Source of the DNA: Actinokineospora baliensis
GTDB taxonomy: Bacteria > Actinomycetota > Actinomycetes > Mycobacteriales > Pseudonocardiaceae
Assembly (NCBI RefSeq): GCF_016907695.1
Contig: NZ_JAFBCK010000001.1
Span: 2,783,001-2,847,000, forward strand
Length of the DNA stretch: 64,000 nucleotides
Direction of reading: 5' to 3'
The position numbers and the translations under genes are program-made. The notes beneath the pieces are model-generated. The model had not been told where the DNA came from. It saw only the letters and a program-made list of their open reading frames with translations, and did not search any database. This document shows, piece by piece, positions 1-64,000 of the stretch (its first letter is position 1; every line of letters starts with the position of its first letter).

Positions 1-644
1 ACCCCGATGACGGCAACGGCCACGGCACGCACGTGGCGGGCACCATCGGCGGAAAGGAGTACGGGGTCGCCAAGGGCGTGAAGATCGTCCCGGTCCGGGT
101 GCTCGACGACAACGGCAGCGGCAGCACCGACGGCGTCGTGGCGGGCATCGAGTGGGTCGCGGAGAACCACAGCGGCGCGTCGGTGGCCAACATGAGCCTC
201 GGCGGTCCGGCCGACTCCGCGCTCGACCAGGCGGTCAAGGGCGCCATCTCGGCCGGGGTCACCTTCGCCGTCGCCGCGGGCAACTCCGGTGACAACGCCA
301 GCGGCTACTCGCCCGCCAGGGTCCAGGAGGCGATCACCGTCGCCGCGTCGGACGACGCCGACAAGCAGGCGCAGTTCTCCAGCCACGGCTCGATCGTCGA
401 CATCTACGCGCCCGGCGTGAACATCACCTCGTCGTGGATCGGCAGCACCACCGCCACCAACCGGATCAGCGGCACCTCGATGGCCACCCCGCACGTGACC
501 GGCGCCGCCGCGCTGTACCTGGCGGGCAACCCGTCCGCCAGCCCGGCCGATGTCGCCGCCGCCCTGGTCGAGGCCGCTTCGGCCGACAAGATCTCCAACC
601 CGAGTTCAGGGACCCCGAACAAGTTGCTGCACGTGGGTTCCTGA
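1..644 (+). CDS. Secreted S8 (subtilisin/proteinase K-like) serine peptidase, 3' part
   Basis: The frame is open from the window edge, so the 5' end (signal peptide, propeptide, catalytic Asp) lies outside. The visible part starts just before the catalytic His motif GHGTHVAG. It continues through the substrate-cleft strand NMSLGG and the oxyanion-hole Asn region AVAAGNSGDNA, and reaches the nucleophile motif GTSMATPHV. This order is that of proteinase K-type subtilases, which are extracellular endopeptidases. The protein stops shortly after the catalytic domain, with no C-terminal pro-convertase or binding domain. A strong hairpin follows the stop. The family is certain; the substrate is unknown. 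Confidence 0.93.
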   Translation, partial: PDDGNGHGTHVAGTIGGKEYGVAKGVKIVPVRVLDDNGSGSTDGVVAGIEWVAENHSGASVANMSLGGPADSALDQAVKGAISAGVTFAVAAGNSGDNASGYSPARVQEAITVAASDDADKQAQFSSHGSIVDIYAPGVNITSSWIGSTTATNRISGTSMATPHVTGAAALYLAGNPSASPADVAAALVEAASADKISNPSSGTPNKLLHVGS

Positions 645-653
645 CGTTTCCGC

Positions 654-689
654 CGATCGCCCGCACCTCGCAGGGGGTGCGGGCGATCG
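654..689 (+). terminator. Rho-independent-type hairpin after the S8 peptidase
   Basis: A 14-bp perfect inverted repeat (CGATCGCCCGCACC and its complement) with an 8-nt loop lies 10 nt after the peptidase stop and is followed by CCCTTTCC. It separates the peptidase from the acyl-CoA dehydrogenase operon. Confidence 0.75.
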
Positions 690-701
690 CCCTTTCCGGC
701 T

Positions 702-722
702 AAGTTAACCCACGGGTAACTT
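702..722. promoter_or_regulatory. Imperfect palindrome upstream of the acyl-CoA dehydrogenase operon
   Basis: Arms AAGTTA and TAACTT flank an ACCC/GGGT core. The element sits directly before the Shine-Dalgarno of the first gene of the operon. Such palindromes in leader regions of fatty-acid genes are usually operators for TetR- or GntR-type repressors. No regulator gene is adjacent, so the role is inferred. Confidence 0.4.
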
Positions 723-741
723 CGCGGTGAGGAGGCACGGC

Positions 742-1950
742 GTGGACTTCGCGCATTCGGCCAGGGCGGCGGACCTGCTGGCGCGGGTGACCGGTTTCGT
801 CCGCGACGAGGTCGAGCCGGTCGAGGCCGAGCACCTCCGCGAGCTCGCCCGGCTGGACAACCCCTGGGTCGTGCTCCCGCTCGTCGAGGAGCTCAAGGCG
901 AAGGCCCGCGCGCAGGGCCTGTGGAACCTCTTTCTGCCCGAGGAATCCGGTCTGTCCACAGTGGAGTACGCGCCGCTGGCCGAGGCGATGGGCCGCTCGT
1001 TGCTCGCGCCGGAGGTGTTCAACTGCAACGCCCCCGACACCGGCAACATGGAAGTCCTGCACCGCTACGGCAGCCCCGCCCAGCGGGACCGGTGGCTGCG
1101 GCCGCTGCTCGACGGGGCCATCCGCTCCGCGTTCTGCATGACCGAACCGGACGTCGCCTCCTCCGACGCGACCACCATGGCCGCGACCGCGGTCCCCGAC
1201 GGCGACGAGATCGTCCTCAACGGCACCAAGTGGTTCTCCACCGGCATCGGCCACCCGAACTGCGCCGTGGCGATCTTCATGGGCCGCACCGACCCCGCGG
1301 CGCCCCGGCACGCCCAGCACACGATGCTGCTGGTCCCGCTGGACACCCCGGGGGTCGAGGTGCAGCGGATGCTGCCGGTGTTCGGCCGCCACGACGAGCC
1401 GCACGGCCACGGCCAGGTCGGCTTCACCGACGTGCGGCTGCCGCTGGACTCGGTCATCGCCGGTGTCGGCCGCGGCTTCGAGATCGCCCAGGGCAGGCTG
1501 GGGCCCGGCCGCGTCCACCACTGCATGCGGCTGGTGGGGCTCGCCGAGAAGGCCCTGGAACTGGCCTGCCTGCGCGCCACCGGCCGGGTCGCCTTCGGCA
1601 AGCCGCTGGCCGACCTCGGCGGCAACCGCGAACGCATCGCCGACGCCCGCATCGCCATCGACCAGGCCAGGTTGCTCGTGCTCAACGCCGCCTGGAAGCT
1701 CGACACGGTGGGCATCGAGGGTGCCCGCTCCGAGGTGTCGCAGATCAAGGTCGCCGTCCCGTCGATGGCCCTGTCGGTCATCGACCTCGCCATCCAGCTG
1801 CACGGCGCCGCGGGCATGACCGACGACTTCCCGCTCGCCGCCGCCTACGCCTCCGCCAGGTCACTGCGCCTGGCCGACGGCCCGGACGAGGTGCACCGGG
1901 GCGTCGTCGCCCGTGTCGAGCTGGCGAAGTACCGGAGGGAAAGCCGTTGA
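742..1950 (+). CDS. Acyl-CoA dehydrogenase of the ACAD10/11 (LvaC-like) type
   Basis: This is a 402-aa FAD flavoenzyme. The GTG at 742 is chosen over the one at 727 because GAGGAGG lies 6-7 nt before it. Visible family features are the FAD/substrate segment FCMTEPDVASSD (about residues 132-143), the motif GPGRVHHCMR (about 254) and the C-terminal ADGPDEVH (about 378). The last two are hallmarks, as I recall them, of ACAD10/ACAD11, which act on 4-phosphoacyl-CoAs, rather than of ordinary beta-oxidation dehydrogenases. The stop overlaps the next start (TTGA), so the gene is translationally coupled to an SDR and an APH-fold kinase. That company is what a 4-hydroxyacyl-CoA pathway needs. A conventional acyl-CoA substrate remains possible. 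Confidence 0.9.
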   Translation: MDFAHSARAADLLARVTGFVRDEVEPVEAEHLRELARLDNPWVVLPLVEELKAKARAQGLWNLFLPEESGLSTVEYAPLAEAMGRSLLAPEVFNCNAPDTGNMEVLHRYGSPAQRDRWLRPLLDGAIRSAFCMTEPDVASSDATTMAATAVPDGDEIVLNGTKWFSTGIGHPNCAVAIFMGRTDPAAPRHAQHTMLLVPLDTPGVEVQRMLPVFGRHDEPHGHGQVGFTDVRLPLDSVIAGVGRGFEIAQGRLGPGRVHHCMRLVGLAEKALELACLRATGRVAFGKPLADLGGNRERIADARIAIDQARLLVLNAAWKLDTVGIEGARSEVSQIKVAVPSMALSVIDLAIQLHGAAGMTDDFPLAAAYASARSLRLADGPDEVHRGVVARVELAKYRRESR

Positions 1951-2696
1951 CCCGCGAGAACATCTTCATCACGGGTGCCAGCTCCGGCCTCGGCGCCGAG
2001 ATGGCGCGGCAGTTCGCGGCCATGGGTCGCACCCTGGTGCTCGCCGCCAGGCGCACCGACCGGTTGGCCGCGCTGCGGCAGGAGCTGCTCACCGCCAACC
2101 CCGGCGCCACCGTCCTGGTCAAGGCGCTCGACGTCACCGACCACGACGCGGTGTTCCGGGTGTTCGCCGAGGCGCGGTCGGAGCTGGGCTCGCTCGACCG
2201 GGTGGTCGTCAACGCCGGGCTCGGCAAGGGGCAGCCGCTGGGCACCGGCTACTTCCACGCGAACAAGCAGACCGCGGAGACCAACTTCGTCGCCGCGCTC
2301 GCTCAATGCGAGGCCGCGATGACCGCGTTCAGGGAGCAGGGCGCCGGGCACCTGGTGGTCGTGTCGTCGATGAGCGCGATGCGGGGGATGCCGCGCAACC
2401 TGTCCACCTACGCCGCCAGCAAAGCGGGGGTCGCCGCGCTGGCCGAGGGGATCCGGGCGGACACGCTGCGCACGCCGATCAAGGTGACCACGCTGTTCCC
2501 CGGGTACATCCGCTCGGAGATGAACGAGCGGGTCCGTAAGACCCCGCTGCTGGTGGACACCGCGACCGGGGTGCGCGCGATGGTCCGCGCGATCGAACGC
2601 GAGGTCGCCACCGCGTGCGTGCCCGCGTGGCCGTGGGCCTTGGTCGGGTTCGCCATGCGGCACCTGCCGCTGCGGGTCGTGGCGAGGCTGTCGTGA
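1947..2696 (+). CDS. Short-chain dehydrogenase/reductase
   Basis: A 249-aa classical SDR starting at TTG 1947, which overlaps the preceding stop and has GGAGGGA 7 nt upstream. The nucleotide-binding motif is GASSGLG near the N terminus, NAG lies in strand 4, and the catalytic Ser and YAASK motif are in VVVSSMSAM and STYAASK. The C-terminal tail is arginine-rich and hydrophobic (FAMRHLPLRVVARLS), which suggests membrane association. The stop overlaps the next GTG (GTGA), so all three genes are coupled. In a levulinate-type pathway an SDR interconverts 4-oxo- and 4-hydroxyacyl-CoA; that assignment is inferred from context. Confidence 0.88.
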   Translation: MTRENIFITGASSGLGAEMARQFAAMGRTLVLAARRTDRLAALRQELLTANPGATVLVKALDVTDHDAVFRVFAEARSELGSLDRVVVNAGLGKGQPLGTGYFHANKQTAETNFVAALAQCEAAMTAFREQGAGHLVVVSSMSAMRGMPRNLSTYAASKAGVAALAEGIRADTLRTPIKVTTLFPGYIRSEMNERVRKTPLLVDTATGVRAMVRAIEREVATACVPAWPWALVGFAMRHLPLRVVARLS

Positions 2697-3730
2697 CCGG
2701 GCCGGTGCGCGCCGAGGACGCCTTCGACACCGCCGCCGTGCACACCTGGATCCGCTCCACAATGGACATACCGGATGCCGAGCCGGAAGTCGGGCAATTC
2801 CCCGGCGGGGCCTCGAACCTGACGTACCTGCTGAGCTACCCCGATCGCGAACTGGTCCTGCGCCGACCGCCCGCGGGCCGCAAGGCCGCGTCCGCGCACG
2901 ACATGCGGCGGGAGTTCCGGGTGCAACGCGCCCTCAAGCCGGTTTACCCGTACGTGCCGTCCGTGCTGGCCCTGTGCACCGACCACGGCGTCCTCGGCAG
3001 CGACTTCTACCTCATGGAACGCCTCCACGGCACGATCCTGCGCGGTGACCTGCCGCCGGACATGTCCCTGACCCCGCGGCAGGCGACGGAGTTGTCCACC
3101 GCGCTGGTGGACCGGCTCGTCGACCTGCACCGGGTCGACCCGGCCGCCGCCGGGCTCACCGACCTGGGCAAGGGCGCGGGCTACGTGGCTCGGCAGGTGC
3201 GCGGCTGGACCGAGCGGTTCGCCGCCGCCCGAACCGACAACGTCCCCGACTTCGCCGCCGTCACCACGTGGCTCGCCGCGACCCAACCCGGTGACGTGGC
3301 CTCGGTGGTGATCCACAACGACTGGCGCTTCGACAACGCGGTGCTGCGCGGCGGTGCGGTCGTCGGCGTGCTCGACTGGGAGATGGCGACCCTCGGCGAC
3401 CCGCTGATGGACCTCGGCGGCGCCCTCGCCTACTGGGTGCAGGCCGACGACGAGCCCGAATTCCGGCGCGCCCGCAGACAACCGACCCACCTGCCTGGCA
3501 TGCTCACCCGCGCCGAGGTGGTCGCCCACTACGTCGAGCGGACCGGTCTCCGCCCGGCCGACTGGGCCTTCTACGAGGTCTTCGGACTGTTCCGACTGGC
3601 GGTGATCATGCAGCAGATCTACTACCGCTACCACCACGGGCACACCGGGAACCCGGCATTCCGGGACTTCTGGACGCACATCGGCTACCTCGACCGGCGC
3701 TGCCGCGAGGTGATCGCCGCCCCTCGGTGA
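2693..3730 (+). CDS. APH-fold phosphotransferase (ACAD11-N/LvaA-like acyl-CoA kinase candidate)
   Basis: A 345-aa protein of the choline/aminoglycoside kinase fold. The GTG at 2693 overlaps the SDR stop. The N-lobe glycine-rich loop is FPGGASNLTYLL. The Brenner-type catalytic loop is VIHNDWRFDN, and the metal-binding motif is LDWEMATLGDPLMDLG, the form seen in ACAD10/11 N-terminal domains and mycobacterial FadE36 rather than in antibiotic kinases. In those proteins the kinase phosphorylates the 4-hydroxyl of a 4-hydroxyacyl-CoA so that a partner ACAD can remove it. Here kinase and ACAD are separate, coupled genes. The substrate is inferred from gene order. Confidence 0.85.
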   Translation: MTGPVRAEDAFDTAAVHTWIRSTMDIPDAEPEVGQFPGGASNLTYLLSYPDRELVLRRPPAGRKAASAHDMRREFRVQRALKPVYPYVPSVLALCTDHGVLGSDFYLMERLHGTILRGDLPPDMSLTPRQATELSTALVDRLVDLHRVDPAAAGLTDLGKGAGYVARQVRGWTERFAAARTDNVPDFAAVTTWLAATQPGDVASVVIHNDWRFDNAVLRGGAVVGVLDWEMATLGDPLMDLGGALAYWVQADDEPEFRRARRQPTHLPGMLTRAEVVAHYVERTGLRPADWAFYEVFGLFRLAVIMQQIYYRYHHGHTGNPAFRDFWTHIGYLDRRCREVIAAPR

Positions 3731-3740
3731 AGGAGCACCC

Positions 3741-4724
3741 ATGGCCCGGCCGAAGATCGATCCCGTCGTCTGGCGCGCCCCCCGGGCGATTAAGCCGCCG
3801 CGCGGCTCGACGCTGCCGCCGCTGACCGTGCTCCCGGTCGCGGGCAAGGGCACCGAGGACGTGCTGGTCGACGCCGAGGGCCGGGTGCTCACCGGCGTCG
3901 AGGACGGCCGCATCCTGCGGATCGCCGACGGCGCGGCCGAGGTCGTCGCCGACACCGGCGGCCGCCCGCTCGGCCTGGAGTTCTACCCCGACGGGCGGCT
4001 GCTGGTTTGCGACGCCGACCGTGGGCTGCTGCTGGTCGACGGGTCAACCGGCGACGTGGAGGTGCTGATCCCGGCCGGACCGAACCTGCGGGTGTGCAAC
4101 AACGCCGCGGTGGCCGCCGACGGCACCGTCTACTTCACCAACTCGACCGACCGGTTCGACCTGGAGTTCTGGAAGGCGGACCTGCTGGAGCACTCCGGGA
4201 CCGGGCGGCTGCTGCGCCGCGACCCGGACGGGTCGGTGCACACGCTGCTGACCGGGCTGCAGTTCGCCAACGGGGTCGCCCTCGCACCGGACGGGTCCAG
4301 CGTGGTGGTCGCCGACGTGTGGGAGTACCGGCTGCGCCGGGTGTGGCTCACCGGCGCGCGGCAGGGGCACTCGGACGTGCTCGCCGAGAACCTGCCCGCG
4401 TTCCCGGACAACATCTCCACCGGGTCCGACGGCCTGGTCTGGATCGCCATGGCCAGCCCGCGCGACGCGCTGGTCGACCTGCTGCTGCGCACCCCGCCGG
4501 TGCTGCGCAAGCTGCTGTGGCGGGTCCCGGAGCGGTTGCAGCCCAAGGAGAAGCGGACCGTGTGGACGCGGGCGCTCGACTTCGCGACCGGTGCCGCGGT
4601 GCACGACTTCCACGGCGTGGTCCCCGACTTCCACATGGTCACCGGCGTCCGGGAACACCACGGCCGGGTCTACCTGGGCAGCCTCGAGGAACGCGCCATC
4701 GCCTGGTTCGACCTGCCCCGCTGA
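3741..4724 (+). CDS. SMP-30/gluconolactonase or strictosidine-synthase-like beta-propeller
   Basis: A 327-aa protein with an ATG 10 nt after the kinase stop and GAAGGAG just before it. Blade-like repeats DGRLLVCDAD, DGTVYFTNSTD and DGSSVVVADVWEYRLRR, plus NGVALAPDG, mark the six-bladed SMP-30/strictosidine-synthase-like superfamily of calcium-dependent lactonases and arylesterases. No signal peptide is seen, so it is probably cytoplasmic. As the last gene of a four-gene operon with a kinase and ACAD suited to 4-hydroxyacids, it could open a gamma-lactone to the hydroxyacid. That substrate is inferred. Confidence 0.8.
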   Translation: MARPKIDPVVWRAPRAIKPPRGSTLPPLTVLPVAGKGTEDVLVDAEGRVLTGVEDGRILRIADGAAEVVADTGGRPLGLEFYPDGRLLVCDADRGLLLVDGSTGDVEVLIPAGPNLRVCNNAAVAADGTVYFTNSTDRFDLEFWKADLLEHSGTGRLLRRDPDGSVHTLLTGLQFANGVALAPDGSSVVVADVWEYRLRRVWLTGARQGHSDVLAENLPAFPDNISTGSDGLVWIAMASPRDALVDLLLRTPPVLRKLLWRVPERLQPKEKRTVWTRALDFATGAAVHDFHGVVPDFHMVTGVREHHGRVYLGSLEERAIAWFDLPR

Positions 4725-4850
4725 GCCCGTTCGGGGGCACGGGTTCCCCCACACCGGTGGCAACTCCCACACCTCGCGACCCGCGCGGCACGATCGACAC
4801 AGTGCTACCGCCGTGTCGCGTTCCGTGAACCCTTGAGTTGGGGAGACCCC

Positions 4851-5642
4851 ATGCGCAAGCTCCTGCGAGCCGCCGTGCTCGGCTTCGCCCTCGTCGCCGC
4901 ACTCGCCGCGCCCGCACACGCCGACTCGCCCGACAAGTCCGACTCGCCCAACAAAGTGGTTGGCGGCGTGCCCGCCCCGCTGGGGGCCTACCCCTGGCTG
5001 GCACGGCTGTCCATGGGCTGCGGCGGCTCGCTCATCACGCCCAACGTGGTCTTGACCGCGGCGCACTGCGTCGGCGCGACCGGGCCGGACACCCGCGTCC
5101 AAGCCTTGTTCGGCGTTGTCGACCTGGAGAGCCCCAAGGCGATCGTCGTCGACTCCGTGTACGTCTACCGATCGCCGGACTACTCGACCGCGGGCCGCGG
5201 CTCCGACTGGGCGTTGGTGAAGCTGTCGCGCAAGCTCCCGGTGCCCACGGTGCGCCTACAACCGGCCGTCGCGACGTCCGGCCCGTTCCGCGTGATGGGG
5301 TGGGGTGCGGCCCAAGAGGGCGGAGAACAGCAGAGGTACCTGCTGCACGCTGACGTCCCGTTCGTCGACGACGCCACATGCGGTGGCCTCTATACCCGCT
5401 ACGGCTACCCGTTCTCCGCGGCAGCGATGCTCTGCGCGGGGGTCGTAGGCGTTGGTGGGGTCGACACGTGCCAAGGCGATTCCGGCGGGCCAATGGTCGC
5501 GAAGGACGCCACAGGTGTATTCCGACAGGTGGGGATCGTCAGTTGGGGTATCGGCTGCGCGCGCCCGCAGTTCCCCGGTGTCTACACCGAGATCGCCACT
5601 TTCCTGCCCGCCATTTCCGCAGCGATCACGGCATTGGCCTGA
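4851..5642 (+). CDS. Secreted trypsin-like serine protease (S1A)
   Basis: 263 aa. ATG 4851 follows GGGGAG. The first 24 residues are a Sec signal ending AHA. A short Asp/Ser/Pro-rich propeptide leads to the activation site KVVGG. The catalytic triad is complete: His in TAAHC (about 71), Asp in SDWALVKL (about 119) and Ser in GDSGGP (about 210). Six cysteines fit the S1A disulfide pattern, and the C-terminal strand VSWGIGCARPQFPGVYTEI is typical. It is an extracellular endopeptidase of trypsin-like appearance. It stands alone between the lactonase operon and the desaturase. Confidence 0.93.
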   Translation: MRKLLRAAVLGFALVAALAAPAHADSPDKSDSPNKVVGGVPAPLGAYPWLARLSMGCGGSLITPNVVLTAAHCVGATGPDTRVQALFGVVDLESPKAIVVDSVYVYRSPDYSTAGRGSDWALVKLSRKLPVPTVRLQPAVATSGPFRVMGWGAAQEGGEQQRYLLHADVPFVDDATCGGLYTRYGYPFSAAAMLCAGVVGVGGVDTCQGDSGGPMVAKDATGVFRQVGIVSWGIGCARPQFPGVYTEIATFLPAISAAITALA

Positions 5643-5879
5643 CGCCCGTTCGTCCGATCGGCGACGCCGGGGTGAAACCCTGTGGCGGGCCCGCCCGCCC
5701 GTGCGCCGGTGCCCGCCCGCCCCACCTGCTGTGACGCACCCCTCACTGCCCGGATGAGCCGACATACCGGACAAGGCATCCCACAAGCAAGCCTTGGTGT
5801 CCCCTACCGGTGCCTGGTTTGCTTACCGCCGAGCGGTGCCCGAGCGGGTACCGGCGTCCAGGCTTGGAGGCACGAGAAG

Positions 5880-6812
5880 ATGACCGCGACCGTCGAGGGC
5901 AGCGCGGGGCCGAAACCGATGTTCGGTGCGCCCCGGGCGCACTGGCCGCAGGTCGGTACCTACCTGTTCATCCTGGTCCCGCTCGCCGCGCTCGTCGCCG
6001 CCGTGCCGCTGGCGTGGGGCTGGGGGCTCGGCTGGGTCGACGTCGCGCTCGCCGCGTTCTTCTACACCTTCACCTGCCTAGGCGTCACCGTCGGCTTCCA
6101 CCGCTACTTCACCCACGGCGCCTTCAAGGCCAAGCGCGCGGTGCGGGTCGGGCTGGCCATCGTGGGCAGCATGGCGCTGCAGGGGCCGATCCTGCACTGG
6201 GTCGCCGACCACCGCCGCCACCACGCCTTCGCCGACCGCGAGGGCGACCCCCACTCCCCGTGGCTGTTCGGCACCTCGCCAGCCGCACTGGCCAAGGGCT
6301 TCTGGCACGCGCACATGGGCTGGGTGTTCGACCGCCAGCTGACCAACGCCGAGCGGTTCGCCCCGGACATGCTCGCCGACGACGACATGCGCCGGGTGCA
6401 CCGCCAGTTCGGCCTGTGGACCGCGGTCACGCTGCTCGCGCCCGCGCTGCTCGGCGGCCTCCTCACCTGGTCGTGGTGGGGTGCGGTGACCGCGTTCTTC
6501 TGGGCCGGGCTGGTCCGCGTGTCGCTGCTGCACCACGTCACCTGGTCGGTCAACTCGATCTGCCACATGATCGGCGAGCGCCCGTTCCGCTCGCGGGACA
6601 AGGCCACCAACTTCTGGCCGCTGGCCGTGCTGTCGATGGGTGAGGCGTGGCACAACCTGCACCACGCCGACCCGACCTCCGCCCGCCACGGTGTGCGGCG
6701 CGGCCAGGTCGACATCTCCGCTCGCGTGATCTGGTTCTTCGAGAAGTTCGGGTGGGTCACCGAGGTCCGCTGGCCGACGCAAGAGCGCTTGGCGAAGTTG
6801 GCGGCCAAGTAG
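5880..6812 (+). CDS. Acyl-CoA/fatty acid delta-9 desaturase, membrane di-iron type
   Basis: 310 aa from ATG 5880, with GGAGG 10 nt upstream; an in-frame upstream extension looks non-coding. All three histidine boxes of membrane desaturases are present: HRYFTH (about 75), HRRHH (about 111) and HNLHH (about 258). Hydrophobic pairs lie at about 25-70 and 180-215. The enzyme inserts a double bond in saturated acyl chains at the membrane with O2 and an electron donor. The next gene starts directly after its stop, so the two are likely co-transcribed. No ferredoxin or reductase partner is seen nearby. Confidence 0.93.
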   Translation: MTATVEGSAGPKPMFGAPRAHWPQVGTYLFILVPLAALVAAVPLAWGWGLGWVDVALAAFFYTFTCLGVTVGFHRYFTHGAFKAKRAVRVGLAIVGSMALQGPILHWVADHRRHHAFADREGDPHSPWLFGTSPAALAKGFWHAHMGWVFDRQLTNAERFAPDMLADDDMRRVHRQFGLWTAVTLLAPALLGGLLTWSWWGAVTAFFWAGLVRVSLLHHVTWSVNSICHMIGERPFRSRDKATNFWPLAVLSMGEAWHNLHHADPTSARHGVRRGQVDISARVIWFFEKFGWVTEVRWPTQERLAKLAAK

Positions 6813-7274
6813 GTGCCGCGCACTGCGACCGCGGATGTGCCGGACCGCGCTGGTCTGATCGAGTTCCTCCGCGCCAGGAACCGGTGCGTCCTCGTGACGC
6901 GCCGGGCTTCTGGGGCACCTCAGATGTCGCCCGTGAGCTACGGCGTTGACCATGAAGGCCGGTTGGTGGTCTCCACGTACCCCAGCCGTGCCAAGGCTCT
7001 TAACCTGCGCCGCGACCCCACTGTGTCGGCTTGTGTTCTCTCCGAGGACTGGAACGGGCCTTACGCGCAGGTCGACGGTCAGGCTGAGGTGCTCGACCTG
7101 CCGGAGGCGCTGGACCCGCTCGTCGAGTACTACCGGTCGATTTCCGGTGAGCACCCGGACTGGGCCGAGTACCGCGCGGCCATGGTGCGGCAGGGGAAGT
7201 GCCTCATCCGGGTGACGATCGGCACGTGGGGACCCATCGCCACCGGCGGATTTCCGCCGGGCATCGCGTTTTAG
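6813..7274 (+). CDS. PPOX-class (pyridoxamine oxidase-like/F420-type) flavin-fold protein
   Basis: 153 aa beginning with GTG immediately after the desaturase stop. The split-barrel pattern is visible: FLRARNRCVLVTRRASGAPQ, then YPSRAKALNLRRDPTVSACVLSED and a beta strand plus PLVEYY. This is the pattern of Rv1155-like F420- or FMN-binding reductases. The ligand cannot be decided by reading; F420 is common in actinomycetes. Zero spacing to the desaturase suggests co-transcription, and a redox role beside a desaturase is possible but unproven. Confidence 0.8.
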   Translation: MPRTATADVPDRAGLIEFLRARNRCVLVTRRASGAPQMSPVSYGVDHEGRLVVSTYPSRAKALNLRRDPTVSACVLSEDWNGPYAQVDGQAEVLDLPEALDPLVEYYRSISGEHPDWAEYRAAMVRQGKCLIRVTIGTWGPIATGGFPPGIAF

Positions 7275-7386
7275 TGCAGGTCCGTGTTCTCCGGCTCACT
7301 CCACTGATCACCCAATTACTCATACCATCGGGTGATAGGCGATCGCGGTCGGTAACGAAGTGCTCCATTCGGCCGATCGACCGGGT

Positions 7387-7545
7387 ATGTCGGTGGAACT
7401 GAGGGACCTGGTCTGGGCGAAGGCCGTCGAGGAGTCCACCGCCGGTCGGGGTGCGACGGCGGGGGAGCGGGGCACGGGGGAGCCGGTGCGGCGGATGCGC
7501 GCGGTGCGCGCGCCCAGGGTCGAGCGCGTCCGCGACCAGCACTGA
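7387..7545 (+). CDS. Possible small basic protein, 52 aa
   Basis: A short ATG-initiated frame inside the 7275-7772 gap. Its wobble positions are GC-rich like real genes here, it ends in a strongly basic tail (RRMRAVRAPRVERVRDQH), and a clean hairpin (7569-7592) follows. There is no convincing Shine-Dalgarno and no family I recognise. It may be a real small protein or chance. Confidence 0.3.
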   Translation: MSVELRDLVWAKAVEESTAGRGATAGERGTGEPVRRMRAVRAPRVERVRDQH

Positions 7546-7568
7546 GCGCCGTGGTCACCCGGTGTTGA

Positions 7569-7592
7569 CCCGCTCTCGGTTGACAGAGCGGG
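7569..7592 (+). terminator. Hairpin in the PPOX-STAS gap
   Basis: An 8-bp perfect stem CCCGCTCT/AGAGCGGG with an 8-nt loop, followed by AAAGCGACAA. It would end transcription coming from the desaturase-PPOX pair or the small frame. The rest of the 498-nt gap holds the possible small gene and the presumed promoter of the STAS gene (TATAGT at 7698-7703). Confidence 0.5.
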
Positions 7593-7772
7593 AAAGCGAC
7601 AACGGAAACAACGCATAATTCACTGAATCAGACGCATTTTTCCTGTGGTCTTGCGCACGGGCTCGCGTCGTGCGCGGTTTGCCGGCAACAATCGGGTTAT
7701 AGTCCGGCGAACTCGAGCGGTGCTCCGCGTCGGTGATCGTTTCCGTCCGCCCGCGCCGCGAGGGAGGTCCCG

Positions 7773-8144
7773 TTGAACCCGCGCGACCCAGTGGCGGTCA
7801 CCATCCGGGGCACCCGGTCCGCCGTGGTCGTCAGCGCCGTCGGCCGCATCGACATGACCACCGAGCGCCCGTGGCGCGAACTCGTCGAGGACGCCTGCGC
7901 CGAGAACACCGTCAAGCGCTTCGTCGTTCTCGACCTCTGCCAGGTCACCTACCTCAGCGTCGGCGCCGCGCCGATCATCGTGCGCGCGCACTACCACTGC
8001 CTGCACCGCGGCAAACTCCTGCGCGTCGCCGCCCCCATCGGGCCCGCGCTGCACACGATGCACGTCACCGGCGTGCGCGACCTGGTCGCCGTTTACCCGA
8101 CCCTCAACGCCGCGCTGGAACCGGCCGTCCGCTCACCGTGGTGA
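7773..8144 (+). CDS. STAS-domain protein, anti-sigma-factor-antagonist type
   Basis: 123 aa from TTG 7773, with GGGAGG 5 nt upstream; a -10-like TATAGT lies at 7698. A single STAS domain fills the protein: VVVSAVGRIDMTT, then FVVLDLCQVTYLSVGAAPIIV, then RVAAPIGPALHTMHVTGV. In SpoIIAA-type proteins the Ser of the DSSG loop is phosphorylated by an anti-sigma kinase; here the equivalent loop reads TYLSVGA, with one candidate Ser. No HATPase kinase or sigma gene is adjacent, so the partner must be elsewhere. It is probably a stress or development switch component. Confidence 0.8.
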   Translation: MNPRDPVAVTIRGTRSAVVVSAVGRIDMTTERPWRELVEDACAENTVKRFVVLDLCQVTYLSVGAAPIIVRAHYHCLHRGKLLRVAAPIGPALHTMHVTGVRDLVAVYPTLNAALEPAVRSPW

Positions 8145-8409
8145 TCGAACCGAGATAGCCGCGCCCGCGTTACCGGTATTCGCGCTCCCAGGCCAAGATT
8201 GGCTCGAACGGGTGAGATGATGTTGCTTTTCGTCCGGCGCGCGGCCGACCGCGCGGGTGCTGATCACCCGGAGGGGGAGCACCGACGAGCACCCCGGTCG
8301 CACAGCGGGTGTCCCGGTCCGGTCGTCGCCCGCTGATCATCCGGTCGAGCCCGGTCGCACCTGGTAGCCGTTGGGGGACAGGGCAAGCCCCAGCCGGAGA
8401 GGACTCCCG

Positions 8410-9927
8410 ATGAATCGCCACCTCGCGCGGTTCGCGACCGCCGTCGCGACCGCGAGTGTGCTGACCGCGACCGGAGCGGGCCTGGCCGCCGCCGACCCCG
8501 CCGACCACTCCCCAACAGCCGGGCACGTCCGCGAACTCGCCGCCGCCTACACCGACCTCGCCACCGCCACGACCGACGAGGCCAGGCTCCCCGCCGTAGC
8601 CGACCTGCGCCTGGCCCTCAACCACATCCGCGGCTGCGGCGAAACCACCGCCGCCGACGCCGCCGACACCAAGGCCGCCGAGGTCGCCCGAATCTTGCCG
8701 ATCCCAGGCCCGATCAACCCCCTCCTCCTGGCAGGCCTGCTGGACCTCGTCCACACCCTCCTCAACACCCTCACCGGCGGCCTCCCCCTGCCCGGAACCC
8801 TGCCCACCCCCGGCACCTTGCCGATCCCGGGCGGTCTCCCGATCCCCGGTGGCTTGCCCATCCCAGGTGGTCTCCCGATCCCGGGCACTCTCCCCACTCC
8901 CGGCACCTTGCCGATCCCGGGCGGTCTCCCGGTCCCCGGTGGCTTGCCCATCCCAGGTGGTCTCCCGATCCCGGGCACGTTGCCCACTCCCGGTGGCTTG
9001 CCGATCCCCGGCACTCTGCCGATCCCGGGCGGCCTCCCGATCCCGGGCACCTTGCCCATTCCTGGTGGTTTGCCGACTCCCGGCACTCTGCCCGTCCCTG
9101 GCGGTCTCCCGATTCCTGGCACGTTGCCGACTCCGGGTGGGCTGCCGATCCCGGGCACTCTGCCCATTCCCGGTGGCCTCCCAGTTCCCGACGCGTTGCC
9201 GATCACGAGTGGCCTGCCGATCCCCGGCACTCTGCCGATCCCGGGCGGCCTGCCGATCCCGGGCACCTTGCCCATTCCTGGTGGTTTGCCGACTCCCGGC
9301 ACTCTGCCCGCCCCTGGCGGTCTCCCGATTCCCGGCACGTTGCCGACTCCGGGAGGCCTCCCCAACCCCGGCACCTTGCCGACGCCGGGTGCTCTGCCGA
9401 TCCCCGGCGGACTTCCCATTCCAGGCACTCTGCCCACTCCCGGCGGCCTCCCCATCCCCGGCACGGTGCCGATCCCGGACACCCTGCCCACCCCCGACGG
9501 GTTGCCCATCCCGGATGTCCAGCCCGATCTCAACGGCACCGTCCCCAACCTGACTGACGTCCTGCCCGCCGAAGACGGCACCGTCCCCAACGTCACCGAT
9601 GTGCTGCCCGCTGAGGACGGCATCGTGCCCAACCTGACCGATGTCCTGCCCGCCGAAGACGGCACCGTCCCCAGCGTGACCGACGTCCTCCCCGCCGAGG
9701 ACGGCATCGTTCCCGGTGTGCTGCCGCCGTTGTCGGACCTGGTTCCGCCGGTCGCCGACGAGCTGACTCTGCTGCCCGCTGCCGTCAGCGATCCGCCGCT
9801 GGACGCCACGACCCCGGATACCGATTCCTTGCCGCTGTTGCCCGATCTGCCCCTGGACTCGCTCCCGGCGCTGGGCAGCCTGCCGAGCCTGCCCGGCTTC
9901 CCCGAGTTGGACCACCACCACGACTGA
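8410..9927 (+). CDS. Secreted protein with 41 Pro-rich hexapeptide repeats
   Basis: 505 aa from ATG 8410, with GGAGAGG upstream. Residues 1-28 are a Sec signal with an AlaAlaAla-Asp cleavage area. A helical domain (about 29-120, with one Cys in RGCGETT) precedes 41 uninterrupted hexads of the form [GT]LP[ITV]PG. Four copies of a 14-residue acidic unit (core TDVLPAEDG) and a Leu/Pro tail ending HHHD follow. There is no sortase motif and no C-terminal membrane anchor. The hexads suggest an extended or elastin-like rod. It stands alone. I do not recognise a family; a structural or surface role is inferred. Confidence 0.8.
   Translation: MNRHLARFATAVATASVLTATGAGLAAADPADHSPTAGHVRELAAAYTDLATATTDEARLPAVADLRLALNHIRGCGETTAADAADTKAAEVARILPIPGPINPLLLAGLLDLVHTLLNTLTGGLPLPGTLPTPGTLPIPGGLPIPGGLPIPGGLPIPGTLPTPGTLPIPGGLPVPGGLPIPGGLPIPGTLPTPGGLPIPGTLPIPGGLPIPGTLPIPGGLPTPGTLPVPGGLPIPGTLPTPGGLPIPGTLPIPGGLPVPDALPITSGLPIPGTLPIPGGLPIPGTLPIPGGLPTPGTLPAPGGLPIPGTLPTPGGLPNPGTLPTPGALPIPGGLPIPGTLPTPGGLPIPGTVPIPDTLPTPDGLPIPDVQPDLNGTVPNLTDVLPAEDGTVPNVTDVLPAEDGIVPNLTDVLPAEDGTVPSVTDVLPAEDGIVPGVLPPLSDLVPPVADELTLLPAAVSDPPLDATTPDTDSLPLLPDLPLDSLPALGSLPSLPGFPELDHHHD
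8779..9516 (+). repeat. 18-bp tandem repeats (41 units) inside the Pro-rich secreted protein gene
   Basis: 738 bp equals exactly 41 units of 18 bp with no indel. Each unit codes [GTA]LP-x-P-[GD]; a single unit reads ALPITS. G- and T-type units alternate through most of the array, suggesting amplification of a 36-bp pair. Longer identical blocks recur, for example the run coding GLPIPG-TLPTPG. Confidence 0.95.
9547..9714 (+). repeat. Four 42-bp repeats coding an acidic 14-mer
   Basis: Four in-register copies of N-[LV]-TDVLPAEDG-[TI]-VP (the last two begin N and S) directly after the Pro-rich rod. Two types (TVP and IVP) alternate, again indicating duplication of a two-unit block. Confidence 0.9.
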
Positions 9928-9963
9928 TGCTTCCGCCCGTACTCGGGTGGGTTGTGTGAGTGT

Positions 9964-9998
9964 CGAGCCCCGGCGGCCCACAAGGCCACCGGGGCTCG
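9964..9998. terminator. Strong hairpin after the Pro-rich protein gene
   Basis: Arms CGAGCCCCGG and CCGGGGCTCG enclose an inner GGCC pair. It lies 37 nt after the stop and just before the kamB-like start. Confidence 0.75.
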
Positions 9999-10020
9999 GT
10001 GCTGTCCTAGGCTCCCCGGC

Positions 10021-10674
10021 ATGCGTCGTGTCACCGGGAAGCAGGTCGTGGAGGTCGATGAGGGGGAGTTCGCCGCACTGCGAGCCGCCTACAAGGGCGC
10101 CCTCTTGGATGTCGGTACCGGTGACGGCAAGCACGCGCTGCACCTCGCCAAGACCCACCCCGACCTGCTGGTGATCGGTCTAGACGCGGCCAAGGACAAC
10201 ATGCGTAAGGCCGCCACCAAGGCAGCCGCCTCCCCTAAGAAGGGCGGCCTGCCCAATCTGCTCTATCTATGGGCCGCCGCTGAACAACTCCCGGCAGGCC
10301 TAGGCGACATAAACGAGCTTCACGTGCTCATGCCCTGGGGCAGCCTCTTGCGCGGAGTGCTCGGTTCGGACCCCTCCATGCTGGCTGGCCTAGCAGCCAT
10401 CTGCGCGCCTAACGCCACTTTTCTCATCTCCCTGAACCTTCACGCTTGGCGCCCCCCGGTGCCAGAGGTTGGTGACCACCCTGAGCCGACCCCCGAGTCA
10501 GCGGAGAAGGACCTCGGTCCCGCGCTCAAGGCCGCGGGTTGGCAATTGGACTCCGCCGCCTATCTCGACGCTGACGAGATCGCGGCCTTGGCGACGTCGT
10601 GGACGCGGCGTCTCAACTCGTCGCGTGACCAGCTCGACGTCCTGGCGCTGCGCGGTCGCATTACGCCGGTTTAG
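10021..10674 (+). CDS. kamB: KamB/NpmA-type 16S rRNA (adenine-1408-N1) methyltransferase
   Basis: 217 aa from ATG 10021. The SAM-binding motif LDVGTGDGKH lies at residues 29-38. The blocks GGLPNLLYLWA, ELHVLMPWGSLLRGVLGS, LNLHAWRP-VPEVG-HPEPTP and TSWTRRL match the KamB family closely from memory. Trp106 and Trp194 sit where this family has the two tryptophans that stack on the flipped A1408. Methylation of A1408 blocks binding of kanamycin/apramycin-type aminoglycosides to the 30S subunit. Producers carry it for self-protection, but no aminoglycoside cluster is visible here. Its 3' end overlaps a convergent DUF371 gene by 14 nt. The start lacks an obvious Shine-Dalgarno, so the message may be leaderless. 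Confidence 0.9.
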   Translation: MRRVTGKQVVEVDEGEFAALRAAYKGALLDVGTGDGKHALHLAKTHPDLLVIGLDAAKDNMRKAATKAAASPKKGGLPNLLYLWAAAEQLPAGLGDINELHVLMPWGSLLRGVLGSDPSMLAGLAAICAPNATFLISLNLHAWRPPVPEVGDHPEPTPESAEKDLGPALKAAGWQLDSAAYLDADEIAALATSWTRRLNSSRDQLDVLALRGRITPV

Positions 10675-11746
10675 TCCGCTCGAGCACGAAGTCGTAGGCC
10701 TGCTTGCGCGACCACCCCGGCTGCGCCGCCAACGCTCGCGCGACGGTCGATGCGGACACGTCGTGCCCTAGTAGCGCCGTCACCAACTCGGCCACGTCCA
10801 CGTCGATGCCCAGGTCTGTGCTGGACGTGGGGTCCAATGCGCACCACACGTCCGTGGACCCGCTCAGCTGCGCGAACTCCTCAACGGCCCCCCACACGGG
10901 CCGTTCGTCGAGTGCCATCACACTCACGTTCCTAGCGCCAGCAACCCACCGCGACACCTCAGCGGCCGGGCACCGGAACACGACCCGCGCGCTCCGACTG
11001 GTCGCAGCCAGCTTCGCGACGTCCTTACGCGAGAGCCCGGTCGCCAAGAGCACCGGCGCAGGCGTAGGTGCCGCTCCGGTCACCGCGAGTTCGGGGGGTA
11101 CCCCCAACACCTCCACCCGCGGCTGCTCTGCCAACAGTTGCCGCACCACCGAGCTCGTCCCGTCTAGGGTGGACACCGCGAGCACCCGTCCCGGCCCGGT
11201 GGCGTCCCGCGAGGCGGTGAAACCCAACTCGGACAACAACACCCGAGCTCCGGCGTCCTCGGCCAGAATCACGTCCGCCGCCGCGCATTCCGCGACAAGC
11301 CGATCCTCAGGGCCAGACGCGCGGTACCGAACAAGATGCGTTCCCGATGTCTCTCCTCGACGCACCACAACGTCCACTACGGCGCCCGGGTCGGCCAACG
11401 CCACCACGAGTTCGCGCGGAAGGTCCGCCGAGGACAGATCAGCGTCGGTAGCCAGCGTGTTCGACAGCCGCTGCCCACTGCGGCGCACCACTGCGCTAGC
11501 CCCCGGTCGCCACCGCGAGTTCGCCAACGCCTGCACGGTCGCCGTAATCCCGCCTGCGCTGACAGTGATCTCTATAGGCCCCGCGACGGCACCAGGTGCC
11601 TGCCCAACAACCTCACCTGCCACCCCCACCACACATGTAGCCCGGCCAGTGATAGCGCCATCCGAGGTGAACTCCAGGGTCTTGCCGTGGGTCGCCCGAA
11701 TCTCGGCGTGCCCTCGGCAGCGCAACCGCAGCAACTCTTCGCTCAC
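10661..11746 (-). CDS. DUF371 domain protein with RsmI-like C-terminal part
   Basis: 361 aa. The N-terminal ~130 residues fit DUF371: GHAEIRATHGKTLEFTSDG, then VVRRSGQRLSNTLATDADLSSADLPRELV. The middle resembles a degraded tetrapyrrole-methylase fold (RVLAVSTLDGTSSVVRQLL, then TPAPVLLATGLSRKDV). The last 40 residues (ALLGHDVSASTVARAL, then WSRKQAYDFVLE) look like the C-terminal helical motif of RsmI, the 16S rRNA C1402 ribose methyltransferase. I see no intact SAM-binding glycine loop, so activity is doubtful. GTG 11746 lies 2 nt after the PPK2 stop, indicating an operon. The function is unknown; a ribosome or tRNA link is inferred from the RsmI likeness. Confidence 0.7.
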   Translation of the reverse strand: MSEELLRLRCRGHAEIRATHGKTLEFTSDGAITGRATCVVGVAGEVVGQAPGAVAGPIEITVSAGGITATVQALANSRWRPGASAVVRRSGQRLSNTLATDADLSSADLPRELVVALADPGAVVDVVVRRGETSGTHLVRYRASGPEDRLVAECAAADVILAEDAGARVLLSELGFTASRDATGPGRVLAVSTLDGTSSVVRQLLAEQPRVEVLGVPPELAVTGAAPTPAPVLLATGLSRKDVAKLAATSRSARVVFRCPAAEVSRWVAGARNVSVMALDERPVWGAVEEFAQLSGSTDVWCALDPTSSTDLGIDVDVAELVTALLGHDVSASTVARALAAQPGWSRKQAYDFVLERTKPA

Positions 11747-11748
11747 AC

Positions 11749-12558
11749 CTAGAGCCCTTCGAGCAGCGTGCCCGCGTGGTCGGGCACCGCGTGCTCAAGC
11801 TCCCGCGGCGGGCGGGTGTACCCGTCGCCGCGGGGTCGGTCCGGCAGGTCCAGCGTGCGCGGCTCCACGGGCTCCCACGGCACACTCGCGAGCAGGTGGG
11901 CGATCATATTCAGCCTGGCCCGCCGCTTGTCCTCCGCCTCGACGACCAGCCACGGCGCGGTGGCGGTGTCGGTGGCCGCCAGCATGTCGTCGCGGGCCCG
12001 CGAGTAGTCGTCCCAGCGGGTGATCGACTCCAGGTCCATCGGGCTGAGCTTCCACCGCTTCAGCGGGTTGTCCAGCCGCTCCCGGAACCGCCGCGACTGC
12101 TCGGCCGCGCTCACCGAGAACCAGTACTTCCGCAGCAGGATCCCGTCGCCGATCAGCAGGTCCTCGAAGATCGGGCACTGCACCACGAACCGCTCGTACT
12201 CCGCGTCCGTGCAGAACCCCATCACCCGCTCAACCCCGGCCCGGTTGTACCAACTCCGGTCGAACAACACGATCTCGCCCGCTGCGGGCAAGTGGTCCAC
12301 ATACCGCTGGAAGTACCACTGCGTCCGCTCCCGCTCAGTAGGCGTGGGCAGCGCCACTACGCGACAGCTGCGCGGGTTCAAGTACTCCGTGACCCGCTTG
12401 ATCGCCCCACCCTTCCCAGCGGCGTCGCGACCTTCGAAGAGGACCACCACCCGCGCGCCGGAGACCCGCACCCACTCCTGCATCCGCACGAGCTCGCCCT
12501 GCAGCCGCAAGAGCTCGCTCTCGTACACCTCACGCGGATACCGCTTCCCTTTGCCCAT
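11749..12558 (-). CDS. ppk2: Polyphosphate kinase 2 family protein
   Basis: 269 aa from ATG 12558; the longer open frame upstream runs through intergenic repeats and is rejected. Walker A is FEGRDAAGKGGAIKR, Walker B is IVLFDRSWYNRAGVERVMGF, and the lid contains KYWFSVSAAEQSRRF. The PPK2 motifs LPTPTERERTQWYFQRY and KLSPMDLESITRWDDYSRARDDML are intact. These enzymes phosphorylate nucleoside diphosphates or monophosphates with polyphosphate. Single-domain length and motifs fit class I (NDP kinase) best. It is the first gene of a two-gene operon with the DUF371 protein. Confidence 0.93.
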   Translation of the reverse strand: MGKGKRYPREVYESELLRLQGELVRMQEWVRVSGARVVVLFEGRDAAGKGGAIKRVTEYLNPRSCRVVALPTPTERERTQWYFQRYVDHLPAAGEIVLFDRSWYNRAGVERVMGFCTDAEYERFVVQCPIFEDLLIGDGILLRKYWFSVSAAEQSRRFRERLDNPLKRWKLSPMDLESITRWDDYSRARDDMLAATDTATAPWLVVEAEDKRRARLNMIAHLLASVPWEPVEPRTLDLPDRPRGDGYTRPPRELEHAVPDHAGTLLEGL

Positions 12559-12597
12559 GCCCCCAGCTTTCCCCGCCAACGACGCACATGCACGGGG

Positions 12598-12850
12598 CGG
12601 GGGTCCGGGGGCGTAGCCCGCCGGGCGGGTCTGGGGTCGCACCCCAGAGAAAATGACGAGCGACCCGGTTCGCGCATTCCGCGAACACAGGTCGCCTGGA
12701 GCGAAGCCCCCGGGCATGCTCGTACAGCGTCCACACGGCCACCGGTCGGGGGTCCGGGGGCGTAGCCCGCCGGGCGGGTCTGGGGTCGCACCCCAGAGAA
12801 AATGACGAGCGACCCGGTTCGCGCATTCCGCGAACACAGGTCGCCTGGAG
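12598..12850. repeat. 104-bp direct repeat in two copies downstream of tRNA-Arg
   Basis: Copies at 12598-12701 and 12747-12850 appear identical and are offset by 149 bp. Each contains two hairpins: TCTGGGGT/ACCCCAGA (12630-12648 and 12779-12797) and GTTCGCG/CGCGAAC (12668-12686 and 12817-12835). The second copy ends 4 nt from the tRNA-Arg 3' end. On the minus strand the repeat follows the tRNA, so it may act as its terminator. A related element follows tRNA-Pro at about 47291-47342. The region otherwise holds the leader of ppk2. Confidence 0.9.
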
Positions 12851-12854
12851 GGAG

Positions 12855-12927
12855 TGCCCCCGGCAGGACTTGAACCTGCGGCCAAGAGCTTAGAAGGCTC
12901 CTGCTCTATCCGCTGAGCTACGGGGGC
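12855..12927 (-). tRNA. tRNA-Arg (anticodon TCT)
   Basis: A 73-nt cloverleaf on the minus strand: acceptor GCCCCCG/CGGGGGC with discriminator A, D-arm GCTC-AGCGGATA-GAGC, anticodon stem GGAGC/GCTCT with loop CTTCTAA, and T-arm GCAGG-TTCAAGT-CCTGC. The anticodon TCT reads AGA. CCA is not encoded. Confidence 0.97.
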
Positions 12928-13063
12928 TTGGGCTGTGCGGCCGAGGCTGCACAGTAGTCCGCTCACGGGACTGATCGTCCTAGGCGGTCTCATCGTTTCC
13001 GCTTGGAACTGATCGGGTGACGAACGCCGCTATGGTACGTCCGTTCGGGGGAAGGGCGTTGCT

Positions 13064-13603
13064 CTACGCGCGCGAGAGTCTCGTCACTGCGTGTTCCGTG
13101 AGTGGTTGCAGGATGCGCACGAGCGCTGCCTCGGAGATGTCTCTTTTGTCGACCGCGACCAGGAGGGATCTGTCGGGGCGGACTTCTACCGTGGCGGTGC
13201 ACGTGCGGTAACCGTCTGTGACCGCGCAATGCAACCAGGTGGGGTAGCCGAGGGTGGACTCCGCGTGGCCCCCGGGCTGGTCTTGGCGTACCTGGCTGAG
13301 TGGTTTGTGCAGCGCTACCAGGGCTATGTCACTGGCAGCGCCGTTGCCGAGGGGGTAGCCGCAGGCTTCGGGGAAGGCGGCGGTGCGTTTGTGGGGCTCG
13401 CCCGCGAGGCCGCCTGCCTCGCTGAGGTCTTCGGCGGTCAGTAGCCCACACAGGTTCACGCCGTCGAGGGAAAGTGGTGACGGAGTGGTGGTGACCGTGG
13501 TCGCGGGGCCGAAGCCCGCCGCGGGCACTGGGCGGCCGGCTACCGGGGCGCCGCAGGCCGCCAGCAGCCCTATGCCGACCACCGCGGCAAGAGTCCGCCT
13601 CAC
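13064..13603 (-). CDS. DUF3558-like lipoprotein
   Basis: 179 aa from GTG 13603, which gives a short lipoprotein signal MRRTLAAVVGIGLLAACG with lipobox LAAC. The open frame extends further upstream, but only this start yields a normal signal. The mature part has a Thr/Pro-rich linker and a domain with cysteines in VNLCGLL, EACGYP, LHCAV and RTCTA, the pattern of actinobacterial DUF3558 lipoproteins. It is probably anchored on the outer face of the membrane; the function is unknown. It is divergent from the CopD-CtaG gene (105-nt shared promoter region). Confidence 0.75.
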   Translation of the reverse strand: MRRTLAAVVGIGLLAACGAPVAGRPVPAAGFGPATTVTTTPSPLSLDGVNLCGLLTAEDLSEAGGLAGEPHKRTAAFPEACGYPLGNGAASDIALVALHKPLSQVRQDQPGGHAESTLGYPTWLHCAVTDGYRTCTATVEVRPDRSLLVAVDKRDISEAALVRILQPLTEHAVTRLSRA

Positions 13604-13708
13604 GCTCCTACGGTAGTGCCTGGGCGCCTGTGTGTGATTACCCAAGCACGCGGGGTTGTGAATCATTGCTTCTCACGGGCCTCAACAGCGGGCTACTACC
13701 CTCGTCCC

Positions 13709-15718
13709 GTGCCTGTTGACAGCCCTACCGAGACCCGGCGTCCCCGATCGGGCCTGGCCCCGCTGCTCGTCGTCGGTGGTCTGCTCGCGGCCCTCATCGG
13801 TGCGGCTCTGGTGGCTGCCTCGGGTAGTGACCGCTACCTGATCCAGGGGCTTCCCACACCGGACGCGTTCACCGAGCACGCGTTGACCGTGGTGCGCGTG
13901 CTGACCGAGATCGGCTGTGTCATCACGGTCGGTAGCTTGCTCTTCGCCGCGTTCCTTGTGCCGCCCCAGAAGTCCGGGGTGCTCGATGTCGGCGGGTACG
14001 CCGCTGTGCGCATGGCGACGTGGGGGGCCGTTGTCTGGTTCGTAGGCGCGCTGGCGTCTGCGCCGTTCACCGCGGCGGATGCGGTGGGCAGGGACATCAC
14101 CACGGTCTTGCGCGCGGACGTGCTGCTCCAGTTGGTGGGCACGCTGTCCCAAGCGCAGGCATGGTTGCTGACGGCCGCGATCGCGCTTGTTGTCCTTGTC
14201 GCCACGCGGTTTGTCCTTACGTGGGGTTGGACGGTCGCGCTCTTCGTGATCGCCGTAGTGGGCATCGTGCCGGTCGCGGTGACCGGGCACTCCTCTAGTG
14301 GCGGCCAGCACGACATGGCGACCAACAGTCTCTTGTTCCACCTCGTCGCGGCGGCTCTATGGGTCGGTGGCCTCGTAGCGCTCCTCGCCCACGGGCGTCG
14401 TCGCGCGGACCACCTCGGGCTCGCTGCGAAGCGGTTCTCGCAGGTCGCCTTGGTGTGCTGGATCGTCATGGCGATCTCCGGAGTGGTGAACGCTTGGGTT
14501 CGCCTTCCTATAGGCGATCTCTTCACCAGTTGGTACGGCGGGCTGGTCCTGGCTAAGACAGCTGCGTTGCTTGTTCTTGGTGTCTTTGGTTACCTGCAGC
14601 GAGAACGCGGGGTTCGCGAGGTGGCCGAGACCGGTAGTGGCCGTGCCCTTGCGCGGCTGGCAGCGGTCGAAGTTCTCATCATGCTGCTCACGATCGGCAT
14701 CGCTGCCGCGCTGGCCAGGACGCCACCCCCGGAGACCGGGGCGGCGGAGCCGGATCGCGTAGAGCTCGCGTTGGGCTACCCCATCGGCGAGGCGCCGACG
14801 TTGGGGAGGCTGCTCTTCTCCTGGCGGTTCGACCTCGTCTTCGGCACGATCGCGATCGCTCTCGCCTTGATCTACCTGCGCGGGTTCCTCAAGCTGCGCG
14901 CCAAGGGCATCGCGTGGCCGGTGGGCAGGCTGGTGTCGTGGTTGGCCGGGTGCTTCGTGGTCCTCTTCGCGACCTCGTCCGGTTTCGGCCGGTACTCGCC
15001 CGCGATGTTCAGCATCCACATGGAAGCGCACATGATGCTGTCCATGCTGGCGCCCGTGCTGCTCGTCCTGGGCGCCCCGGTGACCCTGGCGATGCGCGCA
15101 CTTCCGGCGGCGGGCAAGGACGCCCCGCCCGGAGCGCGTGAGTGGCTGTTGGCGTTCGTGCACTCGCCGGTGTCGCGGGTGCTGACCCACCCGGTCGTCG
15201 CCCTCGTGCTGTTCGTCGGCTCCTTCTACGGGCTCTACCTGACCGGGCTGTTCGACTCGGCGCTGGACGAGCACTGGGCGCACCTGGTCATGAACGCGCA
15301 CTTCCTCCTGGTCGGCTACATCTTCTACTGGCCCGTCATCGGAACCGACCCCGCACCGCGCCGCTTGCCCCACCTGGGCAGGCTGGGCCTGGTGTTCGCG
15401 TCCATGCCGTTCCACGCGTTCTTCGGGGTGATCCTGATGAGCACGCAAACGGTGATCGGCGAGCGCTTCTACCAGGGCCTCGGCCTGCCGTGGAACACCG
15501 ATCTGCTCGCCGACCAGCGCCTCGGCGGTGGCATCGCGTGGGCGTCGGGGGAGATCCCGCTGCTCGTGGTGCTGATCGCGCTGCTGGTGCAGTGGTCCCG
15601 GGCCGACGACCGCGAGGCCCGCCGCTCCGACCGGCGCGTCGACGAGGGCACCGCCGACGACCTCGACGCCTACAACGCGATGCTGCGCCAACTGGCCGAG
15701 GGCAAGAACCAGCCCTGA
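13709..15718 (+). CDS. CopD-CtaG fusion: copper transport/cytochrome oxidase assembly membrane protein
   Basis: 669 aa from GTG 13709; no clear Shine-Dalgarno. About 13-14 hydrophobic segments. The first half (to about residue 350) is CopD-like, with the His-bearing segments VTGHSSSGGQHDMATNSLLFHLVAAALWVGG. The second half (about 380-640) is CtaG_caa3-like, with MFSIHMEAHMMLSMLAPVLLVLGAP, NAHFLLVGYIFYWPVIG and MPFHAFFGVILM. These His/Met pairs are probable copper ligands. Such fusions are usual in actinobacteria and are thought to bring copper to the CuA/CuB sites of cytochrome oxidase. The last 40 residues are a charged cytoplasmic tail. Confidence 0.92.
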   Translation: MPVDSPTETRRPRSGLAPLLVVGGLLAALIGAALVAASGSDRYLIQGLPTPDAFTEHALTVVRVLTEIGCVITVGSLLFAAFLVPPQKSGVLDVGGYAAVRMATWGAVVWFVGALASAPFTAADAVGRDITTVLRADVLLQLVGTLSQAQAWLLTAAIALVVLVATRFVLTWGWTVALFVIAVVGIVPVAVTGHSSSGGQHDMATNSLLFHLVAAALWVGGLVALLAHGRRRADHLGLAAKRFSQVALVCWIVMAISGVVNAWVRLPIGDLFTSWYGGLVLAKTAALLVLGVFGYLQRERGVREVAETGSGRALARLAAVEVLIMLLTIGIAAALARTPPPETGAAEPDRVELALGYPIGEAPTLGRLLFSWRFDLVFGTIAIALALIYLRGFLKLRAKGIAWPVGRLVSWLAGCFVVLFATSSGFGRYSPAMFSIHMEAHMMLSMLAPVLLVLGAPVTLAMRALPAAGKDAPPGAREWLLAFVHSPVSRVLTHPVVALVLFVGSFYGLYLTGLFDSALDEHWAHLVMNAHFLLVGYIFYWPVIGTDPAPRRLPHLGRLGLVFASMPFHAFFGVILMSTQTVIGERFYQGLGLPWNTDLLADQRLGGGIAWASGEIPLLVVLIALLVQWSRADDREARRSDRRVDEGTADDLDAYNAMLRQLAEGKNQP

Positions 15719-15824
15719 GTTGTCCACAACCCCCGCACCGCTCCACAGGTCCCCGAAGCCGCTCGACCGCGCCCGCACCGCCCCCCAAGCTGGTCCTGTC
15801 ACCACCACACGACAGGAGCACGAG

Positions 15825-16241
15825 ATGAACGAGACCATGATCACGTTGGTCGGGCGGGTCGTCGGCGATCCCACGCACCGGCGCTACGAGGAGAACAAGG
15901 ACCTGGTGCGCTTCCGGCTGCACACCAAAGAACGCCGGTACGACCCCGATCAACGGACCTGGGGCGACGTCAACCCCATGTACTTCACCGTGCACTGCTG
16001 GGACGCCCTCGGCGCCGCGGTGCGCAAGACCCTGCGCGGGGGCAACCGGGTGCTCGTGCAGGGCAAGCTCCACCTGCGCCAATACGAGGGCCAGGACAAG
16101 CAGAAGCTCGACGCCAGGGTCGACGCCCGCGCCATCGGGGTCGACCTGATGTTCCAGGACATCACCGTTCAGGACACCGACGCCTTCGAGTCCGCCACCG
16201 GCCCCGTTGAGCAGGTCGCCCCTGTCCAGCTGGCCGCGTGA
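15825..16241 (+). CDS. ssb: Single-stranded DNA-binding protein paralogue (Rv2478c-like)
   Basis: 138 aa from ATG 15825, with AGGAG upstream. An OB-fold fills residues 1-110: MITLVGRVVGDPTHRRYEENKDLVRFRL, DVNPMYFTVHCWDALGAAVRKTLRGGNRVLVQGKL. The tail is short and ends VEQVAPVQLAA, without the acidic DDDIPF-type tip that major SSBs use to recruit partners. It is therefore the secondary actinobacterial SSB, found upstream of ettA also in mycobacteria. A perfect TTGTCCACA word lies at 15720-15728 in the leader. It likely works in competence, repair or chromosome segregation rather than replication. Confidence 0.85.
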   Translation: MNETMITLVGRVVGDPTHRRYEENKDLVRFRLHTKERRYDPDQRTWGDVNPMYFTVHCWDALGAAVRKTLRGGNRVLVQGKLHLRQYEGQDKQKLDARVDARAIGVDLMFQDITVQDTDAFESATGPVEQVAPVQLAA

Positions 16242-16302
16242 GCAGGTTTGCCGTGCGCGCGATGGGGGCACGTCTGCCGTCCGACGAGAACGGAGGCCCG
16301 TG

Positions 16303-16560
16303 GTGCCCAACCCCAGCATCAAGGACGAGGAGCTCTACCGGGAGCTGCGAGAGCAGGGCGACTCGAAGGAGAAGGCCGCGCGCATCGCCAACGCGGCCGC
16401 CGCACGGGGCCGCGACGAGGTCGCTGCCAAGGGCGGCAAAGCGGGCTCCTACGACGACTGGACCGTCGACCACCTGCGCAAGCGCGCCGCCGAGCTCGGC
16501 GTCGAGGGGCGCTCCAGCATGTCCAAGAGCGAGCTCGTCCACGCTCTCCGCAACCACTGA
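16303..16560 (+). CDS. Small Rho-N/SAP-like helical protein
   Basis: 85 aa from GTG 16303, chosen over the adjacent GTG 16300 because GGAGG ends 6 nt before it. The N-terminal part, KDEELYRELREQGDSKEKAARIANAAAARG, is highly charged helix. The C-terminal 35 residues, DDWTVDHLRKRAAELGVEGRSSMSKSELVHAL, fit the SAP/Rho termination factor N-terminal motif that binds nucleic acid. It is found as a small DNA-associated protein in many actinobacteria. It lies between ssb and ettA; the role is unknown. Confidence 0.75.
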   Translation: MPNPSIKDEELYRELREQGDSKEKAARIANAAAARGRDEVAAKGGKAGSYDDWTVDHLRKRAAELGVEGRSSMSKSELVHALRNH

Positions 16561-16621
16561 CCACCACCCGTCCCCCCGGTCGCGCTCAGGCGCGCTGGCC
16601 GACGCCTCTACGATCGCGAGC

Positions 16622-18298
<1,677 letters not shown>

Positions 18299-18313
18299 AC
18301 GGGGAGCGGCGAC

Positions 18314-21300
18314 GTGGCGGCCTGGAACGAGTTACCCGCGGCGAGCGCGGCCGAGTGCGCGGCACTGGTCGACTCCGCCGACCGGTTGCGGTGGAGCGCG
18401 CCGGAACTGGCGGTCCAGTTCGCCGCCCGCTCGTTGCGCTCCGGCGTCGCCGACGTCGCCACGACGACTAGGGCCCAAGTGCTGCTGGGCACCAGCCTGG
18501 TGCGCCTGGGCAGGCACGCCGAGGCGGTCGAGCCCGCGCTCGCCGCGCTGCCCGCCGTCACCGCGGGCGGCTTGGTGGAACGGGCCGCGGCCGTGCGGGT
18601 CGCCTTGGCCGCGTGCGCGCGGGTGCTCGGCGAGCCGCTGGCAGGCTGCGAACTGCTCCGGCCGGTGCTGCGGTCCACGACCGCGGCACCGGCCACCCGG
18701 GCGCTGGCGTTGGGCCAGTTCGTCGCCTGTGCCGCGCACATCGGCCGTCGCGACGACCTGGAAGACGCCCTCGCCGAGGCCGATCGGTTGTTGGCCGCGG
18801 ACGAGGCGCTCGGGCAGGACGGGCGGAAGGTGGAGCGGGCGCTGCTGTGCGTTCGCGCCGCCTCCTACCACCGCCGCCACGGCGACACCGAGGCGGCGAC
18901 CGACTCGGCCCGCGACGGTCTCGCCCTGCTCAACCGGCTCGGCGCGGCCAGCGCCGAGGGGGGGTTGGCCAAGGCCAGGCTCGTGCTGGAGATGGTCTGC
19001 GCCCTGCTCGACGACGGCGACATCGACGAGGCCACCCTGGTCGCCGCGACGGTGCTCGGTGAACCGGTCCGGGCCACCTCGGCCCTCGCGCTCGGCAGGC
19101 TCCGGCTGGCGATGGCCACCCGGGTCCACCTGCCGTCGGGGCGGGCCGACCACGGCCGCGCCATGCTGGTCGACGTCGTCCGGCTCGCCGAACGGCACGG
19201 CCTCGACTCCCTGCAGGCGGACGCGTGGACGTTCCTCGCGCACGCCGAGGAGGAAGCCGGTCACCCCGGCGACGCCCTGCACGCGCTGCGGTCGGCGCGA
19301 GCGGCGGAGTACCGGTACCTGCGGTCCGTGGCGAGTGCTCGCGGGCTGCTGCTCACCGAGGTCGGAGCGGTCCGCGATCCGGAGAGCGCCGTGTCGTTGC
19401 TGCGCGCCACCGTTCGGCCGACAGCCGCGCCTGCTGCGACCGAGGCCGCTGAGACGGTCCGCGACAAGGCGAGCAAGCGCGGTTCGGGTCCCGTCGCGAA
19501 GGCCCAGGCCCAGGCCCCGGTCGAGGTGGTGCGGGTCGAGGAGAGCACCGACAGCGCCGAGCCGGAGATGTTCGCCGTGACGTTGGTTCGGGTGTGGCCG
19601 AAGGGCACCGCCGAGCCGGTGGACCCGGAGGAGCCGCCGCTGCCGGTCGGCGGCGAGGTCACCCTCAACGCGCTCGCCATCCACGTCCGCGACCTCGCGC
19701 CCGCCGACGCGGAGTTGCTGCGGTCGGACCGGGGTGAGTTCGCGGTGCTGCTCCCGTCGACCACCCTCGCCGAGGCAGACGCACTGGCTTCGGCGATCCG
19801 CGAAGCCGCTGCGGACGCGCAGTGGTTGATCGACGACCAGGGCCAGGAGTTGACGATCAGCACCGGTGTCGCCGCGCTGCCCGGCACCGTGGACGGGCCG
19901 GACGAGGGCATCGAGGCGCTGCTGCTGGCCGCCCGCGCGGCGGTGACGGTGTCCGAACCGCCGAGCCCGGCCCCCGCCGTGCTGCGCCGCACCGACCGGT
20001 TCCGCCGGTCGCCGAACACCGCGAAGACGGTTCCGCTCGCCGAGCAGCGGCACGAGTCCGCGGCGCTGCCCCGCCGCGCCGCACCCGAGGTCCCGGCCGA
20101 CGACACGCCGACCATCCCGGACATCGCCGTGACCGTTGACCGCGAGCCCCAAGCCGGTCCTGCCGCCGCCGACCAACCGGTCGCGGCACCAGTGGTCGGG
20201 GATCAACTCAGGACCGGTCGGGCCGAGGCCGCCGATCGGTCGGTGATCGACCGCGCCCTGATCGACCAGGCGCTGACCGCCGCCGACCGCTCCCCGGCCG
20301 AGGACGTCGACCCGCTGACCGACGACGCGCCGACCATCCCGGCGCCGACCAGCCACCGCACCGCTGCCGATGCCCTCAGCCGGTCCACTGAGGACGCTGC
20401 GGGGCCGGGTGAACCCGTGGTCGCCGCGGACCCGCAGCACCTGGGTCGGCGCGCCGCGCGCCGCGCCAAGGTGGACGAGGTGGACAAGTCCACTGTGGAG
20501 GACGCGGGGGTTCGGTCGGTGCTGAGCCGGTTCGGGGTCACCGCGGAGGGCGGTGGCCGCCGCCGGGCGCCGGAGGGCGACGACTCCTACTTCGACCCGA
20601 ACGCGCTGGTGGGCACCGATCTGCCCGCGCCGCCGATGCTGCCCGCGACCATGGAGCCGGACGCGGACTGGGCCCGGTCGACGATCCCCGCGCCGCCCGA
20701 GCCGGACCCGGTCCCGTCACCCCCGGACACCCCCGACATCCCCGAGCCCGCCGAGCCGGATCCGATTCCCCAGCCGGAGCCCGCGCTCCCCGAGGTGGAC
20801 CCCCCGCCGAGCCAGGCGGTCGCGCCGCGGTTGGTCGGGCAGGACAGCGGGGTGCGCGCCGCCGGGCAGGTGACCGTCGACCCGGTGGCCGCAGGCGACG
20901 ACCGGCGGGCCATCGACTTCGCCGCCCGCCTGCGCGGGTTGCCCCGAACCGTCGCGATCCCGCCCGAGCTGCCCGACGAGGCGGCCGAGGCTGGCGATGT
21001 CGTCGACGCCGACCGGCCCGAGCTGCCGACCCGGCGCAGGCGCTCCCCGAGCGGTCGCCGCGAGCGCACCAACCCCAGCGGCCTGGCCGACCTCCTCGCC
21101 GAGGCCCTCGTCGCCTTCAAGGCCACCCAACCCGACCGCCCCCCCGGCGAGGCCCCCTCGTGGTCGGACGACTGGCCCAAGGCCCCCACCGCAGGCGCCC
21201 CCGACCCGGTCGCCCAACTCCCGCAAGACCTGCCCCGCGCCGACTCCCCCCGCACCGACTATCCCCGCACCGATGCCGACGACCAGCCCCCCGCGCTCCC

Positions 21301-21604
21301 CGAGCCGCAACCGTCGATCGGCACCCAGGTCCACACCTCCGGCGAGCTCCGCAAGGACCCCGCCAAACCCCACCAGACCGGCGAACTCCCCCGGTGGTCG
21401 CGCCTGTCCACCGAGTCCCACTGGCCGGACCAGCCCGCCTGGCCCACCCCGCCACCCGAACCCCCCACCTGGGCCACCGACGCCCGAGCCGCCGACCCCG
21501 CCGACCGCTCCCGCTCCCGCCGCCAGGACCGCAGCACCCAACCCACCGTCCGCGGCCGCCACCGCTCCTCCGAATGGGCCCCCGCCGACTTCGAAAGCGG
21601 CTGA
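18314..21604 (+). CDS. TPR - degenerate GGDEF - disordered-tail protein
   Basis: 1096 aa from GTG 18314, with GGGGAG 10 nt before it and 15 nt after ettA, so probably co-transcribed. Residues 1-360 are Ala/Leu/Arg-rich helical repeats of TPR type. Residues about 395-545 look like a diguanylate-cyclase fold: FAVTLVRVWP, LLRSDRGEFAVLLPSTTLAEADALASAIREAA, ELTISTGVAALPG. The GGDEF signature is reduced to DRGEF, so cyclase activity is unlikely; a GTP- or c-di-GMP-sensing role is possible. The last 500 residues are Pro/Ala/Asp-rich and probably disordered. It has no counterpart in the mycobacterial order at this place. Confidence 0.75.
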   Translation: MAAWNELPAASAAECAALVDSADRLRWSAPELAVQFAARSLRSGVADVATTTRAQVLLGTSLVRLGRHAEAVEPALAALPAVTAGGLVERAAAVRVALAACARVLGEPLAGCELLRPVLRSTTAAPATRALALGQFVACAAHIGRRDDLEDALAEADRLLAADEALGQDGRKVERALLCVRAASYHRRHGDTEAATDSARDGLALLNRLGAASAEGGLAKARLVLEMVCALLDDGDIDEATLVAATVLGEPVRATSALALGRLRLAMATRVHLPSGRADHGRAMLVDVVRLAERHGLDSLQADAWTFLAHAEEEAGHPGDALHALRSARAAEYRYLRSVASARGLLLTEVGAVRDPESAVSLLRATVRPTAAPAATEAAETVRDKASKRGSGPVAKAQAQAPVEVVRVEESTDSAEPEMFAVTLVRVWPKGTAEPVDPEEPPLPVGGEVTLNALAIHVRDLAPADAELLRSDRGEFAVLLPSTTLAEADALASAIREAAADAQWLIDDQGQELTISTGVAALPGTVDGPDEGIEALLLAARAAVTVSEPPSPAPAVLRRTDRFRRSPNTAKTVPLAEQRHESAALPRRAAPEVPADDTPTIPDIAVTVDREPQAGPAAADQPVAAPVVGDQLRTGRAEAADRSVIDRALIDQALTAADRSPAEDVDPLTDDAPTIPAPTSHRTAADALSRSTEDAAGPGEPVVAADPQHLGRRAARRAKVDEVDKSTVEDAGVRSVLSRFGVTAEGGGRRRAPEGDDSYFDPNALVGTDLPAPPMLPATMEPDADWARSTIPAPPEPDPVPSPPDTPDIPEPAEPDPIPQPEPALPEVDPPPSQAVAPRLVGQDSGVRAAGQVTVDPVAAGDDRRAIDFAARLRGLPRTVAIPPELPDEAAEAGDVVDADRPELPTRRRRSPSGRRERTNPSGLADLLAEALVAFKATQPDRPPGEAPSWSDDWPKAPTAGAPDPVAQLPQDLPRADSPRTDYPRTDADDQPPALPEPQPSIGTQVHTSGELRKDPAKPHQTGELPRWSRLSTESHWPDQPAWPTPPPEPPTWATDARAADPADRSRSRRQDRSTQPTVRGRHRSSEWAPADFESG

Positions 21605-22343
21605 CCCACCCACCCCCACCACCAGCCGCACTTGGCCGCCACAGCCCCAGGTGCGCCGCTCGCCGACCTCGGCAGCAGCTCTCCGCCCGCTCTGGCAGAG
21701 CACCTCGCCCGGCAGCCGACGGGCCCGGCGCATCCGCCGCGACCGCGCCGAGCGCCGGACTTGGCTGCCCGCTGACATTGGCAGCGGTTCTCCGCCTGCC
21801 CGGGCAGCTGGCGGCTCCGGCGCCCCCGCTGCTTCCGCGGCGGAGCGCCGCACTTGGCTGGTTGCCGCCCGCTGACTCCGACAGCGGTTCTCCGCCCGGC
21901 GTCTCCATCGACCGTTCCCGTTCCCGCCGCCTGCAGCCGCCACAGGTCCACCGCGCAGGCTTCACAGCGCAGGCCCGCCTCAGATGGCCACGGTGCCGAC
22001 CGCTGTCTTCGGCCACCGGCTGCCCGATGCGCTGCCGATTTCGGCGGCTGGGCTACCGGGCTGGGCGCCCTTGCCGTCCCCCGGTCCGCTCACCTCCGGC
22101 TGGCGGAGGTGGGAGTTCTGTCCCACGGAGTGGACCTTGGCGCGGGTCGGCGGTGGCTGTTCCGCGACAGTGGGTCACCGGCAGGTGGACGGGGTTCTAA
22201 CAGGGCGTTCCCACGTGGGGAAACACCTCCGCACCCCCGGGTGGGGGCTGGTCCCGACGTGCGGATGTGGGGTTGGGCGGCACTAATGTGGGGGGTGCAT
22301 GCGGCACAGCGGCGTGCCGCCAAGCGTGGAGCCAAGGAACACC
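21605..22343. repeat. 739-nt gene-free region with degenerate direct repeats
   Basis: No convincing coding frame. Between about 21650 and 21905 a degenerate unit of roughly 100 nt recurs. Its landmarks are GCGCCG[GC]ACTTGGCTG (about 21750 and 21846) followed by CAGCGGTTCTCCGCC (about 21783 and 21885), with a weaker first copy near 21630-21690. The remainder (21910-22330) has several G-runs and GC-rich inverted pieces and must contain the promoter of gdh. Confidence 0.6.
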
Positions 22344-25300
22344 ATGACCTCGACTGGAACACCGCCCCGCACCGATGGAGTCGTCAGCGTCGACGGCTCG
22401 GCGTCGGCGGGGCGGCCGGTCAGCACCAGCCCGGAACAGACCAGAGACGACCTCATCGAGCGGGCGGCCCAGCAGGCGCCCGACATCGCTGACCTGATTC
22501 GCCTGTACTTCCGCTACATCCCGCCCGAGGAGGTCATCGGCGACGACCCGGTCGACCTCGTCGGCGCGGTGCGTTCGCACCTTCGGTTGGCCGAGCAGCG
22601 GGTCAAGGGCAGGCCCGCGGTGCGGATGCTCAACCCGGCCGCTGCCACCGACGGGTGGAGCGCGGCGGGCACCGTCGTGCAGATCGTCACCGATGACATG
22701 CCCTACCTCGTGGAGTCGGTCAGCGCCGAGCTCGTGCGCCGGGGGGTGCAGGTCCAGCGCGTGGTGCACCCGATCGTGGTGGTGCGCCGGGACCTCGCGG
22801 GCACCCTCAAGCAGGTGCTGCCGACCTGCGACGTGGCGGACCCGCCGACCGACGCGTTCGCCGAGTCGTGGATGTACATCGAGGTGGACCCGATCACCGA
22901 CCCGGACAAGGCCCGGGAGATCGAGAACGGCCTGCTCAGCGTCCTCAACGACGTGCGCGAGGTCGTCGAGGACACCGACAAGATGACCGGGACCGCCACG
23001 GCACTGGCCGACGAGCTGGAGGCGTCCCCGCCGCCGGTCGACGGCGAGGAGGTCAGCGACGGCGCGGCGCTGCTGCGCTGGTTGGCCGACGGCCACTTCA
23101 CCTTCTTGGGGTACCGGCGCAACGAGCTGGTGTCCGACGACGGTGATCACGCCCTGCGCGCGGTGCTCGCGTCCGGCTTGGGTGTCCTGCGTCAGGACAG
23201 CCTCGCCGCGCGGAGCCTCACCGCCGGTCCCGATTCGGTGGCGCACGCGCTGGCTCCCCGCCTGCTCGTGCTCACCGAGGCCAGTGCGCCTTCGACCGTG
23301 CACCGCTCGACCTACCCGTACTACGTCGGCGTCAAGACCTTCGGCGAGGACGGCAAGGTCAACGGCGAGCACCGCTTCCTGGGTGTGTTCACCGGCAACG
23401 CGCTGCACGAGGACGTCCTCGACATCCCCGTGGTGGCGCGCCGGGTGCGCGAGGTGATCCACCAGGCCGGTTTCCCGCTGGAGTCGTACTCGGGGCAGCG
23501 GATGCTGGAGGTCATCCAGAACTGGCCGCGCGCGGAGCTGTTCTCCACCACCGAGGACGCCCTCTACGCCACGGCGACCGGGGTGCTCGCCCTCGCCGAC
23601 CGGCGCCGGTTGCGGTTGTTCCTGCGCCGCGACCCGTACAACCGGTTCTTCTCCTGCCTGATCTTCCTCCCCCGCGACCGCTACACCACGACGTCCCGCA
23701 TCGCGATGCAGGAGGTGCTGCTCGACGAGCTCGGCGGCACCAATCTGGAGTTCAGCACCCGCCTTGGCGAGACGCCGCTGGCGCAGGTGTACTTCATCAT
23801 CCACACCGAGCCGTCCCGGGCCGTGGACCCGGACGCGCAGCGGATCCAGGAGCGGCTGACCGAGGCCGTGCGCGGCTGGGACGACCGGTTGGTCGAGGCG
23901 GTGTTCGCCGAGCAGCGCGAGCAGGCCGAGTCCGGCTCGTCGTTGGGCCCGGAGTCGGCCACCGAGCAGGGGCAGCGCTACGCCAGCGTGTTCCCGGAGG
24001 CCTACAAGGAGGACTTCACCGCGACGGAGGCGCTGGCCGACCTGCACCGGCTGCGCGGGCTCAGCGGCGAGTCCGACCTGAAGATGTCGTTCTACGTGCC
24101 GCAGGGCGCGGCGCCGGGGGAGCGGCGGTTCAAGCTGTACCTGACCGGCGAGGGGATCACCCTGTCGCAGGTGCTGCCGGTGTTGCAGAACATGGGCGTC
24201 GAGGTGGTCGACGAGCGCCCGTACGAGCTGCGCCGCGAGGACGGCACGCGGTGGTGGATCTACGACTTCGGCCTGCGGATCGAGCCCGCGGTGCTCGAGG
24301 GCCGCGACGCCGACCAGTTGGACCGGCTCAAGGTCGACTTCCAGGAGGCGTTCGCCGCGATCTGGCGCAATGACGCCGAGCCGGACCGGTTCAACGCGCT
24401 GGTGCTGCGCGGCGGCCTCTCCTGGCGCCAGGCCGTGGTGTTGCGCGCCTACTCGCGCTACCTGCGCCAGGCGGGCACCCCGTACTCCCAGGAGTACATC
24501 GAGGACGCCGTCCTGGCGCACACGGGGATCGCGACCGCGCTCGTGCGGTTGTTCGAGGTCACCTTCGACCCGACGCTGTCCGAGGAGTCCAGGACCGCGC
24601 AGGCGAGCACCAGGGTCGCGGAGATCTCGGAGCTGATCGACGGCGTCACCAGCCTGGACGAGGACCGGATCCTGCGCAGCCTGCTGACCGTGATCCGGGC
24701 GACCCTGCGCACCAACTACTACGTGCGCGACGCCGACGGCGCGCCCAAGTCGTACCTCGCGGTGAAGTTGGAGCCGCGTGCGGTGCCGGACCTGCCCGAG
24801 CCGCGGCCGCGGTTCGAGATCTTCGTGTGCTCGCCGCGGGTCGAGGGCGTGCACCTGCGCTTCGGTGCCGTCGCCCGCGGTGGGCTGCGCTGGTCGGACC
24901 GCAGGGAGGACTTCCGCACCGAGGTGCTCGGCCTGGTCAAGGCGCAGGCGGTCAAGAACGCGGTGATCGTCCCGGTCGGCGCCAAGGGCGGTTTCGTGGT
25001 CAAGCGCCCGCCCGCGGCCACCGGTGACCCGAGCCTGGACCGCGAGGCGTACCTGGCCGAGGGCATCGCCTGCTACCGCATGTTCATCTCCGGCCTGCTC
25101 GACCTGACCGACAACCTCGACGCCGGTCAGGTCGTGCCAGCCAGGGACGTGGTGCGCTACGACGGCGACGACACCTACCTGGTGGTCGCGGCCGACAAGG
25201 GCACCGCGACGTTCTCCGACATCGCCAACGAGGTCGCGATGAGCCGCGGCTTCTGGCTGGGGGACGCGTTCGCCAGCGGCGGGTCGGTCGGCTACGACCA

Positions 25301-27317
25301 CAAGGCGATGGGCATCACCGCCAAGGGCGCGTGGGAGGCCGTGAAGCGGCACTTCCGCGAATTGGGCCTCGACACCCAGACGCAGGCGTTCACCGTGGTC
25401 GGTGTCGGTGACATGTCCGGTGACGTGTTCGGCAACGGGATGCTGCTCTCCGAGCACATCCGGCTGGTGGCCGCGTTCGACCACCGGCACGTCTTCCTCG
25501 ACCCGAACCCGAACCCGGCCGTCGGCTTCAACGAGCGCAAGCGGCTGTTCGCGCTGCCGCGCTCCTCTTGGGACGACTACGAGCGGTCGCTGATCAGCGA
25601 GGGCGGCGGTGTCTACCCGCGCACGCTCAAGGCGATCCCGATCACGCCGCAGGTGGCGCGGGCGTTGAGCCTGCCGGAGGACACCGGGAAGCTCTCCCCG
25701 CAGGAGTTGATGCGGGCGATCCTGCTCGCCGAGGTCGACCTGCTGTGGAACGGCGGCATCGGCACCTACGTCAAGGCCAGCACCGAGAGCCACGCGGACG
25801 TGGGCGACAAGGCCAACGACGCGCTGCGGGTGGACGGCGCGGCGCTGCGGGTCAAGGTGGTCGGCGAGGGCGGCAACCTGGGGTTGACCCAGCGCGGCCG
25901 GGTCGAGTTCGCGCACACCGGCGGCAAGATCAACACCGATGCGCTGGACAACAGCGCTGGCGTGGACTGCTCCGACCACGAGGTCAACATCAAGATCCTG
26001 CTCGACCACCTCGTCCGCGAGGCCGAGCTGGACCGGGCCGGTCGTGACGCGCTGCTGGCGGAGATGACCGAGCAGGTCGGCGAGCTGGTGCTGACCGACA
26101 ACTACCGGCAGAACGCGGTGCTCGGCGTCAGCCGCGCGCACGCCGGGCCGATGCTGTCGGTGCACGCCCGCCTGGTCGACCACCTGGAGCAGGACCAGGA
26201 GGGCTTCGACCGCAGGCTTGAGGCGCTGCCCTCGCGCGAGCAGTTCAAGGCGATGGAGAAGGCGGGCGACGGCCTCGCCTCGCCGGAGCTGGCCACCCTG
26301 ATGGCGCACGTGAAGCTGGCGCTCAAGGAGGACGTGCTCGCCAGCGACCTGCCCGACCAGGACGCGTTCGCCCGCAGGCTCGGCGAGTACTTCCCGAGCA
26401 AGTTGTGCGACCGCTTCGGCCAGGCCATCGGGGCGCACCCGCTGCACCGGCAGATCACCACGACGCTGCTGGTCAACGAGGTCGTCGACGGCGCGGGCAT
26501 CTCCTACGCGTTCCGCCTTGCCGAGGAGATGAGTGCCAGCGCGACCGACGCGGTTCGCGCGTTCGCGGTGGCGACCAGGGTCTACGACCTGAAGTCGCTG
26601 TGGGCCGAGATCGACGCGCTCGACAACGTGGTGGCCACCGACGTCACCGACGCCATGGTGCTGGAATCGCGGCGGCTGCTCGACCGGGCCTCCCGGTGGC
26701 TGCTGTCGAACCGGCCGCAGCCGCTGGCCGTCGGCGCCGAGATCACCCGCTTCCACCGCGTGGTCGGGGTGCTCGCGCCGCAGGTGCACGACCTGCTGCG
26801 CGGCCGGGCCCGCGAGGAGGCCGACGCCGACGCGGCCAGGATGATCGAGGCCGGAGTGCCGGACGGGCTCGCCAAGCGGGTCTCCGGTCTGCTCGACGAG
26901 TACGGCCTGCTCGACATCACTGAGGTGTCGGAGCTGGCCGAGCGGGACGCGGGCGTGGAGTCCGAGCGCAGCCCGCTGGAGACCGCGCAGCTGTACTACG
27001 CGCTGTCCGACCACCTCAACATCGACCAGATGTTGACCTCGGTCAGCGCGCTGGAGCGCGGCAACCGCTGGCACGCGCTGGCCCGCCTCGCCCTGCGCGA
27101 CGACCTGTACGGGTCGTTGCGCGCGATCACCCTGGACGTGCTGCGGCAGGGCGACCCGGGTGAGGCCCCCGAGGCCAAGATCGCCACCTGGGAGCGGACC
27201 AACGCTTCCCGGCTGGCGCGGTCGCGGGCCGCGCTGGAGGAGATCCACGCCTCCGGCAGGCTCGACCTGGCCACCCTGTCGGTGGCCGCGCGCCAGGTCC
27301 GCAGCATGGTGCGCTGA
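22344..27317 (+). CDS. gdh: NAD-specific glutamate dehydrogenase, GDH-180 large class
   Basis: 1657 aa, the size of the 180-kDa bacterial NAD-GDH. ATG 22344 is chosen over 22299 because AAGGA precedes it by 5 nt. The N-terminal third carries ACT-like regulatory segments (TDDMPYLVESVSAELVRRG). The catalytic core has GAVARGGLRWSDR, the lysine segment VPVGAKGGFVVKRP, VVVGVGDMSGDVFGNG and VVGEGGNLGLTQRGRVEFA. The C-terminal ~400 residues are helical. It deaminates glutamate to 2-oxoglutarate. In the M. tuberculosis order it is Rv2476c; there it is controlled by GarA. Tandem terminator hairpins follow. Confidence 0.97.
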   Translation: MTSTGTPPRTDGVVSVDGSASAGRPVSTSPEQTRDDLIERAAQQAPDIADLIRLYFRYIPPEEVIGDDPVDLVGAVRSHLRLAEQRVKGRPAVRMLNPAAATDGWSAAGTVVQIVTDDMPYLVESVSAELVRRGVQVQRVVHPIVVVRRDLAGTLKQVLPTCDVADPPTDAFAESWMYIEVDPITDPDKAREIENGLLSVLNDVREVVEDTDKMTGTATALADELEASPPPVDGEEVSDGAALLRWLADGHFTFLGYRRNELVSDDGDHALRAVLASGLGVLRQDSLAARSLTAGPDSVAHALAPRLLVLTEASAPSTVHRSTYPYYVGVKTFGEDGKVNGEHRFLGVFTGNALHEDVLDIPVVARRVREVIHQAGFPLESYSGQRMLEVIQNWPRAELFSTTEDALYATATGVLALADRRRLRLFLRRDPYNRFFSCLIFLPRDRYTTTSRIAMQEVLLDELGGTNLEFSTRLGETPLAQVYFIIHTEPSRAVDPDAQRIQERLTEAVRGWDDRLVEAVFAEQREQAESGSSLGPESATEQGQRYASVFPEAYKEDFTATEALADLHRLRGLSGESDLKMSFYVPQGAAPGERRFKLYLTGEGITLSQVLPVLQNMGVEVVDERPYELRREDGTRWWIYDFGLRIEPAVLEGRDADQLDRLKVDFQEAFAAIWRNDAEPDRFNALVLRGGLSWRQAVVLRAYSRYLRQAGTPYSQEYIEDAVLAHTGIATALVRLFEVTFDPTLSEESRTAQASTRVAEISELIDGVTSLDEDRILRSLLTVIRATLRTNYYVRDADGAPKSYLAVKLEPRAVPDLPEPRPRFEIFVCSPRVEGVHLRFGAVARGGLRWSDRREDFRTEVLGLVKAQAVKNAVIVPVGAKGGFVVKRPPAATGDPSLDREAYLAEGIACYRMFISGLLDLTDNLDAGQVVPARDVVRYDGDDTYLVVAADKGTATFSDIANEVAMSRGFWLGDAFASGGSVGYDHKAMGITAKGAWEAVKRHFRELGLDTQTQAFTVVGVGDMSGDVFGNGMLLSEHIRLVAAFDHRHVFLDPNPNPAVGFNERKRLFALPRSSWDDYERSLISEGGGVYPRTLKAIPITPQVARALSLPEDTGKLSPQELMRAILLAEVDLLWNGGIGTYVKASTESHADVGDKANDALRVDGAALRVKVVGEGGNLGLTQRGRVEFAHTGGKINTDALDNSAGVDCSDHEVNIKILLDHLVREAELDRAGRDALLAEMTEQVGELVLTDNYRQNAVLGVSRAHAGPMLSVHARLVDHLEQDQEGFDRRLEALPSREQFKAMEKAGDGLASPELATLMAHVKLALKEDVLASDLPDQDAFARRLGEYFPSKLCDRFGQAIGAHPLHRQITTTLLVNEVVDGAGISYAFRLAEEMSASATDAVRAFAVATRVYDLKSLWAEIDALDNVVATDVTDAMVLESRRLLDRASRWLLSNRPQPLAVGAEITRFHRVVGVLAPQVHDLLRGRAREEADADAARMIEAGVPDGLAKRVSGLLDEYGLLDITEVSELAERDAGVESERSPLETAQLYYALSDHLNIDQMLTSVSALERGNRWHALARLALRDDLYGSLRAITLDVLRQGDPGEAPEAKIATWERTNASRLARSRAALEEIHASGRLDLATLSVAARQVRSMVR

Positions 27318-27326
27318 ACACCCAAT

Positions 27327-27395
27327 GCTCGATGGGGCGGACCAAGTTCGCCCCATCGAGCCCTGGTCGCGGGCCGGATCGGCGCGCGACCAGGG
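27327..27395 (+). terminator. Tandem terminator hairpins after gdh
   Basis: Two adjacent perfect hairpins: arms GCTCGATGGGGCG/CGCCCCATCGAGC (27327-27361) and CCCTGGTCGCG/CGCGACCAGGG (27361-27395). The first starts 9 nt after the stop. Confidence 0.8.
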
Positions 27396-27445
27396 GCCGC
27401 TAGGGTTTCCCGGTAACGGTGGACGGTTGCTGGGAGGGATAGTCG

Positions 27446-27877
27446 TTGGGTGTCTTCGTCGCCGAGGTGCGGCCGCGCTGGTCGGACATGGACCTGTTCG
27501 GGCACGTCAACCACGCCAACACGGTGACGTTGTTGGAGGAGGCCCGGGTAGACCTGCTGTTCCACGAGGCTGCGCTGCGCGGGGCCGATGACCTGGCGCG
27601 GGGTGTCGTGGTCGCGAAGCTCGTCGTGGACTACCGGGCCCCGCTCTACGCCAACGGCGGCGTCTTACGCATAGAGATGTCTGTTCGAGAGATCCGCGCT
27701 GCGTACTTCGTGCTCGACTACGCCGTCCGCAGCGGCCCTAGCGAAGTGGACCCGGTAGCGGTCACCGCGTCGACGACCCTGGCGCCGTACGACCTCAAAA
27801 GCGGCAAACCTCGCCGCATCACCGACACCGAGCGGGATTTCCTCGCCGCCTGGCACAGCGGGGGCAATGGTGGCTGA
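27446..27877 (+). CDS. Hotdog-fold acyl-CoA thioesterase (4HBT family, Rv2475c-like)
   Basis: 143 aa from TTG 27446, with GGGAGGGA 6 nt upstream. The 4-hydroxybenzoyl-CoA thioesterase signature RPRWSDMDLFGHVNHANTVTLLEEAR carries the catalytic Asp, and the strand VVVAKLVVDYRAPL follows. Enzymes of this class hydrolyse acyl-CoA thioesters in the cytoplasm. The place after gdh matches Rv2475c. The 3' end overlaps the next gene by 11 nt, indicating an operon. Confidence 0.9.
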   Translation: MGVFVAEVRPRWSDMDLFGHVNHANTVTLLEEARVDLLFHEAALRGADDLARGVVVAKLVVDYRAPLYANGGVLRIEMSVREIRAAYFVLDYAVRSGPSEVDPVAVTASTTLAPYDLKSGKPRRITDTERDFLAAWHSGGNGG

Positions 27878-28520
27878 CCTGCGTTTCACCGACCCGTCCG
27901 AGCGCGACGACCTGGGCGCGTTCGTGGCCAGGGCGGTCCGGCTCGACCAGCAGGCCGTGGTGCGGCTGCGGGCCCGCCCGGACGACGGCACCGACCGGGG
28001 CGACTTCATCGACGCCTGGGTGGCCACGCCGTTCGACGTACTGGCCACCCGCACCGCGCGCGGCACCCTCGACCCGTCGGACATGACGGTGTCGGGCAAC
28101 GAGCTGCTCGCCGCGCTCGCCGTGGTGCGGGGTGACCGGCTCGACCCGGGGCCCTCGCGCGACATGCTGTGGCGCTCGGCGCTGCCGCCCACCCGGCACT
28201 GGCAGGTGGTGGACCTGCTGCCCGCCGCGATGGTGTCGGAGCTGGCCGACAAGGGGATCGCCGTGGCGCGGGAGAACGTGGGTCCGCAAGGGACCCCGCC
28301 CGCGTCGCTGTTGGACCAGACGGTGCTGACCGTCTCCGGTGACGGTCTGGAGATCAAGGTGCCGCTGCGGTGCCTGTTCGCCTTGTCCGGCATGGGTTTC
28401 CTCGCCGACGGCGAGGACGAGCAGATCCGGGTGACGGCGACCGACGCCTGGATGCGCTTGGACGCCCGCTACGGCGCCGTGGTGCGCCGCAGGCATGCCC
28501 TCTTGCCGCTCTTGGTGTAG
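27867..28520 (+). CDS. Conserved hypothetical protein (Rv2474c-like)
   Basis: 217 aa beginning with ATG 27867 inside the end of the thioesterase gene. The sequence is a soluble alpha/beta protein with LRFTDPSERDDLGAFVARAVRLD at the N terminus and PLRCLFALSGMGFLADGEDEQIRV near the C terminus. It has no signal, membrane segment or catalytic motif that I recognise. The length and place between thioesterase and aglA match M. tuberculosis Rv2474c, which is also uncharacterised. Coupling to the thioesterase suggests a shared role. Confidence 0.8.
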   Translation: MVADLRFTDPSERDDLGAFVARAVRLDQQAVVRLRARPDDGTDRGDFIDAWVATPFDVLATRTARGTLDPSDMTVSGNELLAALAVVRGDRLDPGPSRDMLWRSALPPTRHWQVVDLLPAAMVSELADKGIAVARENVGPQGTPPASLLDQTVLTVSGDGLEIKVPLRCLFALSGMGFLADGEDEQIRVTATDAWMRLDARYGAVVRRRHALLPLLV

Positions 28521-28553
28521 ATCAGTCAGACAGCTCTAGATCAGCCAGACAGC
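28518..28553. repeat. 17-bp direct repeat at convergent gene ends
   Basis: TAGATCAG[TC]CAGACAGC occurs at 28518-28534 and 28537-28553. The first copy carries the stop of the Rv2474c-like gene, the second (read on the minus strand) the stop of aglA. It looks like a local duplication that supplied one of the stop codons. Confidence 0.7.
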
Positions 28554-30140
28554 GGTTTCCGGTGGGAGATCGGTGCCGTCGATCGGCCCTGAGGCCAGCA
28601 GGACCTCGCCGGGCGGGAGCGGTACCGGTGCGCCGGAGGTGTTGAGCGCGCAGATCAATCCGCCGCCCTTGCGTCTATAGGCGAAACAGCCTGGGGGAGC
28701 GCCGTACCACTCCAGCTCCGTACCGGCGAACCCGCTGTGCGTCTTGCGCAGTTCTAACGCCTGCCTATAGAGCGACAACATCGAACCCGGGTCCTCAAGC
28801 TGCGACTCGACAGTGAGCCCCGCCCATTCCTGCGGGATCGGCAGCCAGGTGGACGTGCCCTCGGAGAACGCGAACGGCGGCTCCGAGCCCTCCCACGGCA
28901 GCGGCACGCGCGCACCGTCCCTACCGCGATCTGTGTGCCCCGAGCGCTCCCACAACGGATCCTGCAGAGCCCAATCCGGCAGGTCCACATTGGGCAGGCC
29001 GAGCTCTTCGCCGTTGTAGAGGTACACAACGCCGGGCAACGCCAACTGCACCAGCGCCATCGCCCGCGCCCGACGAGCACCCACATCGCCCCCGCCGTAG
29101 CGGGTCACGTGCCGCACCACGTCGTGGTTGGACAGCGTCCACGTCGGCGGCGCAGGGGACCGCGACACCGCCTCCAGCGACATGTCGATCGCCCGCCGCA
29201 CCGCGTCGGCGTCGAAGTCCGCGTCCACCAACGCGAAGTTGAACCCCAGGTGCAGCTCGTCCGGCCGGACGTACCTGGCGAACTGGGCGTCGGTCCGCAC
29301 CCAGATCTCCCCGACCGCCATCGACCCCGGGTACTCGTCGGTCACCTTGCGGATCAACCGGTGCACCTCGTGCACCTCGTCGTTGTCGAAGCGCGGGTCG
29401 TCCACCCCGTGCGTCTGGGCCCCCGTCAGCGACCGCAGGTACTCCGGCATGTCCGGCAGCCCGGCGGGTTTGGCCATGCCGTGCGCCACATCGATGCGGA
29501 ACCCGTCGACCTCGCGGTCGAGCCAGAACCGCAGCGTCGTCACCAGGTCCGCGCGGACCTCGGAGTTGTCCCAGTTCAGGTCCGGCTGCTGCGGGGCGAA
29601 CAGGTGCAGGTACCACTGCCCGTCCGGCACCCGCGTCCACGCGGGCCCGCCGAACACGCTCACCCAGTTGTTCGGCGGCAGCGAACCGTCGCCGCGGCCG
29701 TCGCGGAAGAAGTACCGCTCCCGCTCCCGCGACCCGGGGCGGGCCGCCAGCGCGTCCTGGAACCACCGGTGCTGGTCGCTGCTGTGGTTGGGCACCACGT
29801 CGATGGTGACCTTGATGCCGTGCGCGTGCGCGTCGGCCACCAGCCGGTCGAACCCGGCGAGGTCACCGAAGAGGGGGTCCACCTCGCGCGGGTCGGCCAC
29901 GTCGTAGCCGTGGTCGGCCATCGGCGAGCGGAAGAACGGGGTCAGCCACAGCGCCTCGACCCCCAGCAGTTCCAGGTAGCCCAACCGGGACCGGATGCCC
30001 TCCAGGTCGCCGACCCCGTCGCCGTTGGCGTCGGCGAAGGAGCGCACGTAGACCTGGTAGAACACCGCCCGCCGCCACCACTGGGGGGTCTGCTCGCGCT
30101 GCTGCTCACCCGAGGGGTCCGGCTCGGCGGATCGTCGCAC
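28536..30140 (-). CDS. aglA: GH13 alpha-glucosidase
   Basis: 534 aa, a normal length. The four GH13 regions are intact: DVVPNHSS, DGFRIDVAHG with the nucleophile Asp (about 215), VGEIWV with the acid/base Glu (about 277), and LSNHDVVRH with the stabilising Asp (about 338). The calcium-site-like loop DANGDGVGDLEGI and the oligo-1,6-glucosidase/alpha-glucosidase subfamily look of the N terminus (RAVFYQVYVRSFAD) are present. A cytoplasmic enzyme releasing glucose from maltooligosaccharides is most likely. It is the last gene of an mscS-glbO-aglA run and corresponds to Rv2471. Confidence 0.93.
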   Translation of the reverse strand: MRRSAEPDPSGEQQREQTPQWWRRAVFYQVYVRSFADANGDGVGDLEGIRSRLGYLELLGVEALWLTPFFRSPMADHGYDVADPREVDPLFGDLAGFDRLVADAHAHGIKVTIDVVPNHSSDQHRWFQDALAARPGSRERERYFFRDGRGDGSLPPNNWVSVFGGPAWTRVPDGQWYLHLFAPQQPDLNWDNSEVRADLVTTLRFWLDREVDGFRIDVAHGMAKPAGLPDMPEYLRSLTGAQTHGVDDPRFDNDEVHEVHRLIRKVTDEYPGSMAVGEIWVRTDAQFARYVRPDELHLGFNFALVDADFDADAVRRAIDMSLEAVSRSPAPPTWTLSNHDVVRHVTRYGGGDVGARRARAMALVQLALPGVVYLYNGEELGLPNVDLPDWALQDPLWERSGHTDRGRDGARVPLPWEGSEPPFAFSEGTSTWLPIPQEWAGLTVESQLEDPGSMLSLYRQALELRKTHSGFAGTELEWYGAPPGCFAYRRKGGGLICALNTSGAPVPLPPGEVLLASGPIDGTDLPPETAVWLI

Positions 30141-30200
30141 GGTTGTCCATCCTGCCCTCGGTACCGCTGGCTCGCCCAGCGCCTGTGATCTTGAACTTTG

Positions 30201-30623
30201 TCAGACCCAGCTGTTGAGCAAGCTGTTCGCCGCCATCTCCAGGTACTGCCACAGCCGGGCCCGGTGCGCCTCGGCCAAGCCCGCGGTGTCCACCGCGACC
30301 CGCATGCAGCGCAACCAGGCGTCGCGCTCGGCCGGGCCGATGGTGAACGGCTGGTGCCGCATCCGCAGCCGGGGGTGGCCCCGCCGGTCGGAGTAGGTGT
30401 GCGGCCCGCCCCAGTACTGCATCAGGAACAGCCGCAGCCGCTCCTCGGCCGGACCGAGGTCCTCTTCCGGGTACATCGGCCGCAGCAGCGGGTCCCTGGC
30501 CACCTCTTCGTAGAAGCGACCGACGACCCGGCGGAAGGTGTCCTCCCCGCCGACCGCGTCGTAGAAGTTCTCGGTGGGGGAGTCGGGTTCAATCGGAGTG
30601 CCCACCGCCCCATCCTCGCGCAC
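30201..30623 (-). CDS. glbO: Truncated haemoglobin, group II
   Basis: 140 aa; initiated at ATG 30623, though an internal GTG (giving VGTPIEPD) is possible. Group II features are visible: [55 protein letters not shown], split by the CD loop, then the proximal His in [11 protein letters not shown] and the TrpG8 equivalent in RDAWLRCM. It binds O2 at haem and is used in oxygen/NO handling. It starts 6 nt after the mscS stop, so it is co-transcribed. The ortholog by position is Rv2470. Confidence 0.95.
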
Positions 30624-30629
30624 CGACCG

Positions 30630-31631
30630 CTAGGCCGGGGCGGTCGGGGGGAACAGCCTGCCCATCGGCGGCTGGATCCCGGCTTCCTCCACCGCGCCCA
30701 TGGCCCGCGCGCGCAGCGCCCGCTGCACCGCCCACTGCCTGCCGGGGCGCACCTTGACCGTCATCCGGACCGTCACGCTCTCCGGGGTCACCTTCTCCAC
30801 ACCGAGCACCTCGGGCGCCTCGATCACGTCGGAGGAGAACGGCTCCTCGCCCGCGACCTCCTTCGACACCCGGTCCAGCAGCGCGATCACCACGTCCACG
30901 TCGGCGCCGTAGCCGACCGGCAGGTCCACCACCGCCACCGCGAAGCCCTGGCTGGAGTTGCCGACCCGCAGGATCTCGCCGTTGCGCACGTACCACACGG
31001 TCCCGTTGACGTCGCGCAGCGTGGTCACCCGCAGCCCCACCGCCTCGATGGTGCCGCTGGCCTCACCGACGTCGACGACGTCACCGACCCCGTACTGGTC
31101 CTCGAGCATCATGAAGATCCCGGACAGGAAGTCCTTGACCAGGTTCTGCGCGCCGAACCCGAGCGCGACGCCGACGATCCCGGCCGAGGCGATCACCGGA
31201 CCCAGGTTCACCCCGAGCTCGCCGAGCGCCATGATGAACGCCAGCCCGTAGACGATGAACGTCACCAGCGACTTGAGCACCGAGCCGATCGTCTTGGCCC
31301 GCTGCTGGCGCCGCTCGGACACCAGCGCGCCCAGCGCCTGCGGCGCGCGTTCCTTCAGCGGCCGCAGCAGCGCGGGGGTCTTGCCCTCGCCGGAGGTCAA
31401 CCGGTCGATCAGCCTGCGCACCAGCAGCCTGATCACGAACGCCACGATGAAGATCAGCAGGATCTTGAGCGGCTTGGCCACCAGCCACCCGGCCGAGGCG
31501 GCCAGCCACTCGTTGCCGGTCAACCGCCACACCTCGGCGCACCACGAGCCGTCCTCGGTGATGCACTTGGGCGGTTCCATGGTGAACGGCAGTTGGGTCG
31601 ACAACGGCTGGGAGAAGAGGGAGGCAGTCAT
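30630..31631 (-). CDS. MscS-family mechanosensitive channel
   Basis: 333 aa from ATG 31631. Three hydrophobic segments: about 45-75, 118-140 and the pore helix 145-170. The TM3 sequence GVNLGPVIASAGIVGVALGFGAQNLVKDFLSGIFMMLEDQYGVGD is classic MscS (glycine/alanine packing then the YxVGD beta-domain entry). The C-terminal vestibule domain follows to PPTAPA. It opens under membrane tension to release solutes. It heads the mscS-glbO-aglA run; the HNH gene is divergent. Confidence 0.92.
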   Translation of the reverse strand: MTASLFSQPLSTQLPFTMEPPKCITEDGSWCAEVWRLTGNEWLAASAGWLVAKPLKILLIFIVAFVIRLLVRRLIDRLTSGEGKTPALLRPLKERAPQALGALVSERRQQRAKTIGSVLKSLVTFIVYGLAFIMALGELGVNLGPVIASAGIVGVALGFGAQNLVKDFLSGIFMMLEDQYGVGDVVDVGEASGTIEAVGLRVTTLRDVNGTVWYVRNGEILRVGNSSQGFAVAVVDLPVGYGADVDVVIALLDRVSKEVAGEEPFSSDVIEAPEVLGVEKVTPESVTVRMTVKVRPGRQWAVQRALRARAMGAVEEAGIQPPMGRLFPPTAPA

Positions 31632-31793
31632 CGGCGCCGACGATAGCCGGCCCCCCGGACCCGGTCGAGGCGGGTGTCCACAAGCGGCGTTCACCGGGAT
31701 TTAGCTGGGTGATCCGGGACACGTCACAGAACACACGTGCGTTCGGGGGTCGGTGTGTGGTCGACTTAGCCCAGCACCGGTGGAGGTGGTCGA

Positions 31794-32468
31794 GTGCCAG
31801 ACCGACAACCGACCCGCTCCGGCGCGCCCTCGGGGCACGCGCCGGGGCCGACGCTTTGCCCGGATCCGGACGCCTCGGCGCCGGATGTGGTCGCTTCGCG
31901 CGCCCGGGCCGCCCCGATCCCGATCCCCGTACCGCTCCCGGTCGTCCCCTCGTGGGGCAGGCGCCGGGTGCTCCTGCTCAACACCACGTTCGAGCCACTG
32001 ACCGCGTTGTCGCTGCGCCGCGCCGTGGTCCTGGTCGTCTGCGGCAAGGCCGAGGTCGTGCACGGCGACCCGGCAGGCAAGGTCGTGCACTCCGCGACCT
32101 CGAGCGTGGTGATCCCCTCGGTGATCCGGCTCAGCAGCTACGTGCGCGTCCCCTACCGGGGTCGGGTGCCGCTGACCCGGGCCGGGTTGATGCACCGCGA
32201 CCGCTACCGCTGCGCGTACTGCGGTGGTCGGGCGGAGACGATAGATCATGTCGTGCCGCGCAGTCGGGGCGGGCAGCACACGTGGCATAACTGCGTGGCG
32301 TGTTGCGCCAGGTGCAACCACCGCAAGGCGGACAAGATGCTGTCGGAGCTGGGCTGGCGGCTGCGGGTGGTCCCCACCGCGCCGCGCGGCCCGCACTGGC
32401 GGCTGCTCGCAGGCGTGGTCGACGCTGACCCGCTGTGGCTGCCGTACCTCGGAGAGCCCGCCGCTTAG
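31794..32468 (+). CDS. HNH endonuclease (Rv2469c-like)
   Basis: 224 aa from GTG 31794, with GGAGG 10 nt upstream. A Pro-rich, probably disordered N terminus (about 1-50) precedes RRVLLLNTTFEPLTALSLRRAVVLVVCGKAEVV. The HNH core has zinc cysteines in RYRCAYCGG and CVACCARCNHRK, the catalytic His in TIDHVVPRSRGG and Asn in WHNCVACC. The family is common and usually of unknown target. By place it is the Rv2469c counterpart. It ends 29 nt from the convergent GTRVT-repeat gene. Confidence 0.9.
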   Translation: MPDRQPTRSGAPSGHAPGPTLCPDPDASAPDVVASRARAAPIPIPVPLPVVPSWGRRRVLLLNTTFEPLTALSLRRAVVLVVCGKAEVVHGDPAGKVVHSATSSVVIPSVIRLSSYVRVPYRGRVPLTRAGLMHRDRYRCAYCGGRAETIDHVVPRSRGGQHTWHNCVACCARCNHRKADKMLSELGWRLRVVPTAPRGPHWRLLAGVVDADPLWLPYLGEPAA

Positions 32469-32497
32469 TCGAGGCGTTAGTACTTAGGCGGCAGTAC

Positions 32498-33811
32498 TTA
32501 GGCGGCGGTGACGCGCGTGCCCGAGGTGACCCGGGTTCCCCTGGTCACCCGGGTGCCGCGCGTGACGCGGGTACCGCGCTCCTGCAGCGTGACGCGGGTG
32601 CCCCTGGTGACGCGAGTGCCGCGCTCGGCCGCGGAAGTCACGCGGGTGCCACGGGTGACTCGAGTCCCGCGGGTGACCCTGGTGCCGCACTCCATAAGAG
32701 AGGTGACGCGGGTTCCCCGCGTGACTCGCGTGCCACGAGTGACCCGGGTGCCGTTGACGAGCTCCGCCGTCACCCGCGTGCCCCGGGTGACCCTGGTGCC
32801 GCGGGTGACCCGCGTTCCGCACTCGAGCAGCGACGTGACGCGCGTGCCCCGGGTGACCCGAGTGCCGTTGATGAGTTCTGAGGTGACCCGGGTTCCCCTC
32901 GTGACCCGGGTGCCGTTGATGAGTTCAGCCGTGACTCGGGTTCCGCGGGTGACTCGGGTGCCGCGGGTGACTCGGGTGCCGCGGGTGACTCGGGTTCCGC
33001 GGGTGACGCGGGTGCCGTTGATGAGTTCCGCTGTGACTCGGGTGCCGCGGGTGACTCGGGTTCCGCGGGTGACGCGGGTGCCGTTGATGAGTTCCGCTGT
33101 GACTCGGGTGCCGCGGGTGACTCGGGTTCCGCGGGTGACGCGGGTGCCGTTGATGAGTTCCGCTGTGACTCGGGTGCCGCGGGTGACTCGGGTTCCGCGG
33201 GTGACGCGGGTGCCGTTGATGAGTTCCGCTGTGACTCGGGTTCCGCGGGTGACGCGGGTGCCGTTGACGAGCTCCGCCGTCACGCGAGTGCCCCTGGTGA
33301 CCCGGGTTCCCCTCGTCACGCGGGTGCCGTTCTCGAGCAGTGCTGTCACCCGCGTCCCACGCGTGACCCTCGTGCCGCACTCGAGCACCGACGTGACGCG
33401 CGTTCCCCTGGTGACCCGCGTCCCGCGCTCCGCCGCCGTCGCCCTGGTGCCGCGGGTGACCCAGATACCCAGGTCGGATCCCGTGACCCGCGTGCCGCGT
33501 TCCACGGCGGTGACGCGGGTTCCGCGGGTGACCCTGGTGCCCCTGTCCGCCCCGGTCACGCGGGTTCCCCTGGTGACTCGCGTGCCGCGCTCCGCCGCGG
33601 TCACCCTGGTGCCGCGGGTGACCCGGGTGCCGCGCCCGGCCGAAATCCCCCTGGTGTGCAAGGTCACCTCCGTGTCACCCTGGAGGGCGGTCACCCGGGT
33701 CCCGCGGGTCACCCGGGTCCCCCGTCCCGCCAGGGCACCGCCACCCGGTTGCGTGTAGTCGGCCATCTGGGTGATGATCATTGCCGCGTCGTGGGAAGCG
33801 ATGGTGTACAT
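32498..33811 (-). CDS. GTRVT hexapeptide-repeat protein, apparently undescribed
   Basis: 437 aa from ATG 33811, preceded by AGGAGG at 8 nt and a promoter-like pair at 33884-33912. Residues 1-29 are unique (MYTIASHDAAMIITQMADYT then QPGGGALAG). The rest is about 51 copies of GTRVT, mostly joined by Arg into GTRVTR hexads, in blocks of two to five. Blocks are separated by 3-5-residue spacers AAE, GAD, AVE, ALLEN, AELVN, AELIN, SLLEC. Composition is about 90 Arg against about 20 Glu, hence very basic, with three Cys, all in spacers. There is no signal peptide or membrane segment. Thr/Val/Arg alternation suggests stacked beta strands (solenoid or fibre). It interrupts a conserved gene order. Confidence 0.75.
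   Translation of the reverse strand: MYTIASHDAAMIITQMADYTQPGGGALAGRGTRVTRGTRVTALQGDTEVTLHTRGISAGRGTRVTRGTRVTAAERGTRVTRGTRVTGADRGTRVTRGTRVTAVERGTRVTGSDLGIWVTRGTRATAAERGTRVTRGTRVTSVLECGTRVTRGTRVTALLENGTRVTRGTRVTRGTRVTAELVNGTRVTRGTRVTAELINGTRVTRGTRVTRGTRVTAELINGTRVTRGTRVTRGTRVTAELINGTRVTRGTRVTRGTRVTAELINGTRVTRGTRVTRGTRVTRGTRVTRGTRVTAELINGTRVTRGTRVTSELINGTRVTRGTRVTSLLECGTRVTRGTRVTRGTRVTAELVNGTRVTRGTRVTRGTRVTSLMECGTRVTRGTRVTRGTRVTSAAERGTRVTRGTRVTLQERGTRVTRGTRVTRGTRVTSGTRVTAA
32507..33724 (-). repeat. 18-bp tandem array of the GTRVT gene, with 66-bp higher-order units
   Basis: The 18-bp unit codes GTRVTR on the minus strand. Spacers are 9 or 15 bp, so the frame is always kept. At 33012, 33078 and 33144 three consecutive 66-bp units (spacer AELIN plus three GTRVT) appear identical base for base, which points to recent unequal crossing-over. 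Elsewhere the units differ mostly at synonymous third positions (CGA/CGC/CGG, GGC/GGA/GGG). Confidence 0.93.
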
Positions 33812-33883
33812 GGGGTGGCCTCCTGAGGGCGGTTGCGCATCGAGAGAAGCGGAGGAGTCGTTTCGCAAGGGCCGTACAGGTGA

Positions 33884-33912
33884 AAGCTATGACTCAGATC
33901 GGTAACCGACAA
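33884..33912 (-). promoter_or_regulatory. Predicted promoter of the GTRVT-repeat gene
   Basis: On the minus strand TTGTCG (33912-33907), a 17-nt spacer and TAGCTT (33889-33884) form a sigma-70-like pair, leaving an untranslated leader of about 65 nt before ATG 33811. The rest of 33812-34147, 336 nt, has no supported gene and must also hold the promoter for the 34148 gene (TACCGTAT just upstream of its GTG). Confidence 0.4.
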
Positions 33913-34147
33913 GACGTCGGCAACCCCCAAGGGCCCTGGCGTGCGCGTTTGAGGCCGTTCGCCCCTTGTTGATAGGCCCAAAGAGCTACCGTCTCGGCCG
34001 TCTCTCGGCCCAGCAGCTTTACCAAGGGAGCACCAACCGCTCACGTGGCGCGACCACCGGCTGGTCGGCTGGAGCAGTGCTCGCACCCGTGATCGCATCG
34101 CGAGGCCGTCTCGGCCGGTCAGCGCCCTGTCGGCTACCGTATCCGCT

Positions 34148-34393
34148 GTGACGCTCGTCGAGACCCTTCTCGTCTTCGCGGCGGTCCCGCTGGCCATCTA
34201 CGGCGTGATCGCCCTCATGACCCTGCGCGAGAGGTTCGCCAAGGCACCCCGGTACCGCCCCGGCCAGGAGTGGGAGCACGAGCCGGTGTGGTGGACGGCC
34301 AACCCCGCCGGCCTGGGTTCCGCCCACGCGGGCACCGCCGAGGCGGGCACCCCGGTGCACACGGCCAAGGGAGGAGCCCGTGGTGGCTGGTGA
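34148..34393 (+). CDS. Small single-span membrane protein
   Basis: 81 aa from GTG 34148, probably leaderless or nearly so. One hydrophobic segment, LVETLLVFAAVPLAIYGVIA (residues 3-22), is followed by a soluble tail with PRYRPGQEWEHEPVWW, a motif seen in actinobacterial small membrane proteins next to DUF5130 genes. Its end overlaps the next start by 14 nt, so the two are coupled and may form a complex. The function is unknown. Confidence 0.75.
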   Translation: MTLVETLLVFAAVPLAIYGVIALMTLRERFAKAPRYRPGQEWEHEPVWWTANPAGLGSAHAGTAEAGTPVHTAKGGARGGW

Positions 34394-34877
34394 CCTCGTC
34401 CGGCACGAGCCGGACGTCCTGGTTGAGGACCCCGAGCACGGCTACGGCGCCGTCCGCACCATCAGCGGCCGGGTGTCGGTCGCCAAGCAGCGCGAGGTGG
34501 CCCCGCCGGGCCTCCCGTTCTCCACGGTCGCGCTGACCCGCCTCGACGAGGCCCTCACCCTGTCCTCCCGCGCGACCGGCATCGGTTTCAGCGTGTACCT
34601 GGGCGACCTGGGCGCGGACACCCGCGCCCGCGCCGAGGACCTGCACGCCGCCATCGGCGCGAACTCGGCGGAGTCGGTCCTGCTGGCGGTGTCCCCCGGC
34701 CAGCGCAGGGTCGAGATCGTCACCGGCACCGAGTCCGCCCGCAGGCTCACCGACCGAGGCTGCAACCTGGCCGTCATGAGCATGGTCGCCTCCTTCAAGG
34801 AAGGCGACCTGGTCGGCGGCCTGGTCAGCGCCCTCCGCATGCTCGCCGACCAGGCGGGCCACGCCCCCAAGCACTAA
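34380..34877 (+). CDS. DUF5130 family protein (Rv2468c-like)
   Basis: 165 aa from GTG 34380 (GTG 34383 also possible), with GGAGG 5 nt upstream. The fold has the TPM-domain-like pattern ALTRLDEALTLSSRATGIGFSVYLGDLG, then EDLHAAIGANSAESVLLAVSPGQRRVEIVTGTESARRLTDRGC. No membrane segment, so membrane linkage would come through the coupled upstream protein. The place beside pepN corresponds to Rv2468c. The biochemical role is not known. A strong terminator follows at 34891. Confidence 0.8.
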   Translation: MVAGDLVRHEPDVLVEDPEHGYGAVRTISGRVSVAKQREVAPPGLPFSTVALTRLDEALTLSSRATGIGFSVYLGDLGADTRARAEDLHAAIGANSAESVLLAVSPGQRRVEIVTGTESARRLTDRGCNLAVMSMVASFKEGDLVGGLVSALRMLADQAGHAPKH

Positions 34878-34890
34878 GAGCAAACGCCCG

Positions 34891-34923
34891 AGAGGCCCCG
34901 GACCACATCGGTCCGGGGCCTCT
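34891..34923 (+). terminator. Terminator hairpin after the DUF5130 gene
   Basis: 14-bp arms AGAGGCCCCGGACC/GGTCCGGGGCCTCT with a 5-nt loop, then TGCGCATTCGCTCTT. Closely related hairpins recur at 35201-35231 and 35725-35757. Confidence 0.85.
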
Positions 34924-34990
34924 TGCGCATTCGCTCTTAGTGCTCGGCGATATCGATCACCAAACCCGCTCGCGGAGGCCACCGCCGATG

Positions 34991-35553
34991 TCGCACCGCC
35001 ACCCCCCATTCGGCTGGTCTCCCCACCCCCACTCGCCCCCGACCTGCCACTCCCTCTATCCACAACCCCCCACAACCATCCCCAGCTTTCCGCCACCCCC
35101 TTCCCCGCCCTCGCTCCCCGGTACACTGGCACCGGGGACGCCCCCCCCAGAGGTGCGGTGGGGGATGGGACGCGACTGGGCAGGCTTTGGGCGAACGAAA
35201 GAGGCCCCTGACCGCTGTGGCCCGGGGCCTCTTCGCATTTCGCTCTCAAGCGTCGCCGAGTTTGGCGGGCAGGCAGTGCTCGGCAATGTCGATGCGCCAG
35301 TCGACACAGTTGGCGGAGGGCATTTCCCGCCACCCACCCGGCTCGCACCGCCACCCCCATTCGGCTGGTCTCCCCACCCCCACTCGCCCCCGACCTGCCA
35401 CTCCCTCTATCCACAACCCCCACAACCATCCCCAACTTTCCGCCACCCCCCTCCCCGCCCCCAACCCCCGATACACTGGCGCCGGGGACGCCCCCCAGAG
35501 GTGCGGTGGGGGATGGGACGCGGCCGGGCGGGCTTAGGGCAAACGCAAGAAGC
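34991..35553. repeat. Duplicated ~210-bp intergenic element in a 924-nt gene-free region
   Basis: Copy A 34991-35203 and copy B 35343-35553 are about 90 percent identical by eye. Each begins TCGCACCGCCACC, includes CTATCCACAAC, a promoter-like TACACTGGC followed by CCGGGGACGCC, and ends near GGGC[GA]AACG[AC]AAGA. Copy A runs into a GAGGCCCC hairpin (35201-35231); in copy B this hairpin is decayed. No frame is conserved between the copies as protein. The whole block lies between the DUF5130 and pepN terminators. It may be a duplicated non-coding transcript or an old mobile element. Confidence 0.8.
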
Positions 35554-35724
35554 CGGGCCGGTGGTCCAAAGCCCTCGTTGGAGACATCGAGTTCGCGGGC
35601 AGTGAGTGTGCGGCCTGTAGGCCCAAGGTGGCGGCGGGCGGGGTGGTCGCCTGTCCGCCAATGGTTCGGCGGCGGTCGCCGCGGCGGCATCGTCCAAGCT
35701 GAAGATGTGCCTAGCGCCAATGCA

Positions 35725-35757
35725 AGAGGCCCCAGACCACAGTGGTCCGGGGCCTCT
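35725..35757. terminator. Terminator hairpin of pepN
   Basis: Arms AGAGGCCCCAGACC and GGTCCGGGGCCTCT (one mismatch) lie 45 nt beyond the pepN stop on the minus strand. It is the third member of the local hairpin family. Confidence 0.75.
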
Positions 35758-35801
35758 TGGCGTAAGAGGGCTGCGGCGCGAGCGCCGCAGCCGGTGTGCC
35801 T

Positions 35802-38450
<2,649 letters not shown>

Positions 38451-38622
38451 CGCTGACCCGCGCGCTGGCGGGTCGTAGATGACAATCGCATCCAATCACG
38501 CCCCGGCGGCCCGTGGTGCCCCCAACCATGGGGAAGCTTTCCCAGCGGCGGGGTGTTGCAGGGGTGGGGGAGCTCGCTCACGCCCACCACACGCGGCGAA
38601 GATCCAACTCTGGAGACCTTTC

Positions 38623-39261
38623 ATGACTGCACCATCGGTCGGCAACACTGGGAACAAGACCACCAAGGTCGACTTCTACTTCGACCCGATCTGCCCGTTC
38701 GCCTGGATCACCTCGCGCTGGATCCTGGAGGTCGAGAAGCACCGTGACCTGGACCTGCGCTTCCGGGTGATGAGCCTGTCGGTGCTCAACGCCGACAAGC
38801 CGGACCTGCCGGAGCAGTACCGCGAGCTGCTCGACCGGGGCTGGGCGCCGGTCCGCGTGGCGATCGCCGCCGCGCAGCACCACGGCGAGGAGGTCCTGCG
38901 GGACCTGTACACGGCGCTGGGCACCCGGATCCACAACAAGGGTGAGAAGGACTACACCGAGGCGATCAAGGGCGCGCTCGCGGACGTGGGCCTGCCCGCC
39001 GAGCTGATCGAGGCCGGGACCAGCACCGAGTACGACGAGGCGCTGCGCAAGTCCCACCACGAGGGCATGGACCCGGTCGGCCAGGAGGTCGGCACCCCCA
39101 CCATCCACATCGACGGCGTCGCCTTCTTCGGCCCCGTCCTGTCCGAGATCCCCCGCGGCGACGACGCCCTGGCGGTCTTCGACGGTGCGGTGGCCCTGGC
39201 CCGCTACCCCAAGTTCTTCGAACTCAAGCGCACCCGCACCGGCGACCTCAACTTCGACTAG
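38623..39261 (+). CDS. DsbA-family mycothiol-linked reductase, Rv2466c-like, with CPFA active site
   Basis: 212 aa from ATG 38623, with GGAG 8 nt upstream. A thioredoxin fold with helical insert: [18 protein letters not shown] (active site about residues 24-27) and the cis-Pro strand [20 protein letters not shown]. Rv2466c, the mycobacterial protein at this place, is a mycothiol-dependent reductase that activates nitro-prodrugs and, as I recall, has CPWC. Here the second Cys is Ala, implying a monothiol mechanism with mycothiol. Cytoplasmic, no signal. Divergent from pepN. Confidence 0.9.
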
Positions 39262-39300
39262 CCCGCAGACCCCCCACGACAACCGGTTGCCCCCAACGCA

Positions 39301-39985
39301 ACCGGTTGTCCACAGGGCTGCCTCCACCCCGGCGCCCCCTGCCCCCAACCCCGCCGGTTGTCCACAGGCCCCGTTCATCCCCCCCACCGCGCTGCTGCCC
39401 CCACTACCCTCGATTCGGGGGCTTGCTCACTCCGCTTTGATCTTGCTTTCCGCAGCGACCATCCCGCGCCCCCCACCACGCTGGCCAATCCCGCCCTGCG
39501 CAGCCCGCGTCCCCCCCCGGCGCGCGCCTTGTCTGTCCCCATCCCCGCCAGCTGTCCACAGGCCCGAGTTCACCCCCGCCCGCTGCGCCCCCACCGCCCT
39601 ACCCTGGATTCGGGGGCTGCTCACTCCGCTTTGATCTTGCCGCTCGCGGCGGCCACCCCGCGCGCCCAAGCGCGCTGGCCCATCCCGCACACCTGCGCTG
39701 CCCGAGCCGCCCCGGTGCGTCCCCAACCCCGCCAGCTGTCCACAGGCCGGAGTTCACCGCGCCCACCGCGCCACCACCCGCACTACCCTCGATTCGGGGG
39801 CTGCTCAGCACGTGTTGATCTTGCTTCCGCGCCAGACGCGCCCACCACGCTGGCCCGTCCACGCCGTGCCGCTGTCCCCATGCCCGCCAGCTGTCCACAG
39901 GCCCAGCTTCACCCCGCTCCCCGCGCCCCACTCGCATTACCCTCGATTCGGGGGCTGCTCAGCGCGGCGCGACCACAGCGCCACC
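39301..39985. repeat. Four-copy intergenic repeat array with DnaA-box-like words
   Basis: The 804-nt gene-free stretch 39262-40065 is mostly a degenerate tandem array. Word 1, [CT]TGTCCACAGG, occurs at 39306, 39358, 39552, 39736 and 39891. Word 2, TACCCT[CG]GATTCGGGG followed by GCTGCTCA, occurs at 39405, 39600, 39784 and 39938, giving periods of 195, 184 and 154 bp. Two copies continue CTCCGCTTTGATCTTGC. TTGTCCACA (39306 and 39358) is the actinobacterial DnaA box; the other three are one base off. No gene fits. Confidence 0.85.
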
Positions 39986-40013
39986 CGCCCGCATGTGCGC
40001 GACCCCGCCCCGA

Positions 40014-40052
40014 TGTGACACTCTGGCTCCGAAATTGACTTCAGGTGTCACA
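40014..40052. promoter_or_regulatory. Inverted repeat upstream of the aldehyde dehydrogenase
   Basis: TGTGACA (40014-40020) and TGTCACA (40046-40052) face each other across 25 nt, ending just before the Shine-Dalgarno GTGGAGG of the ALDH gene. This is a candidate operator pair. Confidence 0.35.
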
Positions 40053-40065
40053 AGGTGGAGGACTC

Positions 40066-41493
40066 ATGGCTGCTCCCGTCACCATCCGCGCGGGTCATGT
40101 CATCGGCGGCACGCTGGTCGAGTCGGCCGGTGAGCGCATCGAGGTGGTCAACCCGGCGACCGAGGAGGTCATCGCGGCTGTCCCCGCGGGCACCCCGGCC
40201 GATGTGGACACCGCTGTCGCCGCCGCGGCTGAGGCGTTCGCGGGGTGGGCCGCGAGGGATCCCCGCGATCGCGCGGCCGTCGTGCGCAAGGTGGCCGAGG
40301 GGGTCATCGCCCGGCGGTCCGAGATCGCGGCGTTGATCACGGCGGAGATGGGGTCGCCGATCGGGTTCGCGACGAAGGTCCAGGCGAGCCTGCCCGCCGC
40401 GACGACCGCGGGGATCGCGGATCTGGTCGAGGGTGGGTACGCGTTCACCGAGGAGATCGGCAACTCCCTGGTCGTTCGTGAGCCGATCGGTGTCGTGGGC
40501 GCGATCACGCCGTGGAACTACCCCTTGCACCAGATCGCCGCCAAGGTCGCTCCCGCGCTCGCAGCGGGCAACACCGTCGTGCTCAAACCGAGCGAGGTTG
40601 CCCCCCTCAACGCCAACCTCTTCATGGAGATCCTCGCCGAGGCGGGTGTACCCGCGGGCGTGGTGAACCTGGTGCATGGCACCGGCCCGGTCGTGGGGGA
40701 GGCCATCGCGGCGCACCCGCGGGTGGACATGGTGTCGTTCACCGGTTCTACCGCCGCGGGCAAGCGCGTGTCGGCTGTGGCCGCGCAGACGGTCAAGCGG
40801 GTCGCGTTGGAGTTGGGCGGTAAGTCGGCCAACGTGGTCCTCGACGATGCCGACCTGGGTAGGGCGGTCAAGATCGGCCTGGCGAACACCTACATCAACG
40901 GCGGCCAGACCTGCACCGCGTGGACCCGCATGCTGGTTCCCGCCAGCAGGCACGACGAGGCCGTTGAGCTCGCGGTCGCCGCGGCGGCGAAGTACACCGT
41001 GGGGGACCCGCTCGACGAGGCGACGAGGATCGGCCCTATGTCCTCGGCCGCCCAACGCGACCGCGTGCTCGACTACATCCGCCTGGGTGTCGAAGAAGGC
41101 GCCGTTCTCGCCTATGGCGGCAAGACCGACGGCCTCCCCGAGCGCGGCGCCTATGTGCCGCCGACCATCTTCGCCGGGGTCCGCGCTGACATGCGGATCG
41201 CGCAAGAGGAGATTTTCGGCCCTGTTCTCTCGATCCTGCCTTACGCCGACGAGGACGAGGCTGTGGCGATCGCCAACTCCACCATCTATGGCCTGGCGGG
41301 CGCAGTGTTCGGCGCCGACCAAGACCGGGCGGTCGCGGTTGCCAAGCGCTTGCGCACCGGTCAGGTCGACGTCAACGGCGGTGCCTTCAACCCGGTCGCG
41401 CCTTTCGGCGGCTACCGGCAGTCGGGCAACGGCCGCGAGTTGGGTCGGTTCGGGTTGGAGGAGTTCCTGGAGGTCAAGTCCATCCAGCTGTAG
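40066..41493 (+). CDS. NAD(P)-dependent aldehyde dehydrogenase
   Basis: 475 aa from ATG 40066, with GGTGGAGG 6 nt upstream. ALDH superfamily marks: [22 protein letters not shown], the cofactor turn [10 protein letters not shown], the general-base motif [12 protein letters not shown] and the nucleophile Cys in [12 protein letters not shown]. It oxidises an aldehyde to the acid. The substrate is not readable; the close relatives I recall act on simple aliphatic aldehydes. Together with the convergent MBL hydrolase it forms an insertion between the Rv2466c-like gene and rpiB relative to mycobacteria. Confidence 0.93.
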
Positions 41494-41497
41494 TGGC

Positions 41498-42298
41498 CTA
41501 CGCGACCCGTCCCCGCTCTAGCGCGGGACGGGTCGCCTCTTCCGGATAAGGGCTCTGCGCCAAGGCTTCCTCTATGGTCAGCGAGCCACTACGCACACCG
41601 TCGAAAAGTCCCGCGATGGCCGAGAGTTCCGCGCGCTGCGCACGCACGAACCCGGCGTCCACCGGCTCGCCGTGCCCCGGCACGACCACCCGGGGTGCTA
41701 AGTCCAGCAACACATCCAGCGCGGCGGGCCATTCCAGCGGGTAGCCGTCCTTGCCGATCGACGGCGGGGCGCCCTGTTCGACCGTGTCACCCGCGAACAG
41801 CACGCCCTCGTCCGGCACGTGCACCACGACGTCGTTGTCGGTGTGGCCGCGCCCGGGGTGCAGCAGCGTGACGACCCGGTCACCCAGGTCCACCTCGACC
41901 CGCGTGGACACCTCGTGCGTCGGCGCGACGACCCGGGCGGCCAGCAGCCGGTCGGCCAGGTGGTCCCGACCGGACTCGCGGTAGTGCTCCGCCCACGTCA
42001 AGGCCTGCGCCCGCGCACCCACGGCCATCTCCGCCGCGCACGCCGGGTGCGCCCACACGTCGGCGCCGGGGAACGCGGCGGTGCCGAGGAAGTGGTCCCA
42101 GTGCGCGTGCGTGATCACCACCGCCCACGGCACCGGGGTGATCTCGCGGACCGCCGCCGCCCACGCCGCGCCGTGCCGCTCGTCGGTGCCGGTGTCGACC
42201 ACCAGGCAGCGGTCCCGGCCGACCACCAACCCCATGGTCTGGTCCAGTTCGGTGTTGCGGCTGGCGAACACCCGGTCACCCAGTTCGATCCATCGCAT
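41498..42298 (-). CDS. MBL-fold metallohydrolase
   Basis: 266 aa from ATG 42298. The zinc motif THAHWDHFLGTAAF, the later GRGHTDNDVVVH, FAGDTVEQG and the C-terminal VVPGHGEPV give the complete metallo-beta-lactamase fold ligands. It resembles the SoxH/quinoprotein-relay-associated and QuiP-like cytoplasmic hydrolases rather than antibiotic beta-lactamases, and has no signal peptide. The substrate is unknown. It is convergent with ALDH and divergent from rpiB. Confidence 0.88.
   Translation of the reverse strand: MRWIELGDRVFASRNTELDQTMGLVVGRDRCLVVDTGTDERHGAAWAAAVREITPVPWAVVITHAHWDHFLGTAAFPGADVWAHPACAAEMAVGARAQALTWAEHYRESGRDHLADRLLAARVVAPTHEVSTRVEVDLGDRVVTLLHPGRGHTDNDVVVHVPDEGVLFAGDTVEQGAPPSIGKDGYPLEWPAALDVLLDLAPRVVVPGHGEPVDAGFVRAQRAELSAIAGLFDGVRSGSLTIEEALAQSPYPEEATRPALERGRVA
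41502..41536. terminator. Bidirectional terminator between ALDH and MBL genes
   Basis: 12-bp arms GCGACCCGTCCC/GGGACGGGTCGC with an 11-nt loop. It begins 8 nt after the ALDH stop and lies inside the last codons of the convergent MBL gene, so on that side it overlaps coding sequence. Confidence 0.65.
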
Positions 42299-42395
42299 CC
42301 CGGCTTTCTACCGGATCTACAGCGAATTGACTGTAATCGCGACCACGCCAGCGCCCGGCTGCGCCCGCGCCGCACCCGGATGGCACACTCAGCCC

Positions 42396-42866
<471 letters not shown>

Positions 42867-42902
42867 CCCTGCCGTCCCTTAGCTCGATGGGGTGAACTTC
42901 GC

Positions 42903-43712
42903 GTGCCCGAGGGTCACACCCTGCACCGGTTGGCGGGCTTGCACCACGACTGGTACGCGGGATCGCCCGTCCAGGTGAGCAGTCCGCAGGGCCGCTTCGC
43001 CGCTGACGCGTCCGTTGTGGACGGTGCGGTGCTCGAGGCGGCCGAGGCGCACGGCAAGCACCTGTTCCACTGCTATGGCCCCGATCGGGTGGTGCACATC
43101 CACCTCGGCCTGTACGGCACCTTCACCGACGGTGACACCCCGGTGCCCGAGCCGGTCGGCCAGGTCCGGATGCGCCTCGTCGGCGCCGACCGGTGGACCG
43201 ACCTGCGCGGCCCGACTCGCTGCGAGCTGCTCACCGACGGGCAGGTCACCGCGCTGCGGGCCCGGCTGGGCCCCGACCCGCTGCGCGCCGACGCCGACCC
43301 GGAGCGGGTGTGGTCCCGGATCTCGCGGTCCCGTAGCTCGATCGCGGTGTTGCTGATGGACCAGTCCGTTGTGGCCGGTGTCGGCAACGTGTACCGGGCG
43401 GAGTTGCTGTTCCGCCACGGGGTCCACCCTTCGGTCACCGGCCGTGAGCTGGACCGGTCGGTGTGGGACGAGATGTGGGTGGACCTGGTGGCCCTCATGC
43501 GGTTGGGGGTCCACAGGGGACGGATCGACACGGTCCGCGACGAACACCTGCCTGAGGCCACCGGTCGGGCGCCGCGGCAGGACCGGCACGGCGGTGAGGT
43601 CTACGTCTACCGCCGAGCCGGGATGCCCTGCCTGATCTGCGGTACCCCGGTGCTCACCGAGGTCTTGGCCGCACGCAACAACTATTGGTGCCCGACCTGC
43701 CAACCCGGCTAA
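42903..43712 (+). CDS. nei: Fpg/Nei-family DNA glycosylase/AP lyase
   Basis: 269 aa from GTG 42903, so that Pro2-Glu3 (PEGHTLHRLA) are the catalytic residues after Met removal. The H2TH region QSVVAGVGNVYRAELLFRHGVHP carries the conserved Asn, and the C-terminal zinc finger is C-L-I-C then CPTC near the end. It removes oxidised pyrimidines and cleaves the AP site (Nei, Rv2464c type). The finger ends NNYWCPTCQPG, one turn shorter than in Fpg, with no terminal Arg-rich QR tail seen. Confidence 0.93.
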   Translation: MPEGHTLHRLAGLHHDWYAGSPVQVSSPQGRFAADASVVDGAVLEAAEAHGKHLFHCYGPDRVVHIHLGLYGTFTDGDTPVPEPVGQVRMRLVGADRWTDLRGPTRCELLTDGQVTALRARLGPDPLRADADPERVWSRISRSRSSIAVLLMDQSVVAGVGNVYRAELLFRHGVHPSVTGRELDRSVWDEMWVDLVALMRLGVHRGRIDTVRDEHLPEATGRAPRQDRHGGEVYVYRRAGMPCLICGTPVLTEVLAARNNYWCPTCQPG

Positions 43713-43723
43713 GAGCCACCCTC

Positions 43724-44509
43724 TTAGAAGAAGTCCCCGCCGCCGAAGTCGCCACCTCCGAAGTCACTACCGCCACCGAAGTCGCCTCCGCCGTAGTCAC
43801 CCCCGTAGTCGCCACCGGCGTCCCCACCCATGTCACCGCCGGAGTCGGCGACGGCATCGGCTTGACCGGCGTCGTACCCGGCCTCCCACGCCGCCGCGTC
43901 CGGGATGCCCGCCATGCCGGAGAACATCGCGTCGAACAACAGCACCGTGCCGATGCCCCACGCACCCGCGACCAACGCGGGCTTCCACCACGGCTCGCTG
44001 TACCAGCCCTGCGGCACCGGGCGACCGGCCACGCGACCACCCGGGTAGTAGTGCGGCGTTCCGCGACCGGGCATCGGCGACGCCTCGTAGGAGTGGCCTT
44101 CTACGCTGACCCTGCGGTCCTGCTCGACCCGACCCGCGCGCTGCTGCTCGGGGTCCACCGGCAGGTCGGGGCCGGGGTCCAGGCCCATGGCCAGCCGGGC
44201 GGCGCGGATGTAGTAGAGGCCTTCCATCGCCGTCTTGGTGACCAGCCGGGCCTGGTCGACGGTGTTCGCCTGCTCCATCTGCGACCCGGCGGCGGTGTAG
44301 CGCTCCGCCGCGTCGGCGATCGCCTGCCGGGACGGTTCGTCGGTGCCGGTCAGGTTCATCACCTGGCCGCCCAGGCGCTCCACCCAGCGCCGCGCCTCCG
44401 CCTTGGCGTCGTCGAGCTGCCGGGCGCGGCTGGTGGCCTGGTTGCGGACCACCACCACACCGAGGACCACTACCGCGAGGATGAGGATGACCACGACCGC
44501 GCCGCCCAT
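43724..44509 (-). CDS. Membrane protein with Gly/Asp/Phe-rich repeat tail
   Basis: 261 aa from ATG 44509. Residues 1-22 are a hydrophobic anchor (VVVILILAVVVLGVVVV). A helical domain (about 30-120) with AKAEARRWVERLGGQV and DQARLVTKTAMEGLYYIRAARLAMG follows, then a YYPGG/WYSEPWW segment and a second hydrophobic stretch (ALVAGAWGIGTVLLFDAMFSG). The last 40 residues are GGDYGGGDFGGGSDF-like repeats ending FF. The tail recalls TPM/YgcG-type membrane proteins, but I cannot name the family. Convergent with nei, 11 nt apart. Confidence 0.7.
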   Translation of the reverse strand: MGGAVVVILILAVVVLGVVVVRNQATSRARQLDDAKAEARRWVERLGGQVMNLTGTDEPSRQAIADAAERYTAAGSQMEQANTVDQARLVTKTAMEGLYYIRAARLAMGLDPGPDLPVDPEQQRAGRVEQDRRVSVEGHSYEASPMPGRGTPHYYPGGRVAGRPVPQGWYSEPWWKPALVAGAWGIGTVLLFDAMFSGMAGIPDAAAWEAGYDAGQADAVADSGGDMGGDAGGDYGGDYGGGDFGGGSDFGGGDFGGGDFF

Positions 44510-44572
44510 AGCGCCTCCTTCGTCTTACCCCTAACAACGCGAGACGCTGCTGCCCTGGTTCCCGAGGGTTGT

Positions 44573-45775
44573 TCAGAACACCTCGCGGCAGGCAGGCTCC
44601 CGCTCGGCCTGCATCGCGTGCGATAGAGCCGCCGCCGCACCCGTTGTGTACTCCGTGACCAGGCCTGCCGCTGCGAGCGTGCTTAGGCGGGTGCCGCCGA
44701 GGTAGGCCGCGCCGAGGTCCCGCACATCCAGGGCGAGATCCGCGGGCGAGTCCGTCTTGGCGACAGTCATCCGGCCGTCCGCCGCGACCAGGTGCCAACG
44801 CCCGGCGTTCCAGGGGCAGAAGCTGTCCGTCACCTCGACGACAACGTCCACTGGTGCCTGGTAACCCCGTAGAGGGAGCGCGGCGGCCACATCGGTGAGG
44901 CGGATGTGCAGGCCGTGGAACTTCTTCCGAACCGCGATGCGGGTGTCGGGCAGCAACAGCACTAGAGGGTCGTCTCCGCTGCCTTCGTACTCCACGGTCG
45001 CCGCGAGGTCGATGTCGAGCAGGTACCGCCAGAGGCTGGTGAATGCCTCAGGAGTGTTGGCCACGAGTTCGTGCACGAACACAGTGCCGCGAGGCCCGTT
45101 GTCGGTCCACTCCGGCTTACCCCTATAGGCGGCATAACCGTCCGGGTGTACGGCGAACCGGAACTGCGTCTGGCCGTTCCGTACTGCCTCTGAGTCGTAG
45201 TAGTGGAACACCCAGTTGCCTTCGACCCTGGTAAGAGCACCCACTTGCTGCTCGGCGTACCGCTCATAGAGGGGCCGGATCACCGCCATGGCCTCGTCTC
45301 TGGGTATTTCGCGAATCACCGAAGGGTCAGCCGAGACGCCTGGTCGGAACGGTGACTTAGCGGCCAGCGTGTGTTGCGTCGACTCGGTGGCGACGCCGTA
45401 GCCGTACCGGCCATAGATGGCCGATTCCGACGCCCAGAGGGCGGACACCGCGGGGCTGTCCCTGGCCAGGACAGGACGCATCATCGCGGTCAGCACACCG
45501 CGCCTACGGAAATCCGGCGCTACTGCCACCGAGGTGAGTCCTGAGAAGGTCACGAGGTCGCCGCCGGGTACGCGTAGACCCCGCTCTTGCACGCGTACCC
45601 CGCCAACCTGCCGGTCATCGACGAACACGCCAAGACTCGCAGAGTCCGCGTTAAGAGCCGCGTCCCTGACCGCGATCCCCTCCTCGGCGTAGTCGGCCAG
45701 GAAAGCCGCTGCCACCAGGCGCGGGGAGGCGGCGAGTTCGTCAGGTGTCAACGAGCGCACGGTGTAGGTGTCCAC
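44573..45775 (-). CDS. Eis-like GNAT N-acetyltransferase
   Basis: 400 aa from GTG 45775, the length of Eis. The first GNAT domain has LTSVAVAPDFRRRGVLTAMMRPVL (acetyl-CoA loop RRRGVL) and ASESAIYGRYGYGVAT. The central second domain and C-terminal sterol-carrier-like domain follow, and the protein ends in REVF with the C-terminal Phe carboxylate that Eis proteins use in catalysis. Eis enzymes acetylate many amines, including aminoglycosides at several positions; actinomycete homologues vary in activity. No link to the kamB-like gene is visible beyond sharing the window. Divergent from a GNAT gene. Confidence 0.9.
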   Translation of the reverse strand: MDTYTVRSLTPDELAASPRLVAAAFLADYAEEGIAVRDAALNADSASLGVFVDDRQVGGVRVQERGLRVPGGDLVTFSGLTSVAVAPDFRRRGVLTAMMRPVLARDSPAVSALWASESAIYGRYGYGVATESTQHTLAAKSPFRPGVSADPSVIREIPRDEAMAVIRPLYERYAEQQVGALTRVEGNWVFHYYDSEAVRNGQTQFRFAVHPDGYAAYRGKPEWTDNGPRGTVFVHELVANTPEAFTSLWRYLLDIDLAATVEYEGSGDDPLVLLLPDTRIAVRKKFHGLHIRLTDVAAALPLRGYQAPVDVVVEVTDSFCPWNAGRWHLVAADGRMTVAKTDSPADLALDVRDLGAAYLGGTRLSTLAAAGLVTEYTTGAAAALSHAMQAEREPACREVF

Positions 45776-45895
45776 GTGCCGGTTATCTACGGCAGATCGC
45801 CGCTCACCGCCAGGGGATTGCCGTTGGCGTTGCGCACCGGGCAAGCGTCGATATGGTGGGCCGATGGGGATTTCGACTGCCCGCAAGGGCGGGTC

Positions 45896-46420
45896 ATGCG
45901 GGTAAGCGCGCCGGTCCTGGTCCGTGATGCGGGCGCCGCCGACGCCGCTGCCATCGGAGAAGTCCACGCTGAGGCGTGGCGGGTGTCGCACCGCGACCTC
46001 TTCGAGAGCCGGTGGCTCGCGGCGTTCGTCGAACGCCGCCGAGGTGCCTGGCGCGACCGCCTCGCCGCGCAACGGCCCGACGACGTCGTGCTGGTAGCGC
46101 AACGCGGCGACCGCGTCGTGGCCTTCGCCTGGTATCACGGCCATCCCGACAACCGCCACGACGCCGAACTGTGCGCGCTCTACGCACACCCGACCGCCTG
46201 GGGAACCGGCGTCGCCCAAGCCCTGGTCGACGACGTGCTCCTAGGTGCCACCGCGTACCGCAGGATCCGCCTGTGGACGTTGTTCGGCGCCACCAGGGCT
46301 CGCCGCTTCTACACCAGGGCCGGGTTCGCCGAGACCGGACTGATCCGCGAACGCGACTACGGCGACGGCAGACCCGTCCTCGAGGTCGAGTACGCCCGCC
46401 GCCCCGCTCAGGTGAAGTAG
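45896..46420 (+). CDS. GNAT-family N-acetyltransferase
   Basis: 174 aa from ATG 45896. A single GNAT domain: VRDAGAADAAAIGEVHAEAWR, then the acetyl-CoA-binding segment LCALYAHPTAWGTGVAQALVDDVL and WTLFGATRARRFYTRAGF near the end. The pyrophosphate loop is AWGTGVA in place of R/QxxGxG/A. The substrate is unknown; the RimI/PhnO-like look suggests a small molecule or peptide N terminus. The 3' end overlaps the convergent Nudix gene by 13 nt. Confidence 0.87.
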   Translation: MRVSAPVLVRDAGAADAAAIGEVHAEAWRVSHRDLFESRWLAAFVERRRGAWRDRLAAQRPDDVVLVAQRGDRVVAFAWYHGHPDNRHDAELCALYAHPTAWGTGVAQALVDDVLLGATAYRRIRLWTLFGATRARRFYTRAGFAETGLIRERDYGDGRPVLEVEYARRPAQVK

Positions 46421-46833
46421 GGCGAGCCGTTCAGGCCGTGTTCCACCACGGTGCGGACGGCCTCCGGCACCGGCAGCTCCGCCAGCCGCTCGGGCTCCAG
46501 CCACGCCGCACGCGCGGTGGACAGCCGCCCGCCGACCGGGCGACCGCGGAAGCACACCGCCAGCTCCGCGCTCCACGGCTCGCTGGCGTCGTTGAACACC
46601 CCGACCAGGCCGGTGATCTCCACCCACACCCCGGTCAGCTCCTCCACCGCCCGCACCGCGGCGACCGGCAGCGACTCACCGGCGGGCTGCGGCTTGCCGG
46701 GCAGCCGGAAGCCGCCGTCCGCACGGGCCAGCAACACCAGCCCCGCGTCGTCGAGCACGCACACCCCCGCCCCGACCACGCTGCGGCGAACGGACTGGGA
46801 CACGTCTAGGTCGAAATAGCCGGATTGCGACAT
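46408..46833 (-). CDS. Nudix-fold protein with degenerate Nudix box
   Basis: 141 aa from ATG 46833. The fold pattern is clear: SVVGAGVCVLDDAGLVLLARADGGFRLPGKPQPAGESLPVAAVRAVEELTGV in the Nudix position (split here by the loop), then FNDASEPWSAELAVCFRGRPVGG. In the box the catalytic REUxEE becomes RAVEEL: the first metal-binding Glu is Ala and the last is Leu. Pyrophosphohydrolase activity may be lost and a binding or regulatory role is possible. It is convergent with the GNAT gene. Confidence 0.8.
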   Translation of the reverse strand: MSQSGYFDLDVSQSVRRSVVGAGVCVLDDAGLVLLARADGGFRLPGKPQPAGESLPVAAVRAVEELTGVWVEITGLVGVFNDASEPWSAELAVCFRGRPVGGRLSTARAAWLEPERLAELPVPEAVRTVVEHGLNGSPYFT

Positions 46834-47045
46834 GGCTCCTGCCTACCGAACAAGTGGTCACCGGCACCACGGGCCTTGACCCGTTCTTCGCGCGCACCGG
46901 CGAAAATCACCCGGCTGGCTGTGGCTCGCATCACACAGCCCGGCGATTCAACGGCGACGGTCGCCCATACCCGCCGAAACTTGGGCTGGGAACGTTCCCA
47001 GCTAACGAAAAGCGGCCAGGCCTGCTAAGGCCTGACCGCTGGGAG

Positions 47046-47116
47046 AGCGGGCGACGGGAATCGAACCCGCGTAGCTAGTTTGGAAGACTAGGGCTCTACC
47101 ATTGAGCTACGCCCGC
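47046..47116 (-). tRNA. tRNA-Gly (anticodon TCC)
   Basis: A 71-nt cloverleaf on the minus strand: acceptor GCGGGCG/CGCCCGC with discriminator T, anticodon stem CTAGT/ACTAG with loop CTTCCAA, T-loop TTCGATT. Anticodon TCC reads GGA. CCA not encoded. Confidence 0.96.
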
Positions 47117-47183
47117 GTACGCGGCTACTGGTACCGCGCGAAAAACAGCCTAGCGGGTGCCGCTAGGCTGGGTGACACGACCC

Positions 47184-47257
47184 CGGGCAGTGGCGCAGCT
47201 TGGTAGCGCACCCGCTTTGGGAGCGGGGGGTCGCAGGTTCAAATCCTGTCTGCCCGA
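47184..47257 (+). tRNA. tRNA-Pro (anticodon TGG)
   Basis: A 74-nt cloverleaf on the plus strand: acceptor CGGGCAG/CTGCCCG with discriminator A, anticodon stem CCCGC/GCGGG with loop TTTGGGA, T-arm GCAGG-TTCAAAT-CCTGT. Anticodon TGG reads CCA. CCA end not encoded. It is divergent from tRNA-Gly, 67 nt apart. Confidence 0.96.
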
Positions 47258-47290
47258 CGGACGATGGGCGGCTCGTGTCCACGGAGAACG

Positions 47291-47342
47291 TGGACCGGGT
47301 CGCCCGTCTGTCGTTCTGGGGGGCGACCCCCCCAGACCCCCG
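47291..47342 (+). terminator. Post-tRNA-Pro hairpin element, related to the post-tRNA-Arg repeat
   Basis: CCGGGTCGCCCGTC, then a hairpin TCTGGGGG/CCCCCCCAGA (47315-47336), then CCCCGCGG. The complement of the repeat after tRNA-Arg reads CCGGGTCGCTCGTC, a TCTGGGG/CCCCAGA hairpin, then CCCGCCCGG, so both tRNAs are followed by the same kind of element. The remaining 47343-47499 shows nothing I can name. Confidence 0.6.
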
Positions 47343-47499
47343 CGGTGCGATCGGTGGCTGACCCAGCGTGGCCCCGAGGGAGCACCCAACGGGCGTGGAT
47401 CGCCGTGCCCTTGGCGCAGCAGCCGGGTGGCAGGGGGAGGCGGGGGCGGGAGGTCGCTTCCCGCGGGGAGTGAGTCCGCCGTCCCCCTGCCGGGTCCGG

Positions 47500-47886
47500 C
47501 TAGCAGTCCCGCAGTTCCGGGGACTGGTTGAGCAGCTGCCCGCGCGGCGAGATGAACGCCCGGTACCGGTCGCTGTCGACCGCGGCGGGGGTGAACGCCG
47601 CCACCCGGTGGCAGTTCTGGAAGGCGAGCTTCACGCCGAAGTGGCGCTCCAGGCCGCCGCGGATCGAGTCCGAGGCCAGCGCGCGCAGCAGCTGCCCGCG
47701 TTCGGCCTCGCTGGGCGGCGGGACCTCGTTGTCGGCGAACCCGCTGCTGTCCACCGACGTCGCGACCGAGGAGATCACCTCCCACGCGTAAGGCAGCGAG
47801 TCGCGGACCACCGCGACGAAGTCCGCGTCGTCCACCGGGCCGGCTTCGGCGCGCGCCAACAGGTCAGCGGGCACATCGAGAGACAT
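47500..47886 (-). CDS. SCO5389-family conserved protein
   Basis: 128 aa from ATG 47886, preceded by GGAGG 5 nt away on the minus strand. It matches from memory the Streptomyces SCO5389 family nearly end to end: MSLDVPADLLARAEAG, VRDSLPYAWEVISS, GQLLRALASDSIRGGLERHF, LAFQNCHRVAAF and the invariant end QLLNQSPELRDC. It is soluble and its function is undescribed. It is conserved through actinobacteria, often beside nucleoside or DNA-repair genes. It stands alone here, divergent from the LLM flavoprotein. Confidence 0.88.
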   Translation of the reverse strand: MSLDVPADLLARAEAGPVDDADFVAVVRDSLPYAWEVISSVATSVDSSGFADNEVPPPSEAERGQLLRALASDSIRGGLERHFGVKLAFQNCHRVAAFTPAAVDSDRYRAFISPRGQLLNQSPELRDC

Positions 47887-48048
47887 CCGCACCTCCAGGT
47901 CACAGGCGGCCCAACCGGGGGAGCGGGCCGCGAGTATTGCGTACCGCCTTCGTTGAACAGCGGACAAGACCCGCCACCGGAACGGCCCAGTACCGATCAC
48001 CCTGCCGCCGCTTGCCCGCTGGCCACTGACCCGGTAACAGCCGGAAGC

Positions 48049-49053
48049 GTGAAACTCGGAGTTTTCCTCCTCGCCGCCAGGTTCCCCGGACAGACCGACA
48101 CCGAAGCCCTCCACCGGACGCTTGACGTCGCGGTCGCCGCCGAACGCGTAGGGCTCGCCGACGCGTGGGTGGCCGAACACCACTTCATGCCCTATGGCAC
48201 TTGCCCCGACGCGATCACCCTCGCCGCGCACCTGCTCGGCCGCACTACGCGAATCGATGTCGGTACGGCCATCAGCGTCCTCACGACAGCCCACCCGGTA
48301 GCCCTCGCCGAGCGTGCACGGCTTCTTAACGTCGTCAGCGACAACCGCTTCCGTCTAGGCGTAGGGCGAGGCGGTCCATGGATGGATCTAGAGGTCTTCG
48401 GGTCCTCTCTAGAGCGCTATCAGACAGGCATGCCCGCCGCCCTTGATCTCCTCCTCCGCGCTCTAAGAGAGTCGAAAGTGGAGGGAAACGCCGACCATCC
48501 ATTTCGGCCAGTGCCCATGGTCCCGACCCCAACAGCCCCAACGACTCTCCATCTCGCCTCCACCTCCCTCGCCACAGTCGAGCTCGCTGCCGCCCAAGGC
48601 GTTCCCATGCTCCTCGGCATGCACATGACCGACGACGAGAAGCGCGCCTTCGTCGACCACTACCGAGCCTCCGGCGGGCCTATAGGCGCCGACCACATCT
48701 CCACCGTCGTGGTCCACATCGCCGACTCACGCGAGCAGGCCGTCGCTGAAGTCATGGCCACCGCGCCGGGGTGGCTGGAACAGGGCCTCGCCGCCCACGT
48801 CCGGGTCGACGGCGGGCCCGGACCGAGCCGAGATCCAGTGGCGTACGCCCGGCACCTGTGCGACCTTCACCCCATCGGCGACCCGGCCTCGTGCGCCCGA
48901 CAGCTCCGCGTCTCCGCCCGCCGGTCGGGGATCGACCACCTGATCGCGTTGGTCGAGGTGACCGGCTCCACCGGGCACGCGCTGCGCACCCTCGGCGAGC
49001 TCGGCGCGCGGCAGGCCACCCCGCCGGGGCCCGACCTGGGCAAGCTCGCCTAG
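48049..49053 (+). CDS. LLM-class flavin-dependent oxidoreductase (luciferase-like)
   Basis: 334 aa from GTG 48049, with GGAAG just before it. The luciferase-like TIM barrel is visible: KLGVFLLAARFPGQTDTEAL, AERVGLADAWVAEHHF, GTAISVLTTAHPVALAERARLLNVVSDNRFRLGVGRG (split by loops), and the C-terminal LRVSARRSGIDHLIALVEVTG. The cofactor is FMN or F420; AEHHF is usual in the bacterial luciferase subgroup. The substrate is unknown. It precedes tig with 129 nt between. Confidence 0.88.
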   Translation: MKLGVFLLAARFPGQTDTEALHRTLDVAVAAERVGLADAWVAEHHFMPYGTCPDAITLAAHLLGRTTRIDVGTAISVLTTAHPVALAERARLLNVVSDNRFRLGVGRGGPWMDLEVFGSSLERYQTGMPAALDLLLRALRESKVEGNADHPFRPVPMVPTPTAPTTLHLASTSLATVELAAAQGVPMLLGMHMTDDEKRAFVDHYRASGGPIGADHISTVVVHIADSREQAVAEVMATAPGWLEQGLAAHVRVDGGPGPSRDPVAYARHLCDLHPIGDPASCARQLRVSARRSGIDHLIALVEVTGSTGHALRTLGELGARQATPPGPDLGKLA

Positions 49054-49182
49054 ACTCGGGGGCTGATCCAGGCCGTCCGCGTCCGACCGGGCTGGACTTG
49101 GGAACGCCCCGAGCTGGGCAGCCCCGCCACCACCGCTAGGCACTACCGCAACTGCCGTAGTCAGTCGCACGAGGAGAACACG

Positions 49183-50553
49183 TTGAAAAGCACCGTCGAG
49201 CAGCTGAGCCCGACGCGGGTACGGATCAACGTCGAGGTGCCGTTCGACGAGCTCAAGCCGAACTTCGACCGCGCGTACCGCAAGCTCGCCAGCCAGGTCC
49301 GCATCCCGGGCTTCCGCCCCGGCAAGGCCCCCGCCCGCGTCATCGAGTCCCGCATCGGCCGCGCGCCGGTGCTCGACGAGGTGGTCAACGAGGCGATCCC
49401 GGCCAAGTACATGGAGGCCGTCACCGCCGGTGAGGTCAAGGCCCTCGGGCAGCCCGACATCGAGGTGACCAAGCTGGAGGACGGCGACCACCTCGCCTTC
49501 ACCGCCGAGGTCGACGTCCGCCCCGACATCACCATCCCCGCCTTCGGTGAGTTCTCCGTCACCGTGGAGGACCTCGAGCTCGCCGACACCGAGGTCGACG
49601 AGCAGCTCGACGAGCTGCGCGCCCGCTTCGGCACCCTGACCGGCGCCAACCGCCCGGTCGAGGACGGCGACTTCGTCTCCATCGACCTGTCGGCCACTGT
49701 GGACGGCCAGGAGGTCGAGGACGCCAGGACCAGCGGCCTGTCCTACCAGGTCGGTTCCGGTGAGCTCATCGACGGCATCGACGAGGCCCTGCTCGGCGCC
49801 GAGACCGGCGAGACCAAGAACTTCACCACCGCGCTGGTCGCCGGGGAGTTCGCCGGTCGCGAGGCCGACGTGTCGGTCACCGTGCAGTCGGTCAAGGTCC
49901 GCGAGCTGCCCGAGGCCGACGACGAGTTCGCCCAGCTGGCCAGCGAGTTCGACACCATCGAGGAGCTGCGCACCGACCTGCGCGAGCGCCTGACCAGGGT
50001 CAAGCGCATGCAGCAGGGCGTGCAGGCCCGCGACAAGGTGCTCGACGCGCTGCTGGAGACCGTCGAGGTCCCGCTGCCGGACAAGGTCGTCGAGGCCGAG
50101 GTGTCCTCCCGCCAGCACGACGCGGTGCACCCGTTCGACCACGACGAGGCCAAGCTCAACGAGTACCTCGCCACCCAGGACAAGACCCGCGAGGACTTCG
50201 ACGCCGAGGTGCGCCAGGAGTCGGAGAAGTCGGTCAAGACCCAGCTCATCCTCGACGCCATCGCCGAGGCCGAGGCGGTCCAGGTCAGCGACGCCGAGCT
50301 CACCGAGCGGATCATCTACCAGGCCCAGCGCTTCGGCATCAGCCCGGACGAGTACGTGCAGCGGGCCCAGCAGTCCGGCCAGCTCGGCGCGATCTTCGCC
50401 GACGTGCGCCGCGGCAAGGCGCTCGCCTCGGTCGTGCGCCAGGCCGAGGTCGTCGACGGCTCGGGTGCCAAGGTGGACCTCTCCGAGCTCTTCGGCGCCC
50501 CCGAGGGCGAGCAGGCCCAGGAGGCCCCCGCGGAGGAAGCCGCCGCGCGGTAG
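49183..50553 (+). CDS. tig: Trigger factor
   Basis: 456 aa from TTG 49183, with GAGGAGAA 5 nt upstream. The N-terminal ribosome-binding domain has the signature IPGFRPGKAPARVIESRIG (the FRxGKxP loop). The PPIase domain (about 150-240, starting RPVEDGDFVSIDLSATVDGQ) and the C-terminal helical arms follow; the acidic Ala/Glu tail ends EEAAAR. It is the ribosome-bound chaperone and prolyl isomerase that meets nascent chains. Upstream of clpP1P2 as in all actinobacteria (Rv2462c). Confidence 0.97.
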   Translation: MKSTVEQLSPTRVRINVEVPFDELKPNFDRAYRKLASQVRIPGFRPGKAPARVIESRIGRAPVLDEVVNEAIPAKYMEAVTAGEVKALGQPDIEVTKLEDGDHLAFTAEVDVRPDITIPAFGEFSVTVEDLELADTEVDEQLDELRARFGTLTGANRPVEDGDFVSIDLSATVDGQEVEDARTSGLSYQVGSGELIDGIDEALLGAETGETKNFTTALVAGEFAGREADVSVTVQSVKVRELPEADDEFAQLASEFDTIEELRTDLRERLTRVKRMQQGVQARDKVLDALLETVEVPLPDKVVEAEVSSRQHDAVHPFDHDEAKLNEYLATQDKTREDFDAEVRQESEKSVKTQLILDAIAEAEAVQVSDAELTERIIYQAQRFGISPDEYVQRAQQSGQLGAIFADVRRGKALASVVRQAEVVDGSGAKVDLSELFGAPEGEQAQEAPAEEAAAR

Positions 50554-50579
50554 CCACCCGGACGGGTGCAGGAGCAGTG

Positions 50580-50593
50580 ACGCTCTTAGCGAA
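50580..50593. promoter_or_regulatory. ClgR operator upstream of clpP1
   Basis: ACGCTCTTAGCGAA fits the ClgR consensus that I recall from Corynebacterium (WCGCYNANRGCGWW) at all but the central A/T position. It lies 96 nt before the clpP1 start. ClgR activates clpP1P2 in Corynebacterium, Streptomyces and Mycobacterium. Confidence 0.7.
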
Positions 50594-50688
50594 AGTGGGC
50601 GGTGTCGGGAAGTCGGCGCCGCCCGCCTTCGTTACTGTCGGTCTAGAGATCAGTAGTGCCCAGGCAGACTTGGAGAAGGCAGGCAGAC

Positions 50689-51294
50689 GTGACGCAGCAC
50701 CTCTCGCCCCACATGCGGTCCACCGCGGGGCTAACCCTGAACGACTCGGTGTACGAGCGGCTGCTCCGTGAGCGCATCGTCTTCCTCGGTTCCGAGGTCG
50801 ACGACGAGATCGCCAACCGCATCACCGCGCAGCTGCTGCTGCTCGCCGCGGAGGACCCCGAGCGCGACATCACCTTCTACATCAACTCGCCGGGTGGTTC
50901 GGTCACCGCGGGCATGGCGATCTACGACACCATGCAGCTGATCGAGCCGGACGTGGCCACCTGGGGCATGGGCCTGGCCGCCTCGATGGGCCAGTTCCTG
51001 CTCGCCTCCGGCACCCCGGGCAAGCGCTACGCGCTCCCGCACGCCCGGATCATGATGCACCAGCCCTCCGCCGGGGTGGGGGGTACCGCTTCCGACATCG
51101 CCATCCGCGCGCAGGTGTACGCGAAGTGGAAGTACGAGATGGCGCTGATCACCGCGCAGCAGACCGGGCAGACGGTGGAGAAGGTCACCGCCGACGCCGA
51201 CCGCGACCGCTGGTTCACCGCGGAAGAGGCGAAGGACTACGGCTTCATCGACCACGTGGTGAGCCGCGCGGCGCGCGTCGGCTCGGCGAACTGA
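50689..51294 (+). CDS. clpP1: ATP-dependent Clp protease proteolytic subunit 1
   Basis: 201 aa from GTG 50689, with GGAGAAGG upstream; an ATG at 50656 would give an atypical Arg-rich extension. The catalytic Ser is in [10 protein letters not shown], His in MMHQPS and Asp in DADRDRWF. The N-terminal axial loop [15 protein letters not shown] and hydrophobic pocket residues are normal. It forms a heptamer with ClpP2 heptamer and ClpX/ClpC1. It is separated from clpP2 by 36 nt (operon); Rv2461c counterpart. Confidence 0.97.
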
Positions 51295-51330
51295 TCCCGG
51301 CCGCGGACGCAGAGAAAACAGGAGCACCCC

Positions 51331-51969
51331 GTGAGTGAGATCCACGTTCCGCACCTCCCGCAGTCCCGCTACGTGCTGCCGTCCTTCGTGGAGCGCACGA
51401 GCTACGGGCCCAAGGAGTCCAACCCGTACAACAAGCTGTTCGAGGAGCGGGTCATCTTCCTCGGCGTCCAGGTCGACGACGCCTCCGCCAACGACGTGAT
51501 GGCGCAGCTGATCTACCTGGAGTCCACCGACCCGGACCGCGACATCACGATGTACATCAACTCCCCGGGTGGCTCGTTCACCTCGTTGATGGCCATCTAC
51601 GACACCATGCAGTACGTCCGGCCCGACATCCAGACCTTCTGCCTTGGCCAGGCCGCCTCCGCGGCCGCGGTCCTGCTGGCGGCGGGCACCAAGGGCAAGC
51701 GGTTCGCGCTGCCCAACGTCCGGGTGCTCATCCACCAGCCCTCCACCGAGGGCGTCTACGGCCAGGTCTCGGACCTGGAGATCCAGGCGGCGGAGATCCA
51801 GCGGGTCCGCGGCGCGCTGGAGACCACCCTGGCCAGGCACACCGGCAAGGACGTCGAGCAGGTGCGCATCGACATCGAGCGGGACAAGATCCTCACCGCC
51901 GACCAGGCCAAGGAGTACGGCATCATCGACGAGGTGCTGCCCTACCGGAAGCTGTCCACGCAGAGCTGA
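51331..51969 (+). CDS. clpP2: ATP-dependent Clp protease proteolytic subunit 2
   Basis: 212 aa from GTG 51331, with AGGAG 8 nt upstream. The longer N terminus (to [30 protein letters not shown]) is typical of ClpP2. The catalytic Ser is in [13 protein letters not shown], His in LIHQPS and Asp in IDIERDKIL. ClpP1 and ClpP2 make a mixed tetradecamer; the ATPase docks on ClpP2. Rv2460c counterpart. Confidence 0.97.
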
Positions 51970-52263
51970 GTGGGCGAAATCCCTCGGCTGCGGCCCCGGT
52001 CGGTCGAAAAGACCCGACACGCGGGCCGTGGACGGCCTACCGTGTTCGACTAGGTTCTTCGGCACCGCAAACGCAGCAATCGGCTCGCGTCGGCGCCCGC
52101 TTCTCCCGCTCCGGCGGGGTTGGCGGGTACCGTCGAGGGCAACGGTCGCGACCGGCCCGCCTCACGCGTGGTCTTTGACCCGGGTGAGCCGGGCCCGGCC
52201 GGACCGGACACACAGCCAGGCGCACCGCCCCGGGTGCGCCGGAGGGGACAGAGGTCAGCGGTC

Positions 52264-53556
52264 ATGGCACGTATCGGTGACGGCGGAGACCTGCTCAAGT
52301 GCTCTTTCTGCGGGAAGAGCCAGAAGCAGGTGAAGAAGCTCATCGCCGGTCCAGGCGTGTACATCTGTGATGAGTGCATCGACCTCTGCAACGAGATCAT
52401 CGAGGAGGAACTCGCCGAGGCGGGCGACGTCAAACTCGACGAGCTGCCCAAACCGGCCGAGATCCACGACTTCCTCGACCAGTACGTCATCGGCCAGGAC
52501 GACGCCAAGCGCTCGCTGGCCGTGGCGGTCTACAACCACTACAAGCGCATCCAGGCCGGTGACCGCGCCCGGCCGGAGGGCCGCGAGTCCCGCGAGGAGA
52601 CCGTCGAGCTGGCCAAGTCCAACATCCTGATGTTGGGCCCGACCGGCTGCGGCAAGACCTACCTCGCGCAGACCCTGGCCAAGCTGCTCAACGTGCCCTT
52701 CGCCATCGCCGACGCCACCGCGCTGACCGAGGCGGGCTACGTCGGCGAGGACGTCGAGAACATCCTGCTCAAGCTGATCCAGGCCGCCGACTACGACGTC
52801 AAGCGGGCCGAGACCGGCATCATCTACATCGACGAGGTCGACAAGATCGCCCGCAAGAGCGAGAACCCGTCGATCACCCGCGACGTCTCCGGCGAGGGCG
52901 TGCAGCAGGCCCTGCTCAAGATCCTCGAGGGCACCACGGCCAGCGTCCCGCCGCAGGGCGGCCGCAAGCACCCGCACCAGGAGTTCATCCAGATCGACAC
53001 GACGAACGTGCTGTTCATCGTGGCTGGCGCCTTCGCGGGCCTGGAGAAGATCATCCAGGACCGGGTCGGCAAGCGCGGCCTCGGCTTCGGCGCCGAGATC
53101 CGCTCCAAGGCGGACGTGGACGCCGCCGAGGTCTTCTCCGACACCATGCCGGAGGACCTGATCAAGTTCGGCCTGATCCCCGAGTTCATCGGCAGGCTCC
53201 CGGTCCTGGCCAGCGTGACGAACCTGGACAAGGCCTCGCTCGTGCAGATCCTCACCGAGCCCCGCAACGCCCTGGTCAAGCAGTACCAGAAACTCTTCGA
53301 AATGGACGGCGTCGAACTGGAGTTCACCGACACCGCGCTGGAGGCGGTCGCCGACCAGGCGATCCTGCGCGGCACCGGTGCCCGGGGCCTGCGCGCCATC
53401 ATGGAGGAAGTCCTCCAGTCGGTCATGTACGACATCCCCAGCCGCACCGACGTGGCCAAGGTCGTCATCACCGAACAGACCGTCCGCGAGAACGTGAACC
53501 CCACGATCGTCGCCAGGCAGCCCTCCCGCCGCGAACGCCGCGAAAAGTCCGCCTGA
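52264..53556 (+). CDS. clpX: ClpX ATPase subunit of Clp protease
   Basis: 430 aa from ATG 52264. The N-terminal C4 zinc domain has [10 protein letters not shown] and [10 protein letters not shown]. Walker A is [12 protein letters not shown], the pore loop is [10 protein letters not shown], Walker B is [11 protein letters not shown], the RKH loop is GGRKHPHQ, and sensor II is [12 protein letters not shown]. It unfolds tagged substrates and threads them into ClpP1P2. A 294-nt leader after clpP2 shows no clear hairpin. A strong terminator closes the cluster. Confidence 0.97.
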
Positions 53557-53567
53557 CCCGCACTCCC

Positions 53568-53605
53568 ACAAGGCCGCCGCACCCCTCTGGGTCCGGCGGC
53601 CTTGT
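53568..53605 (+). terminator. Terminator hairpin after clpX
   Basis: 12-bp perfect arms ACAAGGCCGCCG/CGGCGGCCTTGT with a 14-nt loop, 12 nt after the stop. Confidence 0.85.
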
Positions 53606-53863
53606 CGTGTCCCCCATCCACAGCCGGTCGCTGGCCAGGGCGACCAGGTCGTCCAGGCGAAACTTGTCGCCCGCATCGCCGAGTACTTCCTCGACCTCGA
53701 CGCCATCGAGCGGCGCACTAGCCATCCGGTTCGCACAACGCGCCAAGGCTCGCGCCAGCCCGCGCTCCCCAGGACACATGCCGTAGTGGTCACCCCCGCC
53801 ACCTAGAGGCGCTGGCGTCACCGTCATCCTCAACGAGCCCCACGCACCGCGGACCCCCACGGT
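53606..53863. other. Gap between clpX terminator and the esterase gene
   Basis: No supported gene. On the minus strand a frame from ATG 53827 reads helical, coding-like sequence (ALARCANRMASAPLDGVEVE, then DKFRLDDLVALASDRLW), but its stop lies beyond the terminator inside antisense clpX and it lacks a spaced Shine-Dalgarno. It may be a gene remnant. Confidence 0.4.
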
Positions 53864-54748
53864 CTACCCCTGGGCCGCCGCCCTTGGCGCGTGCTTGCCC
53901 AGGAAGTCCAGCACCGACGGCACTACGCCCCTATAGAACGAGTCCCCATGGCCGCCGGGGCCTGTGTAGGAGACTTCCGGTCGCGCTAGGCGGATGAACT
54001 TGCGGGTGCCTTCGATGAAGTGGTCTTCGGTGCCACACCAGATGCCGACGGGGGTTTGGCCGAGTTTGTCGACATTGCGCAGGGGGTCCAGCGATGACCA
54101 TTCGACGTTGTTCTTGAAGGCGCGGCGGGTGCTCATCTCGCGCCAGGACATCAGGAGGCCGGGGGAGATGGCGGCGACGGCGTTGAGGGGGCGGCCCAGT
54201 TCGTTGCGGCGGCGGGCGTACAGCAGGGCGCCGAAGCCGCCCATGGACACGCCGGAGCAGGCGAACGGCTGTGGCGAGAGGCCGCGCTGGGTCAGCCAGC
54301 GGGGGACCTCTTCCAGCAGCATCGCCATCGAGTTGTCGCCGACGTGGTTCTCGTGCCAGTAGTTGTCGCCGCCGTCGACGGCGACGAACGCGAAGGGCGG
54401 CAGGGAGCCGTCGGCGACGCCCTTGGCCAGGGTGCGGGCCAGGCCGGTGGGGGCGGCGCGGCGGGCGTTGCCGCGCAGGCCGTGCAGGAACAGGCAGACG
54501 GGCAGGTTCCGGTCCGGTCGCTCGGTGGGCAGGATCGTGACCAGGTCGATCTCGGCGCCGCGGGCCACCGACCGCACCCGCTCGGTCCGGATGACCGGGT
54601 CCACGCCGCCCACAGCCTCGGCGAGCGCGTTGAGCACCGGCAGGGTCCCGCTGGCGGCGCCGAGGGCGATGCCTGCGGTCGTGGCACCAGCGGCACCGGC
54701 GATGAGCAGGGACCGCCTGCTCACCCGCGCCTTGCCCAGACCCGCCAT
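53864..54748 (-). CDS. Exported alpha/beta-hydrolase esterase (Ag85/esterase-D-like), Tat-type signal
   Basis: 294 aa from ATG 54748. The N terminus RVSRRSLLIAGAAGATTAGIALG is a twin-arginine signal (SRRSLL, then a glycine/alanine core). The hydrolase fold has the oxyanion loop LFLHGLRGNARR, the nucleophile elbow GVSMGGFGALLYA, Asp in GTEDHFIEG and His in GGHGDSFYRG, a complete triad as in putative esterases related to antigen 85. Pseudonocardiales lack mycolates, so a cell-wall mycolyl role is unlikely. The substrate is unknown. Confidence 0.87.
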   Translation of the reverse strand: MAGLGKARVSRRSLLIAGAAGATTAGIALGAASGTLPVLNALAEAVGGVDPVIRTERVRSVARGAEIDLVTILPTERPDRNLPVCLFLHGLRGNARRAAPTGLARTLAKGVADGSLPPFAFVAVDGGDNYWHENHVGDNSMAMLLEEVPRWLTQRGLSPQPFACSGVSMGGFGALLYARRRNELGRPLNAVAAISPGLLMSWREMSTRRAFKNNVEWSSLDPLRNVDKLGQTPVGIWCGTEDHFIEGTRKFIRLARPEVSYTGPGGHGDSFYRGVVPSVLDFLGKHAPRAAAQG

Positions 54749-54878
54749 GGTTCCTCCCCGAACACCGACGGACCCAGACCCCTCCTGAGTTCGTCTCCCA
54801 CCTCAATCGTGTGAGACGCGCCGGACGTTTCTCGGTTCAGACACGCAGGGTCGCATTTCTCCGCGACGACCTGCTCGA

Positions 54879-56057
54879 CTAGGCCATTGGTGTCGCCGAA
54901 GTCACTCCGCGCGACCGGAGATCCGCGATCGTGTCCGGCTGGTACCCCAACCAGGCGAGAACGTCGTCCGTGTGCTGACCGAGGGCGGGGACGGGCGCTG
55001 CTTCCCAGGTCAGACCGTCGACGGGCGGTCGCATCATCGGGGTGACCCCGCCGGGGACGGCCACCTCCGTCCACCGCTGCCGGGCCACCAGCTGCGGGTG
55101 CCGGGTCAGCTCCCCGACCGGCCGGGTCCGGGCGGCGGGGACGTCCGCGCGGTCCAGATCGGCGAGCAACTCGTCAGAGTCCACCCCATCGAAGTACGTC
55201 TGCAACTGTGCGTGGAGCTGCGTCCGGTGCTCGACCCGCCCGGCCACGGTCTCGAACCGCAGGTCCGGTGCCAGCGAGACGACCTCACACAGCCGCCGCC
55301 ACTGCCCGTCGTTCTGCACCGCCAGATGCACCGCGCCGCCATCCCCGCAGGTGAACGGCCCGTACGGCGCGATCGTCGGGTGGTGCGCCCCCACCCGCTC
55401 CGGGTCCCTGCCCGTCCCGTGCGCGTAGAGGGCGGGCTGGTGCATCCACTCCGCCAGCGCCTCCATGAGCGTCAGCCGCAGCGTGGCACCCGAGCCGGTC
55501 CGCGCGCGCCCCAGCAGCGCCGCCAGGACCGCCGCGTGCAGTTGGGTCCCGGCAGAGATGTCCGCCACGGAGATCCCGGCGCGAGCCATAGAGGGGCCGT
55601 CCCCGGTCGCGGCAACGAGCCCGGTCTCTGACTGGATCAGCGCGTCGAAGGCCTTCCGATCGCTGTAAGGACCGCCATCGCCGTAAGAGGACAGTTCCGC
55701 CACGATCAGCTGCGGGTGTGCCGAACGCAGAGTGTCGGCATCCAACCCAAGCCTGCGTGCGGCAGCGGGGGACAGGTTGCACATCACTACGTCGGCCCGC
55801 GCGGCTATAGCGGTCACCACAGCAAGACCCTCAGGATGCTTAAGATCGACCGCGAGCGACTCCTTACCCACGTTCGTCCACGCGAAGTAACTCGACACGT
55901 CCCCGCAGGCGCGGTCGTAGTGCCGAGCAAAGTCGCCAGCCCCCGGCCGCTCTACCTTGATGACTCTTGCCCCAAGGTCCGCCATCAGCCGCGTTGCGTA
56001 AGGGACGGCTACCGCCTGCTCAAGACTCAGCACCACTACGCCATCGAGCGGCCTCAC
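54879..56057 (-). CDS. Family III CoA-transferase (CaiB/BaiF)
   Basis: 392 aa from ATG 56057, overlapping the fdhD stop by 4 nt. CaiB features: PLDGVVVLSLEQAVAVPYATRLMADLGARVIKVERPGAGDFAR (split by the first helix), the nucleophile region WTNVGKESLAVDLKHPEG with the following NLSP, and the late Gly-rich GGVTPMMRPPVDG. The catalytic Asp equivalent sits in SSYGDGGPYSDRKAFDALIQ. It moves CoA between carboxylic acids; the substrate is unknown. Downstream of fdhD in an apparent operon, which could hint at oxalyl/formyl-CoA metabolism, though this is speculative. Confidence 0.92.
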   Translation of the reverse strand: MRPLDGVVVLSLEQAVAVPYATRLMADLGARVIKVERPGAGDFARHYDRACGDVSSYFAWTNVGKESLAVDLKHPEGLAVVTAIAARADVVMCNLSPAAARRLGLDADTLRSAHPQLIVAELSSYGDGGPYSDRKAFDALIQSETGLVAATGDGPSMARAGISVADISAGTQLHAAVLAALLGRARTGSGATLRLTLMEALAEWMHQPALYAHGTGRDPERVGAHHPTIAPYGPFTCGDGGAVHLAVQNDGQWRRLCEVVSLAPDLRFETVAGRVEHRTQLHAQLQTYFDGVDSDELLADLDRADVPAARTRPVGELTRHPQLVARQRWTEVAVPGGVTPMMRPPVDGLTWEAAPVPALGQHTDDVLAWLGYQPDTIADLRSRGVTSATPMA

Positions 56058-56875
56058 ACGACCCGCCCGTCACCGGTATAGAGGTTCATAGTCTCGCCGC
56101 GCAGGAATCCGATCAGCGTCATCCCCTGCTCTTCGGCCAACTCGACCGCCAACGACGACGGCGCTGACACTGCGGCCAGCACAGGCACCCCTGCCATCGC
56201 GGCCTTCTGCACCAACTCGAACGAAGCCCGCCCCGACACAAGAAGCACGGTTTCGCGCAAGGGCACCAACCCCTGCTGCAGTGCCCACCCCAGCACCTTG
56301 TCGACAGCGTTGTGCCTACCAACGTCTTCACGCACTACGAGCGCCTCGCCGTCCGAAGAGAACAGTCCAGCGCCATGTAGCCCACCGGTACTACCGAACA
56401 GCTTCTGCTTCTCCCGCAACACATCAGGGAGGCCGACCAACGTCCCAACCGGAACCCGCACCTCATCGGCGGCGGGGGAGTACCGCGTCTTCAACCGAAC
56501 CGCGTCCAAAGCGGCCTTACCGCACACCCCGCACGACGACGTCGTGTAGAAGTTCCGCTCAACCCCGGGGTCCGGCGGCGGCACCCCGTCCGCCAACGCG
56601 ATGTCGAGCACGTTGTAGGTGTTGCGCCCTTGGTCGTCCACTCCGTCGCAGTACCGCGCGACCGCGACGTCAGCGCGATCCCCGATGACCCCCTCGGTCA
56701 ACAGGAACCCGTGCGCCAACTCCACGTCGTGCCCGGGGGTCCGCATCGTGACCGCCAAGGCCCGCCCGCCGACCCGGATCTCCAGCGGCTCCTCGGCCAC
56801 CAACGCGTCCGGCCTGACCCGCCGACCTTCCGGCCCGACCCGCACCACCGGCCTGCGCACCGTCACCCGTCCCAT
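56054..56875 (-). CDS. fdhD: FdhD, sulfurtransferase for formate dehydrogenase maturation
   Basis: 273 aa from ATG 56875. The catalytic CxxC is in TTSSCGVCGKAAL (about residues 115-118). GGLHGAGLF, REDVGRHNAVDKVLGWAL and SGRASFELVQKAAMAGVPVLAAVSAPSSLAVELAEE (in pieces) are the family blocks. FdhD passes sulfur from a desulfurase to the Mo-bisMGD cofactor of formate dehydrogenase-type enzymes. A matching YdeP/FdhF-type oxidoreductase lies 5 kb away on the same strand (61876-64000). The two are not in one operon but are probably functionally linked. Confidence 0.95.
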   Translation of the reverse strand: MGRVTVRRPVVRVGPEGRRVRPDALVAEEPLEIRVGGRALAVTMRTPGHDVELAHGFLLTEGVIGDRADVAVARYCDGVDDQGRNTYNVLDIALADGVPPPDPGVERNFYTTSSCGVCGKAALDAVRLKTRYSPAADEVRVPVGTLVGLPDVLREKQKLFGSTGGLHGAGLFSSDGEALVVREDVGRHNAVDKVLGWALQQGLVPLRETVLLVSGRASFELVQKAAMAGVPVLAAVSAPSSLAVELAEEQGMTLIGFLRGETMNLYTGDGRVV

Positions 56876-56905
56876 GCGCCCAGCCTAGGTCCGCGCACAG
56901 CAGAA

Positions 56906-56945
56906 GGGCCGCCCCCCGACGCCTGCGTTCGTCGGGGAGCGGCCC
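56906..56945. terminator. Hairpin between the streptogrisin-like protease and fdhD
   Basis: Arms GGGCCGC-CCCCGACG and CGTCGGGG-GCGGCCC with a single interrupted position, 26 nt beyond the protease stop on the minus strand. Confidence 0.7.
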
Positions 56946-56970
56946 GCTCTAGGGGGTTACCGCTGAACTC

Positions 56971-58311
56971 TTACTGCCGCGCCCACAGGGACGGCACGTT
57001 CGGCGGCTCCCAGCCAGGCAGGGAGGTGTGTCCCTGGATGGCCCGGTAGCTGGAGCCGCCGTAGGTCACGACAGCGCCAACGGCGTAGTTGGTGTACGCG
57101 GCCCACGTGCCGCCGCCGGGGTTGCCGGAGGTGGTGGTGGTCGGGTTGCTGGTGGTCGGGTCAGGACCGCCCTGGGTCAGCAGCCGCAGGCTGTAGACCT
57201 GCAGGATCTCGTTGACCGGCTGGAAGTAGAACGTGCCGCCCTGGCTGCAGTTGCCGGAGCCACCGGAGGTGACGCCCTGCGCCTGGTTGCCCGCCAGCCA
57301 CGAACCGCCCGAGTCGCCCGGCTCGGCGCACGCGCTGGTCCGGGTCAGGCCGGTCACGGTGCCCTGCGGGTAGGTGACCGAGGAGTTCTTCTGCTGGATG
57401 GTGCCGCAGCGCCAGCCCGTGGTGGAGCCGGAGCGGCAGACCGACGCGCCGACTGCGGCCTCGGTGCTGCCCGCGACCGAGACGGTGGTGTTGCCGGAGT
57501 AGCGGTTGACCAGCGGGCGCATGGTGTTGCCCGCCGCGACCCGCACCCAGCCGTAGTCGTTGCCCGGGAAGCTGGACCCGGCGACCGACCCGCTCGGGTT
57601 GGTCGTCGCGGTGCCCGCCGAGCCGCAGTGACCCGCGGTGACGAATCCGCCCTCGACCGAGAACCCGATCGAGCAGCGGCTGCCGCCGAAGCTGTAGGCG
57701 TTGCCGCCGATGACGTCGATGAACGGCCGTGGCTCCTCGGCCGTCGTCTCGAAGCGCACCGCGGCGGTGTCGATCCCGCTGGCCTTGGCCCACGCGGTCG
57801 CGGCGCCCTGGCCGCCCGCCTTGGTCAGCACCACCACTGCGTTGGTGTTGACGTCGACGTACCAGCCCGGGACGGACTTGGGCACGGCGCGGGAGTTGTC
57901 GTCCAGCTTGGCCTTGGCCGCGTCGAGCTGGGCCTGGCTGCGGCTGACGACCTTGGGGACGGCACCGAGGCCGCGCACCTGGTCAGCCTTGGAAGCGTCG
58001 GTGACCGCGACGGTCAGGGTGTTGGCACCCGCGTCCAGCCACGCGCCGCCGAAGGTGCCGCCGAGCGTGCCACGCAGGGCCTGCTCGGTCTTGGTGGCCT
58101 TGTACTCGCGGTTGAGCCGCTGCTTGGCCTGCTCGGTGGAGATCTTCAGGTCACGGGACATGGCGCTGAGGACCTCGGGCGAGGCCACATCGGCCACGGC
58201 GACAGCGGGGGCCGACTGGCCCGCGGTCGCCGAGGGGGTTAAGGCGATGGCGGTCGTGAGACCACCCGCCGTGAGTGCTGCCAGTGCGGCAGCGGTGAAC
58301 TTGCGATTCAT
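56971..58311 (-). CDS. Streptogrisin/alpha-lytic-type protease with prodomain and chitin-binding module
   Basis: 446 aa from ATG 58311, with GGAG upstream. Sec signal (1-31), an alpha-lytic-type prodomain (about 40-190, EQAKQRLNREYKATKTEQ then GWYVDVNTNAVVV) and an S1E catalytic domain follow: His in TAGHCG (about 227), Asp in NDYGWVRV, Ser in EPGDSGGS (about 331), with paired cysteines. A Thr/Pro linker joins a CBM5/12-type carbohydrate module (WAAYTNYAVGAVVTYGGSSY, then GWEPPNVPSLW). It is a secreted protease that binds chitin-like polymers. Divergent from an SDR over a 16-bp palindrome. Confidence 0.94.
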   Translation of the reverse strand: MNRKFTAAALAALTAGGLTTAIALTPSATAGQSAPAVAVADVASPEVLSAMSRDLKISTEQAKQRLNREYKATKTEQALRGTLGGTFGGAWLDAGANTLTVAVTDASKADQVRGLGAVPKVVSRSQAQLDAAKAKLDDNSRAVPKSVPGWYVDVNTNAVVVLTKAGGQGAATAWAKASGIDTAAVRFETTAEEPRPFIDVIGGNAYSFGGSRCSIGFSVEGGFVTAGHCGSAGTATTNPSGSVAGSSFPGNDYGWVRVAAGNTMRPLVNRYSGNTTVSVAGSTEAAVGASVCRSGSTTGWRCGTIQQKNSSVTYPQGTVTGLTRTSACAEPGDSGGSWLAGNQAQGVTSGGSGNCSQGGTFYFQPVNEILQVYSLRLLTQGGPDPTTSNPTTTTSGNPGGGTWAAYTNYAVGAVVTYGGSSYRAIQGHTSLPGWEPPNVPSLWARQ

Positions 58312-58376
58312 CACGCTCTCCAATTGAGGGCGAGTTGTGCAGGGTAGGTCCCGACGGTAGGAGCAAAATCCCCCAT

Positions 58377-58392
58377 ATTGGTACATACCAAT
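58377..58392. promoter_or_regulatory. Perfect 16-bp palindrome in the protease/SDR divergent promoter
   Basis: ATTGGTACATACCAAT has 7-bp arms around CA. The GGT-N4-ACC layout is that of GntR/HutC-family operators; compared with the DasR site I recall (ACTGGTCTAGACCAGT) 11 of 16 positions agree. It lies 66 nt before the protease ATG and 45 nt before the SDR ATG. Confidence 0.6.
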
Positions 58393-58436
58393 GAGGTCAT
58401 ACCTCCCGTCCGGCGACGACTGGGAAAGGTGGGAAC

Positions 58437-59231
58437 ATGAATACTGGGAACGATTCGGCGCCCGGGGCGGCCCGACCACCACGCAGAGTTCTGGTTACCG
58501 GCGCGTCCGGTGGTATAGGTGCCGCGGTGGCCAGGGCCTTCGCGGCACAGGGTGATCGAATCGCGGTGCACTACTCCAGTCGGGTGGATCGGGCCGATCG
58601 GCTGGTCGCCGAGTTGCCCGGCGACGGTCATCTCGCGGTCGGCGCCGATCTGACCGACCCGGCCGCGGTGCCGCCGCTCGTGGCGGCGACCGTCGAGGGC
58701 TTGGGCGGCGTGGACGTCCTGGTCAACAACGCCGCGTTGCTGACCCCGGCGCACCCGCCGGTCACCACGTCCTACGACGACTGGACCAAGGCCTGGCGCG
58801 ACGTCCTCGCGGTCAACCTGATCGGCGCGGCCAACCTGACCCACCAGGTCGCGGTCCGCATGATCGAGCAGGGCAGCGGCGGCCGGATCGTCAACGTCGG
58901 CTCCCGGGGCGCCTTCCGCGGCGAGCCGGAGCACCCGGCGTACGGCGCCAGCAAGGCGGGTCTGCACGCCCTGGGCCAGTCCCTGGCGATCGCCCTGGCA
59001 CCCCACGGCATCTCGGTCACCTCGGTCGCGCCCGGGTTCGTCGACACCGAACGCGTGTCCGGGCGGCTGGCGGGGGCGGCGGGTGACGCGATCCGCGCGC
59101 AGAGCCCGTTCGACCGGGTCGCCACGCCTGAGGAGATCGCGGCGGCAGTGGTGTACCTGGCGTCCGCGGAGGCGCTGTGGGCGTCCGGGACGATCCTCGA
59201 CCTCAACGGGGCTTCTTACCTGCGCACGTAG
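58437..59231 (+). CDS. Short-chain dehydrogenase/reductase (FabG-like)
   Basis: 264 aa from ATG 58437, with AAAGGTGGG upstream. Cofactor motif GASGGIGAAVARAF, DVLVNNAALL, catalytic Ser in VNVGSRGAFRG and Tyr/Lys in HPAYGASKAGLHALG, and the C-terminal GTILDLNGASYLRT. After the cofactor turn HYSSRVDRADRL suggests NADP preference. The substrate is unknown. It shares the palindromic promoter with the protease and lies 15 nt before the next gene, so co-transcription is likely. Confidence 0.9.
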   Translation: MNTGNDSAPGAARPPRRVLVTGASGGIGAAVARAFAAQGDRIAVHYSSRVDRADRLVAELPGDGHLAVGADLTDPAAVPPLVAATVEGLGGVDVLVNNAALLTPAHPPVTTSYDDWTKAWRDVLAVNLIGAANLTHQVAVRMIEQGSGGRIVNVGSRGAFRGEPEHPAYGASKAGLHALGQSLAIALAPHGISVTSVAPGFVDTERVSGRLAGAAGDAIRAQSPFDRVATPEEIAAAVVYLASAEALWASGTILDLNGASYLRT

Positions 59232-59246
59232 GGCACTACGGTCGGT

Positions 59247-60779
59247 TTGGTGGACGCATATGACGTAGTAGTGGTCGGCGGTGGTCACAACGCGCTTGTC
59301 GCCGCCGCTTACCTCGCTCGCTCGGGGCGCTCGGTACTCGTGCTTGAACGCCTTGGGCACGTAGGCGGTGCCGCGGTAAGCGCTAGCCCGTTCCCCGGGG
59401 TGCGCTTGTCGCGGTACTCCTACCTCGTCAGCCTCCTGCCAGACCAGATCGTCAGTGACCTCGGCCTACGCCTTACTCTGCGGTCCCGCTCGGTGTCGTC
59501 TTGCACGCCTATAGAGCGCGACGGCGTACACACCGGCCTGTTGGTGGGCGGTCCAGACACGGCTGAGTCGTTCCGCGCTCTTACCGGCTCCGACGCCGAG
59601 TACACCCGCTGGCAGGAGTTCTATGCCGCGATGGCTCTCGTGGCGAAGGCTGTCGCGCCTACCATGTTGGAGCCTCTGCCTTCGCAGGACGCACTACGCG
59701 ATCTGGTCACCTCTGCTGTGGGGCCTGACGCCTGGCGTTGGGTCTTCGAGCAGCCACTAGCCCAGACCCTCGAAGAGGTCTTCACCGACGACGTCGTTCG
59801 CGGGGTCGTTGCCACCGACGGCCTCATAGGCACCCACACCTCGCTAGCGGATCCTGACCTAGCTGCGAACCGCTGCTTCCTCTATCACGTCATCGGCAAC
59901 GGCACCGGTGACTGGCGTGTGCCTATAGGCGGCATGGGCGCGGTTACGGGAGAGCTCGCGCGGGTGGCTCGGGAAGCCGGTGCGGATCTACGCACTAGTG
60001 CTGAAGTCGTTGCTATCGCGGCAGATGGCACTACGGCGGAGGTGACGTACCGCCATGACGACGTCGAAGTCACCGTCGCGGCGCACTACGTGTTCTCCGG
60101 CGTGGCCCCTGCCGTGCTCGACCGCCTCATGGGCCGTCCCGCTCGTCCGGCCGCGCCTGGCGCGCAGCTCAAGATGAACCTCTTGCTCGACCGCCTGCCG
60201 CGCCTGCGCTCCGGCATTCGCCCCGAGGACGCCTTCGCGGGCACCTTCCATCTCGACGAGACCTACACCGACCTGGAGACCGCCTACCGCGAGAGCGCCG
60301 AAGGCCGCCCGCCGACCCGCCCACCCGGTGAGATGTACTGCCACACGCTCACCGACCGGTCCATTGTGGACTCGCCGACCGCGCACACGCTGACCCTGTT
60401 CGGCCTGCACGCCCCCGACACCCTGTTCGACACCCCAGGTACCCGCGATGTCCTCGTACGCCGGTACCTGGACGGCCTGGACCGCTACCTGCTCGACCCC
60501 ATCGAGTCCTGCCTGGCCACCGTCGACGGCGCGCCGTGCCTGGAGGCGCGCGACCCCCGCGACCTGGAAGCCGAACTCGCCATGCCCAGGGGCAACATCT
60601 TCCACGGCCCCCTGACCTGGCCGCACGGCACCGGCTGGGGCGTCGAGACCGACATCCCCAACGTCGTTCGCTGCGCCAGCTCCACCCAACGCGGCGGCGG
60701 TGTGAGCGGCCTCGGCGGCCACAACGCGGCCATGTCCCTCCTGCGGCCCGCTGCCCCGGACGGCAGGCTGGAGGGGTGA
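59247..60779 (+). CDS. FAD-dependent oxidoreductase of the phytoene desaturase/PYROXD2 type
   Basis: 510 aa; the start is TTG 59247 or GTG 59250. The dinucleotide motif DVVVVGGGHNALVAAAYLARSGRSVLVLER is N-terminal (GxGxxN with the E of LER), followed by GGAAVSASPFPGVRLSRYSY. The C-terminal FAD motif is GGVSGLGGHNAAMSLL. The GGGHN start and PGV(R/K)LSRYSY are typical of PYROXD2-like enzymes rather than carotenoid desaturases, and no crt genes are nearby. Codon use is more A/T-tolerant (CTTACC, CCTATAGG) than in flanking genes. Its stop overlaps the next start. Confidence 0.87.
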   Translation: MVDAYDVVVVGGGHNALVAAAYLARSGRSVLVLERLGHVGGAAVSASPFPGVRLSRYSYLVSLLPDQIVSDLGLRLTLRSRSVSSCTPIERDGVHTGLLVGGPDTAESFRALTGSDAEYTRWQEFYAAMALVAKAVAPTMLEPLPSQDALRDLVTSAVGPDAWRWVFEQPLAQTLEEVFTDDVVRGVVATDGLIGTHTSLADPDLAANRCFLYHVIGNGTGDWRVPIGGMGAVTGELARVAREAGADLRTSAEVVAIAADGTTAEVTYRHDDVEVTVAAHYVFSGVAPAVLDRLMGRPARPAAPGAQLKMNLLLDRLPRLRSGIRPEDAFAGTFHLDETYTDLETAYRESAEGRPPTRPPGEMYCHTLTDRSIVDSPTAHTLTLFGLHAPDTLFDTPGTRDVLVRRYLDGLDRYLLDPIESCLATVDGAPCLEARDPRDLEAELAMPRGNIFHGPLTWPHGTGWGVETDIPNVVRCASSTQRGGGVSGLGGHNAAMSLLRPAAPDGRLEG

Positions 60780-61078
60780 CGACCACGAGGTGGAGCAACC
60801 AACGCCGAGCGCGCAAGGTCGTCCTCGGCTACGTCGGCGTGGTCACCCTCGTCTTCGCGGTCGTGGCCGTGCTGCTGGCGGTGCACACCGGCCCTGACGC
60901 CTCGTTCGCGGGCGTTGTGGCGGTGCTGGTGGCGTTGCCCGCGTCGCTGCTGATCGTGCTCGTCCCCGAACTCGCCCAACCGTGGGACGGCATCGCGGCC
61001 AGTGCGGTCCTGGTCGGAGCCGCACTGGTCCAAGCATGGCTGCTGTGGCTGCTCTTCCGCGGCCACAAGCGCGCCTGA
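60776..61078 (+). CDS. Small membrane protein, three hydrophobic segments
   Basis: 100 aa from GTG 60776, overlapping the oxidoreductase stop (GTGA) with GGAGG 4 nt before. Hydrophobic segments at about 17-37, 45-63 and 72-92, a basic N terminus and a GHKRA end. No motif recognised. Translational coupling suggests it works with, or anchors, the oxidoreductase. It ends 1 nt from the convergent mycoredoxin gene. Confidence 0.7.
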   Translation: MTTTRWSNQRRARKVVLGYVGVVTLVFAVVAVLLAVHTGPDASFAGVVAVLVALPASLLIVLVPELAQPWDGIAASAVLVGAALVQAWLLWLLFRGHKRA

Positions 61079-61079
61079 C

Positions 61080-61328
61080 CTACCCCTCCAGCGCCGCCTT
61101 GACCTGCTCCAACGACGGGTTCGTCAACGCGGCCCCGCTTGGGAAGTGCAGCGTGGGCACGGTCTGGTTACCCCCGTTGACCGACATCACGAACTCCGCC
61201 GCCCCCGGCGTCTCCTCGATGTCGACCTCCACATACCCGATCCCCGCCGAGTCCAGCTGCGTCTTGAGCCTGCGGCAGTACCCGCACCACGTGGTCGAGT
61301 ACATGGTCAACGTCTCCGGCGCGGACAT
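61080..61328 (-). CDS. mrx1: Mycoredoxin (glutaredoxin-like, mycothiol-dependent)
   Basis: 82 aa from ATG 61328. MYSTTWCGYCRRLKTQL carries the CGYC active site (about residues 15-18). GGNQTVPTLHF supplies the cis-Pro, and the strand VEVDIEE is typical of Mrx1. It reduces protein-mycothiol mixed disulfides in the cytoplasm. Its presence, with the Rv2466c-like protein, supports a mycothiol-using host. Standing alone, 208 nt after the DUF3253 gene. Confidence 0.93.
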   Translation of the reverse strand: MSAPETLTMYSTTWCGYCRRLKTQLDSAGIGYVEVDIEETPGAAEFVMSVNGGNQTVPTLHFPSGAALTNPSLEQVKAALEG

Positions 61329-61536
61329 CGGGATCTCCCCTGCACTGAGGTCTGTCGGTCACCTTCGGCAACGCCCCTGACACCCCCACCGATACCAGAA
61401 CGAGACGCGCGTCACACTTCGCTCGACCGCCGCAAACCTCCGCTCCACCGCCAGACCGACGTTCAACCAAGCTGTCCGTTACGGGCTGGGCCAAGGTTGG
61501 TTGTGTGCTGCGGGTTAGGTCTCGAACTCGGCCACC

Positions 61537-61872
61537 TCAGCCATCGCTCACCCGGATTCGGATCGGTCCGCGCCACTGCCCGTCCGGGTCGAGCACCGCG
61601 CCCCGCTGGGTCAGCCGCACCTCGCCCGCCCGTGCGAGGTCGCGAGCCAACTCCCGTGCGCGTGGCAACAGCGGACGCCAGTCGTCGGTCACTGCTCTCG
61701 CCGCGTCGGACGGGCAGGTGCTGGAGTCCATGCCCCGAGCTTCGGCCAGAGCCAGGATGGCCGCTCGCAATCGCTCGGACGGGTCCGATGCGCTCAACGC
61801 TGTTCGGGCGTGGTCCGCCCCCGGGCCACCACCGTCCCGGGTCCGTTCCAGTTCCCGCCGCGGATCCGACAT
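61537..61872 (-). CDS. DUF3253 domain protein
   Basis: 111 aa from ATG 61872, 3 nt after the stop of the YdeP-like oxidoreductase gene, so it is in its operon. The DUF3253 pattern is clear: LRAAILALAEARGMDSSTCPSDAARAV, DDWRPLLPRARELARDLARAGEVRLTQRGAVLDP (in pieces) and GPIRIRV. These proteins look like small winged-helix folds and are of unknown function. Its coupling to a molybdoenzyme gene is the only hint of role. Confidence 0.85.
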   Translation of the reverse strand: MSDPRRELERTRDGGGPGADHARTALSASDPSERLRAAILALAEARGMDSSTCPSDAARAVTDDWRPLLPRARELARDLARAGEVRLTQRGAVLDPDGQWRGPIRIRVSDG

Positions 61873-61875
61873 GGG

Positions 61876-64000
61876 TTACTCGGGATCCAAGCGCACCACC
61901 ACCGACTTGGACGTGGGCGTGTTCGACGTGTCCGCCGTCGAGTCCAGGGGGATCAGCGAGTTCGCCTCCGGGAAGTACGCGGCCGCACAGCCCCGGGCGG
62001 TGTCGTAGGCGACCACGCGGAACCGGTGCGCGTGCCGCTCCACCACACCCGTCGGGTCTTCCGGCCACTCGCTGACCAAGGTCACCAGCTGCCCATCGGC
62101 CAACCCGAGCTCGGCGATGTCCAGCGGGTTCACCAACACGACCCGCCGCGCGTCTTTGATGCCGCGGTAGCGGTCGTCCAGCCCGTAGATCGTGGTGTTG
62201 TACTGGTCGTGGCTGCGCAGGGTCTGCAGCAGCAACCGACCCGGCGGCACCCGCAGCACGGTCAGCGGGTTGGCTGTGAACACCGCCCGGTCATCGCGGG
62301 TGCCGGTGAACTCCCGCGAGTCGCGCGGCGCGTGTGGCAGCACGAACCCGTCCGGCTCCCGCACCCGGGCGTTGTAGTCGGTGCAGCCGGGCACCACCCG
62401 CGAGATTCGGTCCCGGATCAGGTCGTAGTCGCCCGACAGTTCCGCCCACGGCACCGGGTGCGACGGCCCGAACAGCGCCTGGGCCACTCCACACACGATC
62501 CCGACCTCCGACACCAGGTGCTCGGACGCGGGCTCCAGGCGCCCCCGCGACCGGTGAACGACCGACATCGAGTCCTCGACCGTCACGAACTGCTCACCGG
62601 CCGCCTGCACGTCCCGCTCGGTCCGCCCCCGAGTCGGCAGGATCAACGCTGTGCGGCCGTGCACGACGTGCGACCGGTTCAGCTTTGTCGACACGTGCAC
62701 TGTCAGGTCGCACGCGCGCAGTGCGGCCTCGGTGACCGCGGTGTCCGGGCTGGCAGAGGCGAAGTTGCCGCCCACTGCCATGAACACCTTGGCCTTGCCG
62801 TCGCGCATGGCCCGGATGGATCCGACCGTGTCCAAGCCGTGCGACCGCGGCGCCGCGATGCCGAACTCGGTGTCCAGCGCGGCCAGGAACTTCTCCGGCA
62901 TCTTCTCCCAGATGCCCATGGTCCGGTCGCCCTGCACGTTCGAGTGCCCGCGCACCGGGCACAGCCCCGCTCCCGGCTTGCCGATCATCCCGCGCATCAG
63001 CACGACGTTGGCGATCTCGCGGATGGTCGGCACCGAGTGCTTGTGCTGGGTGAGGCCCATCGCCCAGCACACGATGATCCGCGACGACTCCGCGAACATC
63101 CGCGCGACCCGCTCGATCTCCTGCCGGTCCAGCCCGGTCGCGGTGTCCACCGCGTTCCAGTCGACCTCCGCGACGTGCGCGGCGTACGCGTCGAACCCCT
63201 CGGTGCTCCGGTCGACGAACTCCCGGTCCACCACCGTCCCCGGCCGCTCCGCCTCCCACCGCAGTAAGAGGTGCCCGATCGCCTGGAACAGTGCCTGATC
63301 GCCTCCCAGCCTGATCTGGCAGAACACGTCCGCCAGCGCCGTTCCCTTGCCCAGCACCCCGCGCACCTTCTGCGGGTTCTTGAACCGCAGCAGCCCGGCC
63401 TCCGGCAGCGGGTTGACCGCGATGATCCGCGCCCCCGCGTCCTTGGCCTGCTCGAGCGCGCTGAGCATCCGCGGGTGGTTGGTGCCCGGGTTCTGACCCA
63501 CCACCACGACCAGGTCGGCCAGCGCGATGTCGGCCAGGCTCACCGACCCCTTGCCGACCCCGGTCGTCTCCGCCAGCGCCGCGCCGGACGACTCGTGGCA
63601 CATGTTCGAGCAGTCCGGCAGGTTGTTGGTGCCGAACGACCGCACCAGCAGCTGGTACAGGAACGCGGCCTCGTTGCTGGTGCGCCCCGAGGTGTAGAAC
63701 ACGGCCTCGTCCGGCGTCGACAAGGCCCGCAGCTGCGAAGCGATCAGCGAGTACGCCTCCGACCACTCGATCGGCTCGTAGTGCGTCGCCCCCGGCCGCA
63801 GCACCACGGGCTGGGTGATCCGCCCCTGCTGCCCCAGCCAGTAGTCCGTTTTGTCCGACAGGTCAGCGATCGAGTGCTCGGCGAAGAACTCCGGCCCCAC
63901 CCGCCGCCGCGTCGCCTCCTCCGCGACCGCCTTGGCGCCGTTCTCGCAGAACTCGGCGGCGTGCCGCCCGCCCTGCGGCTCCGGCCAGGCGCAGCCGGGG
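61876..64000 (-). CDS. YdeP/FdhF-family molybdopterin oxidoreductase, 5' end outside the window
   Basis: About 708 residues are visible; the frame stays open to the window edge, so the N terminus is missing (family total about 760). The visible start has CPGCAWPEP and EFCENGAKAVAEEATRRR, a YdeP hallmark. Molybdopterin-binding segments follow: SMCHESSG-like NMCHESSGAALAETTG, VVVVGQNPGTNHPRM, VCWAMGLTQHKHSVP, MIGKPGAGLCPVRGHSNVQG and the C-terminal QYNTTIYGLDDRYRG. It is a formate-dehydrogenase-like bis-MGD enzyme, cytoplasmic, of unsettled substrate. fdhD at 56 kb probably serves it. Confidence 0.93.
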   Translation of the reverse strand, partial: PGCAWPEPQGGRHAAEFCENGAKAVAEEATRRRVGPEFFAEHSIADLSDKTDYWLGQQGRITQPVVLRPGATHYEPIEWSEAYSLIASQLRALSTPDEAVFYTSGRTSNEAAFLYQLLVRSFGTNNLPDCSNMCHESSGAALAETTGVGKGSVSLADIALADLVVVVGQNPGTNHPRMLSALEQAKDAGARIIAVNPLPEAGLLRFKNPQKVRGVLGKGTALADVFCQIRLGGDQALFQAIGHLLLRWEAERPGTVVDREFVDRSTEGFDAYAAHVAEVDWNAVDTATGLDRQEIERVARMFAESSRIIVCWAMGLTQHKHSVPTIREIANVVLMRGMIGKPGAGLCPVRGHSNVQGDRTMGIWEKMPEKFLAALDTEFGIAAPRSHGLDTVGSIRAMRDGKAKVFMAVGGNFASASPDTAVTEAALRACDLTVHVSTKLNRSHVVHGRTALILPTRGRTERDVQAAGEQFVTVEDSMSVVHRSRGRLEPASEHLVSEVGIVCGVAQALFGPSHPVPWAELSGDYDLIRDRISRVVPGCTDYNARVREPDGFVLPHAPRDSREFTGTRDDRAVFTANPLTVLRVPPGRLLLQTLRSHDQYNTTIYGLDDRYRGIKDARRVVLVNPLDIAELGLADGQLVTLVSEWPEDPTGVVERHAHRFRVVAYDTARGCAAAYFPEANSLIPLDSTADTSNTPTSKSVVVRLDPE

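Follow-up and report, generated by a model that had tools for sequence, protein, structure and literature searches.

The gene on the minus strand at 32498..33811 of the window (the whole stretch of 64,000 nucleotides of Actinokineospora baliensis DNA that was analysed) is a member of a genuine, apparently undescribed gene family, whose proteins consist largely of repeated pentapeptide cores. Strong purifying selection keeps these cores at each genome's own version, and the version differs between genera. The family is a vertically inherited, single-locus gene, of which the window copy is the Actinokineospora member. It is important because a conserved single-locus gene is present in most genera of an antibiotic-producing family, which includes makers of medicinal antibiotics (rifamycin, vancomycin-type), and because it poses a puzzle: there are up to 60 near letter-perfect copies per genome, yet the whole array switches in a sister lineage. 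Either answer to this puzzle, a peptide-recognition partner or a signal, would be new biology, for which the native dialects are ready specificity controls. The suggestion in the first-pass annotation that the family is likely undescribed is borne out: the window protein matches nothing in Pfam or NCBIfam at cut-off, and a search of an open-access library (PMC) of 5.39 million papers returned no description of the array family and only three matches to GTRVT, all unrelated.

The window gene and its array

The coding sequence specifies 437 aa plus a stop and is supported by its open frame, its Shine-Dalgarno sequence and its homologues. The first-pass annotation had described about 51 GTRVT repeats, a canonical Shine-Dalgarno sequence with an ATG and a promoter-like pair, of which the repeats, the Shine-Dalgarno sequence and the ATG hold up and the promoter pair is plausible. 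We counted exactly 51 exact GTRVT copies, in 35 distinct 15-mers; the motif AGGAGG lies at 33819..33824 (minus strand), upstream of the ATG start; and a putative -10 hexamer (TAGCTT, 33884..33889, minus strand) and a putative -35 hexamer (TTGTCG, 33907..33912, minus strand), separated by a 17-bp spacer, were read by eye, with hexamers similar to the -10 in 49 upstream regions of relatives and cTTGTC or TTGTTC in many of these regions. Other details have to be corrected. The N-terminal leader (33722..33811, minus strand) has 30 residues ahead of the first core and not the 29 originally given, since the first core begins at residue 31. The array (32507..33721, minus strand) had been read as nothing but GTRVT(R) hexads in blocks with spacers of 3-5 residues; its spacers, mostly R or A[EL]LxN-, LLEC- or AAER-like, range from one residue (mostly R) to 5 or more, and two stretches, at residues 42-60 and about 111-128, are degenerate instead of clean hexads. 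Inside the array lies a recent duplication (32967..33263, minus strand), a 66-bp unit in 4.5 copies that are 98% alike, and the C terminus is Ala-Ala-stop (32498..32506, minus strand), the window copy ending in VTAA.

Within the GTRVT units of the window copy, variation at codon positions 1 and 2 is confined to Arg, which is written either CGN (46) or AGG (5); this change preserves Arg in the minus-strand frame, but on the opposite strand, whose frame is also open, it replaces Arg by Leu. This opposite frame (32508-33758, plus strand), which starts VTRVPRVTRVPL and is open for 416 codons, is probably a by-product of the repeat composition. Elsewhere in the window, at 8779-9715, there is a second tandem array, by eye of 36- to 144-bp units resembling PGTLPIPGGLP followed by 42-bp units.

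Three neighbours define the surroundings of the gene. The convergent neighbour, which we use as a slot marker, encodes an HNH endonuclease (31794..32468, plus strand; PF14279, 2.5e-12). On the divergent side are an 81-aa ORF with no Pfam match (34148..34393, plus strand), which we call CtaJ-like on the assumption that this name applies, and a gene for a DUF5130 protein (34380..34877, plus strand; PF17174, 7.2e-38).

Distribution, genomic slot and promoter-proximal element

The window protein was matched in 27 of 61 genomes, including all 16 of the 16 genomes of its genus (its own counted), and because all of these 16 match, the array is not a product of chance. A back-translated GTRVT-x-GTRVT-x-GTRVT pattern, matched exactly, found 109 stretches in 84,980 species genomes, 102 of them in genera that we take to belong to the Pseudonocardiaceae (Amycolatopsis, Prauserella, Saccharomonospora, Actinokineospora, Actinophytocola, Kibdelosporangium and others). 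The remaining stretches come from one Actinomycetes MAG (two contigs), a Rhodococcus rhodnii record, an Aeromicrobium MAG and three chance-like singles. In the Rhodococcus rhodnii record (L117; NRRL B-16535, JOAA01000003.1), which may be mislabelled, the same slot is occupied by an array gene that is Kibdelosporangium-like. The Aeromicrobium MAG (L123; JALRCA010000207.1) has two adjacent ORFs in which an apparent signal peptide is followed by repeats of the GTRVTSGTRVTAADL type and, at the C terminus, by a crystallin-like part; their Pfam matches are weak. Here, an actinomycete that does not belong to the family has the GTRVT pentapeptide in what appears to be a secreted protein. In another genome of the same order and a different family (L278; G630), a 456-aa frame contains seven cores of the general form (GVRVS).

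The slot of the array gene, between the divergent CtaJ-like/DUF5130 pair on one side and the convergent HNH gene on the other, is conserved: among 103 loci, the CtaJ-like neighbour was found in 97, HNH in 97 and DUF5130 in 94, and in three of its 97 loci the HNH gene overlaps the end of the array gene. In the six loci without a CtaJ-like match, the sequence starts fewer than 300 bases ahead of the array gene; of the six without an HNH match, four end within 160 bases of it, and two (L059 and L095) have room and no match. L166 and L169 have an empty slot, with 60 and about 130 bases between their HNH and CtaJ-like matches. A PepN aminopeptidase gene is found near the array gene in 82 of the 103 loci, and also in loci that lack the array gene (L166, L169 and L172). 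The 103-protein set omits loci from other organisms (L036, L061, L107 and L123), those that are partial, split or at a locus edge (L116, L138, L110, L073, L055, L064 and L083), one with no GTRVT frame (L013) and a broken one (L139). The gene is single-copy, and a six-base Shine-Dalgarno sequence with an ATG (score 7) is present in 91 of the 103 loci. The reading frame is intact in the homologues except in L139 (Saccharomonospora sp. CUA-673), where the array is split across two frames and which is the sole clearly broken copy among the pattern-scan loci.

A conserved element, TTTCACCTGTACGGCCCTTGC, lies at and just downstream of the -10 hexamer (33865..33885, minus strand), and in its several forms (TTTCACCTGTACGGCCCTTGC, TTTCACCTGTACGG and TTYACCTRTACGGNNCTTGYG) its TTCACC begins 69-74 nt ahead of the ATG, or 52 nt ahead of it in one genus. 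The A. baliensis genome contains one site at up to 3 mismatches. Of the 390 genomes of the family, which we likewise take to be Pseudonocardiaceae, 283 have the form TTYACCTRTACGGNNCTTGYG at up to 2 mismatches, usually once; a control with the element pattern reversed hit scattered genomes only. Among unique upstream regions, 100 of 138 carry the exact element. The tally by genus, 41 of 46, includes chance-like sites with 2 mismatches; arrays as such were read in 36 genus codes. Few genomes have the element in the large genus g5 (5 of 62) and in g47, g3 and g57, and it is absent from g4 and a few others; the sites in g5 occur at a chance-like rate, which could reflect loss or a pre-origin branching. 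At loci found through the element, an ORF was sought 40-200 nt downstream; L166, L169, L190, L207, L242 and L245 are element sites without an array, being either chance sites or empty slots. The 168 upstream regions leave out L033, L052, L100, L102, L121 and L127, in which the element has more than 5 mismatches, and a shifted version of it is visible upstream of L033 and L102. No conserved fold was found in the UTR of the array genes.

Core dialects, purifying selection and the C-terminal tail

Genera that were first scored negative turned out to have the same design with a different core. In the same slot, there are PENTAPEPTIDES of other types: GVRIS (L163, L165, L170, L171 and others), SVRIT (L161, L162, L222 and others), GVRIH (L157, L160 and L244), GTRIT (L158 and L168), GVRVT (L167, L188 and L189), G[IV]RVN (L159 and L227-L229) and GVRIE (L164). 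The general core form is [GS][TVI]R[VI][TSHNE], with nine core types, in all of which the Arg at position 3 is invariant; between genera, position 2 is T, V or I, position 4 is V or I, and position 5 is T, S, H, N or E. The proteins share an architecture of a leader of about 15-53 aa followed by 2-60 copies of the pentapeptide with free spacers. One-residue spacers, which produce hexads, dominate in GTRVT members only, the spacers of SVRIT and GVRIS members being mostly 3-5 residues. The leader is exactly 25 aa long in 82 of 153 unique N termini (from the set of 10-60 aa) and shows weak positional preferences (T3, T6, P7, Q9, A10, T14, R15 and S16); as to the expected homologues with a conserved N terminus, the N termini of the homologues are weakly related. 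The minimal complete members, L159 (49 aa) and L229 (55 aa), have three cores each, end in a core and are followed by no repeats further downstream.

A tree of the three flanking proteins, with weak support at several deep nodes, shows the core types to be clade-structured. In it, L167, which has GVRVT, and L237, which has GTRVT and shares the genus code of L167, form a pair with a node support of 0.977: between two close relatives, the core has been exchanged throughout the array. The L167 array has 12 copies in 5 DNA versions with 4 different spacers, as if it had been rebuilt by duplicating a few changed units, a way for a switch to spread.

Inside a genome the cores hardly vary. In the 103 loci there are 1789 GTRVT units in 288 DNA versions, and codon differences from the own-genome core consensus are 3561 synonymous versus 31 non-synonymous, in a count restricted to pentamers that deviate from GTRVT in no more than one residue, a restriction that favours synonymous changes. 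With windows two residues off allowed, the figures for the 147 unique proteins that have 8 or more copies, covering eight core types, were 4753 versus 41+82, the 82 including chance windows. The earlier reading of the mostly synonymous changes as selection on the protein was right. Of the pentapeptides of the form [GS][TVI]R[VI][TSHNED] in 158 proteins, 2539 of 2548 are of their own genome's type, a count that relies on a general pattern defined by us and on relatives that are not phylogenetically independent, and only 46 further copies are one residue off. Variation within a genome between V and I at position 4 (3 cases) or T and S at position 5 is nearly absent, though both vary between genera. 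The core DNA within a genome is diverse (median unique fraction 0.53-0.87 by type), and the uniformity of the arrays is therefore not merely due to recent copying. The spacers are little constrained in length and sequence.

A further shared feature is the C-terminal tail. An LAA end is present in 60 of 159 unique members and an AA end in 86, against none and 4, respectively, of 207 background ORFs from 20 stretches of two genomes, which were called crudely (at least 120 aa, GC3 > 0.88); Fisher's p is 8e-26 for LAA and 9e-34 for AA, uncorrected for relatedness. In 50 of the 60 LAA tails the end reads [FYL][ASTVDEQ]LAA, typically [QR]x[DE][FY]xLAA, and the tmRNA tags of the family, such as AKTNSQRDFALAA and AEPKSQREFALAA, end in [FY][AQDE]LAA in 12 of 12 cases. 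The LAA tail has 12 DNA versions and is found with six of the nine core types; it is missing from most GVRIS members (15 of 19), from all GVRVN, GIRVN and GVRIE members, and from the window copy. Since 73 of the 159 members have no terminal AA, the putative degron is not universal. A terminal Ala-Ala is described as the key ClpXP determinant in PMC7652416, and two C-terminal alanines as essential for ClpP degradation of sigma-AntA in Streptomyces albus in PMC9775585. The array tails resemble the tmRNA tags of their own host family and in this are like natural ClpXP substrates with a C-terminal Ala-Ala, which would make the array family a natural ssrA-tag mimic. We know of no natural Ala-Ala substrate of ClpXP that is a peptide array.

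Possible functions of the arrays

The explanation that we favour, tentatively and at somewhat less than even confidence, is a short-lived cytosolic array of peptide ligands that are recognised sequence-specifically by a co-evolving partner. Each core would be a short peptide ligand that a cytosolic partner reads singly and exactly through a peptide-binding site. Binding would come from the central Arg and the adjacent β-branched residues, positions 1, 2 and 5 would define the lineage dialect and co-evolve with the partner, and the number of cores would set avidity or dose. Expression of the array protein would be driven by a housekeeping-type promoter that has a dedicated operator-like element, and ClpXP would remove the protein via its Ala-Ala tail; ligand levels would thus closely track synthesis and proteolysis. 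A sequence-specific reader would explain the near-exact cores, the free spacers and the whole-array switches, to which the tail would add fast control of the amount. The cytosolic location is suggested by the leaders, which were read by eye and are polar with no hydrophobic core. No partner was found among the slot neighbours, which persist where the array gene is missing. That a peptide this short can be read exactly is suggested, by analogy, by the Phr peptides PhrF (QRGMI) and PhrC (ERGMT), which according to PMC3601957 have different residues at positions 1 and 5 and are distinguished by their receptors.

The same analogy, of Arg-containing pentapeptides with distinct receptors, lends itself to another explanation, which we consider unlikely: the array could be a multicopy precursor of pentapeptide signals, in which the LAA tail feeds the chain to ClpXP and the freed GTRVT, GVRIS, SVRIT and so on act as genus-specific intracellular or secreted signals. 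Identical units with free spacers are what multicopy peptide precursors have, with the Bacillus Phr peptides and yeast alpha-factor precursors as models, and the arrays show just this, with many copies per chain, genus-specific versions and an ssrA-like tail as a route to proteolysis. A precursor peptide had also been among the first proposals for the window gene. Phr (RRNPP) peptides, which are likewise Arg-containing and five residues long, are single-copy secreted pre-pro-peptides, whereas the arrays have 2-60 copies, no export signal visible by eye, an ssrA-like tail and no receptor among the identified neighbours. Indeed, among six neighbours (HNH, the 81-aa ORF, DUF5130, PepN, MscS and globin) we found no exporter, receptor or RiPP modifying enzyme, and PepN, although nearby, is there also without the array gene. 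Moreover, the flanks of the cores do not form one protease site (mostly R, A, M or C before GTRVT, and D before SVRIT), and the Arg within the core is itself a trypsin-like site. A reader that binds the cores in the chain, as we favour, and one that binds them after release, as a signal would require, cannot be told apart from sequence. A bolder reading, which we regard as similarly doubtful, is a peptide-dialect system of actinomycetes: a self-destructing chromosomal chain of identical pentapeptides, fixed per genome and switching wholesale with its putative reader, whose turnover by ClpXP would release or meter the peptide as an intracellular or cell-to-cell signal.

The uniformity of the cores could instead reflect stacking into identical, in-register ladders, as in a β-solenoid or β-prism rod or scaffold, where each core would be a short strand with positions 2 and 4 inward and an Arg ladder outward; we rate this as possible but rather improbable. 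For a hexad-type Amycolatopsis member of 123 aa, the best AlphaFold2 model shows a regular β coil (block pLDDT 76-83 at residues 41-110, pTM 0.59), the five models of this protein ranging in mean pLDDT from 67.8 down to 44.3; the prediction for the window protein was poor (55.9, 0.40), and structure searches gave no significant match. Hexad-type arrays, one of them modelled as this coil, fit the [STAV]x[LIV] formula of the hexapeptide repeats of left-handed β-helices, but the array core is invariant where those repeats are degenerate, and most array core types are not hexads. Some members also match β-helix-like profiles. SVRIT and GVRIS arrays score against the β-prism repeats of DUF2345 (VgrG, PF10106; cut-off 30.7 bits), with values of 77.6 bits (E 1.1e-21) for L232 and 34.3 for L220; L164 (GVRIE) and L158 (GTRIT) stay below the cut-off, at 28.7 and 20.8; there is no such match for the window protein or L043, both GTRVT, and no other VgrG domain in the matching members, in which the entire protein is leader plus array. 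Since there are also above-cut-off matches to unrelated families (DUF6799 for L158; ChapFlgA and Glyco_hydro_65C for L232; Pirin_C_2 and an autotransporter barrel for L220), these profile matches look driven by repeat composition. An SVRIT array protein from Lentzea sp. NPDC042327 (P0002) bears the NCBI name 'DUF2345 domain-containing protein', a name that is probably composition-driven as well. Matches to hexapeptide-transferase and left-handed β-helix profiles are weak and below cut-off (LbH_EIF2B, 13 versus 54 bits, for the window protein; Hexapep, 26.6 versus 27, for L164), and all profile matches of L043 are far below it. Pentapeptide repeat proteins (PF00805, MfpA/Qnr) differ in their defining motif, A(D/N)LxX, which is absent from the arrays, and the arrays have spacers between units; PF00805 matched neither the window protein (E up to 1) nor six relatives (E up to 0.1). 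A fold alone poorly explains the near-exactness within genomes, and the three cores of L159 and L229 are too few for a coil.

Charge bears on an Arg-rich binder of polyanions such as nucleic acid or polyphosphate, which we consider very unlikely. GTRVT members are indeed very basic, with medians of +18 for net charge and +15.8 for charge per 100 residues over 119 sequences that were not de-duplicated, and the Arg at position 3 is invariant, but the SVRIT orthologues in the same slot have a median net charge of -3 (range -10 to +25; n=23). Electrostatics needs no exact identity at the other four positions and does not explain the exactness of the cores, because the net charge in the family spans +80 to -10. 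The first-pass idea of a basic solenoid binding nucleic acid or polyphosphate therefore fails as a general function on charge, on spacing, which is mostly not hexad, and on the two complete members with three cores only. Its alternative of an ice- or surface-binding protein is weakened, no export signal being visible by eye. Least probable of all, to a degree that makes it scarcely credible, is a functionless coding minisatellite whose frame, in a GC-rich genome, merely happens to be open: slippage does enlarge tandem arrays, as the 98% alike copies of the 66-bp unit illustrate, and the opposite strand of the window array is open too, but the excess of synonymous changes, the conservation of promoter element, Shine-Dalgarno sequence, N-terminal positions, C-terminal tail and slot, and the occurrence of just one clearly broken copy among the pattern-scan loci all argue for a functional protein.
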